A stretch of 64,000 nt of DNA from Sycon ciliatum. Taxonomy: Eukaryota; Porifera; Calcarea; Leucosolenida; Sycettidae. The first letter of the stretch is position 1. Every line of letters begins with the position of its first letter. The notes under the pieces are model-generated. The model worked only from the letters and a program-made list of their open reading frames with translations, was not told the DNA's origin and searched no databases. The stretch covers positions 21,679,631-21,743,630 of the forward strand of contig NC_088654.1 of NCBI RefSeq assembly GCF_964019385.1, written 5' to 3'. A program made the position numbers and the translations under genes. Positions 1 to 64,000 of the stretch are shown one piece after another.

Positions 1-2
1 AT

Positions 3-200
3 GACAACAAGAAGTCTGCATTCGGTGTGCACTACGCTAGGGAACACCCGAACGCCACCCCAGAGATTATGTACGAGATTGCTCAGCTCACGGAGAGGGA
101 TGAGCTGAGGCTCCGGATCCGTGAGGCATATGCCATTCGCGACAAGAAACCAACTATCAACAGAAGAAAAGAAGATATGGGAACTGGATTCTTGGCATAA
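3..200 (+). CDS. 3' end of a GIY-YIG endonuclease ORF (Penelope-like element tail), cut by window edge
   Basis: The third frame is open from the left edge to a TAA at 198-200 and gives about 65 residues. The segment LRLRIREAYAIRDKKPTIN followed by MGTGFLA resembles the end of GIY-YIG endonuclease domains in Penelope-like retroelements, where an EA..I...KP.IN motif closes the domain just before the stop. The endonuclease would nick target DNA during retroelement integration. The RT and the first half of the endonuclease lie outside the window, so the element itself cannot be classified. Downstream sequence is CA/C-rich low complexity, which fits the microsatellite preference known for endonuclease-bearing PLEs. 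Family assignment is by eye only. Confidence 0.55.
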   Translation, partial: DNKKSAFGVHYAREHPNATPEIMYEIAQLTERDELRLRIREAYAIRDKKPTINRRKEDMGTGFLA

Positions 201-283
201 CTTGCCTACCACCATCCACTATCTGCCAACCCATCCAAAAATGATCGCAATAGAAGAAGAACACCCGCACCCGGTGCTCTCTC

Positions 284-536
284 CCCCCCCCCCCCCCCCA
301 ACACACTACACTACCAAAAAGCTTGCAAATGCACACGCATACACACACACACACCTCTTTGTATATACTGCTGCTATTGCTGATATTATATATATCACTA
401 GATAAATCACAACCTCCTGTTTTAGTCCCACCCACCACCTCAAAATATTCCTGCACCCCTTGCCTATAGCGCACACCTTCTGTCACATCTTCCTTCCACG
501 CATACCAATACTCACTACCTTACTCTTTTTCGCACG

Positions 537-579
<43 letters not shown>

Positions 580-850
580 CTTGCCAATTCTACCCACCAC
601 ATACACCAACACCTATTGCTGATCCACACCCTACCTAGACTCTCTCCCACATTTATCAACCCGACACTTCCATTACGCCACTCCACCTTCTACGCACACC
701 AACACCTTCTACCAACCTACACTTCTACCCGAAGGGTGTACCCCTTCCCACCTGTATCGACCCGCACCTAACCTTCACCATTAACTTAGATACATGTATT
801 TCCCACCTTCACCTTCTCACCTCACCTCATCTCACCACCATCATTAACCC
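284..850. repeat. Low-complexity C/CA-rich tract with (C)n and (CA)n microsatellites
   Basis: There is a run of about 16 C at 284-299, CA repeats at about 331-353 and a longer CA tract at about 533-578. From 580 to 850 the sequence is strongly C/A/T biased, with many degenerate CACACC and CCACC words and little G. Reading frames here are products of the repeats. The tract separates the PLE tail at the window start from the next PLE ORF. Confidence 0.85.
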
Positions 851-2611
851 ATGCCACCACCCAAAGCCCTCCATTCTTTATCCACTGACGATGTTGTTCA
901 GAACAACGAAACGTCTGGAGAAGTATCGTACGACACCATCAACACCTACGACACCATCAACGACGAGGCCAAGAAAATCGCTGCTGATAAGGGCCTGGAG
1001 GACCGCATCGACACCATGGCAAAGGCAGAAGCTTTCGTCACCATCAAGGACCACAAAGAAAACTTCCCCCGGAACATACCATGCCGCCTAATTAACCCTG
1101 CGAAGCCGGAGATAGGCGTTATCAGCAGAAAGATACTGAGCGGCATAGTGGAAGCGCTGCGGGACAAACCCAACATCAACCTATGGAAAAACACATCCTC
1201 CGTCATAAACTGGTTCAGGGCAATCGAGGAGAAGGCTAGCCACACGTTCGTGATGTTCGATATAGTGGATTTCTACCCATCTATTTCCGAAAACTTGCTG
1301 AGCCTAGCCCTCGCCTACGCTAAGCAGTTCGTGGCAATTCCTGACTGTGACGCCGACATAATACTACACGCGAGGCAGTCACTGCTATTCGGAGCTAACC
1401 GAACATGGGCAAAGAAAAACAGAGACGGGCTGTTCGATGTTACCATGGGATCCTTCGATGGCGCTGAAGCATGTGAGCTGGTCGGCGCCTTCCTCCTGGG
1501 TAAACTCGAACAGCACTTCAGTAGCGGCTCGGTAGGCCTCTACAGAGACGACGGGCTTGCCGTCCTCCGTAACGCCACTGGCCACAGTGCGGACAAAGTA
1601 AGGAAAGCTGTCATCGACACCTTCAAGACGCTGGGGCTAAAAATCACGATAGACGTCAACCTGAACGCTGTTAACTACCTGGACATCACAATGAGTCTCT
1701 CCACAGGAACCTACCAACCGTACCGAAAACCCAACGACACCCCACTGTATGTCAACGTCAACTCCAATCACCCACCGCAAGTCCTTAAGAACATCCCAGC
1801 TGGAATTAACAACCGACTGGCAAGCATCTCCTGCTCAGAGGCGGTGTTCCGTGATGCTATCCCCATCTACGCGGAGGCCCTCAACGCCAGCGGCCACCCT
1901 AGCACGCTAGAGTTCAAACAGAAAACAAGCAAAAAGAAGAAAAGGAAGAGAAAGGTGATTTGGTACAACCCGCCCTACAGCCGTAATGTGAAAACAAACA
2001 TCGGTGGAAGATTCCTCGCGCTCATTAAGAAGCACTTCCCCCCGCAGTCGAAGCTCGGAAAAATATTCACAAAAAACACCATCAAGATAAGCTACAGTTG
2101 CATGCCAAATATGGCTGCACGCATCAAAAGCCACAACAAAGCGGTCCTCTGCCCGCAAACGAAAAAACCGGAAAAGCCCTGCAACTGCCGAGACAAGCCA
2201 TCTTGTCCACTCAACGGTGAATGCCAAACGACGGAGCTGATATATGTGGCATCCATAACGTCAGGCCCCACCAAAAAGGAATACACCGGTATGTCGGCGC
2301 CACCATTCAAGTCACGCCATGCCAACCACATGACTACAACAAGATACGAGAAGTACTCCAGCTGCACTGAGTTCTCCAACTACATCTGGAAGCTGAAGAA
2401 ATCCAACGCCCAATACGAAGTCGAATGGAGGATAAAAGATCGCGCCCGGGCATACTCCAACATCACGAAGCGGTGTTCCCTCTGTACCAGAGAAAAGTAT
2501 CACATCCTGAACACGCTAGGGTCACCGTCCAGCCTCAACAAGCGCTCCGAAATGGTGTCCAAGTGCCGACACGAGAACAAGTATCTCCTAAAAAACCACG
2601 GTGTCACCTAA
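851..2611 (+). CDS. Penelope-like retroelement RT + GIY-YIG endonuclease, 586 aa, open
   Basis: This is a single uninterrupted ORF. An entry block around residues 61-84 (KDHKENF then CRLINPAK) is typical of a large invertebrate PLE group. RT motif A is DIVDFYPS (Asp137/Asp140) and the catalytic YRDD is at 231-234. A basic stretch (KKKKRKRK) lies near 361-368, and a CxC zinc-finger-like cluster at Cys444/446/452/458. The C-terminal GIY-YIG domain has IY at 464-465, YTG at 478-480, candidate catalytic Arg489 and Glu507, and a terminal Cys/His cluster (C542, C545, C572, H574). The RT would copy element RNA while the endonuclease nicks the target. An in-frame stop lies two codons before the ATG, and PLE proteins usually have more sequence upstream of this block, so the copy is probably 5'-truncated even though its catalytic parts look intact. 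A hammerhead ribozyme follows 355 bp after the stop. Confidence 0.85.
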   Translation: MPPPKALHSLSTDDVVQNNETSGEVSYDTINTYDTINDEAKKIAADKGLEDRIDTMAKAEAFVTIKDHKENFPRNIPCRLINPAKPEIGVISRKILSGIVEALRDKPNINLWKNTSSVINWFRAIEEKASHTFVMFDIVDFYPSISENLLSLALAYAKQFVAIPDCDADIILHARQSLLFGANRTWAKKNRDGLFDVTMGSFDGAEACELVGAFLLGKLEQHFSSGSVGLYRDDGLAVLRNATGHSADKVRKAVIDTFKTLGLKITIDVNLNAVNYLDITMSLSTGTYQPYRKPNDTPLYVNVNSNHPPQVLKNIPAGINNRLASISCSEAVFRDAIPIYAEALNASGHPSTLEFKQKTSKKKKRKRKVIWYNPPYSRNVKTNIGGRFLALIKKHFPPQSKLGKIFTKNTIKISYSCMPNMAARIKSHNKAVLCPQTKKPEKPCNCRDKPSCPLNGECQTTELIYVASITSGPTKKEYTGMSAPPFKSRHANHMTTTRYEKYSSCTEFSNYIWKLKKSNAQYEVEWRIKDRARAYSNITKRCSLCTREKYHILNTLGSPSSLNKRSEMVSKCRHENKYLLKNHGVT

Positions 2612-2965
2612 ACATGTCTCCACAGCCTCCTGCCCACACCATTCACGTTCACACACCTTGCTCATAACACCCTGCCCACACCAGACATATCCATTTACAT
2701 TGCGCTATTATCACACTGCTAGCTCTACAGCCTCCTGCCTACAACATCCACACGCATTGTTCACCACCTCCTGCCCACACCAGCCACACACTTCGCGCTC
2801 ACACTGCACTGCTAGCCCCTGCCTTCATTCAACAACCACACACTCTGCACACAGCCCCCTGCCTAAAACATCACCGCTACTGCGCTAGCCCCCACAGTCT
2901 CACACAGTTTTTTATACCACCCTCTCCTGGCATATATACCGGCATGGTCGGCACCCGATCTTCAT
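2612..2965 (+). repeat. C/A-rich 3' UTR-like region of the PLE
   Basis: The sequence carries degenerate words such as CCTCCTGCCCACACC, CACTGCTAGC and CACACC at irregular spacing, and resembles the composition of the 580-850 tract upstream of the ORF. It lies between the PLE stop codon and the downstream ribozyme, so I read it as PLE untranslated sequence. No independent gene is visible. Confidence 0.5.
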
Positions 2966-3008
2966 GTTGCCTGATGATTGCGTAAGCATGAAACTTAAAG
3001 TAGCAGCA
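2966..3008 (+). ncRNA. Hammerhead ribozyme motif downstream of PLE ORF
   Basis: The core boxes CTGATGA (2971-2977) and GAAA (2990-2993) are separated by a stem II of three pairs (TGC with GCA) closed by GTAA. Stem III is CTT/AAG around a single A (2994-3000), and the predicted cleavage site follows the T-A at 3001-3002. Stem I is short (TTGC upstream, GCAGCAA downstream, with an apparent small insertion), so activity may be weak. Canonical endonuclease-bearing PLEs are known to carry such minimal type I hammerheads in their terminal repeats, which fits the position after the PLE ORF. Confidence 0.7.
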
Positions 3009-3071
3009 AACAAGCCTTGATTGTCCTTGTTGTTCTGTTGTGAGAAGTATCGTAAAAAAATTCTATCGTTA

Positions 3072-3700
3072 TTAAATGTTATCAAATATACCACTCTTTG
3101 GTCTAGAAAGAATACTTTTTGAGAGAACAGCTATGTTGGTCTCGGGCGGCAAACGAAGTATTGCCCGGAGAATCTGTCGATGCACAATCTCCAGCTTTGC
3201 AAAGAGGCCATTACCAGCGCCACACCACACCATACAGCAATACAAGAAATTAGGCAAAACGTATGTATGATAAAAGGTCTTTCGGCATTCTGGTGAAATG
3301 TGGGGGAGATGGCCATAAAGAATACCGACGACTGAGCTTGCCCGCTTTTCCAGATTCTGGAAATGGTGGGACCAGTCCAATTTGCTATCAAGTGTAACTA
3401 ACGCCAAGGTGCTTGTGACGAGAGGTTATAGGTATCGGGGTAGGATCATCGGGGAAATGGAAAATAAAAGTTTGAAGATGTGCAAAATCTGATGACGCGT
3501 TGGGGACGACACACATGATCTCGGTCTTGGCGGAGTTCGGCCTGGAGTTTCCACCTTCGCATCCACTTGACCACACAACCTATTTCTACCTGCAGGGAGC
3601 GACCGGTGACTAGCCAGAAGAGTGTTGTCGTCCGCATATAGCGAGGTGTTGGCTTCACATAAGCTAAATGAACAAAAGAAATGAGGAACGAGCGAGACCA
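3072..3700 (-). pseudogene. 5'-truncated non-LTR retrotransposon RT fragment
   Basis: The minus strand reads a YADDNTLL block near 3650, then fragments in shifting frames (KTEIMCVVPNASSDF, RHKHLGVSYT), then a long piece beginning LVTLDSKLDWSHH with VLPNFLYCCMVWCGAG and LEIVHRQILRAI. These are the catalytic Asp pair and the thumb/C-terminal region of an APE-type non-LTR RT (jockey/CR1 group). At least two frameshifts kill it. Similarity starts abruptly at the YADD motif, so the 5' part is missing, as expected for incomplete reverse transcription. The right side abuts the repeat that recurs near 19.97 kb. Confidence 0.75.
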
Positions 3701-5395
3701 GTGAGGTGAACACACGCGTGGAACAGCAGAATAGTCAAAAGGAATATACATGTAATAGGACAGTCCTAAAACACACGACATGTCAACTATTTACTTCAAC
3801 AAATAACACTGGAAATGGATGAATACAGGAATCATGACAGCTGAGGGTACATAGTGTCAAAGCGACATAACACGAGTATAATGTACATAATAGTACAATT
3901 CTTCTAATAAACTACAGCCGAGAACCACGTAGTCGAAAACTAAACAACATAGGTAAATCAATATTTTGCACATGCACAGACAATTAATATTGAAAAGGTT
4001 CGAACGTTCAGGAAAAAGACATTACTTGCATGACACATTGCCAGCACGAACAAGGCAAACTTCAACATTATGCAGCCGTTGCGTTACCGGTGTTGGGGTG
4101 GCAGTTCCCTTATTGAGGCCGTGCTCGTCGTCGAGCTCGGCTAGATGCCGCCAATCAGTCAGCGCAACCTCGGCCAAACGGTCGCATTAGCTCCAAGTTG
4201 ACGGAGATCCGGGTGACTAACCTGCCGACAAGCTGCCAGTCGCGACTCGACACTGGCCGTCCGGGCACTCTCATCCCTCGCTCCATTCCCTCCTTCACTC
4301 CATTTAATAACTTTGAACTGTTCGCTCTCCCGAAGGAGAGCGCGGAGAAACGTTACTTCTCCAAACATGCGTTGACTAAGCGATGCATGGATGTAATGAT
4401 TACAATCTATATCCCCTACTAAACTTACAACCATTGTACATGTGTATTTTGACTGAAAATTCCGGGGGGTAAAGAGGTGATTTTATTCCCACTAAGGTAT
4501 CTGCAAGCAAAGAAGACGAAATACAGTGCCATCTCAAGAAGACGAAATACAGTGCCATCTCAAGAAGACGAAATACAGTGCCATCTCAAGAAGACGAAAT
4601 ACAGCGCCATCTCAAGAAGACGAAATACAGTGCCATCTCGAGAAGACGAAATACAGTGCCATCTCGAGAAGACGAAATACAGCGCCATCTTAAGAAGACG
4701 AAATACAGTGCCATCTCCTCAAAAATGAGCACATATACACATTCGCCTCCTAAAAACAGATATGTTCCAGGCTGTCCAATAGAGTGCTCAATACTTGCCA
4801 ATAGAGGGCTCAATACTTCTGCTTCAACAGAAGGATCCACAAACATGGAAGCAACAAACCAGCTTCACATATTAGTAGCAAGTACTCTCGTTAGCAGTTA
4901 GTACCCAGTTGCAGGAGTGTCTTATGAGGCGGGTTACAGAACCGTCATTCGCTGGCTTTACTTGTAGTTTTGATAAAGCTTCGCTCTTCATTGAGATATC
5001 TATCATTCTCTCTTCTTTCTCATTAGTTTCTCCCCAACCCTCCTTCCCTGTGACACAATGACATATTTCCTTCCTTGTCATTGAGCATATGTGCTCGTTT
5101 GGATTTGCGAATTTAAATAATTATAGTATACAAACACGACAAACATCTAACAACAATAGCAACTAATCCACAAGACAAGACAGCAAGCAGATCTACAGCA
5201 GATTACAACAGGACCTATGAATTCACAGTAAACATACAACAGGTAAATCCCTAAACTCATGCCAATCCGGTCATCAGCCGCACATTTGCTGAGAGTAGAC
5301 AGCACGATCCAACCCTCTTCTCCGTTACTATCTCAGTCGGTTTCTCCCGGCGGTAACCTTCTCCATCCAACACATCATGTATTAGCAGATGGTGC
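3655..5395. repeat. Long interspersed repeat, copy 1 (paralogue of 19965-22558)
   Basis: The sequence beginning CATAAGCTAAATGAAC matches the one starting near 19,967 closely, including the stretch GAGGAACGAGCGAGACCAGT. The two stay alignable through CTCTCCCGAAGGAGAGCGCG, the block TTTTGACTGAAAATTCCG, a 26-bp minisatellite and the AT-rich part to about 5,395. The block TTTTGACTGAAAATTCCG also appears near 16,537. No coding potential is evident except BEL/Pao gag remnants overlapping the right end on the minus strand, so this may be the non-coding part of an LTR element. Family unknown. Confidence 0.75.
4510..4718. repeat. 26-bp minisatellite, about 8 copies
   Basis: The unit AAGAAGACGAAATACAGTGC followed by CATCTC repeats head to tail about eight times with single-base variants (CAGCGCC, CTCGAG). 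Because 26 is not a multiple of three, all three frames stay open through the array, which creates spurious ORFs. The paralogous repeat at 21,835-21,885 carries only about two units, so copy number has changed since duplication. Confidence 0.9.
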
Positions 5396-5805
5396 TTCCT
5401 CTGGCATTTCGTGCACCTCGAGCCTAACCGACATTACCTTGCCGTACGGCCATACTTGAGGCAGTTCAAACAGAGTCTCTCTCGCTGCAGAAAAAACGTT
5501 TCTCCCTTCCGGTGGCAGCGACTTTAGCTGCTTCTTTGCATCTGCGACGCAGTGGGCCTTGGCACGGATCGTTCCACTGACTTCCTGACAGTATCACCCT
5601 GTCGTCCGTGCGCGACCTGGTAAGACGCGCCGTGCTCCTGTACCTGACGCAGAGACATCCCGTAGCACTGCCGTTCGACCAGGTAAGTCTTCATCTCAGG
5701 TCCGCATTGGTCCAAGGTCACCTGCTTTGCCATTGCTTGCAGAACAGGGGCCATTTTACCTATTTCGGCGCTATACTTGGTGTCCACCTCGCTATCTTCC
5801 GTCAT
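5345..5805 (-). pseudogene. BEL/Pao-type LTR retrotransposon gag remnant with zinc knuckles
   Basis: The minus strand reads an acidic N-terminal piece (MTEDSEVDTKYSAEIGK...) and, after a stop, FFLQRERLCLNCLKYGR, a TAA, then CRLGSRCTKCQRKHHLL. The pattern CxxC....(H replaced by R)...C followed by CxxxxxCxxCxxxHHLL is characteristic of BEL/Pao Gag, which packages element RNA. At least two stops and a lost knuckle His mark it as dead. Pol is not visible; the neighbouring sequence on the left belongs to the long repeat. Confidence 0.6.
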
Positions 5806-5819
5806 TTCTTTTACTATTA

Positions 5820-6200
5820 TTCACAAACCCAACTCGTAAAATAAATAATAATGTGGACAAAAACAAACAGCTACTGAGTAGGGGCTGCACTGGGCAGCAG
5901 TGATGGTGAGGTACCAGGGGCTCCACCGACCAAAGATCTCGGCTTCAATGCCACAAGCACACACCAGGAAAAAGAAACAGAAATATAAAGCGAAGCTAGA
6001 TCTAGCTATGGGGAAGTAGAATGGGTAAAAGTACCGGTTGGTGTTTAGAAAAAGAAACAAGATAAAAAAGATATTGTAAATTATCAGTGTTTGGACTGAT
6101 GTACCATGTACATGTCAATTCCATCCACCAAAACTTATGAACTTTTTTCAATAGATCTGATACGAAATTCGCACAAAGAAGTGTAAAAAAAAAAGCTAAA
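5820..6200. other. Gene-free AT-rich stretch
   Basis: Between the BEL/Pao gag remnant and the next shared repeat I see only AT-rich sequence with short A runs. No coding signature, TIR or tandem repeat was recognised. Confidence 0.6.
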
Positions 6201-6312
6201 AAGCAGAAAAATAATAAGGCACCCATTTTGATAGTCCAGGGGATGGCCCATGCCTGGTAAAAGAATAAACAGAGAAAAGAAAAGAATCATAACAAGTTTT
6301 TTTTCATGTCTG
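6200..6312. repeat. Interspersed repeat shared with 49735-49840
   Basis: The words AGAAAAATAATAAGGCACCC, ATTTTGATAGTCCAGGGGATG (one base differs), GCCTGGTAAAA and AAAAGAATCAT occur in the same order and orientation near 49,740-49,830. Both copies sit immediately 3' (minus-strand sense) of unrelated retrotransposon coding regions. The parent element is unknown. Confidence 0.7.
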
Positions 6313-6387
6313 CAAAACACAGCTGAGCACTCTGAGCAAGGCCAGGTACGCGGATTAGCGGGTCCGGCAAGAGACGAGCTCGAAAAA

Positions 6388-8374
6388 TTACAGGGAATCT
6401 GTTGCCCAGTACCAGTTGCTGTCTCTCAGGTGTCGGTAGACCTTTGTCTTGAATGACTGAAAACGTGTTTTGTGTGGGCGCTGTGACAGCAGCCTGTCAG
6501 GAAGGGAGTTCCATGTGCCAATACAGCAGTACGAGAACGACCGCTTCACGACGGATGGAGCTGAGACAGGGAGCGTGTCTGACAGTTGATAGACGTGGCT
6601 AGTGGCATTATTGTGCTCGTTCCTGGTTCTGGGGTTGGCTGGAGAAACGCGATGCGGTGGCAATACAGCAAGTAGCTGAGGAGGACCAGTGATCAAATGC
6701 AATTTGTACATGCACGAGAGAGCAGCAACAGTCCGGCGGACAGCCAGGCTGGGGAGAATTGCACCAGGGCCAATGATGTGCAGTGCGCGGCGTTGAACAT
6801 TATCCAGACGTTGGATGTGGCTGGCTGGCGCGCCCATCCACACAAGCGGGGCATACTCCATCAGGGGCCTCACGAATGCCTTGTAGACAGTCGTTCGGCC
6901 AGCTGGCGTTAGAATGTGGGCCGCTCGTCGGAGAAAGCCGAGGCGCTGCTGGGCGCGGATGGTCACGGTCCTGAGGTGACTAGCGAAGGACAATTTGGAG
7001 TCAAATCGAACACCAAACAGTGATATGCTGGTTTCCTCCGGTACAGGGGTACCACCAAACAGGATTTGGGGTGGGTCTAGTTCAGTGCGTCGGAGGGTAG
7101 CAGTCATAGCCTGTGACTTGGTGGGCTCGAAAGACACTTTCCACCGGCAACCCCACTCATGCAGGCGGTTTGTAGATACCTACAAGGTGTGCGCAGCGTC
7201 CCGAGAGCACTGAGCTGAGGATACTAGACTGTATAGTGTCATATCGTCCGCGTAGGCCTCAAGCTTAGCATTGCCATCAAGAACATCGGCAGCGTCATTC
7301 ACGTATATTAAAAACAGCGTAGGGCCCAAGATACTGCCTTGGGGCACCCCTGCAGAGTTTGGGTAGAGAGAAGAAATCTGCCCGCCGACTAAGCACTGGA
7401 GTGAACGGCCGTCAAGATAAGACGATAGCCAGCTATGGAGAGTGCCAGTAATGCCCAGCTGCCGGACCTTGTAGAGGAGGCCCACGTGGGAGACCCGGTC
7501 AACGGCTTCGGCTATATCGACAGTGAGAATTCGTGCCGTGCCACCTTGGCCAATGATGTCCACCCAGGCGTTATGAAGCGCCTGTAGTGCGTCTGCCGTG
7601 CCGAGACCTCTACGGAACCCAAACTGGTGGGGAGTGAGGAGCTGCTGGCGCTCAAGATGGTTCATCAGTTGGCGATTGACAATAGTTTTCATTACTTTGG
7701 ACATTATCCATAATAAAGAGACTGGGTGGTAGTTCTTCAGAACAGAGCACGAGGACCGTTTGTGGATCGGCACTACGTTAGCTGTCTTCCAAGATTCTAG
7801 TTGAACTCCGCACCTGAAACAGAGAGCGAATAGCCGGGACAAAGGCTTCGCAAGTTCTTTGGCACACTCCTTCAGGACCCGGGCTGAAATGCCGTCAGGA
7901 CCAATCGCCTTTGATATGTCGAGTCGCGTCAGCAGACGGTAGACAAGGCGGGGCGAAAATGAACGGCTGCGAGTGCCGGTGCTTCGGTCGCAACAAGGTC
8001 AAGTAAGTCGTCAGAAGTAAGATCCTGGCCAGTGACACTGCACTTCCTGGAGAAGAAGGTGGCAAAGGCCTCCGATTTCTCATGGCTTGTTGCCAACTCC
8101 CGTCCGCCCGCACCAACAATGAGAGGAATGTCCGAGTTACGTCCGCCCCCACTAGCATACTTTAACCTGGTCCACCATTATTTGTCCTTGAGTGAGCCCG
8201 TGGACAGGCTGTGACGGATACTGGCCTCTTTAGCTTCCTGGGATCGCCTTAGGATGTTGACGCTGTGGTAACGGAGCGGAGGAAAGCTTGTTTGAGTGAA
8301 AGATCGTGCGGGTGTTTTCTCCAGCAACGCCAACGTTTGTCCTTTTCCCTCATAGCAGCTGTACATTCCGGTGT
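6388..8374 (-). pseudogene. APE-type non-LTR retrotransposon ORF2, RT half
   Basis: The minus strand reads, from 8,374 down: an endonuclease-RT linker (WWTPECTAAMREKDKRW, RKHPHDLS), an RT with SWKTANVVPIHKR, YHPVSLLWIMSKVMK, FGFRRGLGT, GVPQGSILGPTLF and the catalytic YADD, then the C-terminal piece with LFGVRFDSKLSFASHL, VRPLMEYAPLVWMGAPA and WNSLPDRLL. Motif A has degenerated (DIAEAVDRVSH in place of the usual D.SkAFD). Several frameshifts, including one near 7,140-7,200, separate the pieces. The order EN-linker-RT identifies ORF2 of a jockey/CR1-like element. Its endonuclease half is upstream at 8,853-10,204, split off by a 472-bp insertion. Confidence 0.85.
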
Positions 8375-8380
8375 CCACCA

Positions 8381-8852
8381 TGTTATGTTATGTTACCTTT
8401 ATTATACTTCACCATAGGTACAGGCATTGCTGCCTTCTTGCTGTGGATCATAAATGATGCCACGGCTCCTAGGCTATGATGAATAGTATGATAGATTAAT
8501 ATGATCAAATATGAACAGCATGGGAAGTAATAAGATGGCATGACTGTCAGCAGGACAATTATAAAAATACCATGCAGCAGTGTATTTTATGTGTGTTGTG
8601 GTTGTACATGTAGATAATATTGATGATGGACAGGGGACAGAACGTACTAGTGTGTCAATAGCTAATGGAGTGAAGTGAGATCAAGATCTGAAAGAGATTT
8701 TTTGAAATGAAGAAGGTTTGTTAGAGAGCGGGTAGCATCGGGTAGAGAGTTCCATGTGGTGCTGCCCAGAAATTGGATAGAACATCTCCCAGCAGGATTG
8801 GGTAGGAATGGGATGCGTAGTAAATTATGCAGCTGCCCACGGGTGCCCCCAC
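8381..8852 (-). mobile_element. 472-bp 3' fragment of a CR1/L2-like non-LTR element inserted in ORF2
   Basis: The minus strand reads the tail of an RT C-terminus (FLGSTTWNSLPDATR, then FKKSLSDLDLTSLH and stop), then about 280 bp of 3' UTR ending AATAAAGG and a TAACA tandem repeat (TAACATAACATAACATG). CCACCA at 8,375-8,380 is repeated at 8,853-8,858, a candidate TSD, and the host EN-linker reading frame resumes on the other side (PKWW/TPEC). This is a 5'-truncated target-primed insertion, younger than the ORF2 it interrupts. Confidence 0.8.
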
Positions 8853-10204
8853 CCACCACTTTGGATCACTCGGCCTCGTGGTAAGTTCCTTAGATGGGAC
8901 AAACCTGGCTATTGCGCCTCTGATCGTGGTGGTTACCCGCTCACAGGAGGTGTCCGGGTCATCAGTTATGATGTCGTGCCATGGAGAGTTGCGAAGGAAA
9001 GCTTGGAGGCGATGCCAGTCTGCGCTCTTGTACCGCCAGACAGTTCGCTTTGCTGCAGGTTCGTGGCAAGGTAATATGCCTACAAAGTCGAATAGAACGA
9101 TAATGTGGTCAGACCGCCCAAGAGGGGGTGTGGCGGTTGTCAATACTGAGGATTTGAAGGTAGACATCACAAGGTCAAGGGTATTGTCGCCACGAGTAGG
9201 AGTCTGAACATGCTGCGTAAGAAGGTGCGCGGCACAAGTGTCCTCAAGTGCTTCGCCCGCCGGTGTGGTCTTAGAGCTGTTTGGCCAGGCACGGTTGTGA
9301 TCGTTGAAGTCCCCAGCAAGAATGAGACTAGCGCCGTGTTGACGGGCCAAAGGAAGGGTGTCGTCGAGATGATGGATAAGTGAGAGGTCACCGGGCCCGC
9401 AAGAACCCGGCCGGTAGACACCTCCCAGGACAATATTGTGCCCGGCGCTGAGCTGGATTGATACCCACAAGACTTCATGCTGGGGAGGGGGGGGGGGGCG
9501 GCGGCCAGTTCATCGATGATCAAGGCTGGGAGAGTAGATCTCGTCCCTTGAGGGGTCGCCTTAGACCCCTTTAAGCCTCTTATACGGGCAATCACAGAAC
9601 ATGATTTCACTGGCCTGACCGCGGCAACAATTGCAAAGCAAAACAAAACAAAACATGTAAATAAAAATAAAATGAAACTTTACAATCTTTACAACTCCAT
9701 TTTTAAGACCGTCTCTGTTGATCAGTCAGTATCCGTTACCCGTGTTAGCTAGTTGCCAACAAGGCGGGCTTCAGCAACAGGAACATCTGGAGAGGCGTCA
9801 TCCATCCTCCTATGCCAAGGAAATGGTGAGCGAGCCCCCCGCAGACACATGATGTTAGCACGCAGCAAAGCAAAGGCCAGCCAGCTCTGGATAAGCGAGA
9901 TATGGGTATGATACCCAACTGATCCACGCTCCTCCATAAGGACAGCCAGCCGCCGATAGAAAGCAGTAGCAGCACGGCCCATACCACCAGTTCGAGTAGA
10001 TCGCACCCAGATTGCAACTCCACCACCGTGTGCTGTGCGGTCAAGCCTGAATGGAGGTCTATAGGCCGGGAATATCATGTCCGACACTTGCACCTTCTCT
10101 GTTGTGAACTTTGTTTCGGTTACCACTGCGATGTCAGGGTTGTGCTGTAGCAACGCGTGCTGGAAGTCGCCTAACTTGCTACTTACCCGAACGCATTTGT
10201 GCAC
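8853..10204 (-). pseudogene. APE-type endonuclease half of the non-LTR ORF2
   Basis: The minus strand from 10,204 reads NPDIAVVTETKF, RPPFRLDRTAHGGGVAIWVRS, and after the nested insertion VLWVSIQLSAGHN, LGGVYRPG, ILAGDFNDHNRAWPN, DLVMST and GRSDHIIVLFDF. These are apurinic-endonuclease motifs (the TET, GDFN and SDH signatures), the domain that nicks DNA for target-primed reverse transcription. A C-run near 9,487-9,500 causes a frameshift inside a poly-Pro coding stretch. A 453-bp insertion splits the domain after VRS with a 9-bp TSD. Pseudogene, together with the RT half. Confidence 0.85.
9541..9993 (-). mobile_element. Truncated copy of the Cys-rich/RT/RLE non-LTR family (copy f)
   Basis: GAGTAGATC occurs at 9,532-9,540 and 9,994-10,002 as a 9-bp TSD, and the interrupted endonuclease frame rejoins across one TSD copy (IWVRSTLPALIID). 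Inside, the minus strand encodes the last ~70 residues of the family protein (SWLAFALLRANIMCLRGARS, PVAEARL), matching the C-termini at 48.4, 49.9, 57.7 and 59.2 kb. The 3' UTR contains TTGCCCGTATAAGAGGCTT near 9,571-9,590, the motif shared with other copies, followed by a perfect AGGGGTC/GACCCCT hairpin. Confidence 0.85.
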
Positions 10205-10322
10205 AAGAGGCGAAATGGAGCAACCATGGAAGAAACAACAAGAAAAAACGAAAAGCTAAAAAATACCAAAATGTAAACCTAGAGCTAAAGTTCTTAAAAA
10301 CAAAAAAGTCCTGAATGTGTTT
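10205..10322. other. Short AT-rich spacer between ORF2 and putative ORF1
   Basis: A-rich on the plus strand, with no start-site or regulatory signature recognised. It probably belongs to the non-LTR element, between ORF1 and ORF2. Confidence 0.4.
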
Positions 10323-11365
10323 CTAAGATTTAAAAATGCCAAGTGTTCTGCTTGCTGCCAGCTGGACCCTTTCTCTTCTTCTTTCTTCCACGGACTTGGT
10401 GAATTCGGTTTCAGCTGAGGGGGAGGTCGAGCTTCGCTTCCGTTTGCTGTTGGTGCCTGCTTTGCTGTTGCTCTTAGCGCAGTCAGCCAGTAGGGCCATT
10501 GCTCTGTCTTCGTCACTAGCAGGATCAGAGTGGGCCAGAGACGTGGTGGGGTCAGGCTGCTGTGGGGAGGGGGTGGGGGTTCCTCCATCCGACTCCTCAG
10601 CCCAGCTGCTGTCGGGGGACAGAGCTAGAGTGAAATCGGGCTCACCGTCAGTGCCTCCCACTGAGGCAGATTCGGGTTCCCTGGATGCATCCCTTTCGGC
10701 ATTCGATCCTTCCGTAGCAGATGAGTCCGAGTATGGTTTGTCCGTAGCGAGTGTGGCCCACACCTCTACCTCTCGGCAAACACAGACGACGTATCGGTGA
10801 AAAGACTACTCTGACCGCTGCTTGCCTGTCAGCAACGTCTTCCACGCTTTGTCTGGCGTCTTTCCGAGCAAGGCAAGCAACTCTCGCTTTGCTTCCTCGT
10901 AGTTATTGCATCCAATACAGATCCTCTCCGCTTTGCAACCCGCTAGCGCGATGCGCAATCGCAGCAACCATTCGCTTTCTTCGAACTCGTTTTTGGAACA
11001 CATGTCTTCGAACAGGTCGAGAAACCGCTCCAGTGGCTGCGTTCCATCATATGAGGGGATTTTCATCAATGGTTTACGCCCACCGCTGTGACTGGGAGCT
11101 TCCGCTGTACCTCCCATCACACTCTCACTGGCGGCTTCACCATCACCGTCATACGCCTTGGCGATGCGCTCGTTAATCTCCTTGAGAGCGTTTTGTCAAA
11201 CTCGGAGTGGAGCGCCTCCTCTCGCCGTCTGGCATTGCGCTCCTCACGCTCCTCGTACTGTCGGAGCCTCTGCTCCACATGTTCCACGAACAGCTTACCT
11301 GCCAATCCTAACCGAACTCCATTGGTGATGAAGCTGGCTTCCAAATTATGTAGTTGCTCTGCCAT
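10323..11365 (-). pseudogene. Gag-like / ORF1 protein of a retroelement, broken into three frames
   Basis: Reading from 11,365, the minus strand gives a start (MAEQLHNLEASF) with a charged coiled-coil-like segment rich in E and R (EQRLRQYEEREERNARRREE), then in another frame a capsid-like stretch (KIPSYDGTQPLERFLDLFED, WLLRLRIALAG, LLALLGKTPDKAW), then a Ser/Asp/Glu-rich tail ending KRKRSSTSPS and RTLGIFKS. The middle resembles the helical capsid segment of retroelement Gag proteins. It sits directly upstream of the non-LTR ORF2 in the same orientation, so it may be that element's ORF1; an unrelated LTR gag is the alternative. No zinc knuckle is visible. Confidence 0.5.
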
Positions 11366-11875
11366 GCTCGCTTCGATCCTGGCGTGGTCGCCAAATGTTG
11401 TGAACCCTTGTGATTCTCTAAAATATCAGGATCGCACGACCACATGGCACGAGGACAACTATTTTCTCTTCAACAGTATATTTCACTTGATCGAATATAA
11501 TAACTAACACTAATAACACCAGCTATTTATAGCATGCAAAACCAGCATACATGTAGATCAAGAAACATACACATTATATGACAGTGAAATGACAGTGTAT
11601 ACAGCAACCGCACACAGCGCATATAGCGTACGTCATGCAGCAAACATCAGCAGTACGGCGGAGTCGAGATACAACATTGCAACAAATACAATGTCATAAA
11701 TGAGAAGGCCTTTCCCACTTGAGAACTGGTGGTTCGTAACAGAGGCCTTCCATCGGATTGTCACGGAACGTGAACGTCCCAATGTTCTCTCTGTTCAAAG
11801 TGGCCCTCCCACCATGGACTCGCTCCACCGCTTCGATCCAATCGCTCCATCGGATGTCTACATGTGTCTGTTATA
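11366..11875. other. Gene-free stretch
   Basis: No coding similarity recognised. The sequence holds ordinary AT-rich DNA and a purine/pyrimidine-balanced part near 11,700-11,870. It may include the 5' UTR of the minus-strand element, but nothing shows that directly. Confidence 0.5.
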
Positions 11876-14155
11876 GATTGATGCTTCAAAAGCAACTGGC
11901 AGTGACGGAATTCCAGGATCCATTTTGAAGGAATGTGCTGATGTTCTGGCATATTCACTTGCAGTTTTATTCCCGTAGCTATGCAGAAGACGTTACTTCA
12001 GTAACGTCTGGCGCTAGCCAGGGTCCACACAGCTTTAATTTGGTGTTTGTTTGTGTGTTTGTTTGTTTGTGTCACGCCTGGCGCTATCCGTATCTGACGG
12101 CAAAAAAGCATAGGATGTTATAAATTTTTCAATTCTCCTATTTTTTTTTCAGGCATATCCTGGGATTCGAACCCGCACTGTCGCCCTACATGCATTCCCC
12201 ATACACTTCGCATTCATACCCATTCTTCCAAGTTGCTTCACGTTATTATCTTGCGTTTGAAAGCCCTATTTGAATATTGCGGGCAGCTGTATGTGGCCAG
12301 CTGTGTTTGATGGTACGGTACGGTACGGGAGACGGTGTCGTATTACCCTCGATCGTACCTGTCCCGTACCTATCCCCTACCGTACCGTGCCATCAAAGAC
12401 GGCTGGCCACAATGCATATTCAAATAGGGCTTTCAAATGCAAGATCACAATGTGAAACAACTTGGAAGAATTAGTATGTATGCGAAGTGTATCGGGGGAT
12501 GCATGCAGGGCGCGCCATAGTGCGGGTTCGAATCCCAGGTTATGTCTTAAAAAAAAAGGATTTTTTAAAGAATTTATAACATCCCTATGCTTTTTTTTGT
12601 CTAGGTCATCAAGGCAAAAAAGCATAGCGTAGGGCCCTGAGCTTCCAAGCTCTCTCGTTCTGTGCTTCGCTCCAGACTAGTGCAGTGGCCTCAGCGTTCA
12701 AACTGGCTTCAGTCGTGCCTGTGTACAAATCCGGCGACCCCTCCCTCCCCAATAATTATCAACCTGTTTCTTTACTCTCCATTATCTCTAAACTACTTGA
12801 GAAGATCGTCCAATGCCAACTTTTCCGCCACCTTTGAAGCAACCAGTACCTCCCTAATACCCAATTTGCCTACCATCAGCACCACTCCACTGAGGATGCC
12901 CTCTGCCTTTTCACTCACAGTCTCTTCGCTGCCAAGGACAGGTGAAATGTGACCAGACTATGCACATTGGACATGTCCAAAGCATTCGACAAAGACAGCT
13001 CATTGTCGATCTGTTTGACGTCGGTGTGTGCGGATCGGCCCTCACCTGGTTTGCCAGCTACCTAACTGCGCGAGAGCAGATGGTCTGCATTGGGCCAACC
13101 ACGAGTCAGGCCACTCCCTGCACGTGTGGTGTCCCACAAGGATCTGTGCTAGGTCCTGTTTTATTTTCCATTTACACCCGCGACGACCCCTCCGCAGTGC
13201 ACCCTGTACCCAGCATCCAGTTTGCGGATGACATAGCATTGTATTCCTTGCAGAGTTCTGTTGGGGCTGTCTCAGCTACGCTTACGACAGCAGTCACCAA
13301 CCTAGCTGTTTGGCTACAGGCCTTGTAATAATTATTGTCCTCAATCCTACCAAAAGCCGAGCTGTGACCTTTCTACCTCACCGACAGGTGGACAACCCTA
13401 TCGTAACTGTCCACCTGGAGTAGCCGTTCCAACAGCATCGACTACCACATACCTCAGTGTTGTACTTGATAGAAAGCTTTCATGGGACGCTCAAGTCCAC
13501 CGAATTGTCAGCAAGACTACCCGTAAGATTGGTGCGCTGTGGTGAGCCCGTCGCTCCCTATCCCGATCTGCACGGCGTCTCTTCGTCCAGGCTGTTGTCA
13601 TCCCTGGCATAGTCTATGGCAGTACCGCCTTCTTCCCCGCGCTCCTTGGTCGCCAGCTTGATCGCCTGGGTCTGCTACAGAACAGGGCTATCCGAACTAT
13701 CGACGGCCACCCACCCTACGCAACCGTGCATCCCCTGCTGGTGCAGCATGGCTTGTACTGGATAGGCGAACTCAGCAACCGCAAGCTAGTAGTGTTTGTC
13801 TGGAGGTGCCCTCAAGGGAAACCTAGTGCCACGTTATCTGCACTGTTCGTCAGATCTGCTGGCAGGAGAACCCATCATGAGAGGTCCAGTGGTCTGCTCA
13901 GTCAGTCATCCTCCACTCGCTCTGGCGTTTTTAGGCCGTCCGTCGCAGATCTGCACTCTGGAACCTGCTGCCGGATGATGTTCGGACCATTGCAAGACAG
14001 AACACGTTTAGCATAAGTTGTCTGCCATATTGTTGCTAAGAATAGCCCGCCCCCTAGCTCTCCTCGACCAGCCCATCACCCCTGATATTCGCTTGACTCC
14101 TAGTTCTCGTTCATTGTGCGAATTAAAATAAACCAACCAACCAACCAACTTACCC
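11876..14155 (+). pseudogene. 5'-truncated APE-type non-LTR RT, plus strand, with (AACC)n 3' tail
   Basis: Coding fragments in order: DASKATGSDGIPGSILKECA (11,880 on), interruption by a foldback repeat, then FKLASVVPVYKSGDPSLPNN, VSLLSIISKLLEKIV, PNTQFAYHQHHSTEDAL, LDMSKAFDK, GVCGSALTWFASYL, GVPQGSVLGPVLF and the catalytic FADD (about 13,222), then degraded thumb sequence to about 14,010. The 3' end is a run of AACC units at about 14,127-14,149, the microsatellite tail typical of several non-LTR clades. Many frameshifts. It belongs to the same family as the minus-strand element at 42.9-46.3 kb (both have GVPQGSVLGP and FSIYTRD). EN is absent. Confidence 0.85.
11973..12657. mobile_element. Foldback element with tRNA-like B boxes, copy 1
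   Basis: Two long inverted arms (about 12,085-12,320 and 12,385-12,620) share GCATAGGGATGTTATAA, TGGGATTCGAACCCGCAC, a TGCATGCAT...CACTTCGCATAC region, AAAGCCCTATTTGAATAT and TGGTACGGTACGG in mirror order. Each arm contains GGTTCGAATCC, a match to the tRNA/pol III B box. The left flank is a 70-bp leader holding a perfect hairpin (AGACGTTACT, TC, AGTAACGTCT). The RT reading frame of the host element rejoins across one TTC (LAVLF-CASLQ), suggesting a 3-bp TTC duplication. A second copy is at 19,241-19,873. It may be two SINE-like units joined head to head; class unknown. Confidence 0.7.
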
Positions 14156-14413
14156 ATGATGAGAAGGGAACGAAAACGTCTGGTTACTAAAGTTGCTTAC
14201 TTGACTGTGTGGATTGCGTTGGTGCTGCCACCTTTTCTTTCGGAATTGGATACGCCTCCAATTTTTTTCCTTACTAGTACATAGCTAGTGTTTTTGCTAT
14301 ATTTTTTGCACTCACCTCCGCTTTTCGGCTGACACTTCACAGTATGGCATGCGAAAAAGGATACACCACAGTTTCATCCACCAGCGTCCGCATCAGATGA
14401 GTGCATAATAATA

Positions 14414-15645
14414 TGAGGCATGGGCAGCAAAAACCAGGGTTAGGTGATATTTGGCGAAAATGAGTTTTTGATGGCTTTGAACTGTCCACTAAATGAGTGA
14501 TCTATGGGCCAAATTTTGGAGCTCTGGGCACCTTACAAGATGGTAAAAAGAACGCCCGAAATGAAATGATGGGTGACGGTCAACAAAAATGGTCAGCAAA
14601 AAGGCAAAATGGAACGCAGTTACAGCTAGCTCTAATGGAGTGACTGAGAACAATTTAGTATATTTATAGGTCTTCAGGGAAGCACAGCGTACTCTAGTTG
14701 ATATTATAGTAACATTGTTGCCTGCACTTGCTGCAATGTTACTTGAAAACTCAATCCCTGTCATGTGCAAGTCTGGTGTTGTATGCAGACTTGTCAGACA
14801 GAAAGAAGCCAAGCAACTGACTTTTTACATGGCTGGGAAGAATCTGCAACTTAGTACAAGACTAGATATGCATGCTGGGCCAAGCCAGATACATCCAGCA
14901 AGCATGTCTTGCTCTCCTACGCACAGCAGCTCGTAGGTACATATAATACTGTGACAAATTTCATGCGCACCGCAAGCGTGCATGTATACTTGCAACAATT
15001 TTACTCACAAAATATCTTGAATCAAGTAAGGTTTAGTTCATTCAGGGCTGTCTCCGTATCTCACCAACTTATCCAGCTGTGAATAGTCGCCACGGAGTAC
15101 TGAACCTCGTTCGTCACTCTCAGCGCTGCTGTCCGCGTCGCCACTTCGTGTCACGGAGCTCTCAAACTCGTCGTCTGTGCTGCCTCCGCTGATGGCTTGT
15201 CATCTGAGCGAAAGCTCTTCACTTTCACCTGATTATTCTTGCGGGGGACTATCACAGGCAGCGGAGTATCTCTGGAGATCCAGCTGCCAAATATTCTAGT
15301 CGCTCGTGCTCTATCAAGAATTCATGACGGGATCGTTCCGCCAAGAAATTATTTGTTCCGCTCTCTTTTCAGCGTATGATTTGCAGACGCTACCCAGAGC
15401 GCAAACGCCTCCATGGTGGCTGAAAACGCCTACCTGGACGTCCCAAGTGCTCGGCGGATAAACTACAACTGCAATGACAACAAATTATAGCGAAGCCACC
15501 AAGAGGAAAGCACTTTCAAAGCGATATCGCAAGAAGTCTTTCCGCTTTGATCGCGGTGACTAAAAAACGACATCGGTTCGGTTTTTCGCAAATATTGGCA
15601 TTTTGAAAAATCGCCAGGACCCCGGTTCTTGCCGCCGATGCCTCA
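14414..15645. mobile_element. Putative 1.23-kb TIR DNA transposon with TA flanks
   Basis: The left end TGAGGCATGGGCAGCAAAAA and the reverse complement of the right end (TGAGGCATCGGCGGCAAGAA) match at 17 of 20 positions, with further similarity inward (ACC.GGGT). Each end is flanked by TA (14,412-14,413; 15,646-15,647), in a TAATAA-rich target. Interior ORFs on both strands are short and resemble nothing I recognise, so it is likely non-autonomous. Tc1/mariner-like by TSD only. Confidence 0.55.
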
Positions 15646-15761
15646 TATAATAATTATAATTCCTCCTGAATATTCTCCTCTGCCAAATTGCTGGAACACC
15701 CGAAGGATTTACATTGTAGTCCTGAAATTGTCAAGCAAATATTGATGTGGCTTGATAGCTG

Positions 15762-15875
15762 CTATGGTGCACTGCTCAGCCTGTGCCAAGCACAATCCTT
15801 TGGAAATTGGTGCAGGTTTATCCCATGGTGGTTGCCAGTAAGATTATAGCAACCAACAACACAGCAAGAAGCCAT
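15762..15875 (-). pseudogene. THAP-type zinc finger fragment
   Basis: The minus strand from an ATG at 15,875 reads MASCCVVGCYN, then GINLHQFPKDCAWH, then a stop at 15,762. The pattern C...GC......G...H.FP.D at a protein N-terminus is the first half of a THAP domain, a C2CH zinc-dependent DNA-binding module found in host factors and in P-type transposases. The second zinc-ligand pair and the AVPTIF block are absent. It could be a truncated transposase exon or a decayed host exon. Confidence 0.45.
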
Positions 15876-16199
15876 GATGACAGCGAATACCCTCTTCTTC
15901 CATGGACAAACAGAAAGAAGATGCGAAATACCAGTGTCTCTGGATCTGGGCAAAGGATCACCGAGTCTCAATGACGTCACGGATTTTTGACGTCATGGCA
16001 CGAACCCGAAAACGGCAATTTCAAACTGGTATACCTCAAGAACGCTTGGCTGGATCGAAGTGGGACCTTCACCATTCGACTCAGCGCCCGAAACTCTACG
16101 ACCATGAAGTTTTGATTTTTGGGGAAGTTCCCCTTTAATTAAACGATTCTGCAGCTGCTGTGGTAGCGACGTAAAGAATGCGTTGGAGGTGTACGTTAG

Positions 16200-16490
16200 T
16201 TGTACATGTATCAAGGGAATGCATGCAGCACAGAGCGATAGTGCAGGTTCGAACCCAGGTTATGCATTGAAGAAAGAAGATGGAAAAAATGAAATTTCAT
16301 AGCTTAGTACGAGAGAGTTGGAAGTCTCAGGGCCCTCATTATGCTTTTTGCAATACAATGAGTCGATAATAGTATTGCTAAAGTTTTCTATTAGTTCGAA
16401 TAACATGCATGATGACCCAGGCAAAAAAAGCGTAGCGAGAGCTTTCAAGCTCTCTCCTTCATCACTCTCAAAATTCGCATAGATCTATTC
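16200..16490. repeat. Diverged half-copy of the foldback/SINE-like repeat
   Basis: GGGAATGCATGCAGCACAGA, a B-box-like GGTTCGAACCC, AGGTTATGC, then GGGCCCTCATTATGC and GGCAAAAAAAGCGTAGCGAG followed by CAAGCTCTCTCCTTCATCAC match the right arm and tail of the elements at 11,973 and 19,241, but the opposite arm is missing. This shows the arm can exist alone. Confidence 0.6.
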
Positions 16491-16619
16491 ATTCAATTCT
16501 CTATCCTCTACTAAACTTACATACGATCTAAGTGCATATTTTGACTGAAAATTCCGGGGGGTAAAGAGATGATGTTATTATAGTGTATGTCCCTGCAAGT
16601 AAAGAAGACACACGAAGTA
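16490..16619. repeat. Partial copy of the 3.65/19.97-kb repeat
   Basis: CTACTAAACTTACAT..., TTTTGACTGAAAATTCCGGG and GGTAAAGAGATGAT align with 4,417-4,485 and with the sequence flanking the TIR insertion at 20.7-21.8 kb. It serves as a third, empty version of that insertion site. Confidence 0.75.
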
Positions 16620-16877
16620 CAGAAGCCATATAATGTTTTCGACTAGGCCTTTCATTCCATTACTCTTCAGGTCGAATAGAATGGTGATTAACACGGAAGT
16701 AAGCAAGTCCTTATGACCGTCACTTTTGGCGGGCAGAGCATTGACAAAAATAGCACTTGAAAAATAGCGCTAGTGGCGCCAACAGCATATTTGGCGGTCA
16801 GAGCATAGACAAAATAGCACTTTAAAGGATAGCTCTAGTGGCGCCAAGGCCTAGTCGAAAAAATTATATGGCTTCTG
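16620..16877. mobile_element. 258-bp MITE
   Basis: The left end CAGAAGCCATATAATGTTTT and the reverse complement of the right end (CAGAAGCCATATAATTTTTT) match at 19 of 20 bases and continue through CGACTAGGCCTT. TA precedes the left end; the right flank reads TG, probably a mutated TA. Inside are two copies of a TTGGCGG...CAGAGCAT...TAGTGGCGCCA unit about 60 bp long. No coding capacity. Confidence 0.75.
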
Positions 16878-17143
16878 TGCTGATTTGCTTTCCTCCAACC
16901 AAAAATCTATTCAAGTAAAGAAGACGAAATACAATGCAATCCCCTTTAAAATAAGCACTTTTTTACAAGATAACCACAAACCATGACGGTGCAAATGCCG
17001 GCAAACACGCACAGAGATGCACATAGTGATGACAGCTGAAGCAGTGGAGGCGGGGCAAGAGCAGCTAAACCGACCAGGGCAGGGGTCTCGGTTTCAGCAC
17101 TGCTCATGCGCGCCGAACAGAAAAATACGAAAATAGAAAAAAA

Positions 17144-17690
17144 TGAGCGGGAGCATCAAGTGCTCTCTGCCGTTCGATGCTATTGTCATGGAGGGTCAAC
17201 CGATCTCTGACCAAGAAGTCCAACAGCTCCTGTCGGATTCAACAGCCTAGGATACAGGGGATCTCCTAACCATCATCAGTGTCGAACTAGAAAGTTGCCA
17301 GTAAATAGCCCGTGTCTAGTAGTTGGAAATGTTAACTGCCGGAGCATTTTGCGCAAACAAGCCGACATCACAGCCCTCCTAGAAGAGAACGATGTGGACA
17401 TATTGTGCATAACAGAAAGCTGGTTAAATGATACAATGCCTGATGCCTGTCTGGTCTTTCCCGGCTACAAGATATACCGCAGCGACAGATGCTCTTGTAA
17501 CGTGCCCTAGTCCCAGCTGGGTGGAGGTGGAGTCGCGGTACTGGTTAGAGATAGTATCCAATGTGAGCGCATTCCCTCCCTGGAGGAACATGATTGTGAA
17601 ATGCTCGTCCTGAAAATTCATGCCCATTCCCTTCCAGAAAACCTGTATAAGCTATGCTCTCTTGAATCCCTTTCCTATCGTCGTTTGTAC
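17144..17690 (+). pseudogene. Internally deleted non-LTR retrotransposon: endonuclease start joined to a C-terminal tail
   Basis: Open pieces read KLPVNSPCLVVGNVNCRSIL, ITALLEENDVDILCITESWL, a frameshift with stop after SCNVP, then LGGGGVAVLVRDS and CEMLVLKIHAH. These are the first motifs of an apurinic endonuclease (N.RS, TESWL, GGGVA). Within 30 codons the sequence passes to SLSYRRLYISVVVLFKIIL, which resembles the extreme C-terminus of such ORF2 proteins, so most of EN and all of RT are deleted. A short upstream ORF (ATG at 17,144) may be leader or ORF1 remnant. Confidence 0.65.
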
Positions 17691-17834
17691 ATTTCCGTTG
17701 TTGTTCTGTTCAAAATTATTCTAAAGTAACACCCGGATTACTTAGCCGAGCCCCACATAACTATATCATGCAGTGCTCGAAGCCCCAATAAACTTGTTTT
17801 TTTATTACCCATGGCCGCATAATCTCTAATCTCT

Positions 17835-18116
17835 TTTTTCACAAAATTGGAAAGTTCTGGAATTGCCTTCCGCCTCACCTTACCTCAACAGACTCTCTCT
17901 CTCTCTCTCTAAGTAGCTTTTTCGTAAGCGAACTTTACAGCATCTATACTCTTGCAAAGAGTTGACCTTGACGCTATAATTTTTCATCTGCTTTTCTCTT
18001 CTTTTTTATCAATTTTCCCATCCCACTTATTTCACCACTCAAGCGAAAACAGGAAACCCCCTCGGCAGGCGAACAGCCTTTGGGGAATACTTAAATACAA
18101 TACAATACAAAAACAA
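17835..18116 (+). mobile_element. 3' end of a non-LTR element with (TACAA)n tail
   Basis: The start reads a C-terminal RT motif in a broken frame (FWNCLPPHLT), followed by about 230 bp of pyrimidine-rich UTR and a terminal ATACAATACAATACAA repeat. Tails of short tandem units are usual for CR1/L2-like elements. It is adjacent to, and perhaps part of, the deleted element just upstream. Confidence 0.6.
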
Positions 18117-18121
18117 ACACG

Positions 18122-18190
18122 GAATTAAAGCTGTGTGGACCCTGGCTAGCGCCAGACGTTACTGAAGTAACGTCTTTTGCATAGCTACGG
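18122..18190 (-). repeat. 70-bp leader of the foldback element, isolated, inverted
   Basis: Reverse complement of 11,973-12,041: CCGTAGCTATGCA, the AGACGTTACT/AGTAACGTCT hairpin and TAGCCAGGGTCCACACAG are all present. The rest of the foldback is absent, so the leader has moved or survived independently. Confidence 0.75.
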
Positions 18191-18199
18191 GAATAATTT

Positions 18200-19230
18200 A
18201 TGTTGTATTGAGGGTTGCCCAGGTAAGTAAGGTTAAGTGCCTATCTCACCTTTAGCTGCAAGTCCTGTTACAAGATAAGTATCGCTACTTTTTTGATGGC
18301 CCAGAGATTATCTACTAACGGGGAAGGACCTGTAACCGGCTTGAAATTTCCAAGGTGCAGTCATGCGCAGGGCCACCCGACGTGCATTTGGGGCCCCAGG
18401 AAAACCAGAAGCGCGTTGCTAGACAACAGAAAAGCACTCCACAAGTATCACGCTACTCATGCAATGCAGCCTGCACGTTGGCGTGGGGTATCATGTTACC
18501 CTTGTGCTGCGAGGTACTGCATTGCCCCTCGCTGGAATCAGACCCGCGGGACAGATACCTTGTGCTGGCCTCCTGATGGCCAAACACAACCAACTTGTGC
18601 TCTGTTACTGCAGTTGTACTGGCAACATTGCGTGGCCCAGGTGAGCTGACTTTCAATTCGCCTGGGGAACCACTTAGGGTGCATGATCACCATTCGCAGT
18701 ACTTATCGTCCATGCAGCAGTCGGGCTACTCATATGTGTGAGTCACTTCGACTTCGGTCTATATGGGAAACACAGGCCTCGTTAAAGAACTCGTCTTGGT
18801 CAATATCCTTCAGACTGTGCCTGTGTGAGAGTATCAAAGGTGAGAACAATGAGAAGGTGACAACTTGGCAGTTGTAGTGTAAACTGTTACAGTACCGACG
18901 TGAGTGAGTTGTCATTTTTCGTGCTTTCCCGCGGAATATTTCTCGAATTCACAGAGTGAGGTTTTCCAGGTAGTTCCTACTGTAACAGCATTCATTGAAT
19001 CTCAGAATAAGACAACTAAACTAATCTAAGTAGTGAACTATAATTATCGGATCAACGCAACGCAGCTTCCAATCAGCAAGATCGGCGGAATAAGGTAAAA
19101 GCTTAGCACATAGATAAGAAGAGCGCATGTTGACGAATATGCTGCTAACTGTTAGTGTAGAAGTATGGTGTTAGATGTGGCGCATACACTGATACAGGTA
19201 GTGATGTAACAGAGCGTGGGACTTGAAGTA
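18200..19230. other. Gene-free kilobase
   Basis: I recognise no coding domain, long repeat or TIR here. Open frames are short and of unremarkable composition. This could be host intergenic DNA, one of the few such stretches in the window. Confidence 0.5.
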
Positions 19231-19240
19231 CTTTTTATTC

Positions 19241-19873
19241 CCGTAGCTATGCAGAAGACGTAACGTCTTGCGCTAGCCAGGGTCCACACAGCTTTAATTT
19301 GGTGTTTGTGTGTTTTTTGTTTGTTTGTGTCACGCCTGGCGCTATCCGTATCTGACGGCAAAAAAGCATAGGGATGTTATACATTTTTCAATTCTCCAAT
19401 TTTTTTTCAGGCATATCCTGGGATTCGAACCCACACTATCGCCCTACATGCATTCCCCCATACACTTCGCATTCATACCCATTCTTCCAAGTTGCTTCAC
19501 GTTATTATCTTGCGTTTGAAAGCCCTATTTGAATATTGCGGGCAGCTAGACGGTGTCGTATTACCCTCGATCGTACCTGTCCCGTACCTATCCCCTACCG
19601 TACCGTGCCATCAAAGACGGCTGGCCACAATGCATATTCAAATAGGGCTTTCAAATGCAAGATCACAATGTGAAACAACTTGGAAGAATTAGTATGTATG
19701 CGAAGTGTATCGGGGGATGCATGCAGGGCGCGCGATAGTGCGGGTTCGAATCCCAGGTTATGTTTAAAAAAAGGATTTTTTTAAAGAATTTATAACATCC
19801 CTATGCTTTTTTTTGTTTAGGTCATCAAGGCAAAAAAGCATAGCGTAGGGCCCTGAGCTTCCAAGCTCTCTCG
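19241..19873. mobile_element. Foldback element with tRNA-like B boxes, copy 2
   Basis: Very similar to 11,973-12,657 along its length, with the same leader, arms, GGTTCGAATCC boxes and tail (AGCTTCCAAGCTCTCTCG), flanked again by TTC on both sides. It differs in the loop (part of the GGTACGGTACGG arm is lost) and in the leader, where AGACGTTACT-TC-AGTAACGTCT has collapsed to AGACGTAACGTCT, a 9-bp loss from the hairpin centre. Confidence 0.75.
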
Positions 19874-19964
19874 TTCATCACTCTAACAATTTGCATGGAT
19901 GCATAATTATCATTATACGCTTGCTCGCGTTGACATCACCAAGCAAGCTTGGCTAGTCTTCGCA

Positions 19965-22558
19965 TAAGCTAGATGAACAAAAGAAATGAGGAACGAGCGA
20001 GACCAGTGAGGTGAACACACGCGTGCAACTGCAGAATAGTCAAAAGGAATACACATGTAATAAGACAGTCCTAAAACACACGATATGTCAACTATTTACT
20101 TCAACAAATAAAACTGGAAATGGATGAATACAGGAATCATGACAACTGACGGTACATAGTGTCAAAGCGACACAACACGAGTATAATATACATAATAGTA
20201 CAATTCTACTAATAAACTACAGCCGAGAACCACGTAGTCGAAAACTAAACAACATAGGTAAATCAATATTTTGCCCATGCACAGACAATTAATTTTGAAA
20301 AGGTTCGAACGTTCATGAAAAAGACATTACTTGTATGACACATTGCCATGACGAACTTCAACATTATGCAGCCGTTGCGTTACCGGTGTTGGGGTGGCAG
20401 TTCCCTTATTGAGGCCGTGCACGTCGTCGAGCTTGGTTAGCCGCGCCAACCAGTCAGCGCAATCTCGCCCAGTATTAGCTCCATGTTGACAGAGCTCCGG
20501 GTGACCTAACCAGCCGAACAGCTGCCAGTCGCGACTCAACACTGGCCGTCCGTGCGCTCTCATCCCTCGCTCCATTCCCTCCTTCACTCCATTTTTAACT
20601 TTGAACTGTTCGCTCTCCCGAAGGAGAGCGCGGAGAAACGTTACTTCTCCAAACATGCGATTACTAAGCGATGCATGGATGTAATGATTTCAATCTCTAG
20701 CCCCTACAAAACTTACTTCCTCCGTGAACAAAAACTTCGTGATGGAATTCTGAGGGGCTGATTTGGGCACAAACTGCCGTGAAATGAGTCGCAATCACTT
20801 TCTTGGCCTTCCCTGGCATGCCATGACAGAGGTACGATGCAAGGAAAGCAACCTTTCACAACAAGCCGAGCGGAATCGATGGTTGCGCTGTGGAAACATA
20901 GGTGATGACAGTCATGGCGAGCGAAACTGAAATACCACTTCTCCGAGGGGATATTGCGCTGCTTGGCCTCTCTACCACTTTAGCGCTGAGTAAGTTGGAG
21001 AGTGATAGACTAGAGAGCGATAAAACGGAGCAGCGAGCCCACACAATGAGCGAGTGAACAAGGAGCTCCTCCGATCGCACGGCTCAATGAAAATAATTCT
21101 GAACTCAAGTTCTTGTTCAACCTGCGCAAAGTACAGATTCGAATGCTGATGACCATGTATTCTTTCAGAAGTCTGCAATCCGATGCGAGTCTCGTGGCTA
21201 AAGAAAGTCGGCTGGACTTGCAAGCCGCTGCCGTTCAGTGCTGGTATCCATTAGAGAAAGTGGAATCAGTTTGGCTGTGCCTTTACTCCTCGTTTCGCGG
21301 AGTTCTGGAGAGCGAAGATGAAACCAGGGGGTCGTAAAATATTTTCACGGCTCCCGGATGGAAACGAGTAATCGCCATCGCGGCGGATCACGCAGCTTGA
21401 AAGCCAACTTACCTGAATGATGGCGACATCAAAGTCAGCGGAGTGTGATCAAAGACGCCGAGGCAAGGCTGAAACGAGCTGAACAACGACTCGAGAGAGA
21501 TGACGACTCGCGTACAGCAGATGACGACTCGCGTGCAGCAGATGACGACAGCGACGCAGGTCAAAAATGAATCGAGCGAAAGCGACGCAAACTGAACTCT
21601 CTGCTCATTCCGCCAACAGTTTCTCTTGTAAAGACGCTGTACATAGGCCGAATCATGATTTGCAGTCGATACAAACTGTTCTTGACCTGTTCTAAGCGTT
21701 TTCATATCCATCAAAATCCATCACGAAGTTTTTGTTAACGGAGGAAGTACAAATATAATAGATGGGTATTTTGACTGAAAATTCCGGGGGGGTAAAGAGG
21801 TGATTTGATTCTCACTAAGGTATCTGCAAGCAAAGAAGACGAAATACAGTGCCATCTCAAGAAGACGAAATACAGTGCCATCTCCTCAAAAATGAGCACA
21901 TATACACCTTCGCCTCCTAAACAGATAATGTTCCAGGCTGTCCAATAGAGTGCTCAATACTTGCCAATAGAGGGCTCAATACTTCTGCTTTAACAGAAGG
22001 AACAACAAACATGGAAGCAACAAACCAGCTTCACATATTAGTAGAAAGTACTCTCGTTCAGTAGCAGTTAGTACCCAGTTGCAGGAGTGTCTTATTAGGC
22101 GGGTTACAGAACCGTCATTCGCTGGCTTTACTTGTAGTTTTCATAACCCTTCGCTCTTCATTGAGATATCATTCTCTCTTCTTTCTCATTAGTTTCTCCC
22201 CAACCCTCCTTCCCTGTGACAGAATGACATATTCGCTTCCTTGTCATTGAGCATTTTGTGCTCGTTTGGATTTGCGAATTTAAAAACACCACAAACATCT
22301 AACAACAACAGCAACTAATCCACAATACAAGGCAGCAAATGACATACCAAGCAGATCTACAGCAGATCACAACAGGACCTATTAATTCACAGTAGACATA
22401 CAATAGGTAAATCCCTCCACTCATGCCAATCCGGTCATCAGCCGCACACTTGCTGAGAGTAGACAGCATGATCCAACCTTCTTCTCCGTTACTATCTCAG
22501 TCAGTTTCTCCTGGCGGTAGCCTTCTCCATCCAACACATCATGTATTAGCAGATGGTG
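19965..22558. repeat. Long interspersed repeat, copy 2, carrying a TIR insertion
   Basis: Aligns with 3,655-5,395 in the same order and orientation. It carries only about two units of the 26-bp minisatellite (21,835-21,885) against about eight in copy 1, plus a 1,032-bp insertion at 20,716-21,747. Similarity stops at about 22,558, where a gypsy pol fragment begins on the minus strand. Confidence 0.8.
20716..21747. mobile_element. 1,032-bp DNA transposon, TA target duplication, 31-bp TIRs
   Basis: The ends begin CTTCCTCCGT and match over 31 bp with one mismatch (left 20,716 on; right ending 21,747). TA flanks both sides (20,714-20,715 and 21,748-21,749). The uninserted site can be read in the paralogous repeats at about 4,425 and 16,513, where the flanking sequence is continuous through a single TA. 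No transposase is recognisable; interior ORFs are short. It is a non-autonomous mariner-type element by TSD and TIR. Confidence 0.9.
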
Positions 22559-22619
22559 CTTCAGACATATTTCAGTGGGACTACCACATTTCCTCCCTTC
22601 TTAGAAAAGACAAACGGGA

Positions 22620-24350
22620 CTGATAACGACTTGGCTTTCGAGTCGTAAGCTGCGGACGGCCAGAAGCTGGCGGAACAGTACTAGGTGTTGCGGCCGTTAG
22701 ACTGTCGGGAGCTGATGGAACTGTAGAATCTAGCGCAGTAACTGTTGCTACTACCTCGCCGGATCCACTTGCAGACGGTCAAGATGACGGCGAAAAGTCA
22801 CTCCCTCTTCGGTCATAATGACTGCATCATCAGGTGTTGCTGTGACAATGGTAGCTTTGTCAGTTGAACCAGAGGGTTGCTTGACAAACACTGCTTGTCC
22901 AGACACCAAGGTGTGGAATTTTGCTTGGTAAGCTGTGTCGAAAGTCACCTTCCATGCTGCCTTGTGCTGAGCATCGCGTTCATGCACTTCCTCGTCTATC
23001 TCTTCGTCATCGTTGGCAGTAGCCATGTTATCTACTGGCTGAGGCTGCCTGAGTGGAGTACAATAACCTCATCGTAGTAGGAGATATCCCGGCGGTTTGC
23101 CGGTAGTGGTGTTGATAGCTGTTCGAACAGCTTTGAGTGCCACACGAAGGGCGTTGTCTGCTCGTGGCTTGCTTCAATGTCCGGTGGAGATGCTCAACAG
23201 GGTTCTGACATGGTGTGTAAGGTACAGTGCGTTCGTGGCTGACGCTCCACGATTCAAGCTGGTTGCGGAACTCGTCGCTGCAGAACTTTGCGCCGTTGTC
23301 GGACACGATGTGTCGTGGCATGCTGAACAGTGTGAAGATCTGCTCCATTGCCCTGATGACGTCCCTGGTCTTCTCAGCTGGTAAGCGGACAACTGCTGGA
23401 TACCGGCTGTACAAGTCCAGAAGGCTGAAGAAGGCGCTTTGCTGGTAATAAAACACATTAATAGCGATGGTGTGCCAGGCCTGTGAAGGTGGGTCGAGTA
23501 GTTTCAGCAGTACGGGTCGTATAGCTGCTTCTGTCGCACATGGTATACAGCTAGGCTAGGAAATGTCGAGTTGCGGTGTTCCAACCGGTTCACCACACAG
23601 TCTCCTTGAGTTGAGCCAGTGTCCTATCTCGACCAAGGTGTCCCTCGTGAGCCACGTTCAGTACGTGTTGAGCTGCCGATGCTGGAATCACCACTCTTTC
23701 CCCTCTCAGAATGAGAAATTCCGACGAGTTCGGAAAGGGCCACACGCTGAGTTCCGGACTAAGGGCTTGGTACGGTGCGAGCTCTGTCGCCGAAGGCCAT
23801 TTACCCGATCGCAGCGCATCTCGCACGGAGCACAGAGTGGAGTCACGCGCTGTTTCTCTGGCAATCAACTTGTGATGTGCTGAAACACCGTCTGCCACAG
23901 TGACAGCATGGACGAGAAGGAAACTCGGGTCAGCATCCTCAGTCGGCAGCCTGGACAATAAATCAGCAATGTGATTCAACTTGCCGGGGCGGTATTGCAT
24001 GGTTAGGGCCAAGTCTTGCACTTTCAACACCAGGCGCTGTACTCGGAGACTAGCTGAGGCCAGCTTGTACGACGGCGTAAATACGTGAACCAGTGGCTTG
24101 TGGTCAGTGATAATGGTCACAGGCATGCCGGGGATGAAGCTGCGGAAACGAGTAGAGCCCAACGCGACCACCAGTGCCTCTCGCTCAATGGTTGCATAGC
24201 GTGACTCTGCATCTGACAACTTTCTGCCTGCGTAATAGACAGGTCGGCACTCTTGACCATCTGTTTGCGACTGCTGTAGGAGTACTGCTCCAAGGCCATG
24301 GCCAGACGCGTCAACTTCAATGCGGGTTGTATGAGGGCGCTGTACACTCT
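22620..24350 (-). pseudogene. Ty3/gypsy pol fragment: RNase H, integrase, C-terminal region
   Basis: From 24,350 the minus strand reads a frame-shifted RNase H start, then SDAESRYATIEREALVVALG and ITDHKPLVHVF, a spacer with PGKLNHIADLLSRLP, the zinc-binding region with HEGHLGRDRTLAQLKETVW, the integrase core (LLDLYSRYPAV, IVSDNGAKFCSDEF, NPVEHLHRTLK with the DDE acids kept) and a C-terminal strand region (GQAVFVKQPSGSTDKA, VTFRRHLDRLQ). This is a gypsy pol without visible RT or protease; frameshifts near 24,200 and 23,500 inactivate it. No LTRs were found nearby. Confidence 0.85.
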
Positions 24351-24649
24351 ACGTTGGAGACAAAGCGGTGTGCGGCGACAATAGAGCAGTGTGCAGAGGC
24401 ATCAGTAGGTTCAGGGACTCTCCGTCCACCGTCATCGTCAAGTCATCATGCAGGTTTGGGTGCTCGTCCTCCGAAGCAGCATTCCAAACCCCCGGGGAAG
24501 GATCTCCTTCAAACATTTGAGGAGATCAACGCGCAGGAGCAGATTTTGAGGCTTAAGACTCTTCAGGTGCAAGGCAAGTGGTTGGCGTGGACATTGGTGA
24601 TGTGGCAGGACCTCTAGTGGAATACCCTTTTGTAAGGTGGTACTAGTAA

Positions 24650-25435
24650 GAATTTGAAATTTCTTCTCGCTTCAACCCTCGACGTGCTACCTTCTCTGGC
24701 GAACCTACGTTGTTGGGGAAACACGGTAGTGGATCCGTACAGTAGTTTGTGCCGTGCCTGGGCCTGTACTGGCACTTGCTTGGCGCTTGGCGCGTGGCGC
24801 TGGACCAGGGACGTTACACCTGGAGGCAGAACAACGTACTCGGGGTCATCGTCAGGAACATGCGTGAGGAGATTCGAATCCGCGCTGCTGCAAACACCGT
24901 ACAAACCGAAAATTCAAATGACCTTGACTTCATCTCGTTTTGCAAGGCGAGAGAGAAACCAGTTCACGTTCAGCCCAGACGAAAGTTGGTTACGACTGAT
25001 CTCCTGTTAGCGGACTCAGACTGGAAACTTCTTGTTGACTCATTAGTGCAAAGATTTCTTTCCCTAGCTGTGTTGCACTTACCACCCTAAGACCAGATAT
25101 TGTTCTCTACGATTTGTAGGATTGTATTCTGGATGGAGTTGACAGTTTGTGCTGAGGACAGATTCAGTGTCAGTAACTCGCGGAAGGACAGGCGGCATGC
25201 GGATCTGGTCGATCAATGCCGAGCAAACGAGTGGCAGGTCCTTTCTTTTTCGGTTGAGGTAGGTGTGAGTGGTTTCATCCCGGACTCTCTTCGGAGGTTT
25301 CTGAAAGCGCTTGGGTTTTCTAATCGAAGAATACAATTTATTTGGAATTTGTGCAGTAAGACATCTCTGCGAGGCAGCTACATCATCTGGTTGCGACGTC
25401 AACAAAAACACTGGTCGGACTATCCACTTTTCTGA
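24650..25435 (+). pseudogene. Retroelement C-terminal domain with PD-(D/E)xK-like motifs
   Basis: Two overlapping frames read ALDQGRYTWRQNNVLGVIVR, LLLADSDWKLLVDS and TTLRPDIVLYD, and after a one-base shift FWMELTVCAEDRF, HADLVDQCRANEWQVL, FSVEVGVSGFIPDSLRRFL and SYIIWLRRQQKHW. The PDIVL ... ELTV pairing about 15 residues apart fits a restriction-like nuclease fold, as I recall from proteins attached to reverse transcriptases in animals. The RT itself is not seen here. Frameshift at about 25,100; non-functional. Assignment is tentative. Confidence 0.5.
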
Positions 25436-25693
25436 GGTACTGTATGTGGGACTCCGTTTATTGATGTGCGTTGAAATTTATTCTCCTTATTCTATCATTT
25501 CCACATATGAGTTCCTATCAGCTGCTGTGACCACCTTGAGTGGAGAGCGCTTGCTGAGCGTTGAACCACCATTCCCAGTTCGCAAGGCTGGGCGGGGTTG
25601 TGAGCAGGCTTTTATTTCATCTTTTCCTATTATTTCTTATCATTTCTGCTTTTCATCTCATTACAAAAATTCAACACACATGTCAACCTGTGG

Positions 25694-26212
25694 ATGCGGA
25701 GACAACTTATCTTTGAAGCAACCCTCCTGAGGTTGTTTGATGCACTTGTGCTATCTATTTTGACCTACAACTGTGGCGTGTGGGTGCTTTCATCCCGGGG
25801 TGATACAGCAATGGATGCGTTCCACAGAAAGCAGCTCCGCCGTCTTTTAGGGATATCTTACCCGGAAATTATCTCCAACACAGACCTATATACCCGCTGC
25901 AATGCCGAGCCAATATCCGTACTAAGCAGAAGAGCGCGGTGGAAACTGTTTGGCCATATTCTACGCCTCGCTGAAGCAACTCCAGCGCAGGTGAGCATGA
26001 CAGCGTATTTCCAGAGACAGAGTCGGGGCTGGCTTGGACACCCGCGCATCACCCTACCAGTGGTGATAGACAACAAATTAGCCAAGGCAACGTCCATGCG
26101 TCTCCGGAGTCTAAAGGACCTCGAGACACTGCGATTGGTGGCTCGGAACAGGCAATCATTTAACCCTTTACCATCTGACCATAAATGTACAGGAGCAGAC
26201 CGGCAGATTTGA
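25694..26212 (+). pseudogene. Non-LTR RT C-terminal fragment
   Basis: 172 open residues: LVLSILTYNCGVWVLSS, FHRKQLRRLLGISYPEIISN, EPISVLSRRARWKLFGHILR, GWLGHPRITLPVVI and LRLVARNRQSF. This is the post-RT tail of a large non-LTR group in which a LLGI.yP..is...ly block and a RW...GHvLR block follow the thumb. RT motifs are missing, so it is 5'-truncated. A related tail lies at 62,851-63,215. Confidence 0.8.
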
Positions 26213-26219
26213 ATCAAGT

Positions 26220-26480
26220 ATAACTCATTATTAGTTAACTTATACTATGTAGGAAGGCATATGTTCTGAATGGCAATGTATCACTGAATCGTTTGACACC
26301 AAAATAAATAAGAAATTCCGATTATTTCCTGCCAAAAAGATCGAAACACAAAATCGATTAATTGCGAACGATGTACTGCAGGACTTACAGGTTGCAATTG
26401 TTATTATTTACATAGTTGTTCCTGTTCTTTTTACATATGTACAGAGCAGGTGCTGCTGAACTGGATCCACGACAAACTAG
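26220..26480. other. Gene-free AT-rich spacer
   Basis: AT-rich DNA between the RT tail and the 3' end of the piggyBac pseudogene. The piggyBac terminal repeat should lie about here or just to the left, but I could not identify it. Confidence 0.4.
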
Positions 26481-27090
26481 GCATTGTGGTGAAGATGATA
26501 CTTCTCGAAACAATTGTGCCACTCGATGTGGAAGTAGTGATCACAAGTACAGCACTTGGTTTGGCTTTTACGCTCTACTCTCTGCTCAGAGAAGTTGTAG
26601 CACTAATGGCAATTTCTCCTGATGCCGGCAGTGTGGACTGGCAGGTGCAAACCAGGAGCAAGTGAAGCAGCCCTACCTGCTGCAGATCGGCGGCCAGGAG
26701 GAGGACGGGGCTTCTTGTACAGAGGGACGTCAGCGTCACTGGCAATGCCACCAAGTTGGCGCATGAGCTGAACCCTGAACTCTTCATGGTCATACGTGAC
26801 GTTCCTCTGGATCTCAGGATGCTCCGACCTGTAGGACTCAAACAGTACCATGTTGTTCACACACGATATCTCCAGGTAGTCGAAAAAGATGGCTTTCCAA
26901 AACTTCCTGCTCTTTCTGCTGACTCGATATGGAGTGCACCGCTGATCAAAGACATCAACTCCACCCATGCCATGGTTGTACTCATTGACTACTTGGGGGT
27001 CTTGATATCCACATGCACATATTGGCCTTTGACCTTGCCATGACGCTGCTTCATTACATGGTCGGTAGCTTTGTGATACGTGGATTATAT

Positions 27091-28018
27091 TGTGTCACGT
27101 CCCAGGATAAGACAACTGCTGCCTGATAGTCCTGTGACAGCAGGATCTACATAGTGAGCAGCTCTGTGCTGAGCTGTCAAGCCCTTTTGGTACAATGTGG
27201 TTTGGCCAGTGTCTTGTCCCACGTGCTTAGCATGTAGGTTGAGCGACATGCGCTTTCCCACGTAGGAGACATGCCTTCTTGGCATGACACGTCATGTGAT
27301 CCAAGGCCGGAACCTGGTCAGGTAGGTTCTCGCGTTGTACGTTTCCTGGAAGTTCTTCACTTCCTGGAAATGTGACTCCAGGCTTTGTGCAAAACCACGT
27401 CACTACGATGTTCTACAGGTTTCCACGATGCCTCGGCACTTCGTGCAAAGAGCCAAGACTAATATGACATTGTATAACAAGAGCTAAGTGCAAGACAGGA
27501 GACGTGTGCAAGAACCAAAACCGTCACCGCGCAAGAGGTCAGAGTATCACGCAAGCAAGACCAAGAATGCAGCAGAACTTACCATAAGAAGCCGCTGAAC
27601 TATGGCACGTTGGGTGAGCGGGCTCCCCAACGTGACCCTCATATACTCACATTGTACTCTGACGTGGGTGAGCGGGCTCCCCACGTCCCAATTTGGTCTT
27701 TCTTCTCTCGATGTCTTTCTTTCTCTTTTCTTCTCGAATGATCACCGTACGTATATTCTACATTTCTGCTGACTGGCTGCGCACATTCCGGTTTGACTTG
27801 TTCTGCTATTTCCTGGAATTACCGGTATACCTCGCAATGATCACGCCATACATCTCTGAAGCACCCTATAAAAGAAGCTCTCATTCTCTCTTTTACTTCA
27901 GGTTTTTAGTCTAGTCTAGTCTGGTCTAGTCTAGTCTAGCAGTCGAGACTCGGTCTCAGCTCTCTGTCTTCGTTTACTTTGAGGTCGGATTTGATACTAC
28001 TCGCAACGTAAAACTAAC
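27091..28018 (+). mobile_element. Probable solo LTR or LTR-like insertion in piggyBac
   Basis: piggyBac coding sequence stops near 28,140 and resumes near 27,085. The intervening DNA starts TGTGTCACGTCCC and ends about AACTAACA, and holds a TATA-like CTATAAAAGAAG at about 27,867, a TCTAGTC-repeat downstream, and two GGGTGAGCGGGCTCCCCA boxes at 27,612 and 27,664. TG...CA ends plus an internal promoter suggest an LTR. No TSD was established and the right boundary is uncertain by about 100 bp. Confidence 0.4.
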
Positions 28019-28755
28019 AGTCTTTGTCTGTTGATCGTGTGGGGTTGAACTTGGACCAAGCCAGCTATATTGGTTGGCCCCTGGGTTGTGTTGGGCTTGT
28101 CGTGAGGCCACACGTCTATATTCAGTCGCCGCTCGTAGTGATTTCGGGGTCCGGTCACTGTGAGCCGGGGATGCGACATTTGTAACCACCTTGCGATCTT
28201 TCCATTACACGACAACGATTTGACCATTCCTGACATAGCGCATTGAGCCACGCTCACGTTTTTCGAACTGTTTTGTAGTCTTCAGTCGTCGTGGAATCTG
28301 CTGCCGGTTGACTCGAACTGTGCCAACAAGATGGCACCCATTTTGAAGCAGTGACGTTGCTAGTTGCGGAGATGTGTAGAAATTGTCGGTAAAGACAATG
28401 TATCCGGCTTGCTGGTAGTTTTTCGGTCAAGTTCACAACCACAGCATGGGTAAGTCCAACTTCTGTCTGACCATGCACAGCACCACAGTAGACATCGAAG
28501 TCGACAAGGTATGATGTTGTCACATCAGCCAAAGCAAACAGCATTATTCCCCATTTTATAGGCTTGTTTGGCATGTACTGACGTAGTGTGCTTCGCCCTT
28601 TCATCTTTACCATGCGTTCATCGACACTGACGAATTGGACAGGTTGCAAATACTTCTTGCACTGTTGCTTCATGTGGGTATCCAACCACCTCAGTTTACG
28701 CAGCTGGTCATCTTGGTCCTCTTCAAATGGTAGACTAACATGCAGGAATGTCATA

Positions 28756-28984
28756 CTGTAAAAGCAGAAATTTTCGGTGGTGTAATATTTTCGGTATTCT
28801 CCAAAATCGGTGGTTCAGTAGAGGGAAATTTTAGGTAAAACCCGTTTTCCAGGTAAGTGTACTAGTATTACATGTATACAGTATCGGTTGTACCGAAATT
28901 TTCGGTGCATTTTATTTTCGGTAAAATTTGTCGGCACCAAAGTTACGGAAAATAAAACACCACCGAAACTTTCTGCTTTTACAG
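28756..28984. mobile_element. 229-bp MITE inside piggyBac, TA duplication
   Basis: TIRs begin CTGTAAAAGCAGAAA and pair over 28 bp with one mismatch (TTTCGGTGGTGT inner part). TA occurs at 28,754-28,755 and 28,985-28,986. The interior is built from TTTTCGGTA-like words in both orientations. It lies between the piggyBac N-terminal and catalytic segments, so it landed after that gene was in place. Confidence 0.9.
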
Positions 28985-29759
28985 TAAGTGCTGTGAAACG
29001 GTGGCGTGATGGGATGAAGGCCCTTGCCCATGTGCCGTGAAAAAGGGACGTTATCAGCCAATAGTCACTGAGCTGGGGCAAACGAAACATACTCATATAC
29101 AGAAGTAGACCAATAAGCTTCTGCATCTCATCAGTGCAGTGCATTCTTTCCATGCTCCATATCTGTCTGCGTAGCAGGGATAGTCTAGGATGTTCATCCA
29201 CACATACTCATTCGTAGCATCTGCAAATTTCTGGAACACAACTGCCCCAATAAATAGTTGGAAAAAATCCAACTCGTTCTGGGGATTGCAATTATCAGGC
29301 AGGTGAACTCCCTGAGGACGCGGTGGGTGAAAATCTGGCAGGTGTCCTGCACTAGGTGCTACATCTTCATCACTCCAAGCACGTACATCATCAGCAATGT
29401 CACCGGCATGTGCGTCACCATGTGTGGGGGCAGGTTGAGCATTACCTCCTCGACCACCTCGGCCTCGTCCACGTCCTCTGCCACGTCCTCTGCCACGTCC
29501 TCCGCGAGCGCCACGAGTGCTTACTACGTCAGCCTCAGTAGCAGAGTCCTCGCTGCAGACGATGTTTTCTACTTCACCGTTTTCAAAATCGGGGGCGTCT
29601 TGTTCCGAATCTGACGCGGAATCGTCGCTGAACTCACCCTCGCTGGATGAATAACAAATATCGGAGACGTCCCGTCGTCTATCCGCTCGAAATAGTTGAG
29701 GGCCTCGTCAGCGTTCATCATCGTCTTCAAACATTGTACTCAATTTCAAATTTACGATA

Positions 29760-30240
29760 AATTCTTTGAGCGTGATTTTCAAAGCCAATTTTCGGCATGA
29801 CATTGTGTTGGACGACTTTTTGTTTTCGATCGGTACGTGTACAGCATGATCTCAGGGACCCGCAGCCAAAGTTTGGCATGCTTCCGGTGAACGGTCACGG
29901 AGTTTTCATGCACTTTCTGTGCGTGCATTCATCGACCGAATTCGGTCGATTCATGTGCGTACCGAAGGTAAAGGGTCACATTGCAGAGTGCAGATCACCT
30001 AGTGCTTTCAATAATAATTGTATTTTCACATTATGGGAATTTGGTATAACCCAAACAATACATTTTTATTTTTGTTATCCTCTCCCATGCCGTTGTACAT
30101 AAGCGGCTTGCCGCGGATATGTCAATACTACTACTACTACAAATATTTTGCGCATTTTTCTCCATCTGCGCATAAGATCTAGACTGACAACCTGCTTGTT
30201 AAATTATGCACCTGCTTTCAGGCGTAACAACCCTGCTGTA
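29760..30240. other. Gene-free stretch
   Basis: Sequence upstream of the piggyBac start. Possible palindromic words (TCGACCGAATTCGGTCGA at about 29,933-29,950) occur, but no coding domain or clear TIR. It probably includes the piggyBac 5' flank. Confidence 0.5.
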
Positions 30241-30284
30241 GAGGTCTCAGTCCTCATTTGTTAGTCTTGTCTTTATAAATGTAA

Positions 30285-30337
30285 CTTACTCTCTCTGTCT
30301 CTCTGTCTCTCTGTCTCTCTCTCTGTCTCTCTGTCTC

Positions 30338-30386
<49 letters not shown>

Positions 30387-30425
30387 GTCTCTCTGTCTCT
30401 CTCTCTCTCTCTATCTGTCTCTCTG

Positions 30426-30461
<36 letters not shown>

Positions 30462-30462
30462 A

Positions 30463-30517
<55 letters not shown>

Positions 30518-30526
30518 GAGTATATA
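30285..30526. repeat. (TC)n/(CTGT)n microsatellite ending in (TA)n
   Basis: CTCTCTGT and CTCTCTCT units run from about 30,285 to 30,498, then a TATATATA block to about 30,516. Open frames here encode only Arg-Glu repeats. It borders PLE-derived repeats on the right, as expected of microsatellite-targeting elements. Confidence 0.95.
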
Positions 30527-30534
30527 TAATATTA

Positions 30535-30910
30535 TACACACAACAACAAGGTTGTCAGTTTCATAATACTAAAAGCTTTTCACCCATTTTCATCAGTAGA
30601 TACATGGGAATGAGCAAGAACGAAAACGAAGCCAGAATTTATACTGGGGGTAGAGAATCAGCAAGAATATTCTTACGTGCCTCAAGTTCACACTACACTA
30701 CCATAAGAATGTATGGAGCGGTGGAAAAATGCGGGAAACAACACATGAAGGGAATGCAATGCGCGTAAGAATATTCTTGCTGATTCTCTACCCCCAGTAT
30801 AAGTTCTGGCTTCCTTTTCGTTCTTGCTCATTCCCATGTATCTACTGATGAAAATGGGTGAAAAGCTTTTAGTATTATGAAACTGACAACCTTGTTGTTG
30901 TGTGTATATA
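30535..30910. repeat. Inverted pair of a PLE-associated repeat (palindrome)
   Basis: The left arm (30,538-30,690) contains ACACAACAACAAGGTTGTCA, TCACCCATTTTCATCAGTAG, ATGGGAATGAGCAAGAACGA and ACTGGGGGTAGAGAATCAGC; the right arm (about 30,765-30,905) repeats it in reverse complement, separated by about 80 bp. A third copy in plus orientation lies at 31,350-31,590 directly beside a PLE endonuclease tail. Inverted/tandem terminal copies are known in PLEs. Confidence 0.8.
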
Positions 30911-31161
30911 ATTTTTGTTCGCCTACCTCTCTGTTTGAGTATATATCTATATATAACGCCAGGCATGCGCTAGTTAACTCCAGATTTACATGCTCCATTC
31001 AGCGCTTGTTACAGTAATGGACACTTGATATCAATATTTTACACTGCCTGCACCTAGCAGTAACTCTTCACTCTTCACACTTCACGCTTTCTTTTTGTGC
31101 GCCTTGCTGTGTGGTTGTTTATTTCTTTAGTGGACCTGACAGCCCTGCTTTAGTTAGAAAA

Positions 31162-31204
31162 GTTGCCTGACGATTGAAAAACTCAAGAAACTCGGAGTAG
31201 CAAC
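31162..31204 (+). ncRNA. Hammerhead ribozyme, type I, good pairing
   Basis: Stem I is GTTGC/GCAAC (5 perfect pairs), the core box CTGACGA is at 31,167-31,173, stem II TTGA/TCAA closes AAAAC, GAAA is at 31,187-31,190, stem III is CTC/GAG with one-base loop, and cleavage is predicted after T-A (31,198-31,199). All conserved core positions are present. It is flanked by PLE-derived repeats, and the same family reappears, decayed, at 34,563-34,595. Confidence 0.8.
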
Positions 31205-31349
31205 GTATTGTGTTTTCTTGGTGAGGACCGCTTCCATTGTGTACTAGCTCCAGTGCACCCCAGCGCTGTTGAGCCCTCTTTGCGGTGGACGGGACCACTT
31301 CCCCCTATCTATATATATATTGCTATATTTAAATAGAGAGGTAGGCGAA

Positions 31350-31600
31350 CAAAATTTATATACACACAACAACAAGGTTGTAAGTTTCATAACACTAAAA
31401 GCTTTTCACCCATTTTCATCAGTAGGTACATGGGAATGAGCAAGAACGAAAACGAAGCCAGAATTTATACTGGGGGTAGAGAATCAGCAAGAATATTCTT
31501 ACGCGCCTCAAGTTCACACTACACTACCATAAGAATGTATGGAGCAGTGGAAAAATGCGGGAAACAACACATGAAGGGAATGCAGTACCAGAACAAACAC
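31350..31600 (-). repeat. Third copy of the PLE-associated repeat (PLE 3' UTR)
   Basis: Matches both arms of 30,535-30,910, and on the minus strand follows directly after the stop of the PLE endonuclease tail at 31,613. This places the repeat family as 3' untranslated/terminal sequence of that PLE. Confidence 0.75.
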
Positions 31601-31612
31601 GTGATAAAGTTG

Positions 31613-31807
31613 TCAGTCCGGTTGCAGCTTGAACAGCCGCAGCACCTTGATGTGCTTCTTTTGTCGACACAGCTCTGGCCTCAAACTGCGAATGTACAGC
31701 GCCTCCAGTGTGAATCTGTGCGCGCTGTTCCGGGCTGGTGTGATCACACTGAAGCTGCTGTTGCGTTCCTGCGGGAATATATTGCTATATATATATGCAG
31801 AGCTCAC
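31613..31807 (-). pseudogene. C-terminal tail of a Penelope-like GIY-YIG endonuclease
   Basis: The minus strand ends NSAHRFTLEALYIRSLRPEL...KVLRLFKLQPD and stop. EALYIR.L.PEL is the closing motif of PLE GIY-YIG domains. Only the last ~45 residues are recognisable; the upstream part is replaced by the (TA)n border of the hammerhead array. The copy is therefore severely 5'-truncated. Confidence 0.65.
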
Positions 31808-31903
31808 TGACTTGTCAGTTTGAGCAGTCTGGCAAGGTACGTTCGGGCCTCATTGGAAATTTTTATTTCCATTGCTATCAGGTTCGGCCTCATTTCCTCT
31901 GTG

Positions 31904-31950
31904 CTGCGCTGATGAGTTCAAAAAGAACGAAAACAGCATGCTGTCCGCAG
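31904..31950 (+). ncRNA. Hammerhead ribozyme, array unit 1 (variant)
   Basis: CTGATGA core, stem II GTTC/GAAC with A5 loop, stem III CAGC/GCTG, stem I CTGCG/CGCAG. One extra A in the GAAA box (GAAAA) may weaken catalysis. This is the most diverged plus unit and sits at the array edge. Confidence 0.8.
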
Positions 31951-32133
31951 ATTGAGTATATACGCTCCTGCTCTTGTAGCAGTTGAGCACTCTTGCGTGG
32001 GGTAGTGCCTTTGCTGTTTGCGTTATGCAGAGCTCACTGACTTGTCAGTTTGAGCACTCTGGCAAGGTACGTTCGGGCCTGATTGGAAATTTTTATTTCC
32101 ATTGCCATCAGGTTCGGCCTCATTTCCTCTGTG

Positions 32134-32177
32134 CTGCGCTGACGAGTCCACAAAGGACGAAACAGTTCTGTCCGCAG
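32134..32177 (+). ncRNA. Hammerhead ribozyme, array unit 2
   Basis: Stem I CTGCG/CGCAG, core CTGACGA, stem II GTCC/GGAC around ACAAA, GAAA, stem III CAG/CTG with TT loop, predicted cleavage between 32,172 and 32,173. An outer CTC/GAG pairing beyond an internal loop extends stem I, as needed for tertiary contact with loop II. Confidence 0.9.
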
Positions 32178-32359
32178 ATTGAGTATTTCGCTCCTGCTCT
32201 TGTAGCAGTTGAGCACTCTTGCGTGGGGTAGTGCCTTTGCTGTTTGCGTTATGCAGAGCTCACTGACTTGTCAGTTTGAGCACTCTGGCAAGGTACGTTC
32301 GGGCCTGATTGGAAATTTTTATTTCCATTGCCATCAGGTTCGGCCTCATTTCCTCTGTG

Positions 32360-32403
32360 CTGCGCTGACGAGTCCACAAAGGACGAAACAGTTCTGTCCG
32401 CAG
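32360..32403 (+). ncRNA. Hammerhead ribozyme, array unit 3
   Basis: Same sequence as unit 2, exactly 226 bp downstream; cleavage predicted after 32,398. Confidence 0.9.
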
Positions 32404-32585
32404 ATTGAGTATTTCGCTCCTGCTCTTGTAGCAGTTGAGCACTCTTGCGTTGGGTAGTGCCTTTGCTGTTTGCGTTATGCAGAGCTCACTGACTTGTCAG
32501 TTTGAGCACTCTGGCAAGGTACGTTCGGGCCTGATTGGAAATTTTTATTTCCATTGCCATCAGGTTCGGCCTCATTTCCTCTGTG

Positions 32586-32629
32586 CTGCGCTGACGAGTC
32601 CACAAAGGACGAAACAGTTCTGTCCGCAG
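32586..32629 (+). ncRNA. Hammerhead ribozyme, array unit 4
   Basis: Same sequence as unit 2, 452 bp downstream of it; cleavage predicted after 32,624. Confidence 0.9.
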
Positions 32630-32811
32630 ATTGAGTATTTCGCTCCTGCTCTTGTAGCAGTTGAGCACTCTTGCGTGGGGTAGTGCCTTTGCTGTTTGCG
32701 TTATGCAGAGCTCACTGACTTGTCAGTTTGAGCACTCTGGCAAGGTACGTTCGGGCCTGATTGGAAATTTTTATTTCCATTGCCATCAGGTTCGGCCTCA
32801 TTTCCTCTGTG

Positions 32812-32855
32812 CTGCGCTGACGAGTCCACAAAGGACGAAACAGTTCTGTCCGCAG
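32812..32855 (+). ncRNA. Hammerhead ribozyme, array unit 5
   Basis: Same core as unit 2. The unit is cut just after the ribozyme by the central (TA)n where orientation switches. Confidence 0.9.
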
Positions 32856-32885
32856 ATTGAGTATATATATATATATATACTCAAT

Positions 32886-32931
32886 CTGCGGACAGCAAGC
32901 TGTTTCGTTCTTTTTGAACTCATCAGCGCAG
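32886..32931 (-). ncRNA. Hammerhead ribozyme, minus unit 1
   Basis: The minus strand has the canonical CTGATGA, stem II GTTC/GAAC with A5 loop, GAAA, stem III CAGC/GCTG with TT loop, stem I CTGCG/CGCAG. Compared with plus units 2-5, stem II differs by a compensatory C-G to T-A change, so pairing is preserved. Confidence 0.9.
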
Positions 32932-33113
32932 CACAGAGGAAATGAGGCCGAACCTGATAGCAATGGAAATAAAAATTTCCAATCAGGCCCGAACGTACCT
33001 TGCCAGAGTGCTCAAACTGACAAGTCAGTGAGCTCTGCATAACGCAAACAGCAAAGGCACTACCCCACGCAAGAGTGCTCAACTGCTACAAGAGCAGGAG
33101 CGAAATACTCAAT

Positions 33114-33159
33114 CTGCGGACAGCAAGCTGTTTCGTTCTTTTTGAACTCATCAGCGCAG
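33114..33159 (-). ncRNA. Hammerhead ribozyme, minus unit 2
   Basis: Same as minus unit 1, 228 bp to its right (upstream in minus sense). Confidence 0.9.
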
Positions 33160-33341
33160 CACAGAGGAAATGAGGCCGAACCTGATAGCAATGGAAATAA
33201 AAATTTCCAATCAGGCCCGAACGTACCTTGCCAGAGTGCTCAAACTGACAAGTCAGTGAGCTCTGCATAACGCAAACAGCAAAGGCACTACCCCACGCAA
33301 GAGTGCTCAACTGCTACAAGAGCAGGAGCGAAATACTCAAT

Positions 33342-33387
33342 CTGCGGACAGCAAGCTGTTTCGTTCTTTTTGAACTCATCAGCGCAG
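33342..33387 (-). ncRNA. Hammerhead ribozyme, minus unit 3
   Basis: Same as minus unit 1, 456 bp to its right. The unit is truncated by (TA)n at about 33,450. Confidence 0.9.
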
Positions 33388-33448
33388 CACAGAGGAAATG
33401 AGGCCGAACCTGATAGCAATGGAAATAAAAATTTCCAATCAGGCCCGA

Positions 33449-33485
33449 ATATATATATATATATATCTCCCTCCCTCCCTCCCTC

Positions 33486-33562
<77 letters not shown>

Positions 33563-33800
33563 TTCTCTCTCTCTCCCTCTCTCTCTCTCTCTCTCCGTCT
33601 TGGTTTGTCTGTGTGCCTGGCTTTGTCATTATCTAGCTGTCTGCCTATCTCTTTCTCTCTCTTTCTCTATGTCTCTCTCTGTCTCTCTGTCTCTCTCTGT
33701 CTCTCTCTCCCTCCCTCCCTCCCTCCCTCCTCCCTCCCTCCGTCTCCGTCTCTCTCTCGTCTCTCTCTCTCTGTCTCTCTCTCTGTCTCTCTATCTCTCT
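33449..33800. repeat. (TA)n, (CCCT)n and (CT)n microsatellites
   Basis: TA dinucleotides to about 33,466, then CCCT units, then long CT and CTGT runs up to the assembly gap. Apparent reading frames are Leu-Ser-Pro repeats only. Confidence 0.95.
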
Positions 33801-34000
33801 NNNNNNNNNNNNNNNNNNNNNNNNNNNNNNNNNNNNNNNNNNNNNNNNNNNNNNNNNNNNNNNNNNNNNNNNNNNNNNNNNNNNNNNNNNNNNNNNNNNN
33901 NNNNNNNNNNNNNNNNNNNNNNNNNNNNNNNNNNNNNNNNNNNNNNNNNNNNNNNNNNNNNNNNNNNNNNNNNNNNNNNNNNNNNNNNNNNNNNNNNNNN
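33801..34000. other. Assembly gap, 200 N
   Basis: Two hundred N characters within a CT microsatellite, so the true length of this stretch is unknown. Confidence 1.
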
Positions 34001-34560
34001 AGCTTGCCCTCATATTCAGAAGCACGTCACAAGTAGCAAACTATTCAATCACGGATGACTTTCTGCGATACAAGCCAATTTAAATTTGTAGAACCAGGTT
34101 GGCTGAAAGGCATACTCAACAACAGCTTTCAAGGCTTCCCAAACTGACACGTGGGGAAGGCAAAATTCCTCTCCTGATGTGAAAAGTCTATTGTTCACAG
34201 GCCACTACTACGCTCGTAGATCACAGATCACTGACTGATAGTACTATCATAGTAATAGTGGCCTGTGGTGTGTACATGTACGATGAGCAGTCAGATAAAA
34301 GAGAAGAAAGAAAATGGTCACTGGCCCTAAAAATGGTCTCTGCCCATGGGCGTACCAGCCGGACCAGATCCTACGCCTCTGCAATACTCACACACATTAG
34401 AATGAAATATCTCTATTATAATTACATACATCACACTGCACAATCCTCTACAGGTTATACACCCAGTCACACAGCAAGCGCGAAAGAAGGCACTAAGTAT
34501 GAGGTGTGTGACTAGGTATAGAACCTGTAGTGATCGAGTTGCCCTGTATCAGTTTGTTTC
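34001..34560. other. Gene-free stretch
   Basis: No recognisable coding sequence. A 12-bp inverted pair CACAGGCCACTA/TAGTGGCCTGTG brackets about 34,198-34,268 and could be a tiny hairpin insertion. Otherwise ordinary sequence. Confidence 0.5.
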
Positions 34561-34562
34561 TA

Positions 34563-34595
34563 TTGCCTGATGATTGATGAAACTCAGAGTTGCAA
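34563..34595 (+). ncRNA. Decayed hammerhead lacking stem II
   Basis: TTGC, CTGATGA, then only TTGAT before GAAA, stem III CTC-A-GAG, T-T and GCAA. Stems I and III fit the family seen at 31,162-31,204, but the stem II hairpin is deleted, so it should be inactive. Confidence 0.55.
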
Positions 34596-34699
34596 CGAAC
34601 GATGATGTATCTCTGATGAGGACCTGATCGTGCAGTGTCTATATAATTATATAATTACACTGTTGTGAATTCCAGCAGAAATCCAAGAGAGCTCGATAC

Positions 34700-34835
34700 C
34701 GGGAAGGTAGAGCCGTGACACACTAGTCAGAACAACAGATGGCTTGATCAGTCACAACTTAAAGTTTCATGCCATCTCAGGCACTCATCAGGTGATATGA
34801 ACATCAAGAAAAATAACCCACTATTTAAAGCCCAG
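34700..34835 (-). repeat. PLE terminal repeat, left (inverted partner of 35285-35395)
   Basis: The sequence from CACTAGTCAGAACAACAGAT through ATCAAGAAAAATAACCCACT is the reverse complement of 35,285-35,395. The pair brackets a PLE endonuclease fragment, a structure matching the inverted terminal copies known for PLEs. Confidence 0.85.
34751..34796 (-). ncRNA. Hammerhead ribozyme in PLE terminal repeat, minus
   Basis: The minus strand reads TCAC, CTGATGA, stem II GTGCC/GGCAT around TGAGAT (five pairs, one G-T), GAAA, a CTTTAAG stem III with minimal loop, then TT and GTGA completing stem I. Core positions are intact. Minimal stem III is usual for PLE hammerheads, which act as dimers. Confidence 0.75.
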
Positions 34836-35058
34836 TATGGCGGGACAAGGATAACAGAAAGCGCTAGGGGCGCTATCAACTCATATCCGATTCAGTGTCA
34901 TAGCCAGTAAGGATCGCGGTACTAAGGTGATAAAGATAAAGGTGATAAAACTCAGCTGGCCTAGCTAGTGAGTTCCGCGGTGCAAAGATGATGATGGTGA
35001 CAAGGCGGCAGAGAGCTATCAACTGGCCCTACTGCCTGGAGGCAGGGTGCCGAGAAGA

Positions 35059-35280
35059 TCATATTATCGGTGTTGACAGCATGAATTTATTTTGATGTCG
35101 ACATTTGGATATCAACTCCGACCGCTTGTTGAGGCTCGATCTCCTGTCGGCAGTGATTATTCTCGCCTTCTCCTCGAGGCACAGGCTGCATCTTTTTGTT
35201 ATGTTGCTGTAGGCCTTGGCCTTCTGGACCACTCGCCACTTGATGTCGTGCGTCTTGCCATTATCTTTTAATTCCCACAC
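35059..35280 (-). pseudogene. Penelope-like GIY-YIG endonuclease fragment
   Basis: 73 residues ending in a stop: MWELKDNGKTHDIKWRVV, AKAYSNITKRCSLCLEEK, RRSSLNKRSELISKCRHQNK. It aligns closely with the end of the intact PLE protein at 851-2,611 (AYSNITKRCSLC, SLNKRSEM, KCRHENK), including the terminal Cys/His cluster. It is 5'-truncated exactly where an inverted terminal repeat with a hammerhead begins. Same PLE family as the first element in the window. Confidence 0.9.
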
Positions 35281-35318
35281 ATGCTTTAAATAGTGGGTTA
35301 TTTTTCTTGATGTTCATA

Positions 35319-35362
35319 TCACCTGATGAGTGCCTGAGATGGCATGAAACTTTAAGTTGTGA
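35319..35362 (+). ncRNA. Hammerhead ribozyme in PLE terminal repeat, plus
   Basis: The mirror of 34,751-34,796: CTGATGA at 35,323-35,329, stem II GTGCC/GGCAT, GAAA at 35,346-35,349, cleavage predicted after 35,358. Stem I TCAC/GTGA. Confidence 0.75.
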
Positions 35363-35399
35363 CTGATCAAGCCATCTGTTGTTCTGACTAGTGTGTAAT

Positions 35400-35915
35400 T
35401 ATATAATTATAATTATTATAATTATGTCCTTCCCAACCCATCATCTGGTCAGGAAACGACAAGAAGACAGTGACGAGCAATGAACGCTAGAGGCCCCGAA
35501 GCAGTGAGATAGAGATACAGAGACAGTGAGGAGGTAGATGGAAAGGGACTTGAAAAGACACAGAGAAAACGATCTTCACGGACTACATAGGCAGTATACT
35601 GATACACAGACGCCGTCAGACTCGAAGGGCTGAGGAAAGATTCACATACAGAGAGCGACATCGTGGCAGGGACAGTTAGACAAACAAGAGAGGCAGAGAG
35701 ACGGAGAGATGGAGAGGCAGAGAGGCAGATCGATTGAAACATAGAGGCAGGATGACAGGATGGTTCTATTGTATGTGTGGTTCTTTCATTCTTTCCCACA
35801 GTCCGTGATCACTGGCACCACAACACAACAGACGTTATGGTATAATCTGTGCCTGAAGAAGGCGAGAGCCTCAGCGATCATCTATAATAAATAATTATTG
35901 TAGCATTTATTTATA
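35400..35915. other. Gene-free stretch with degenerate AGAGACAGA-type repeats
   Basis: Between 35,500 and 35,760 the plus strand is rich in GAGACAGAGAG-like words (an old purine microsatellite). No protein domain was recognised. Confidence 0.6.
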
Positions 35916-36289
35916 CCGTAAAATTCCGTAAATATGCCCACCCTAAATAACGCCCATGTTCGATAATAAGCCCAGTTTTAGGCCGTGTACACTTCAAGTC
36001 CGTTTTAGCGCCCATGCCCGAAATATGCCCAGGGCGTAAAGTGGACAAGTGGTTTACCTATCAAATCTGTAATTTATCGCTACATTCTTGGTTACGACCA
36101 AATTTCCAGCTGTGGATTGATGTACCTGTACCGCGCTCAGTGTGAATGGTGGTTCACTGAAACTAGTGGGTTGCCGATAGATTGATCTTCTGCAGATTAC
36201 GTCCGAAATAACGCCCATGCCCAAATATACACCCGGTTATTGACGCTCTGCAAAGTATACGCCCGGGGCTTATTAACGGAATTTTACGG
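35916..36289. mobile_element. 374-bp MITE with CCGTAAAATTCCGT termini, TA duplication
   Basis: The left end CCGTAAAATTCCGTAAATA and the inverted right end CCGTAAAATTCCGTTAATA match at 18 of 19 bases, with TA at 35,914-35,915 and 36,290-36,291. The interior carries several ACGCCCATG / TATGCCC words. Non-coding, mariner-type by TSD. Confidence 0.9.
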
Positions 36290-36304
36290 TATTGGAGGTA
36301 CCTA

Positions 36305-36462
36305 ACAGCAAGGACAATCAAGGCTTGTTTGCTGCAACTTCAAGTTGCATGCTCTCGCAATAATCAGGCAACAGCCTGATGATTGCGAGGCAATGGCAAT
36401 GTTGCCTGATGATTGCGAGAGCATGAAACTTGAAATAGTAGCAAACAAGCCTTGATTGTCCT
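36305..36462. repeat. Inverted pair of a PLE-type hammerhead terminal repeat
   Basis: GGACAATCAAGGCTTGTTTG at the left is mirrored by CAAACAAGCCTTGATTGTCC at the right. The same sequence also follows the hammerhead at 2,966-3,008 (GCAAACAAGCCTTGATTGTCC there), so it belongs to the same PLE family as the intact ORF at 851-2,611. Confidence 0.85.
36401..36446 (+). ncRNA. Hammerhead ribozyme, plus arm of the inverted pair
   Basis: GTTGC, CTGATGA (36,406-36,412), stem II TTGC/GCAT around GAGA, GAAA (36,425-36,428), a loose stem III (CTTGAAATAG), T-A and GCAA. The left-arm partner on the minus strand has CTGATTA and GCAAC in place of the core boxes, so it is dead. Confidence 0.7.
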
Positions 36463-36625
36463 GGTTGTTCGGTATTACGCTGTGCCTCCGCGGTGCGGTG
36501 TTGAGCACTGTCAGCACACTGGGTACATCCTCCGGTCTATAATGGATTTACAATACTCTTTTAGACAATTCCGAGTGCCCTCCTTTTAAATACCCACTTC
36601 GGAACCGGAAGAGACGGGGGACTGT

Positions 36626-36661
<36 letters not shown>

Positions 36662-37500
36662 AAGGATGTAGAGAGACAAAGAATACAATGGGAACACTTA
36701 GTGTTCCTACGTGTGGAACACCTCTATACTGTACGTACCCGTAGCCAAGAGGGCTGCATTGTCTTCGTGTTTGTAACAGCTCGCGGAATACCAGCAAAAT
36801 TATTTGATCCGCGCTGCCTACTCACTTAGACTACTGATATGACCTGTCTTCGACCACTCAATAATTCTGTGCACGCAAAAGAAGCCACAGGTCCTTCCTA
36901 AAGGAAGCACAGGATTACTCTGGCAACTGGAGCTCCTGTTTCATCCAGTTCCAAACAGTCCTGAGACAGCAGACTTGAAAAACTTGGCCGAAGTACCAGA
37001 GTCCGGTTTTCTAATCCTTCCCGTGCTCCTTGGCCTTCTACGGGTCCACCATACCAGCACCCAAACCACGGCTGCCACTAGCCACTGTTTCTCCCGATTT
37101 ATTGCACCCACTCTGATTGATAACACATAGTATACTGTCTCTCTCTCTTATTTTATTGGCTATGCGGCCATCGTGAGAATAAAGATAATAATAATACCAA
37201 AAAAAACAATGTAGTTGTACAGTTGTACTCAGGGAGTCGTCAAAATACCGACGACTCCCTGGTTGTTCTACTATTGACTGGAGTGGTGTCTTCTTTAGTG
37301 TCCTGGCTGTATGTACATCTACATGTAGTAGGTCTACCCTGTACCTTATTCATCCCAACCAACTTTTATGGAAGGTTGACGGAGATGTCCATGGCCCGGC
37401 CGGCCGACTCCATGGCATCAAGAGTACATAACAGGGAGTAGCATAATCAAGAGTGCATAAACGTTTGTTTATGGACTCTTGGTATAATGACTTATGTAGG
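36463..37500. other. Gene-free stretch with (GA)n at 36625-36658
   Basis: Contains a GA microsatellite and a perfect short inverted pair GGGAGTCGT/ACGACTCCC near 37,230-37,260. No coding signature was recognised on either strand. Confidence 0.6.
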
Positions 37501-37501
37501 T

Positions 37502-38205
37502 AATCAAGCACGCTCAGGAGGTCATGATGGCTGAATCTTGCCCGAGCCTGCAGCCCAAGGGCCGTAGGCCCGAGGGCTAGCTGCAGGCAAGGGCAAGATT
37601 CAGCCATCATGACAGACAGAGCGTGCTTGATTATTTTGATTTCTTACATCGCGAAGCAACATATTAGGGAAGGTCAAAGGTCGAAAGGTCGAAAAATTAT
37701 TCCCGAAATGACGTCAAACGGTCCGAACATTCCCGAAATGACGTCAAATGGTCCTGAAACTCCCGAAATGACGTCAAACGGTCCTGATGGCCTGATTATG
37801 CCCGCGGCGGGAAGATCGCCTATTGGCCATGGCCCCGGCAACGATCACGTGTCATGTAAGAAGTATGTAATCAAGCACGCTCAGGAGGTCATGATGGCTG
37901 AATCTTGCCCGAGCCTGCAGCCCAAGGGCCGTAGGCCCGAGGGCTGAAGGCAAGGGCAAGATTCAGCCATCATGACAGACAGAGCGTGCTTGATTTGATT
38001 TCTTACAGCGCGAAGGAACATATTAGGGAAGGTCAAAGGTGGAAAGGTCGAAAGGTCGAAAAATTATTCCCGAAATGACGTCAAACGGTCCGAACATTCC
38101 CGAAATGACGTCAAACGGTCCTGATGGCCTGATTATGCCCGCGGCGGGAAGATCGCCTATTGGCCATGGCCCCGGCAACGATCACGTGTCATGTAAGAAA
38201 CATGT
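37502..38205. repeat. Tandem pair (366-bp period) of a palindromic repeat with TGACGTCA minisatellite
   Basis: Each unit starts AATCAAGCACGCTCAGGAGG, has a stem formed by ATGGCTGAATCTTGCCC and GGGCAAGATTCAGCCAT around a GC-rich loop, then CCCGAAATGACGTCAAACGG repeated three times (unit 1) or twice (unit 2), and ends ACGATCACGTGTCATGTAAGAA. An inverted third copy is at 42,176-42,510. Non-coding; family unknown. Confidence 0.85.
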
Positions 38206-38242
38206 ATTATTACTCCCTGCTGAGAAGCTGCAGCTTGGGTAC

Positions 38243-39575
38243 GAGGTGATTTGTAAAACATTTACATGGCATATTATTTTACAAATCGAGTAAAATATCA
38301 TTGTTGAGCATGAGGGCGATTGCATTCTTCCCATGAAGTGTTTTTGTTAGTTCGACAGACAAGTGAGTTGCCATTATATTGTAGTTTATAAGCATCAGCA
38401 GCGTTTAGCGGAATTGTCTTCTTCCACGGCCTTGTGAGATCTCAATCATGGATCGAAATTCGTGAATTTGTGGTCAATGAGGTAAAATATCCCTCAATGG
38501 ATGCTTGAAGGACGTCCAAGAGCCAGCGAGCATAATCTACGGCAGGTGGAAACCCTAGGCTGGTCACCGATGCCAGCAATGAGTCTGTCACACCGTCAAA
38601 GTAGCAGGAGTGAAGAAGAGATTAGCCCGGGGTAAAAAGGTGAAGGTCAGAAACTGCAATTTTGACAAAAGGTGTCTTTCACTCAACTATCATGAAAGGT
38701 GATTCAAATCCAAGTCCGAAGCTGCTGATGCTTATGGCATACAGGTAAATAATTAGCTATTCAGTAGATCTACGTATGAAACTCAGCTTGCTACCTCAGA
38801 AGTGCTGGTAGAGATTCACGATGACAAAGTGCAAATGCAGGAAATGCGGCATGAATGTATGTTGGGTGTTGATGGCGGAGCACCCATTGAGGGTGGTCTG
38901 CAGTCTTCTTCCAACACAGAAGTATATGAATCAGGTGAATGAGTCACTGCACTTGTCTTGGAGAGTATGGAAGCCCCGACATTGTCAGTATGTGCCGGTT
39001 AAATGCACTGTGGCCCAGATGCACGAAGGCACCCTGTCGTGGGACGGCTGGCGCGCATCATGGATGGTATCTTCGCTTAGTGTGGTTATTTCACGCATGA
39101 GGATGCACTGCAGGTTGAAAGAAATGGAGCAGCAAGATAAGGTCTGCGTGCTCATGCTCTACAATGCCGGCAGGCGGTCAAAGATATCCTACCGTTTTGA
39201 ACAGCAGTTGACGACGTACAGAAACCAATACGTTGGGCAACTTGCAAAACCAGTCTGCATTCTCTGCATGTGACTTGCTTCAGATGTATCTTGATTTCCC
39301 ATTGCAAGCTTATTGACGCATTTAGGTCATATTTGTTGATGTTAGACCCTATTTTACTGACTTGTAAAATTTTGTACACACTTTTTCTGGGTGAAAAAAT
39401 GCATGCAAAGCAACCCCACACTGTGTCTCTCATGTTTGTGGTGTTCGATCAAGAAGTCCATACGTGGATAGAGGACATACAGAGTGACAGAATGAGACCA
39501 TGCACACTTCAAAACTCGCCAGGGTAACGAAATGATAGCCTTTTTTACTTTCATGTAAAATTATTACAAATCACC
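38243..39575. mobile_element. Possible 1.3-kb TIR element with an unknown ORF
   Basis: GGTGATTTGTAAAACATTTA at the left and the inverted right end GGTGATTTGTAATAATTTTA share 16 of 20 bases; the left end also forms a local hairpin (GATTTGTAAAA/TTTTACAAATC). No clear TSD. An ORF at 38,821-39,273 (150 residues, Cys-rich start MTKCKCRKCGMNVC) resembles nothing I know. Confidence 0.35.
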
Positions 39576-39579
39576 TTGT

Positions 39580-40070
39580 ACAAAATGATTGTACTTGTTG
39601 AGGTCTGCTTCCGGAATTCCCTTGTGTACGTTTCGCTTCGAGCAACAGGACCAGCTGCAAGGTCGGGTGACGTTTTTGGTCTCCCTACAGTCTACAGACG
39701 TTCAATGCAGTAGTGAGTGAACAATTTTGGAGAAGCGAGACAAATGTTTAGTCCCCGTCGGAGATCATTGCCCAAGGCAAAGACTCCGGCAAATGGTAAG
39801 TGCGCATTTGTATTGTATTTATTTAAAAGGATTCTCCAAAAGCAAATGGATGCTTATCACGGAAGTCTCCCACATAAATATCGCAAGAAAAATGGGGAAA
39901 TGGGGAGAGGAGAGTGGAAGATGAAGCATGGGAAGAAGGGAAACAAGTACCTAAATATCGAGGTATAAAAGCAGGAAAGAAATCGACGAGGGAAGAAATC
40001 ACCTCTGCAGATAATAGCGGGACATTTAGATGAAAAAAAAACCAGCAAGGATTAATTTCAAGGAAAAAAA
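39580..40070. other. Gene-free stretch
   Basis: A basic ORF at 39,717-39,968 (Lys/Arg-rich) is the only open frame and resembles no family; composition bias explains it. A-rich toward 40,070. Confidence 0.5.
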
Positions 40071-40075
40071 AATTC

Positions 40076-41827
40076 TCAAACGGAAAAGTTCGGAATTCCA
40101 GTCAGAGAAAATCTATGCTGAGAGTAATGAGCCTTTAGAGCAATGCGAAAATTGACAGAGGACTGAACGCAGCGGATGTGTTCTGGAAGTTTGTTCCATT
40201 CCACAGATAAACTGAAGAGAGGGGATTTAAGGAAATGGGCGCCAGAACGAGGTAAAACTATAGAGGACGGGTGACGACAACTAAGGGATACATTGAATTT
40301 GAAACGAATTAGCAAAGACGGAAACTGGTAAAACACATGATGAAAATACAGCAAGGACAGAATCTGACGACGCCACTTCAGGGATGACCAGTCACAAGTA
40401 CGATTAAGAATCTGCTTCGGAGTTTCCCACTCAGGAGGGTGCCGGGTCTTACAAAGCAGATATGTACGAGCAGCAACGGCTTGCAGTCGGTCTAACGTAA
40501 GCGAATCTGAATGGGATACGGCGAATGACCAGACAGGGACTGCGTATTCTAACAGTGGTCGTACGTAACACTTGTAGAGCAAATTCACGGTTGAAGCAGA
40601 AAGGAAATGGGCCATATGGCGCAACAGAAAAACACGACTGCGAAACTTATGGGTGATAGATTTTATATGGTCAGAAAAATTTAGTGAAGGAGTGATAGTC
40701 ACGCCGAGATGACAGTGGCTATCACCTTTCTGAATAGGCACACCGTTCATTGTCAAGGGGGATGACGGGCCGGGGGCTAATGCATATTTTTGAAAGGGTA
40801 GGTGGACGCATTTACTGGTGTTAAACGTCATGGCAGTAGCTGATGACCATTGACAACACTTATCAATGTCAGTCTGGAGCAATGCATGATGGATAGGAAG
40901 TGAGGTGTTTGCTGGAGAAACAAGAATTAAATTAGAGTCATCAGCAAAAAGGGATAGGGTACTAGAAGCAGGGGCATCAGGAAAGGAGTTGATGCACAGG
41001 TTAAAAAGAAGCGGGCCGAGATGGGAACCTTGGGGTACGCCAGCGGTGATGGGCAAAGGGTCAGAAAGAGTTTGGCCAATGCGAACGCAAATACTACGAT
41101 CACTGATAAAGTCCTTCACCCAAGAACAGGCAGAAAGAGAACACCAACCTGAAACAGATTGAATAACTAAATGATGACTAACTCTGTCAAAGGCCTTAGA
41201 AAAATCAAGGAATAGCTGGTCACAAGAAGACTTAGAGTCAAATGCACGCGAAACAATTGAGGTAAGCTGTACCAATTGGTCAACTGTTGACCTCTTTCGA
41301 CAAAAGCCAAACTGGCTGGAACTGATAATTTTATGGCTCTCAACAAACGAGTAAAACTGACGGCTAATCATAGACTCATACAATTTGGCAACTGCATTTA
41401 ACAGCGATATAGGACGGTAATTGACTGGGTGAGAAGGATTACCTTTTCCCTTGAACACAGGTACAACAACGGCAGATTTCCACTCCCTGGGCTGAGTACT
41501 GGACAGCAAGCAGCGGTTGAAAAGGGCGGAAAGAGACTGTGACGTGACCTCAGCTGTTTCACGAAGGATGCGATTGTTCAGCAGTCCAGCGGTTTTACGT
41601 TGAATGGGAAGTCTGGATAGCGTGTCAAATACGGACTGCACAGAGAATGGTTGTATGGAGAACTTCACAGTGGACGTGGGTGTTAAAATACCAGCTGAGT
41701 GCAGGTCAGGTGTTAGCAGTGGCGCCTGGCTGTAGCTCGCAAACACTTTGGCTAGGAGATTCGTCTTTTCCGTATTACTCGGCGGCGCATGTTGTGTGCT
41801 GCTGTTCTTGACCGGTGTCACATACAT
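40076..41827 (-). CDS. Non-LTR retrotransposon reverse transcriptase, 583 aa open, EN missing
   Basis: An uninterrupted frame with the RT motifs in order: WKSAVVVPVFKGKGNP, NYRPISLLNAVAKLYE, FGFCRKRSTVDQL, LFLDFSKAFDRVSHHL, GVPQGSHLGPLLF, LFADDSNLI (FADD at about residues 294-297), CHLGVTITPSLNFSDH, YVRPLLEYAVPVW, and a long C-terminal domain ending WNKLPEHIR and YSQHRFSLTGIPNFSV. The protein would copy RNA at a nicked target in APE-type elements, but the endonuclease half is gone: coding sequence ends at 41,824 against a MITE, and the first residues are read from MITE sequence. It looks recent (no stops) yet 5'-truncated, so it is dead as an autonomous element. Confidence 0.85.
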   Translation of the reverse strand: MYVTPVKNSSTQHAPPSNTEKTNLLAKVFASYSQAPLLTPDLHSAGILTPTSTVKFSIQPFSVQSVFDTLSRLPIQRKTAGLLNNRILRETAEVTSQSLSALFNRCLLSSTQPREWKSAVVVPVFKGKGNPSHPVNYRPISLLNAVAKLYESMISRQFYSFVESHKIISSSQFGFCRKRSTVDQLVQLTSIVSRAFDSKSSCDQLFLDFSKAFDRVSHHLVIQSVSGWCSLSACSWVKDFISDRSICVRIGQTLSDPLPITAGVPQGSHLGPLLFNLCINSFPDAPASSTLSLFADDSNLILVSPANTSLPIHHALLQTDIDKCCQWSSATAMTFNTSKCVHLPFQKYALAPGPSSPLTMNGVPIQKGDSHCHLGVTITPSLNFSDHIKSITHKFRSRVFLLRHMAHFLSASTVNLLYKCYVRPLLEYAVPVWSFAVSHSDSLTLDRLQAVAARTYLLCKTRHPPEWETPKQILNRTCDWSSLKWRRQILSLLYFHHVFYQFPSLLIRFKFNVSLSCRHPSSIVLPRSGAHFLKSPLFSLSVEWNKLPEHIRCVQSSVNFRIALKAHYSQHRFSLTGIPNFSV

Positions 41828-42156
41828 GTAGAGTAGAACCCGGGTTAATGGTCACACCGGATTAGGGATCAGAGCCGGGGGAGGGGGGGGGGGCACTTGG
41901 CACGTACATTGTGCGGGTGATCCTTCGGAGCCGGGGGGGGGGCACTTGGCATGTATATTGTGCGGGTGATCCTTATACCGGGATTTAATTTCCGGCCCAA
42001 GGGGGGGGTCCCCCGTCGGTTTCCGAGGAAGCCGTAACTTTTTTTCCTCCAAACTATTTTTCTGGGGTCCATCTACTCACAAGAACGTCAAGAAGTCGTT
42101 TTGCACACCTTTTTGCCCATCCCTGTACACCCTTAACCCGGGTTCTACTCTACATG
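41825..42156. mobile_element. 332-bp MITE, perfect 23-bp TIRs, TA duplication
   Basis: Ends CATGTAGAGTAGAACCCGGG... are perfect inverted copies, flanked by TA at 41,823-41,824 and 42,157-42,158. The interior has a direct duplication of a GGGGGGGCACTTGGCA...GTGCGGGTGATCCTT block. Non-coding. Confidence 0.9.
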
Positions 42157-42175
42157 TACGTGTATGTAGTACTAT

Positions 42176-42510
42176 TCTTACATGACACGTGATCGTCGCC
42201 GGGGCCATGGCCTGGCTAGGCGGCCTTCCCACGCCGCCGCGGGCATAATCAGGCCATGGCACCATCAGGACCGTTTGACGTCATTTCGGGAATTTCAGGA
42301 CCGTTTGACGTCATTTCGGGAATAATTCGACCTTTCGACCTTTGACCTTCCCTAATACTAGTATGTTGGATCGTGCTGTTTAAGAAATCAAATCAAGCAC
42401 GCTCTGTCTGTTATGATGGCTGAATCTTGCCCTTGCCTGCAGCCCTTGGGCTGCAGGCTCGGGCAAGATTCAGCCACCATGACCGCCTCGATCCTGAACG
42501 TGCTTATTAT
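42176..42510. repeat. Inverted copy of the TGACGTCA-minisatellite repeat
   Basis: Reverse complement of the 37.5-38.2 kb units: TTCTTACATGACACGTGATC at the left, two CCGTTTGACGTCATTTCGGG units, and the ATGGCTGAATCTTGCCC stem with AGCCCTTGGGCTGCAGGC loop at the right. Confidence 0.85.
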
Positions 42511-42569
42511 TATTATCATCATCAAATATTTGATAGGGCAATCCCCACAGGCCTAAAAGCGGGATTCAC

Positions 42570-42950
42570 AGAAGCTTTTTTGCGATGCGACGCGATCTGC
42601 GACGGACGTGTACGATGCGAACTCGCGAAATACCATTCACAGGAGAAGTCAGTGATGCGACAACATCTTGCTGATTTGGCAACGTCACCATGATATTCGC
42701 GCGGTTTGATACAACCTGTACAAATTTATAGGCAACTCTTGAACCTTTGTACAACTTTGCTGTAGAAAAGGTCAAAATCGTGCGCCAAATCGCTTGTCAC
42801 ATCGCATCGCATTGCAAAAGTTGAGCCAATACAAGCTCAACTTCTGCGATGGCCTGCGATGGCCCAGTTGCGGCAGTTGCGTGGGGTGCGACATGGCTGC
42901 GATTTGGGGTTTTCCCGGTTTCGCGCCTGTTGCATCGCAGACGATCCATA
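42570..42950. repeat. GCGATG-rich insertion truncating a non-LTR element
   Basis: TTTTGCGATGCGACGCGAT at 42,579 and the inverted ATCGCATCGCATTGCAAAA near 42,798-42,816 form an imperfect inverted pair, and further GCGATGG/GCATCGC words fill the region. It replaces the 3' end of the minus-strand non-LTR element: RT homology stops at LIYGSSA about 42,945. Probably a MITE; exact ends unclear. Confidence 0.45.
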
Positions 42951-45480
42951 TATCAAATCCGGCATGATGACAGATAGGAAGTACTTTCTTCGACTAGCTA
43001 GAGTGAGGCAACGTCGCGCCCGCCACAGACTACCAATCTTCCTAGCAGTGCGTGAGATGCACCGGTCAACTTGCGGTTGCCAGGCCATTCGTTCATCGAT
43101 CAAGATGCCGAGGTATTTCGCGCTGGTGGTGTGCGGAAGGACATCATTTCGACAGCGTACAACCACGTCCGGCTGCTGCCCACTGCTGCTGGTAAAAACC
43201 AATACATTGCTCTTCTTTGCATTTAGTACAAGACCACGAGCGTCCAGCCAACTTGAGAGGGAGGTAACCGCCAAGCTGAGCGCATCAGACACCTCTTGCG
43301 CTGTCCGTCTTGCACATGTCAGGGCGATGTCGTTCGCAAACTGCAGTGATGATGCCGGCGCAGATTCAGAGGGGACATCTCTAGTGTATATGGAGAACAG
43401 CATGGGTCCTAGTACAGAGCCCTGCGGCACACCACAAGTGCACGGTACAGTTCTGCCCAGTCGGGAGCCCATACGAACGCGTTGATGGCGCCCAGACAAA
43501 TAGTCGCGAAACCATTTCAGGGCTGTGCCGGAGATACCGATGCTGAACAAGTCCTGGATGAGGGTGGCATGCTTCACCTTGTCGAAGGCTTTACTCATAT
43601 CTAACAGGCATGTTGCTACAACAGAACCATTGTCTCTTGCTTAGAGGACGGTGTCCGAGAGCAGTGCCAGTGCATCTTCGGTCGAGTGTCCAGGGCGGAA
43701 TGCAAACTGGGTGTTAGGGAGAGCTGGGTCGACGAAGTCAACCAGGGCTTTCTGCACCAGCTTTTCGAGTAGCTTAGAGATCACGGGTAACAGCGACACA
43801 GGGCGGTAGTTTGTGGGCACGGATGGGTCTCCGGCCTTGAACAGGGGTGTGACGTGTGCTAGCTTGAAACCTCTTGGCACTTCCCCGCTGGACAGGGACG
43901 CATTAAACAGTGTGACCAGTGAAGGGGCAAGGATATCAGCGCTATGTTTCAGTACAAAACCGGGTATGTCGTCACTTCCTGTGGCCTTGGTCGTGTTGAT
44001 TGATCGTAGTAACCGCTCAACTTCCCTGACAGTAACCAGCGGAAAGGAGATGAGACATTGCTGTGGGGGTGGTCCGCTTGGTATCTGGAGACTTTGCGGC
44101 CGGCTGGTGTCCGTGATAACCTTGTGGAACGCGGTGGTTACTGCATCCATAGGGCATGCGGGCTCCTGGTGTTGACGGCTTCGTCCTGTGACCTGATTGA
44201 TAACCGACCACATTTGACGAGGATTAGAGTTATTCTCACTGCACTGGGTGCGGAAGTACTCATTGCGTTTTCTGCGGTACGCATTTGAGCATGCAGATCT
44301 GGCTCGCTTGAAGTCCTGATGTGCCGCCCAGTCCCCTTTGTTCGCGAGCCATTTCTTGTGGAGTCGGATTTTCCGCTGATTTAGCTGGAACAAGTCTCTA
44401 TCCGACCAGGGCGGGTTTGATGGCCGTTTCCCCTGACTTGTAAGAATCTGCGGAGCATGCCTGTTCAGCACGTCCATGAACCCTCCATGCCACTGGTGCC
44501 ACATTTGGTGCACGTCGGATCCAGGTGCAAATGCATACAAGTTAGTTGGCTGCAATGAGGTCACGCCGAAAAGACTCGAAGTCCATCCGGTGTAGATGGC
44601 GAGTGATGCGAGGTGCACGACTAGTAGTTTGCGCAGTGAGGAGATGGAGATGCGCTCTCACCAGGAAATGGTCGCTGATGTCACAGGGAATAACACTGCA
44701 AGCGGAGACGTTGGTAACGTCTGTAGGGCCTTCCCTATCAAAATAATAAATTCTACTACTACTACTACTACTGGTGGGATCTGAAAGAACAAGGTCGATC
44801 ACAGTTCCATGGGGATGCTCTGGTGTGACACGTGTTGGGGAGATAACGTGATTTTTCAGGCCATATACGTCGCAGAGATCAAGCAAGTGGCGCACCTGAT
44901 GACTACCTTGGCATACATTAGCGTTGAAGTCACCGAGTAGGGTCATCGACGGTGTCACTTGGGATGCCCGTTCAAGCTCTTGCTCTATCCGAGTCCAGTA
45001 GGCGACTGGCTCATTTGGCGGTCGATAGACGCATGCAACTAGGTGAGGTCCGGACTTGCTCTTGACTTCAAGCCATATGATTTCAACGTTTTCTTTGCTT
45101 AGGTCAGGACGCGGTCTTGCGGGAAGTGTGGAGCGGTAGTAGATGGCTACGCCACCACCCTGTCTACCACGATCACGTCGTGCAATTGAGTATCCTGGGA
45201 TACACAGTTCTCCATCTCCGATTGTCTGGTCCAGCCATGTCTCGGCAACACCAAGTATGTCCAAGCTCTGGCTTGCCAGCACAGCTTTGACATCGTGCAC
45301 CTTGTACCGCAAGCTACAGACATTTAGGAATGCAATATTGAGGGCGGATGTCTTGCTAGGCATCGGCTGGTTAGCTGAGGTAGGACGGGGCTTATTATTA
45401 TTAATTATTATTATTATTAAATTTTGAATGGGGCAGTCCCGCTTAAATGGTAATGCATGAGGATTTAGGGGGAGAGCCAT
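42945..45480 (-). pseudogene. Non-LTR retrotransposon ORF2 (APE endonuclease + RT), inactive
   Basis: From 45,480 the minus strand gives an endonuclease (LNIAFLNVCSLRYKVHDVKA, LGVAETWLD, GGGVAIYYRSTLPARP, ACVYRPPNEP, LLGDFNAN, ISDHFLVRAHL), then after a frameshift near 44,550-44,610 the linker and RT (INTTKATGSDDIPGFVLKHS, NYRPVSLLPVISKLLEKLV, FAFRPGHSTEDAL), a TAA in frame at about 43,641, then LLDMSKAFDKVKHATL, GVPQGSVLGPMLF and FANDIAL. The catalytic Asp pair is FAND, so RT would be dead even without the stop. Trinucleotide runs inside the EN region encode poly-Ile/Asn (45,391-45,420) and poly-Ser (44,755-44,775). The 3' end is missing. Confidence 0.9.
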
Positions 45481-45517
45481 AGAAAGGGTTATAAAGTTGA
45501 GACGAATACTGGGATGA

Positions 45518-46313
45518 CTAGCAGCTCAATCTGCGGTCGCGGATCATGTTGTTTACTGCAGCTGGTGACTGGGGATGCCGCATAGAGGTGAGGATCCGAG
45601 GAGCAAAGGTATGCTTTCCTGATGCCCGGACGAACCCTTCCTCGTCTGGAGACGCATGCGCTGCTTTGCCCCGGGATGTCAGTCTAAAAGCTGGGGTGAC
45701 AGGTGTTGCCTGCGCCTGCTTGAGTGACACCTGGGGTACTGGAACCCTGGACCTCAATTCAGGTTTCCGCTGCTGTTGCACTGGCTGCTGCGCTGGAGGT
45801 GACAGCTGCTCTTGGGCTGGTATAGTGACCTGGCTAACCCCAGGCTGCTGATTTGCAGCTGCGGTTGCAGCCCAGGTCAACTGCTGGTCGCTGTTCTGCA
45901 CGCTGTTTTGTACGGTGGCAGCTGCGGTCGCAGCCAGGGTCGACTGCTGGTCGCCGTTCTGCACGGTGCTGGCGTACGTACGGTGTTGGCCGGGCAGCGA
46001 TGTACGCTTGGGACAGTCACGTGCCAGGTGCTCACCACCACAGCGGTAACATGTCTGGGTTTGACCCCAGTGGTACGTACACCCTGTACTCATTTTCACC
46101 GATTCGTAGCTTGCAGGGAACTGTCTTTTTGAGCACCATCAAAACCCGCCGAGCTCCGGTGAGTATTTTGACCTCAGCATGAGACCGTGCGAGGCAAATT
46201 GCAAAGGTTTGATTGAAGACGACTTCTTCCAGGTGGCCGACTCTCTTCGCGGATCTCGATGGCCTTTCTTGCCGCGCCAGCTCGTGCGCGGAGATGTTGG
46301 CGCACAATAACAC
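45518..46313 (-). pseudogene. Non-LTR ORF1 protein with CCHC zinc knuckle, frame-shifted
   Basis: From 46,313: RAKRVGHLEEVVFNQTF-like beginnings and CKLRIGENEYRVYVPLG, then in the next frame YHWGQTQTCYRCGGEHLARD with a CCHC knuckle, followed by a Gln/Ala/Pro-rich tail (QQPGVSQVTIPAQEQLSPPA) to RDRRLSC. Nucleic-acid-binding ORF1 proteins of non-LTR elements have this layout. It lies directly upstream of ORF2 in the same orientation with about 40 bp between them. A frameshift near 46,080 breaks it. Confidence 0.75.
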
Positions 46314-46399
46314 TATTGACGTAAATATTGTCTATGCCTATGCTTCACTTCCGTTCTTCGGAACGACGTTGCTGCTGTCCGACGGCCTTTCATGACGCG

Positions 46400-46825
46400 G
46401 ATTAGGCAGCGCAGTTCTTTTCCGTTGAAATTGTTTCAGGAAAGCTGCAGTGACTGACAACTTCTTCACTAGAAGTAGAAGATGAAGATAATGTCAAATG
46501 ATTTTGTGTCGATCCAGTGTTTTGATGATCCCACTGCTGCGTATCCGTTGTACGACCACTTATGTTTCGTTGATGCAAATAAATGTGCAAAAAATATTCA
46601 GCATGCGATTTCAAGCATTTTGGCAGTGCATGGGGCTGCATTTGGATAATTAGAAGTTCCGGATAATTAGAAGTTAGGGCCTGGCAATTTGAGGTTCGAA
46701 TTAAAGGGAGTCTACCCGTACCGTAAAGTACCGCCAGATATGCAGAGCGCCCCATCATCTCATCGATCCTTTCGTGGTCGTTTTGTGGAGGTTGTCTGCT
46801 GTCTGTAGGTCATACGACATGAACC
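46400..46825. other. Gene-free stretch
   Basis: No coding or repeat family was recognised, apart from a short GGATAATTAGAAGTT direct duplication near 46,645-46,675. Confidence 0.5.
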
Positions 46826-47134
46826 TTGTACAGGTCTGCTCTCGATATAACAACTCTCACTTGTACATAAACCTCGTCAGTACATAAAAAAATCAAATCC
46901 CGCGCCGAAATAGCATCACTCCCATACAAAATTTGTTCTACACAACATAATCCTACATAACATAAACCTCGACATAACACACGCTACGGCGGTCCCCGAC
47001 GTGGGCGCGCACTAATTATAGGGAGGTTCTGCTCTACGTGTTGGGAACGCGACGCGACGCAAAGAATCGCGCGAACTTTCTTCGCGTTTCCGTAACGTAA
47101 AGAAATACCAGAGAGCAGAGCAGAAGCAGAGAGG

Positions 47135-48538
47135 GTGTTTGGAGGCACTGGCATCCAGCTGTCGGAGGAGGGCGAAAACTTGGCCCACAAGGCCGGTCAA
47201 CGTCATCTTGGAGCTGCTGTCGGGTCTACGGACTACATCGCTGCCTACCTGAATGAGAAGGCTACAGCATGGGCCGGAGAGGTGACCCGTCTCTCCGATC
47301 TTGCTGCCACTCACCCGCATGCCGCGTACGCTGGATATGTCTTCGGGCTACGCCATCGCTGGACGTTCATCCAGCGCACGATGCCGACAGCCGGGGACCA
47401 CTTGCACCCTCTGAAGGAGGCCATCGACAGCAAACTGATCCCTGCTTTGATGAAGCATCAACTGAATGATGTGGAGATGGATTTGGTCAAGCTCCCGACT
47501 CGGTTAGGAGGTATGTCCTTTGATGATCCAATGGCCGAAGCAGAACGCAAGCATGCGGACTCACTGCAATGCACAGCGCACCTCACAGAGCAGATTGTGA
47601 AGAACGAACCAGACGCTGATGTCATGGATAGTGTTGCGCACGACCGAGAACAAAAGGCAGTTGTTCACCAGCGTAACCGAGCATCCGCCACAACCAGAGC
47701 TAATGAGGTGCAGAGCAGGCTGCCGCCACTCCAACAGCGAGCCATGTCATTAGCCAGAGAGAAGGGAGGCTCTAGTACGCTCACGTCCATCCCAGTATCG
47801 GAACATGGGCTGTGTTTCGACGCGAAAGCCGATTTCCATGATCATGTCCACCTGCGCTATGGCTGGCCCTTGGATAGGCTGCCGGATACCTGTCCCTGTG
47901 GAGAGCGGTTCACTGTGGACCATGCCCAGATATGTAAGCTGTCGGGCTTCATTCACATGCGCCATGATGAGGTCACCAATTTCCTAGCCTCATGCATGAA
48001 AGAGATCCACAACGATGTGGAAGTTGAGCCGACACTCCAACCCATCACCGGTGAAGCCTTTCGCTATCGTACTGCCAATGTTGAGCCCGATGCGCGAGCG
48101 GACATCCGGGTGCGGGGCTTTTGGAACCATAGCCGCAATGCATTTTTCGATACGAGGGTGTTCTATCCCCACGCAGCGAGCTATCGGTCCCAGCCCATTG
48201 CATCTATTTATCGCAAGTTGGAAGGTGCCAAGAAGCGGGAGTATGGCGAAAGAGTTAACCAAGTTGAACATGGCTCGTTCACACCACTGGTCTTCTCCTC
48301 TTGCGGCGGAATGGGTCCAGAGGCAGCCATCGTCGTCAAGCGGATTGCTGATGCTCTGGCTTCTAAGCGCAAGGAGAGCTACAGCAAAGTCGTTTGCTGG
48401 ATGCGCTGCTGCTTGGCTTTCTCTCTTGCTAGGTCTGCGATCCGGTGCGTTCGAAGATCACGCTCCGTTCGCCGCCGTCACATCAACCTTGTGCCTGTCG
48501 ACCTCGTCCAGGCTGAGGCTCGCCTTGCTACGCATTAG
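47135..48538 (+). CDS. C-terminal 467 aa of an RLE-type non-LTR protein (thumb, CCHC, nuclease)
   Basis: Open through 467 residues: FGGTGIQLSEEGE, RHLGAAVGSTDYIAAYLNEK, HAAYAGYVFGLRHRWTFIQR (thumb), LVKLPTRLGGMSFDDP, a CCHC-type finger around CPCGERFTVDHAQICKLSGF followed by RHDEV, then the restriction-like endonuclease with RADIRVRGFW and AFFDTRVFYPHAAS, and KKREYGERVNQVEHGSFTPL. It aligns over its length with the intact protein at 59,188-62,610 and lacks the N-terminal Cys domain and RT catalytic motifs. It cannot retrotranspose by itself. No ATG context is implied; the first Met is internal to the element ORF. Confidence 0.85.
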   Translation: MFGGTGIQLSEEGENLAHKAGQRHLGAAVGSTDYIAAYLNEKATAWAGEVTRLSDLAATHPHAAYAGYVFGLRHRWTFIQRTMPTAGDHLHPLKEAIDSKLIPALMKHQLNDVEMDLVKLPTRLGGMSFDDPMAEAERKHADSLQCTAHLTEQIVKNEPDADVMDSVAHDREQKAVVHQRNRASATTRANEVQSRLPPLQQRAMSLAREKGGSSTLTSIPVSEHGLCFDAKADFHDHVHLRYGWPLDRLPDTCPCGERFTVDHAQICKLSGFIHMRHDEVTNFLASCMKEIHNDVEVEPTLQPITGEAFRYRTANVEPDARADIRVRGFWNHSRNAFFDTRVFYPHAASYRSQPIASIYRKLEGAKKREYGERVNQVEHGSFTPLVFSSCGGMGPEAAIVVKRIADALASKRKESYSKVVCWMRCCLAFSLARSAIRCVRRSRSVRRRHINLVPVDLVQAEARLATH

Positions 48539-48685
48539 ACTGTCTTCACAGCCATTTTAGCTTCCTCCTTATTGGACTGTTTTCACAGCCATTGTAGCTT
48601 CCTCCGTATAAGACTGTTTTCACAGCCATTTCAGCTCATTTTCTCTCGGTACTAAGCTGTTGACCTTGCACTTGTGTTTATTTTG

Positions 48686-48704
48686 CCCGTACAAGAGGCT
48701 TGGA
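48686..48704 (+). promoter_or_regulatory. Conserved 3'-terminal motif of the RLE family (copy b)
   Basis: TTGCCCGTACAAGAGGCTT, about 25 bp before the poly(A). The same word is near the 3' ends of copies f (9,571-9,590, one base different), e (57,458-57,474) and a (59,051-59,070). Probably recognised by the element RT for template selection; that role is inferred. Confidence 0.65.
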
Positions 48705-48712
48705 GTCACTGG

Positions 48713-48744
<32 letters not shown>

Positions 48745-49734
48745 AATGCTGTTCTGCTCTACGTTTCACCAAGAGTACATACTCTTGGTTTCACCTAGAG
48801 AAGTCACGTGGAATGTGTACTGGGAATTTCCCCTTCCATATTTGGCAGTTTTCTGCATGCAGTTGATCGATACCCAGCAAATCCGTACGCATTTTCTCTG
48901 CATGTGCCACAACGTAGAGAACTCCATCTCTGCGTAGAAATCTGGAGCCAAAACACGCGAAGCCGTAGACTCTAACCCAGACACCTGCTCTCTACGTGAT
49001 TTCTCTACGTTTCACGTATAGCAGAACCTCTCAACTCTCGATACAACATAAATTCACGTGCATGGTATGATCAAGCGGTAGCTGTAGCTACGCAGTTTAG
49101 GCCAGTTTAGTCCTACATAACGTAAACCTCGGCATAACGCACGCTACGGCGCAGTCCCCGACGTGTACACTCTCGATACAACGTAGATTCACGTGCGCGG
49201 TACAATCTAGCTGTAGCCGTAGCTAGCCAGTTTAGTCCTATGTGCATATATTCTGCAGCATTGATGGTATCTGATATCGATGGTGGTACAGTGTGTATAT
49301 GTTTGCACGGTTGAACCTGCCTTGTAATACCCTTCATTTTGAGGTGCATCTTGTATTTTACACACGGTTTTCTACATAACATATCTCTCGATATAACATA
49401 ATGTTTGCGTGGTCCCAGAGATTACGTTATATGGAGAGTAGACCTGTACACATATTGCACGTTATGCAGTCAATCCGTGCCTTCGAGAGGACACAATATA
49501 AATAAAAACCTGCCAAGTGTGACCTTAGGCTGTGTTTACATGAGAAATTTCAACCCGGGTCGAGTTCAGCCCGGGTTGAAAGTCTGTACGATAGACAAAA
49601 GAGGTGAGCGTTTACATGAAGACAGTTGACCCGGGTCAAATACTGATATGCCGCCAAAAGTCCACTTCTACAGTCCTGTATGGTCACGTGAATCCGTTCG
49701 CGCGAAATTTTTTTGCTGTGTATTATATTTTGAA

Positions 49735-49840
49735 AATCAGAAAAATAATAAGGCACCCATTTTGATAATCCAGGGGATGCATCGATGGCCCACGCCTGGT
49801 AAAAAGAATAAAATAGAAAAGAATCATGACAAGTACATGA
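49735..49840. repeat. Interspersed repeat shared with 6200-6312
   Basis: AGAAAAATAATAAGGCACCC, ATTTTGATAATCCAGGGGATG (one base differs) and GCCTGGTAAAA as at 6.2 kb, with a small ATCGATGGCC insertion difference. Confidence 0.7.
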
Positions 49841-49879
49841 CTAGACCTCTAGACAAAAATGTACATGTCTGACTTTAGT

Positions 49880-50314
49880 TCAACAGTCCTGCAAGGAAAC
49901 ACGTGCCTCGGCTACCACTACAGACGCGGGGTCCCTGGTGACACGGTGTGCGGATGATGATCTTGCCCCACGAAGGCACATCACGCTAGCTCGGACTAAT
50001 GCAAAGCTTAGCTTGCAGCGAAGCCATGCCATCGTCACGGAGTACGGCTCCTTCAGCTTGTCAGATAGCATGCTGGCAAGACGATTGAACAGGGCCGATG
50101 CACACTTGCTAGTGCCACCAGTGGCAGTGGCTGACAGCACCGCTGGCACGAACGTGGCGCGGTCAACCTCAAGCAGACGCTGCTCATATCTCCGGCGTTT
50201 CTCCTTTTCATGACGTGCATACACTGAGGAAACTGAGGCAGCGCGATTTGAGGCAGCGTAGGGGTTGAAAACCCTTATATCAAGAAAGGTGCGCTCAAAT
50301 CGGCCACCCCAGAC
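49880..50314 (-). pseudogene. RLE-type non-LTR copy c/d: C-terminal piece
   Basis: The minus strand reads GGRFERTFLDIRVFNPYAAS, YARHEKEKRRRYEQRLLEVD, TFVPAVLSATATGG, AWLRCKLSFALVRASVMCLR, VVVAEARVSL and stop. It begins exactly where the piece at 56,503-57,200 stops (ARLDVAANGIW), the two halves being separated by a hAT-like element with a 5-bp CCAGA duplication. Rejoined in order they give the nuclease motif D..G.W...FLD seen in the sister copies. Confidence 0.85.
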
Positions 50315-50967
50315 AGGGGCGTACGCCGCTCGCCTCCAGGAGTGGTTCCCATGCCAACTGATGAACCAACATTCCACACAATTGTATCCCACGGAGTTTC
50401 TGCTTATTCTCCTCAGACTGGGTGAAATTTTCATCCACAAGCTGCTATACGATGTCATTGCTACGCATTTTTGATTTTAAAAGACTGAACTTTTCCCCGT
50501 TTTATGGATGTTTTGTTCAGCATGACGATTGCGTGCAGTCTTGAAAGCTGCCTAAGTTTCGAATCATCTGGAGCAAACATCACACAGGGCAAGCAGAGGC
50601 CACCATTGCACGCCGGTCAAAAGACTACCCAAGGTAACTCCTGTAACAAGGATAGTTGAAAGTGGCGCTGTTTGCCATCCATCTGGACACGCACAGGAAA
50701 TGAAATCCTTCGCCTTCGGTGGCGCACAATGATTGTCGGTGACGCCGGAAATCTTTTCCGTGTCCGGCAAATGTCGGGGGACTGGATTCCACTGTGGACG
50801 TCGACTTTCAGAATATTCCTTCGAACACATATCCCTTCCAACACACTCCCATGTCACTGAAGTAACAACGGTCGCTCTACAGCTTCGCCGACGATTTCTT
50901 CCTCAGCGCTGCTCGATGCATGCAGCCTTCGCTTGCAAGTCAGGTGCGTCTCCATTCTCATCTATCT

Positions 50968-51150
50968 TGTAACAGTTTTCCCCTGTTCTCTATAACTTTA
51001 CACTCCCTCGCACCTCATGCGTCTTACGCCTGTCTATTAGCACCTTCATTGGCGCCATTGCCACATGTATACTATCACATTTTGCATATAACTGGTCGAG
51101 GCACGCTCAACCAGGCCTCTTACTTTTCAAGTTTGATTAAACCTGTTACA
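50968..51150 (+). repeat. 5' LTR of the Ty3/gypsy element
   Basis: Starts TGTAACAGTTTTCCCCTGTT and ends AAACCTGTTACA. No difference from the 3' LTR was seen by eye. A GCATATAACTGG box at about 51,083 is a possible TATA-like promoter. Confidence 0.95.
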
Positions 51151-51151
51151 C

Positions 51152-51169
51152 TGGTAGCAGAGGATGGTT
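51152..51169 (+). promoter_or_regulatory. Primer-binding site, initiator tRNA-Met
   Basis: TGGTAGCAGAGGATGGTT one base after the LTR is complementary to the 3' end of animal initiator tRNA-Met across 18 positions, as I know that tRNA. It primes minus-strand synthesis. The gag ATG lies within it. Confidence 0.9.
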
Positions 51170-52003
51170 ACTACTCTGCTTTTGGCAGGTGTTCTGGTCG
51201 CTCTGCTTACGCTCCTCGTACTCGTCGTTCGGCTGATAAACGATATCAAGACCGCTCAGCGCGTTAGCCAAGGAAACCGAACGATACATCCGAACTCGGA
51301 ACCGTGGGAGCCAACACCCCGCCTTACGAAAGAGCCGCCTGTGTTTGGAGGAGATTCCGCTACATTCAAAGAATGGACGTTTGCAATGGACATGGCCCTA
51401 CGGTCGTTGGCACTCCCAAATGCGGCACAGAGGGTCGACTACGCGGCAGGATTTTTGACTGGAAACGCTCGTCTTTGGTTGATAGCGGCATTGGAAGCTA
51501 ACCAAGTGTTTTCCGACTGGCCTGCTCTGAAAGCGGCACTTGGCGATGTGTACGGACCACGGCACAACGAGGAAACATCGCGTATGGGACTAATTTCCGC
51601 AGCGCAGCGCGGGTCGCTGGACGCATACATTGCTGCTTTCACTCGCCTCAGCCTGCAAGTGCCGGAAATCGACCACCACACCAGAGCGCTGCTGTTCGTC
51701 AGGGGTCTAGTGCCGCACATCCAGCGACAGGTCATGCGTGAGCATCCACGTACCCTGGAGCAAGCTGTCATGGCAGCAAACACCGTGGAGCAGTCGTCAG
51801 GGCCACCGGCGTCGGGGCCACCAGCCAGTAGAGAGTCGCGTTCCGTGCCCAGCTTCCGTGGTCAGGGCCTCCGCAAGCTGACGGACCAAGAGCGTGTCCA
51901 ACTGCGAGCAATGGGACACTGCTTTGCTTGCAGGAAGCCAGGCCACCTCGCTAAAGACTGTACTGAGGGTGGACAGCGCTACCCAAACGCTGGTCGCCAG
52001 TAA
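51164..52003 (+). CDS. Gag of the Ty3/gypsy element, 279 aa
   Basis: Capsid/nucleocapsid precursor that would form the particle and bind element RNA. The central region (FGGDSATFKEWTFAMDMAL, GNARLWLIAAL, DVYGPRHNEETSRMGL, LDAYIAAFTRLSLQVP) resembles the retrotransposon gag domain; a CCHC knuckle CFACRKPGHLAKDC is at residues 253-266. Unusually, the first 25 residues after the ATG are strongly hydrophobic (LLLAGVLVALLTLLVLVV), like a membrane anchor. The ATG overlaps the PBS and no other upstream start is obvious. A later Met (about residue 106) would drop this segment but also part of the capsid. The stop overlaps the pol frame by 37 bp. Confidence 0.9.
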   Translation: MVTTLLLAGVLVALLTLLVLVVRLINDIKTAQRVSQGNRTIHPNSEPWEPTPRLTKEPPVFGGDSATFKEWTFAMDMALRSLALPNAAQRVDYAAGFLTGNARLWLIAALEANQVFSDWPALKAALGDVYGPRHNEETSRMGLISAAQRGSLDAYIAAFTRLSLQVPEIDHHTRALLFVRGLVPHIQRQVMREHPRTLEQAVMAANTVEQSSGPPASGPPASRESRSVPSFRGQGLRKLTDQERVQLRAMGHCFACRKPGHLAKDCTEGGQRYPNAGRQ

Positions 52004-55000
52004 GAAAGGGGGTGCGCTTACTGGCGACGACCCAAGCGCCCACGCCGGTACCAGTCGCTAACCGGTTCGGAGCTCTGGAGGTTGAAGACGTTGCTCTCCA
52101 GGAACCTACGGAGCCGGAGACACCCATAGCTGTAGGAAATTGTCCGGTTGCAGAAGGGTGTCATGTCAGCAACGTCAGCGTCGGCAATGAACCTGAACGC
52201 GACCTACTGCGCATACAGGGAAAGATCGGCGGTCGCCGTGCAGTGATGCTGATAGATTCCGGTTCGACGCATGACTTCATTGCAGACAGTTTTGTTCGAA
52301 AGCATCATCTTGACACGGATGCAAGCTCAGCAGTGCTGAGCGTAACATTGGCGGACGGCTCGACCAGCGAGGTCCCGCAGATTTCCACACGCACGCTAAG
52401 GGTGACAGTCGGGGGCTTCAGTGAGGAACAGCACTTTACTGTGTATCCCCTGACTCGCTACGACGCTATTCTTGGCAAGCCGTGGCTTACAAGGAACAAC
52501 CCCAGCATCAACTTCCGTACGAACGAAGTTCAGTTGGACGGTGAGCCCTTTGTTGCCAAATTGCCTTCAGCTAACCCGCCGACAGCCGACCGGCCATCTG
52601 TGGAAAGCATGTTTATCAGTGGCCGACAAGCTCGTCATGCCCTGAGGAGTGGAGCCGAGGGGTTTCTTGCATGGGTCACTGCTGCAAACGAGGAGAATCG
52701 TTCCGGGCCACAACTCCAGGAATCAGAGCAACAAGACATCCAGAACCTGCTCAAGAGGTACCAGGATTTATTTCCAGACGAGCTGCCGAATGAGCTTCCA
52801 CCGAAGAGACCAGTCGACCATGAAATCCAGATAGAAGATGGAGCCAGACCACCGTCTCGACCCGCCTACCGCCTGCCGAAACCAGAGATGGACGAGCTCC
52901 AGTCACAGCTATCAGAATTACTTGAGAAGGGATTCATTGAGCCAAGTAAGTCGCCATACGGTGCACCTGTGTTTTTTGTGAAAAAGTCGGATGGTACTCT
53001 GAGAATGGTGTGCGATTGGCGAGAATTGAATAGAATTACGATCAAAAACAAAGCTTGTCTTCCTAATATTGATGACTTATTCGACACGATCCAGGGCAGT
53101 GCATATTTCTCCAAGTTGGACTTGCGGTCAGGCTACAATCAAATCAGAATTCAAGACTCGGATGTTTCTAAGACGGCCATTAATACGCCGTTCGGCCACT
53201 TCCAATTTAGAGTCATGGGATTCGGGCTGACTAATGCCCCGGCCACCTTTCAGTCTCTCATGAACTCTATTCTGCAACCGCATCTCCGAAAATTCGTTGT
53301 AGTATTCTTGGATGACATTCTAGTTTTCAGCAAGACCTGGGAAGAACATCAGCATCATCTTCAAACAGTTCTAGAAACACTTAGAAATAGTGAGCTGTAT
53401 TGCAAACAGTCTAAATGCGAATTCGGCGTGAGAGAAGTTCTCTTCTTGGGGCATAAAATCAACGGCACATCAATTTCCCCTGATCCCAAGAAGATAAGTG
53501 CTGTGGAAACATGGCCAACTCCGTCGTCAGTAACTGATGTGAGGAAGTTTCTTGGCTTTGCAAACTATTTCCGAAGGTTCATAGATCGACACTCGACCAT
53601 CTCTGGTCCATTAGAAGAAATCACCGGAAAAAATTCACGCTTTGAATGGAGCGCTGCTAGACAGAAGGCATTTGAGTCTCTAAAATCAGCATTACTCGAG
53701 GCGCCAGTGTTGCAACTGGCCGATGTTGAGAAAAGCTTCATGGTAGAAACTGACGCAAGTGACTTTGCAGTGGCGGGTGTGCTCCTGCAGCAGGGAGAAG
53801 ATATGGATTTGCATCCCGTAGCCTATTGTAGTCGGAAACTGTCAGCTGCAGAACGCAACTATACTGCGGCCGAGAGGGAAACGTTGGCTGTGGTATTTGC
53901 ATTAAAGTGCTGGAGAATCTATCTATTCCGCCACTTTGACCTGATGACTGATAATATGGGTGTTGTCTATTTACGAACCAAACCGACTCTCACCAAGCGT
54001 GAGGCAAGATGGGTAGAGTTTTTAGCTGACTATGACTTTACGGTCTTTCACAAACCAGGAAAGAAAAACATTGCCGACCCGCTTTCACGCCGTCCAGATC
54101 TGTTCAGTGATTCTGAAATAGGCGGGTCATCCTATCCTCCTAACATTCAGTTGAATGCCATAGAGCATACCCTAGAGATTAATCCAGACTTAGCGCAGTT
54201 AATTGTCAGCGGTTACAAGTGCGACAAGGATCTTGCTCCCATTATCAGGAGACTGAAAAATTCAAGCCATGACAATCTGCACGACCGTTACCTTCTAAAT
54301 GAAACACCCGGTTATCTTTATCTCAGATCTTCACCACAGAACCGGTTATGCATTCCAAAGAGTAGCAAACTCCGACTCGCCCTGCTTCAAGAATACCATG
54401 ACTGTGTGACTGCGGGGCATCCCGGTCGAGATCGCACCTATTTCAGACTCTCTAGATATTTCTATTGGCCCAGAATGGGACTGGATGTAAAGGCCTTTGT
54501 CAAGTCATGTGACGTCTGCCAACGAGTTAAAGGCGGCCAGCTAAAAACTGGTCTCTTGCAGAATTTACCAGTGCCCAGTCAGCCGTGGGCAGATATCTCG
54601 ATGGATTTTATCATGGGTTTGCCTAGGACCGACAAAGGTCATGATGCTATATATGTATTTGTAGACCGCTTGACAAAGTGTGTACATTTAGCACCTACTT
54701 CCTCTACTATTGACGCTAAAGGAAGTGCTGATCTGTATATTCAACATGTATTTCGACTTCATGGTTTGAGTTCTAGTATTGTATGTGATCGTGATCCAAG
54801 ATTTACGGCAGCATTTTTTCAGGAATTGTTTGATCGCTTAGGAACGAAACTAGCATTTAGTACTGCCAATCACCCTCAGACAGATGGCCTAACTGAACGA
54901 GTAAACAGAATAGTAGAGGATGTGCTGAGGGCTTTTGTAAATCATAAACAAGATAACTGGGATATGCTCCTACCTCTCTGTGAGTTTTCTATCAACAGCG

Positions 55001-55665
55001 CTACTCAATCATCTACAGGAAACACACCGTTCTTCTTAAATTACGGTCTAAATCCCAGAGCGCCACCCGACTTCCTCAACCCTATTCAGGGAGGCAGAGA
55101 TTCAGCTGATTGGTTGCAAGCAAGACAAGACGCGGTCAAGATCTCACAAGATGCGCTAGTGGCAGCTCAAGCTCGTCAGGCCTTCTATGCAGATCGGACA
55201 AGGGTCGAGGGAAAGCTGAAGGTGGGAGATTTGGTAATGGTCTACCGGGATTTCCTCCTGACTCCTGAAGCTCGGGACCGACCATCCCATAAATTACGCC
55301 CCAAGTGGTTTGGCCCCTTTCCTATAACCCATGTGGTCGGCCCGAATGCCTACAAGCTCAAGTTGCCTCATACCAGCCGCTGTCACCCGGTATTTAATGT
55401 GTCGGCACTCCGTGCCTACGAGAAGAACGCTATTCCTAATAGGAGACAGCCTACGCCTCCGCCTATCACGGACCTTGATGGTCATGCCCGCTATGTGGTG
55501 GAGAACATTCTCAGTCACCGCCGCCGGCAGAATCAGCTTCAGTACCTAGTCAAGTGGCAAGGCTACTCTGATGCCACTTGGGAGCCTGAACATTATTTGT
55601 TGGATGAATCTGGTAATGACATTGTTCCACTTCAGAAGTACAAAACCTTGGCTTCTGCCCGCTGA
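51967..55665 (+). CDS. Pol of the Ty3/gypsy element (protease, RT, RNase H, integrase, chromodomain)
   Basis: Numbering from the GTG at 52,012: aspartic protease LIDSGSTHDF (Asp82); RT with YFSKLDLRSGYNQI, MGFGLTNAPATF and FLDD at 432-435; RNase H beginning ETDASDFAVAGVLL (Asp581); integrase zinc domain His796/His803/Cys833/Cys836; catalytic Asp865, Asp926 and Glu962 (35 residues between the last two); a C-terminal chromodomain about 1,160-1,207 (YVVENIL, LVKWQGYSDATWEPE). The order RT-RH-IN is Ty3/gypsy, and the chromodomain marks chromovirus-type elements that target chromatin marks. No in-frame stops. Entry is probably by -1 frameshift from gag, since no ATG precedes the protease region. 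Confidence 0.95.
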   Translation, partial: GWTALPKRWSPVRKGVRLLATTQAPTPVPVANRFGALEVEDVALQEPTEPETPIAVGNCPVAEGCHVSNVSVGNEPERDLLRIQGKIGGRRAVMLIDSGSTHDFIADSFVRKHHLDTDASSAVLSVTLADGSTSEVPQISTRTLRVTVGGFSEEQHFTVYPLTRYDAILGKPWLTRNNPSINFRTNEVQLDGEPFVAKLPSANPPTADRPSVESMFISGRQARHALRSGAEGFLAWVTAANEENRSGPQLQESEQQDIQNLLKRYQDLFPDELPNELPPKRPVDHEIQIEDGARPPSRPAYRLPKPEMDELQSQLSELLEKGFIEPSKSPYGAPVFFVKKSDGTLRMVCDWRELNRITIKNKACLPNIDDLFDTIQGSAYFSKLDLRSGYNQIRIQDSDVSKTAINTPFGHFQFRVMGFGLTNAPATFQSLMNSILQPHLRKFVVVFLDDILVFSKTWEEHQHHLQTVLETLRNSELYCKQSKCEFGVREVLFLGHKINGTSISPDPKKISAVETWPTPSSVTDVRKFLGFANYFRRFIDRHSTISGPLEEITGKNSRFEWSAARQKAFESLKSALLEAPVLQLADVEKSFMVETDASDFAVAGVLLQQGEDMDLHPVAYCSRKLSAAERNYTAAERETLAVVFALKCWRIYLFRHFDLMTDNMGVVYLRTKPTLTKREARWVEFLADYDFTVFHKPGKKNIADPLSRRPDLFSDSEIGGSSYPPNIQLNAIEHTLEINPDLAQLIVSGYKCDKDLAPIIRRLKNSSHDNLHDRYLLNETPGYLYLRSSPQNRLCIPKSSKLRLALLQEYHDCVTAGHPGRDRTYFRLSRYFYWPRMGLDVKAFVKSCDVCQRVKGGQLKTGLLQNLPVPSQPWADISMDFIMGLPRTDKGHDAIYVFVDRLTKCVHLAPTSSTIDAKGSADLYIQHVFRLHGLSSSIVCDRDPRFTAAFFQELFDRLGTKLAFSTANHPQTDGLTERVNRIVEDVLRAFVNHKQDNWDMLLPLCEFSINSATQSSTGNTPFFLNYGLNPRAPPDFLNPIQGGRDSADWLQARQDAVKISQDALVAAQARQAFYADRTRVEGKLKVGDLVMVYRDFLLTPEARDRPSHKLRPKWFGPFPITHVVGPNAYKLKLPHTSRCHPVFNVSALRAYEKNAIPNRRQPTPPPITDLDGHARYVVENILSHRRRQNQLQYLVKWQGYSDATWEPEHYLLDESGNDIVPLQKYKTLASAR
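51982..51988 (+). promoter_or_regulatory. Candidate -1 ribosomal frameshift heptamer CCCAAAC
   Basis: In the gag frame this reads C CCA AAC, fitting X XXY YYZ. The pol frame is -1 relative to gag and is open from 51,967, so the heptamer lies within the 37-bp overlap, five codons before the gag stop. Pol has no ATG nearby, so a shift here would give Gag-Pol. Confidence 0.65.
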
Positions 55666-55845
55666 GTTTTGCAGTTGAACTTCTAGTTTCACCTTACACA
55701 TTTGTTGAGCTTATTACACTTTATTTGCATGGAGTTTCAGTCGTCTTATTGTGTTACTTCAAGCCTTTTTTCGTCTCGCACGTGTTTGCGCTTATTGTAC
55801 TCTATTCCACTTGAGCATTTGGGTTATAAGCTCCTTCCTCTCCAT

Positions 55846-55858
55846 AGGAGGGGGATGA
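55846..55858 (+). promoter_or_regulatory. Polypurine tract
   Basis: AGGAGGGGGATGA directly before the 3' LTR, the position where plus-strand synthesis is primed. Confidence 0.85.
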
Positions 55859-56041
55859 TGTAACAGTTTTCCCCTGTTCTCTATAACTTTACACTCCCTC
55901 GCACCTCATGCGTCTTACGCCTGTCTATTAGCACCTTCATTGGCGCCATTGCCACATGTATACTATCACATTTTGCATATAACTGGTCGAGGCACGCTCA
56001 ACCAGGCCTCTTACTTTTCAAGTTTGATTAAACCTGTTACA
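55859..56041 (+). repeat. 3' LTR of the Ty3/gypsy element
   Basis: 183 bp, same termini and, by eye, the same sequence as the 5' LTR. Followed by the TATCT duplication. Confidence 0.95.
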
Positions 56042-56502
56042 TATCTCTTGACCTTCGCCACTAGCACTGGCTACACGCTTTGCCTGCTGCTCAAAATAGC
56101 TCTGAATAGAGTGCTGGCCCTCTGGATGTCGATGCTTCATTTTTCTTTTCCACAAAGCGAAAGCATCGTCCAAAACACGACGAACTTCGTCAAAACAAAC
56201 TGCAAAGGAAATTTGACTCTGAGATCGAGGAATCCGGCGATGTAGAGACTTTGTTGAACCCAGTCCAGTACACTGTGTCCCAGCACCGCTTTCACACCTG
56301 GGCTAGTCACAGTCCTCGGACCGTCACCATGGTCACTCGCGTCAGCATGGTCAGGCGCGGACTCCAGGCGCCATGCATGCACTTGCACGTGCACTGCGAG
56401 CGCTGGGCCTGAAAAGGCTGGATCCAAAAAAATTCTGTACCAATATCGAATTTTTTTTACTGGTTCCCGGGCATCCCGGGAACCGCCCTATGTACGCCCC
56501 TG

Positions 56503-57200
56503 CCAGATTCCGTTGGCGGCAACATCAAGACGAGCCTGATCAGCGGTCGTTGTGGACAGAAGCCGGAATTTTTCTCCGGTGACTGGCTGCAGCATCGGTT
56601 CTGTGCACACACCATGCGTGAACTGACGCAGAACATCAGCCGTGAGGTCTCGAATTTCATTGTGTCGAATACTGGGGAATCCCCCAGTACTGCAGGACAA
56701 GGCATGGGTGACGTCAAAGTTACCATGGCCACAGACGCATCCTGATGGCATGCGTGCTGGTGTCCACCCGTACCGGAGACAGAGGGCATCGCGAAACTCC
56801 GCCTTGGACAAACGAAATCCATGGATGGCTAGAGGGCGGCAAGTCAGCCAGCTGGAGGCCCCCTTCTCCGAAGCTAGGGTCAATTGCAGCTCAAGCTCTG
56901 CTCCAGCACCATCCTTGAAATACTTCACGGCTGCCAGGAGGTTGGTTCGCAAAGTCGTACGTACCTCTGCCTTCATGCGGAGAACTTGCGCCGCGGTGCC
57001 ATCTAGGGAGGAATCTTGGGCGATTAGTTTCTCCCACAGGGATGTCGTGATCTTGCGTGAATTGCGGTAGTTGCCGCCCATAGATGTCGGGTCGGTGATG
57101 CCAAGACCACCATGGCGACATGGGAAGGCCAGCAGTGCACGCTCCTGAGAAGACGGTGGCGCGAATTTGCATCTGCAGTGCCGTTCAAACCTGGCGCGAG
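56503..57200 (-). pseudogene. RLE-type non-LTR copy c/d: middle piece
   Basis: The minus strand reads ERALLAFPCRHGGLGITDPT, SSWLTCRPLAIHGFRLSKAE, FRDALCLRYGW, a finger around CVCGHGNFDVTHALSCSTGG with RHNEIRD, EPMLQPVTGEKFR and QARLDVAANGIW, where the hAT-like element cuts it. The rest is at 49,880-50,314. The upstream RT is missing (5' truncation near 57,195 against Harbinger-like sequence). Few lesions other than the insertion. Confidence 0.85.
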
Positions 57201-57416
57201 ATACGCACAGAAGTACGTTTGTACGATTTTCTTGACCCGGGTTGATTTCAACCCTCCCCTTGGGGGGAGGGTTGAAATCAACCCGGGGCGAAATTTCAAC
57301 CCGGGTCAAGCGCAATGCGTCATGTAAACGCGCAATTCATTTTATGCACATGGCGGGTTGAAATCTGACCCGGGTCGAACTCAACCCGGGTTGAAACGCC
57401 TCATGTAAACACCGCT
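57200..57416. repeat. Palindromic CAACCCGGGTTGA sequence, right end of the Harbinger-like element
   Basis: GGTTGATTTCAACCCTCCCC and its mirror GGGGAGGGTTGAAATCAACC form a near-perfect hairpin around 57,240-57,285, followed by further GACCCGGGTTGA words and the TIR. Confidence 0.75.
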
Positions 57417-57430
57417 TTAGTACACTAAGA

Positions 57431-57608
57431 TGTTATAACGGTCACAGTACGTGTATTTGTCTCTTGTACGGGCAAGAACAAAGTAATACAGCTAGCGTGT
57501 GTTGAAGAAGAAAATGAGCGGAAACGTACTATGCTGTGAAACACGCATGCGGCATGATCAGGGCAATTGACAGCTGAAAAGAAAAGGAAAGCAAACAAAC
57601 ACACACGC

Positions 57609-57644
<36 letters not shown>

Positions 57645-58779
57645 CAACAACAACAACAACAAGTGCCATACGCATGAATGTTAACGGCCAACGCCAAGGC
57701 CGACACCATCGCAAATTGCCAGCCCACCGAGACGACGACGTGAACCGCGGAGACGAAGGTCGACAGCCCGGAAAACAGCAAACTGATGGTGGATCCGCAC
57801 CCAGGACATGACGTTGCTGTAGGACTTGTCCCACCTGGAGGCAAGGCGCATAGCAAGTCGCCGTTGATACGCACGGTACTCTGTGTGCAGTGCACCATCA
57901 GTTGAGCAGACCAGCGGGGTGAAGGATGCTCGCAGCTCCTCTGCGGCCGCCTTGTACTTTCTCTTCTTGGAAGAGGCAGCACTGTTGGATACAGCGTTCC
58001 AAGAGAGGTTCGAGCGGACATAGCTGGGTGCGTCGGCATCCACGATGCGGTTGTCAAAGTACGCCACCCTGTCTCCTTCCCAAACTCCCCGGACCAGCCA
58101 ATCCGCCTGCAGTGTGGGGCGGTTGTTGCCATCCTGCACAGGTACCATCACCGGCTCGACAGCCACACCTCCCCATGCAACGTCTGCCAGCCGGGCATCG
58201 AAGTCGCGGACGTCGTTGTGCCCGCGCTTGATGAGCCCACCCTTCATGCAATCCAGACCATGCTGTAGAGAGAAAGCAGCTCCACAGCCATCGCAATGCG
58301 ACGGGAGAGCGTTCGGCTCCTGGCCATAGCGAATGGCCAACTGATCGCGGAACTGGACCGCCGACATGTCATAACCTTCCTGCTTGAGAGGAAGCACGGT
58401 CAACCAGCCGGAAGCGTTGCCATCAACGATGCGGTTGAGGGTCCGCTGTTGGCGACGCGGAAGCGCAGCTCGGAGGACTTTACTACGTTCCGTCATCTGC
58501 AGGTCTCGAGCACGGCTGACCTCGCTGGTGACTTGACGGCACTGGCTGATGTGGTGAGCCATGTCGACCGGTGCACCGGTGCAAATGGCAGCCTGCAGAA
58601 TCTCAGTGGCGCGCTTCGATGTGGCATGAGCATCAGGGGCTGACGTAACGGGATTGGCCAGGCCGAGACCTCCCACTTTGGCTGGAAGGGCCAACAGATC
58701 TTGCTCAACGTCAAGCACCTCACGACCTAGCAAGCTGGGGGCGAATACGTGCCGGATAGTGTCCCGCAGGGGAGTATAC
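57431..58779 (-). mobile_element. 5'-truncated RLE-type non-LTR copy e, 13-bp TSD
   Basis: TAGTACACTAAGA occurs at 57,418-57,430 and 58,780-58,792. The element's 3' end (left) carries TTGCCCGTACAAGAGAC near 57,458-57,474 and no poly(A). CA and CAA microsatellites (57,600-57,660) sit in its 3' UTR. It landed exactly beside the Harbinger-like end. Confidence 0.9.
57681..58733 (-). CDS. C-terminal 350 aa of an RLE-type non-LTR protein
   Basis: VEQDLLALPAKVGGLGLANP, ASGWLTVLPLKQEGYDMSAV, FRDQLAIRYGQEP, a finger CDGCGAAFSLQHGLDCMKGG with RGHNDVRD, EPVMVPVQDG, then the nuclease QADWLVRGVW, AYFDNRIVDADAPSY and AAEELRASFTPLVCSTDGAL. More diverged from the intact protein than copy b, but the Asp...Gly-x-Trp...Asp spacing is kept. 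The frame continues upstream of the first Met to about 58,775 (LRDTIRHVFAPSLLGREV). RT missing. Confidence 0.85.
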   Translation of the reverse strand: MLGREVLDVEQDLLALPAKVGGLGLANPVTSAPDAHATSKRATEILQAAICTGAPVDMAHHISQCRQVTSEVSRARDLQMTERSKVLRAALPRRQQRTLNRIVDGNASGWLTVLPLKQEGYDMSAVQFRDQLAIRYGQEPNALPSHCDGCGAAFSLQHGLDCMKGGLIKRGHNDVRDFDARLADVAWGGVAVEPVMVPVQDGNNRPTLQADWLVRGVWEGDRVAYFDNRIVDADAPSYVRSNLSWNAVSNSAASSKKRKYKAAAEELRASFTPLVCSTDGALHTEYRAYQRRLAMRLASRWDKSYSNVMSWVRIHHQFAVFRAVDLRLRGSRRRLGGLAICDGVGLGVGR

Positions 58780-58792
58780 TAGTACACTAAGA

Positions 58793-59031
58793 GTCTCACA
58801 TCGTACACACTTCGTTGCACTCTGCCATACGATTTTCCTTTCTCTGGCTGTAAAATCAAGGTGGGGCGCTCTCGCGAGACGGGGCGCTCTGGCGGTACTT
58901 TACGGTACTATATTTTCATATTACAATTGAAAGGAACTATAAAGTCAATATGGAAGGGAAATAGATTGAAAAATTAGCCTTTTCAAGTTTTTGAGCCATC
59001 AACAGGGACATGTACGATGTACGATGTACAT
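58793..59031. other. Short spacer between two RLE-type insertions
   Basis: AT-rich sequence including GGGGCGCTCTCGCGAGACGG at about 58,863. No gene seen. Confidence 0.5.
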
Positions 59032-59045
59032 GTGCATGTATGATG

Positions 59046-62000
59046 TGTGATAAAGCCTCTTGTACGGGCAAAAGCGACACAATGATGAGAAACCAGGGTA
59101 TGATAGGAAGATAATATTAAAAATACTACACAGGTGTGGACAATATGTCTCCGGAATGGTGAGAGTCACACTAAAACACAAATGGTTTTAGATCCGGCTT
59201 TCAACCACTGCCAGCTCCCTGAGCTCGTTAGCTGGACGATGGTATGCCGACCGAGACCCACGGACACACATGACAGCGGACCGGAGCAGCGCGAAAGACA
59301 GCCTGCAGCGCACATATGCAACATGGTGTGCATAGGGCATGCTGGAATCAGCCCTGGCAAGCAAGCCACAGAGGCGCTTAAGGAACCTTTCACATTCAGG
59401 GGCGGCAACACCAGAAGTTGACAACACCAGCGGGCTGAATGTGCCACGATCCACATTGACGATTCGCTCTCCGTACTGCAGCTTCTTCTGGCGCTCGTGC
59501 TGAAGCAGTAGGGCATCCAGTGGTTGGGCCGAGTAGGACGCCGCATCAGGATGGAAGACGCGTACATCAAAGAAAGCATCCTGTGCTCGGGTCCAGAAGC
59601 CACGGGCACGGACATCAGCGCGGGCATCCTCGGCGGTGTTTGTTGATGCAGCCATAAACACCTCTCCAGAGAGCGGGGCTAGCTGAGGCTCGATTGCCAC
59701 TGCGTGGCAGACCTCCGTGAGTAGCTCCCCTACCATGTCACGGACTTCGTTATGGCGGATTGTAGGGAAGCCACCCCGGGGGCAACACATGGCATGAGCA
59801 GTGGAGAACAGAACTCCGCAGGCACACTTCGTGGGGACATCGAGGAGAGGCCAGTCATACCGCAATGCAAGGCCGTCCCTGAACTCCTGCTTCGAGAGGT
59901 GGAACCCATGTTCCTTGAGAGGAAGAGCAGTGAGCCAGGAAGAGGGGCCTTTGCGGGACAGCTCATCCTTACGACGGGCCAAGGGGCGGTCCGCAGCTTC
60001 TCGGAGAGCAGCGAAAGAGGCAGCACTAGCTTTCTTGGAGGACTTGGCAGCAGATGCTCTCTCACGGCGGGCTAGCTGATCCACAAAGTCGCAGGAATGA
60101 TGCTGCCACTCTCGATCGTGCTGGTGGATGATCTCGTCAACCTGGCTGCTCGTGATGACTTGGGAAGCCTGCAGTTGGGAGGTAGCAATTTCTTTGAAGT
60201 ATGGCAAACCGATTCCACCGAGCCGGCAAGGTAGCCGTAGAAGAGAGAGGTCATCCGCCGTGAATGTGCGTTTCCCTGTCAGAGCCGGAAGGAAGTGCTC
60301 CGTGACCGTGTCATCCAGGCGCTGCAGCTGTTCAGCTGAGAACTCCAGTGTACGAAGGAGATATGTCCATCGACCACGCAATCCGTGTGTGAGGGCGGCA
60401 TACGCCGCATGAGGTTCGGTAGTGGCAATCTCGGACAGTCGCATAAGCTCCTGCTGCCAGTCTTGTACTTTCCCAGCTGTATAGCCAGCGATGAAATCCA
60501 GTGTCCCTATAGCGGCACCCAGGTAGCGTGCTCCATCCGTGACCACTTCAATGCCAGTTCCTGCAAAGACACTGTGGGCCAGGTTGAGCAGGTCAGGCTT
60601 GACGAGGAGGAGAGTCTTCGAGGCGTTGACATGGTAACCGTAAGGTTTCCCGGTCTCGTCCACATCATCCCACCAGCGTCGAAGGGCCCGTAGCTTGCCT
60701 GCACCACTTGAATCATCGGCATACCACAATTGACGGATGTTGGCGTGGGTAGTGCGGAGGTGCCGTACGAATGGTAATGTAGCGAGGGCATAGAAAACCA
60801 TCGACAGAGGGTCACCTTGTGTGGTACCCTCTGCGGAGGAAAGCTCACCACCGCCAGAAACGAAGAGGCGGGCATCATCTTGGTAGCAGTTCAGCAGTGT
60901 GGTAGCCAGGGAAGGACACAAGTGGCGAACATTGTGAAGAGCTGCTTGGCGGTTCAGGCAATTGAAGGCATTCTTCGCGTCAACTAGTAGGACTCCTTCA
61001 GTTGTGGCGTCCTCATACAAGCGCTTCATGGCGTGGACCGCTGCTTCTATCCCAGCTGGCAATCCAGAACACTTCTGGAGAAAACCACAGGCCTCCATTA
61101 CATCGTCTGACGTTACTCGGAGAATGGATTTGGCTAGAATGCGACGGAGGACCTCAGACACCCCAATGGGCCTGACACCTGGGTTCTTGTCCAGGGCAAT
61201 TAGACGACAGGCGGTGAAGGGGGTAAGAGAGTCTGGCGGCAAGGTTTGTGTTGCTAGCAAGCGGCCGAAGGACGCCATCGCCGAGCAAAGGTTGTTGGAG
61301 GCCCCTTTGTACGCCGAGCACATACGTCGCCATGCTGACGAGTCGAGACCAGAGGGACCTGCCGAGCCTTTCGCCTGCATGGCCACGGTTTTCACGAGGT
61401 CGGCAGTCAGGGAATCAAATCGGATTGGGTGGCACTGAGGCGCTGCTCCCGCTATCAGGATGTGCTCTGCTGCTGGAGTGCCGCAAGGATGCTTACTCTC
61501 CAGGGCTGCCCGCACGGTTGTGGTGGAGTCCTTGATGGTGATCGAGTCATCGATACCTAACACACCGGATGACTGCGTGGACTCAGCTTCAGATAGGGAA
61601 CGCAGGGCATCGTGCACACGTCCTTCTGCCATGAGGGAACCAAAATGCCTTGCCTTGTCCTGCTCACCTCGTCGACGTGCTCCTCGGTGTGGCTCACGAT
61701 GCCGTTGCAGGCAGCGTCCTTCCTCAACCAGAGCAGTGATATTACCATCTGCCCAGAGGGCCATCCGGCGCTGGAGGTGACTCGTGTTGTCCTTGGGCTT
61801 GGATCGACGATACGTTTGTTGTAGTAACAGAGCTGGGAGCACGGCTAGGTTGTACAGCGCTGTTCTGTGGGTACCAGCAGACTGAACAAAGTCCTGGATC
61901 TGTTCACACATCAATGTTACAAATCGCTTCCCGGCCGAGCCTGTTGGGAGCTTGAAGAACCGCTTCTTCCAATGTACGACCTCAGAGTATACGTCCGAGA

Positions 62001-62724
62001 CCGAGTGAGGAGTGGTGTTCGCCTCACTCAAGTGGGCAGAGTGCACAGATTGACTTGTGGGTTCCATAGGCTGTGATTCGCTCCTGGTTTCTTGTGACTG
62101 AGAGGGGGAGCCCACTGCTAGCGCTGGGAGATGTACGGCTTGTTCGTTGCCGTTGCGGATGTTCGTGTTCAAGGTGCTTTCAGCAGGCCGGCTGTCAGAG
62201 TCCCGAGTAGTTGCTATTGTTGTTGAAGTTCTCTCTCGTGGCTCAGTTTGTCCCATGTCAACGCCATGACGGCACTCCGTGATGAGTGCGTTGATGCTCT
62301 GGGCAGTTGCGGAAGCGGCTGCCGAAAGCTCTTCGCACTCACTCACGGTTTGGCTTGAGTCCGCACGTAACGGGTTTGTGTCGTCGACCTGTTCTACCAC
62401 TGGCAACGGAGACGTACGCACTTCACGCGTACACCCTACCGTAGGCCTGCGATTTGAACATTTCTGCTTCTTTCCCGGAGTGCAGTTCGAGCACGGACGT
62501 TCTGCTTGGCGGCAGGAACAGTTGGTTCTACAGACGCCATTACCCGCAAAAACACAGCATCGACGTCCAGCTGGGGCTTGGCTGGTGGCCGCATCAGTAT
62601 CACTACCCATAGCCTGCTACTAGTTGTCACATGCTAAATCTACACGGTCACGTTCACAGCTGCACAGATGCCCTGGATCGGAGCTTCAAAATTTCAAACC
62701 GCCCATCATCACGCAAAAAAAAGC
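59046..62724 (-). mobile_element. Full-length RLE-type non-LTR retrotransposon copy a, 14-bp TSD
   Basis: GTGCATGTATGATG is found at 59,032-59,045 and 62,725-62,738. Between them lie a ~114-bp 5' UTR, a single intact ORF and a ~140-bp 3' UTR ending shortly after TTTTGCCCGTACAAGAGGCT. There is no poly(A). A single ORF carrying both RT and a downstream CCHC/restriction-like nuclease is the plan of the older RLE non-LTR clades (R2, NeSL, CRE types). It appears complete and possibly active. Confidence 0.9.
59188..62610 (-). CDS. RLE-type non-LTR polyprotein: Cys-rich domain, RT, CCHC finger, restriction-like endonuclease (1,140 aa, intact)
   Basis: The N-terminus has a Cys cluster (Cys18, 19, 27, 31, 33, 40, 43, 51; spacing CxC...CxxC) likely to bind DNA. 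A Ser/Thr-rich linker follows. The RT begins around GSAGPSGLDSSAWRRM with ACRLIALDKNPGVRPIGVSE, motif A LLVDAKNAFNCLNR, motif B EGTTQGDPLSM and catalytic YADD at 630-633. The thumb region has ARYLGAAIGTLDF and RLPCRLGGIGLP. The CCHC finger is C929, C931, H939, C942/943, followed by RHNEVRD. The nuclease has RAD (Asp999), GFW and FFD (Asp1015), 15 residues between the acids, near the RPD-x12-14-D motif of R2-type nucleases. The nuclease would nick target DNA and the RT would prime from the nick. Start chosen at the first Met, ~114 bp from the element's 5' end. Exact clade unknown. Confidence 0.9.
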   Translation of the reverse strand: MGSDTDAATSQAPAGRRCCVFAGNGVCRTNCSCRQAERPCSNCTPGKKQKCSNRRPTVGCTREVRTSPLPVVEQVDDTNPLRADSSQTVSECEELSAAASATAQSINALITECRHGVDMGQTEPRERTSTTIATTRDSDSRPAESTLNTNIRNGNEQAVHLPALAVGSPSQSQETRSESQPMEPTSQSVHSAHLSEANTTPHSVSDVYSEVVHWKKRFFKLPTGSAGKRFVTLMCEQIQDFVQSAGTHRTALYNLAVLPALLLQQTYRRSKPKDNTSHLQRRMALWADGNITALVEEGRCLQRHREPHRGARRRGEQDKARHFGSLMAEGRVHDALRSLSEAESTQSSGVLGIDDSITIKDSTTTVRAALESKHPCGTPAAEHILIAGAAPQCHPIRFDSLTADLVKTVAMQAKGSAGPSGLDSSAWRRMCSAYKGASNNLCSAMASFGRLLATQTLPPDSLTPFTACRLIALDKNPGVRPIGVSEVLRRILAKSILRVTSDDVMEACGFLQKCSGLPAGIEAAVHAMKRLYEDATTEGVLLVDAKNAFNCLNRQAALHNVRHLCPSLATTLLNCYQDDARLFVSGGGELSSAEGTTQGDPLSMVFYALATLPFVRHLRTTHANIRQLWYADDSSGAGKLRALRRWWDDVDETGKPYGYHVNASKTLLLVKPDLLNLAHSVFAGTGIEVVTDGARYLGAAIGTLDFIAGYTAGKVQDWQQELMRLSEIATTEPHAAYAALTHGLRGRWTYLLRTLEFSAEQLQRLDDTVTEHFLPALTGKRTFTADDLSLLRLPCRLGGIGLPYFKEIATSQLQASQVITSSQVDEIIHQHDREWQHHSCDFVDQLARRERASAAKSSKKASAASFAALREAADRPLARRKDELSRKGPSSWLTALPLKEHGFHLSKQEFRDGLALRYDWPLLDVPTKCACGVLFSTAHAMCCPRGGFPTIRHNEVRDMVGELLTEVCHAVAIEPQLAPLSGEVFMAASTNTAEDARADVRARGFWTRAQDAFFDVRVFHPDAASYSAQPLDALLLQHERQKKLQYGERIVNVDRGTFSPLVLSTSGVAAPECERFLKRLCGLLARADSSMPYAHHVAYVRCRLSFALLRSAVMCVRGSRSAYHRPANELRELAVVESRI

Positions 62725-62739
62725 GTGCATGTATGATGA

Positions 62740-62850
62740 TTAGTGTACAATCATGTACAACTACCGGTACATGTAGTTGTGCTGAACACTCCAACTATTT
62801 AGAAGCAAAATAAAAATTAATTAATTAATTGGCTGCATCTTCTTGCACGT
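62740..62850. other. AT-rich spacer
   Basis: Includes an ATTAATTAATTAATT tract at 62,816-62,830 and a small palindrome around ACTACCGGTACATGTAGT. No gene. Confidence 0.5.
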
Positions 62851-63215
62851 GTGCCTTTACCCATCGCCATGGGTTCTGGCATAATACGCAATGAAGCACT
62901 GTACAAGCGCACTGGCTCCAAGCCACTCAGCAGAATCATCCAGTCTGCTAGGTGGAGAATGCTTGGCCACGTGCTTCGACTAGACACCTCATCCCCGGTC
63001 CAGCAGGCTATGTCAGCATACTTTCAGCCAGGAAGCTCAGGGTTCCGAGGCCGCCTGAGAACAACCCTCCCGCGATCTATCAACGACCTGAAAAATTCCA
63101 GATCCACAAACTCCCTCACATCACATGAGGATCTACAATTGTAGTTGCACTGGGGCAGCTCGCCCAGGATCGTCGAAAGTGGAAGGAACTAATGTGTGCT
63201 GTGTGTAGTGGCTGA
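62851..63215 (+). pseudogene. Non-LTR RT C-terminal fragment (same group as 25694-26212)
   Basis: NEALYKRTGSKPLSRIIQSA, RWRMLGHVLRLDTSSPVQQA, GFRGRLRTTLPRSINDLKNS, then a stop near 63,142, and in another frame QLAQDRRKWKELMCAVCSG with a stop at about 63,215. The RW...GHvLR and A.DR..WK.L blocks match the tails of this RT group. RT catalytic motifs are absent, and a frameshift near 63,140 breaks it. Confidence 0.75.
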
Positions 63216-63224
63216 AGTTATACA

Positions 63225-64000
63225 ATTACACTAGATACTCTAACAATTTTATCAACAATTATGATAATTACCACAATCATATCAAATGCTGCAGAGACCT
63301 ATCCAGAATCGGCAATATGCTGGCCCTGGCCTGGAGATCTGCAATTAACTACAATCAGTTTCTACTTTGCAATAATAACGGATACAATTACACTAGATAT
63401 TCCAACAATTTTATCAACAATTACAGTCAGTATCGCCTATAGCGTTGGTATTTGATTTTGAGCATTTTATCACTATAAGCGATATATTACTATGACCGAT
63501 ACTGCATGCAATGTATGCGAGTGGGGTGTCAAACGACTCAGCGCGCCGTGCACATACGCACTACATACATGTACATGTACAATGTCATGTAGCTGGCTGT
63601 AGCTCCTGACACACAAAATCAGCATTTCCTCACGATGGAGGCATATTTTGGCAACTTGTACAAGCAAAACTCACCAAACAACACTCTCTGGACAAGTTCT
63701 TCACGAAGAAGTAACACCCTGTTCTCCTCTGACATCGCTTGATTTTACATCAATCACTATAACCGATGCGAAAATAGTGTAATAAACGTCTTTTGAAATA
63801 TGAATTTGATCACTATAGGCGATATATTACTATAGACGATTATTACTATATGCGATAACTGTGTATACTTAGTTATGGCAAATGAAAATGAATTTGAGAA
63901 ATTGATCACTTTATCCGGTATATTACTATAGCCGCCAACCTTATACTTATAGGCGATACGGACTGTATGATAATTACCACATATCAAATGCTGCAGACCT
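63225..64000. repeat. AT-rich region with dispersed GATATATTACTATA repeats
   Basis: ATCACTATARGCGATATATT-like units recur at about 63,468, 63,810, 63,835 and 63,905-63,960. TAACAATTTTATCAACAATTA recurs near 63,241 and 63,401, and AAATGCTGCAGA.CCT near 63,285 and 63,985. Probably overlapping MITE or satellite-like debris; no gene. Confidence 0.6.

Follow-up and report, generated by a model that had tools for sequence, protein, structure and literature searches.

Copy ends of a hammerhead retrozyme family in the calcareous sponge Sycon ciliatum suggest copying past the ribozyme cut site, probably by a Penelope-like element

A hammerhead array built of three insertions into a TA tract

We analysed a stretch of 64,000 nts from Sycon ciliatum (contig NC_088654.1, positions 21,679,631 to 21,743,630), which we call the window; coordinates count from its first letter. 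Near its middle lies an array of tandem hammerhead ribozyme units, members of a family that we name RZ1, bounded and divided by TA runs and adjacent to pieces of a Penelope-like element (PLE). The features of this region are as follows.

30533..30758, minus strand: PLE 3' end without tail, followed by TA
30761..30939, plus strand: PLE 3' end with tail, followed by TA
31152..31320 (provisional extent), plus strand: hammerhead-bearing piece in the same chain, with a descriptor core at 31167 and the cut after 31199
31338..31776, minus strand: 5'-truncated PLE copy with tail, with the direct repeat ATATATTGCTATAT on its flanks
31786..31796: left TA tract (TA run), a target flank
31794..31956, plus strand: RZ1 insertion 1, A' variant, 0.7 unit, one hammerhead with an extra A
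31957..31962: TATATA spacer between RZ1 insertions 1 and 2
31963..32861, plus strand: RZ1 insertion 2, B variant, 3.98 units of 226 nt, four strict hammerheads
32133..32178, plus strand: type I hammerhead, cut after 32172, found by the descriptor and by Rfam Hammerhead_1 at 30.1 bits
32359..32404, 32585..32630 and 32811..32856, plus strand: repeats of that hammerhead
32862..32879: central TA tract (TA run), separating two 3' ends
33449..32880, minus strand: RZ1 insertion 3, A variant, 2.5 units of 228 nt, three strict hammerheads
33449..33466: right TA tract (TA run)

The tandem repeats have a period of 226 between 31794 and 32864 on the plus strand and of 228 between 32877 and 33449 on the minus strand, in agreement with the units of about 226-228 bp described in a first-pass annotation of the sequence. 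That annotation also placed (TA)n at both ends and in the centre, where the three runs listed above indeed lie, and it called the array head-to-head. The orientation is the reverse of that: both halves read towards the central (TA)n, and the array is tail-to-tail. All three insertions have the common 3' end ...CGCAGATTGAG, at 31956 for insertion 1, at 32861 for insertion 2 and, on its own strand, at 32880 for insertion 3. We count the plus half as two insertions because the A' copy reaches its 3' end, GATTGAG, at 31956, TATATA follows, and the B copy then begins in mid-unit at 31963; the same spacer and GATTGAG end led us to drop a template switch within the plus array. The region is thus better read from its sequence as three insertions into one (TA)n tract than as one inverted array. 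The earlier proposal of two insertions, or a single rearranged one, into a microsatellite holds for the microsatellite and gives way on the number. The four B copies of insertion 2 have one differing site among them. The predicted products of self-cleavage are not a uniform 226 nt, as had been supposed; we compute 227, 226, 226 and 226 nt for the plus strand, and 228 nt twice for the minus strand. Stop-free stretches do not exceed 83 codons in the fourfold B unit and 75 codons in the A unit, and the GC content is 50.0% in the B unit and 48.2% in the A unit.

Hammerhead cores and RNA fold

A strict hammerhead descriptor identifies seven cores within the array, four on the plus strand, with cuts after 32172, 32398, 32624 and 32850, and three on the minus strand, with cuts after 33347, 33119 and 32891. 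Further motifs satisfying it occur in the window at 31167 (+), 34791 (-) and 35323 (+). When at least four pairs per stem are required, the whole window gives 10 matches, whereas the mean over 100 dinucleotide shuffles is 0.0. Of the eight complete cores claimed at first, these seven remain; the fifth plus-strand core, that of the A' copy (about 31892-31967), carries an additional A that separates GAA from stem III. It does not satisfy the descriptor, it has the lowest Rfam score, and it may be weaker than the others. A short loop caps stem III and stem I is left open, as in a type I hammerhead. The change in stem II from GTCC/GGAC to GTTC/GAAC that had been noticed before is real.

A covariance-model search, which had been suggested as a check, finds nothing in the window at the Rfam gathering score (34 for Hammerhead_1), and below that score it finds eight Hammerhead_1/HH9 matches with 23.8-30.9 bits and E-values from 0.006 to 3e-5. 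Elsewhere in the same genome, four places have Rfam matches above the curated cut-off. The best Rfam matches by E-value are to miRNA families, which we rejected, as they match the palindrome formed by the inverted halves.

For covariation we aligned 15 distinct hammerheads of this genome, including those of a second family, RZ2 (below); two PLE-type motifs that misaligned were left out and three others added. In this alignment 96.9% of the cells pair, and sliding the partners breaks the pairing. Two-sided changes occur at four pairs (13 cells) in stems I and II, a count of pairs that is reached in 31/500 shuffles, and further pair types across the 15 hammerheads show no excess over shuffles (365/500). 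The covariation supports the fold, though it does not amount to strong statistics. The predicted minimum-energy circles of the two variants are more stable than mononucleotide shuffles, which do not keep the dinucleotides (z of -3.3 and -2.9), and hammerhead stem I is absent from the fold of both, which counts against the reading that we favour below.

RZ1 insertion junctions across the genome

A search of the genome (538 Mb in 313 contigs) with the B unit returns at least 64 matches, some of them 100% identical on contigs C5 and C11. Units of RZ1 are 100% identical on three chromosomes, so we take the family to be recent. The junction statistics rest on 57 insertions, 54 with a readable 3' end and 46 with both flanks. 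Eight loci were left out as overlapping or near-duplicate (L010, L013, L014, L016, L017, L018, L019 and L051), as were six weak or other-family matches (two at L011, one each at L026, L030, L033 and L039); window insertions 1 and 2 form a single row.

The 3' ends are fixed. In 47/54 they fall at +9 to +17 from the ribozyme cut site, and in 40/45 when eight loci found via the hammerhead model are removed. Compared with an even spread this gives a binomial value of 2e-58, which ignores kinship and is no true probability because the copies are related. Seven of the 54 score outside the range. One of them, L002, has the usual 3' end when read by eye, and two others, L033 and L037, end at CAGAT (+7) and have no hammerhead between the two strands of stem I, as if the enzyme had skipped the folded ribozyme. 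The 5' ends occur throughout the unit, with some departure from an even spread (KS p 0.02), and 51/54 lie away from the cut site. The three that lie exactly at it (L024, L028 and L030) hint that some templates had a cut 5' end. As a possible signature of circular templates we also looked for an excess of 5' ends one full circle past the start; some ends are nearby, and TA matches at 5' junctions explain them equally well. Inserts longer than 240 nt make up 19/53.

The flanks of RZ1 insertions match each other over a mean of 10.2 nt (n = 46), compared with 4.9 nt when flanks are swapped between loci, and the highest mean in 200 permutations is 5.4. At least 8 nt are shared by 28/46, against 5.5% of swapped pairs. 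Nineteen of these 28 long matches begin with TA, a dinucleotide that makes up 4.8% of those in the window. Clean examples with a non-repetitive target are L015, L027, L050 and L006. At L028 the matching letters are those of the element, and at L009 (twice) and L012 they are plain TA runs. A search of viral contigs with one pattern gave 0 matches.

L021 presents the pattern of the window array in a non-repetitive target. It has two opposed inserts, and TAGTGAAGAT occurs there three times: ahead of the plus insert, where the two 3' ends face each other, and beyond the minus insert. This arrangement of TAGTGAAGAT would result if one site had been hit twice in succession, in opposite directions. 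The window array is the same pattern with TA as the target.

A second retrozyme family, RZ2

The units of RZ2, an independent family, are 237 nt long and carry GGCC/GGCC in stem II; they show a distant kinship with RZ1 (72% in parts). The family is represented by 1168 first-look candidates, as against 66 for RZ1. We read 10 plus-strand arrays, chosen by hand among 108 matches as having both ends listed; L092/L093 and L096/L097 are almost alike at their ends and may represent a single event. The 3' end falls at +12 in 10/10, where it reads TACAGCATTGGG or, in L105, a mutated form. The flanks share at least 9 nt in 8/10, with a mean match of 11.3 nt compared with 6.7 nt for swapped flanks. Since TA-rich targets predominate, however, matches of 8 nt are also attained by a quarter of the swapped pairs. 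Of the eight long flank matches, that of L098/L099 starts at +19 and the others at +13 or +14. Mixed chains occur, as in L096/L097, where a PLE is followed by RZ2 and then RZ1, in L105, where RZ2 is followed by an inverted RZ1, and in L098, where RZ1 is followed by RZ2.

The Penelope-like element

The neighbour had been recognised as a PLE fragment, and the copy at 31338-31776 is indeed a PLE 3' end on the minus strand. Its family has many near-identical copies, with 87 matches when 40 of 555 first-look candidates were scored, and one tandem pair (L076) gives a period of 2739 bp and contains an open frame that runs for 843 codons, or 838 aa when counted from the first ATG. The protein matches RVT_1 in Pfam at 2.4e-10 and has 986 homologues among 7995 candidates scored. 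The predicted model of a relative about 50% identical (mean pLDDT 88.7) has telomerase reverse transcriptases as its best match, as expected for a PLE, and the fold search with this model is dominated by the reverse transcriptase. Pfam finds no GIY-YIG endonuclease in the PLE protein up to E 10. At the C-terminus, Y738-x-G740, R749 and H753 are invariant among 22 relatives and E809 nearly so, and these residues would fit a GIY-YIG motif. A single-sequence structure prediction for another PLE frame in the window was uninformative (mean pLDDT 37). Directly upstream of the PLE start codon are the hammerhead-like letters CTGATGA...GAAA, but the strict descriptor does not pick up the copy of this motif in the window.

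Copies of the PLE end at either of two 3' positions separated by about 30 bp, as in the published tail signature of PLEs. Counting identical 130-nt contexts once leaves 58 ends from 31 sources (one listing has 59), 42/58 with the tail and 16/58 without it, and a TA run of at least 8 nt follows 48/58. The next element is an inverted PLE in 14/58 rows, which form seven tail-to-tail pairs at seven loci, and a retrozyme in 16/58 rows, 10 in the same direction and 6 inverted. The remaining 28/58 adjoin something else, which counts against the favoured reading. The 16 retrozyme rows correspond to 14 pieces (13 without the window) at 11 loci fetched with the PLE query plus the window. In these counts the contact at window position 30555 rests on 6 letters, the L062 piece has about 11 letters and is seen from both sides, the L081 piece is likewise seen from both sides, and PLE loci L057, L058, L059 and L076 are one cluster. 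If copies number in the low thousands, we estimate that a PLE end would have a retrozyme within a few hundred bases by chance in less than 1% of cases. The sharing of TA tracts, the two alternative 3' ends and the contacts with retrozymes at the 11 PLE-query loci strengthen the PLE as the candidate driver that it had been taken for at first. We rejected simultaneous priming on both strands of one break as the source of the tail-to-tail pairs, which it leaves unexplained, since the 3' ends would then be on the outside. Such two-strand priming could be the origin of the PLE at 34644-35409.

Relation to known retrozymes and PLEs

RZ1 looks, from its sequence, like a new family of the known non-LTR animal retrozymes, described in coral, mussel and axolotl (Cervera and de la Pena 2020, PMC7229834), because of its unit size, ribozyme type, tandem layout and target duplications; together with the dispersed near-identical copies, these features bear out the earlier term retrozyme-like. 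As far as the available text of that paper goes, its retrozymes share with RZ1 the type I hammerhead, tandem units (about 170-400 nt there), target duplications (above 4 bp when present), the presence of PLEs in the same genomes and the absence of LTR features. Their GC content is given as below 50% in the text and below 45% in a figure legend, so the B unit is at the edge of that range. A PLE driver and tandem cDNA templated by circles are already proposed there. What we document in addition is the 3' end fixed 11-12 nt past the cut, the TA targets and the mixed PLE chains; the main text of PMC7229834 is without the words 'microsatellite', 'target site', 'inverted' and 'polarity'. We found neither a fixed start past the cut site nor mixed chains in print, in a search that covered mainly open literature and main texts.

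Plant LTR retrozymes are small non-coding retroelements with hammerheads, as RZ1 also appears to be, and circular RNA is reported for them; they differ in having type III hammerheads within LTRs, a primer binding site, a polypurine tract and 4-bp duplications (PMC7761336). We rejected a classification of RZ1 among them on the hammerhead type, as the RZ1 cores are type I.

For the Anolis PLE PAc (Frangieh et al. 2024, PMC11167929), reverse transcription is reported to start internally, at two sites that define the tail; PAc prefers AT-rich DNA, and it cuts and extends both strands. The optional tail, AT-rich targets, tandem copies and a hammerhead upstream of the start are likenesses to the elements here. 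PAc starts 111-118 nt into the frame and is cut at 26, whereas the retrozymes start 11-12 nt past the cut and are apparently non-coding; the PAc start is not homologous to the cut DNA, whereas the UA beside the retrozyme start matches the TA target. The Penelope of Adineta vaga, according to the available text (PMC3846280), also has inverted pLTRs, an optional 31-bp tail and 8-10-bp duplications, and its mobilisation of foreign sequence in trans is akin to what we propose for the retrozymes. Its inverted repeats are most often head-to-head, whereas tail-to-tail pairs across TA tracts are common here.

Proposed mechanism and alternatives

The best reading of these observations, and one that we consider likely, is that the PLE enzyme acts in trans and copies junction-spanning retrozyme RNA by target-primed reverse transcription. 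RZ1 would be a non-autonomous, non-coding retrozyme whose tandem copies would be transcribed; self-cleavage by the hammerheads would yield RNA units of 226-228 nt, which a host ligase would presumably close. A reverse transcriptase/endonuclease, putatively that of the PLE, would cut DNA at TA, often within (TA)n, and the cut strand would serve as primer for reverse transcription from one fixed start, 11-12 nt downstream of where the hammerhead cuts. RZ1 has UAU immediately after this start, and the nicked TA end could pair there. The template must cross the cut site, because the 3' ends lie 11-12 nt beyond it and a linear RNA cut twice ends at the cut site itself; such a template would more likely be a circle, otherwise an uncut multimer. 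Copying would vary in length from a fraction of a unit to several rounds, leaving 5'-truncated or tandem inserts with target duplications, and reuse of a TA site in either orientation would build chains of retrozymes and PLEs with short TA tracts between them, of which the window array would be one. Against this reading also count the seven RZ1 3' ends outside the range, the imperfectly even 5' ends, the failure of Pfam to find a GIY-YIG endonuclease in the PLE protein, and the start of PAc, which lies much further downstream and lacks the match to target DNA proposed here.

A more specific version takes the circular RNA as the template. The hammerhead would mark the place where the PLE starts, TA would pair with UAU 11-12 nt past the ligation junction, copying would go round the circle, and fresh TA sites would lead to mixed multi-family chains. 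We regard this version as a real possibility, while stopping just short of calling it probable.

In the main rival the insertion is of the same PLE-type, target-primed kind and the template is an uncut linear multimer from existing arrays, the circle being a by-product. It is the main rival because in vitro the Anolis PLE can do without its hammerhead and mainly uses uncut RNA as substrate (PMC11167929), which also counts against the best reading. Existing arrays could supply multimers, and the three 5' ends exactly at the cut site are as expected from run-off on templates whose 5' end had been cut. On the other side, circles are the form in which related animal retrozymes mostly accumulate (PMC7229834), and nearly all 5' ends lie away from the cut site, though incomplete copying would explain that as well. 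On balance we judge uncut multimers a rather unlikely template.

Less probable still, yet deserving some weight, is a LINE or other TA-favouring reverse transcriptase as the driver, with the PLE merely sharing the (TA)n hot spot. Several further reverse transcriptase frames are present in the window, LINEs too can leave target duplications of 8-17 bp, and other short repeat families end at these TA tracts too. Two observations speak weakly for the PLE instead: it is the family that recurs in the same chains, and, like the retrozymes, it ends at a fixed internal point close to a hammerhead-like motif.

A plain satellite, spread by unequal crossing-over and duplication with no RNA stage, would suit the long arrays (L017/L039 and L022/L040) and the three near-identical arrays on contig C13; we consider it very improbable given the fixed 3' end with scattered 5' ends, the target duplications and the single partial copies at many sites. 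Least credible is an assembly artefact behind the inverted half, for although the centre is a palindromic low-complexity stretch with an N gap about 350 bp away, the halves are different variants (226-nt B and 228-nt A) and tail-to-tail junctions recur elsewhere, at L021 with its non-repetitive target and in the seven PLE pairs.

Significance

Which enzyme moves animal retrozymes, and in which RNA form, is left open in the discussion of PMC7229834 and in PMC7761336. The copy ends suggest that the RNA from which RZ1 is copied into DNA extends beyond its own cut site, and it is probably the enzyme of the neighbouring PLE that does the copying. A fixed start past the cut in two families, together with targets common to an open-frame PLE, makes both questions testable. 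Inverted ribozyme arrays are explained as repeated insertions, and rearrangement becomes unnecessary. If the template is indeed the circle, the fixed 3' end would be a genomic signature of retrozyme insertions in any animal, and one that would identify the driver.

Other insertions and repeats

The window carries a second insertion of the Penelope-like element (PLE) type, flanked on either end by TAATTATATAATTA, in which two hammerhead-bearing arms of 114 nt, 100% complementary to each other and differing in their 3' tails, accompany a PLE C-terminus.

Further features of the window
34644-35409, parts on both strands (arms -/+, PLE C-terminus -), second PLE-type insertion
34718-34831, -, 114-nt arm with strict hammerhead
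35283-35396, +, 114-nt arm with strict hammerhead
35298-35077, -, PLE C-terminus inside the insertion
51967-55665, long gag-pol-like open frame of 1232 codons; domains: protease, reverse transcriptase, RNase H, integrase, chromo

Tandem units of 26 bp and 22 bp are common to positions 4510-4818 and 21833-21984 of the window, two sites 17 kb apart.

Among the loci fetched from the same genome, two copies of the retrozyme family RZ1 (L033 1501-1700 and L037 833-1011) keep both stem I strands but are missing the hammerhead that should separate them, a gap that would fit reverse transcription skipping over the folded ribozyme. L037 also includes, at 116-824, a 291-bp tandem composed of the PLE 5' end and the PLE 3' end, which is perhaps a PLE-derived non-coding relative of the retrozymes. 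At two loci (L012 446-546 and L072 2331-2428), inverted and overlapping hammerhead-like motifs, GTTGCCTGAAGAGTGC...GCACGAAAC, have one stem I common to both.

Additional short sequences recurrently adjoin PLE ends across TA tracts (L061, L064, L072, L082, L083 and L086), and because of this recurrence the same TA sites may be used by more families.
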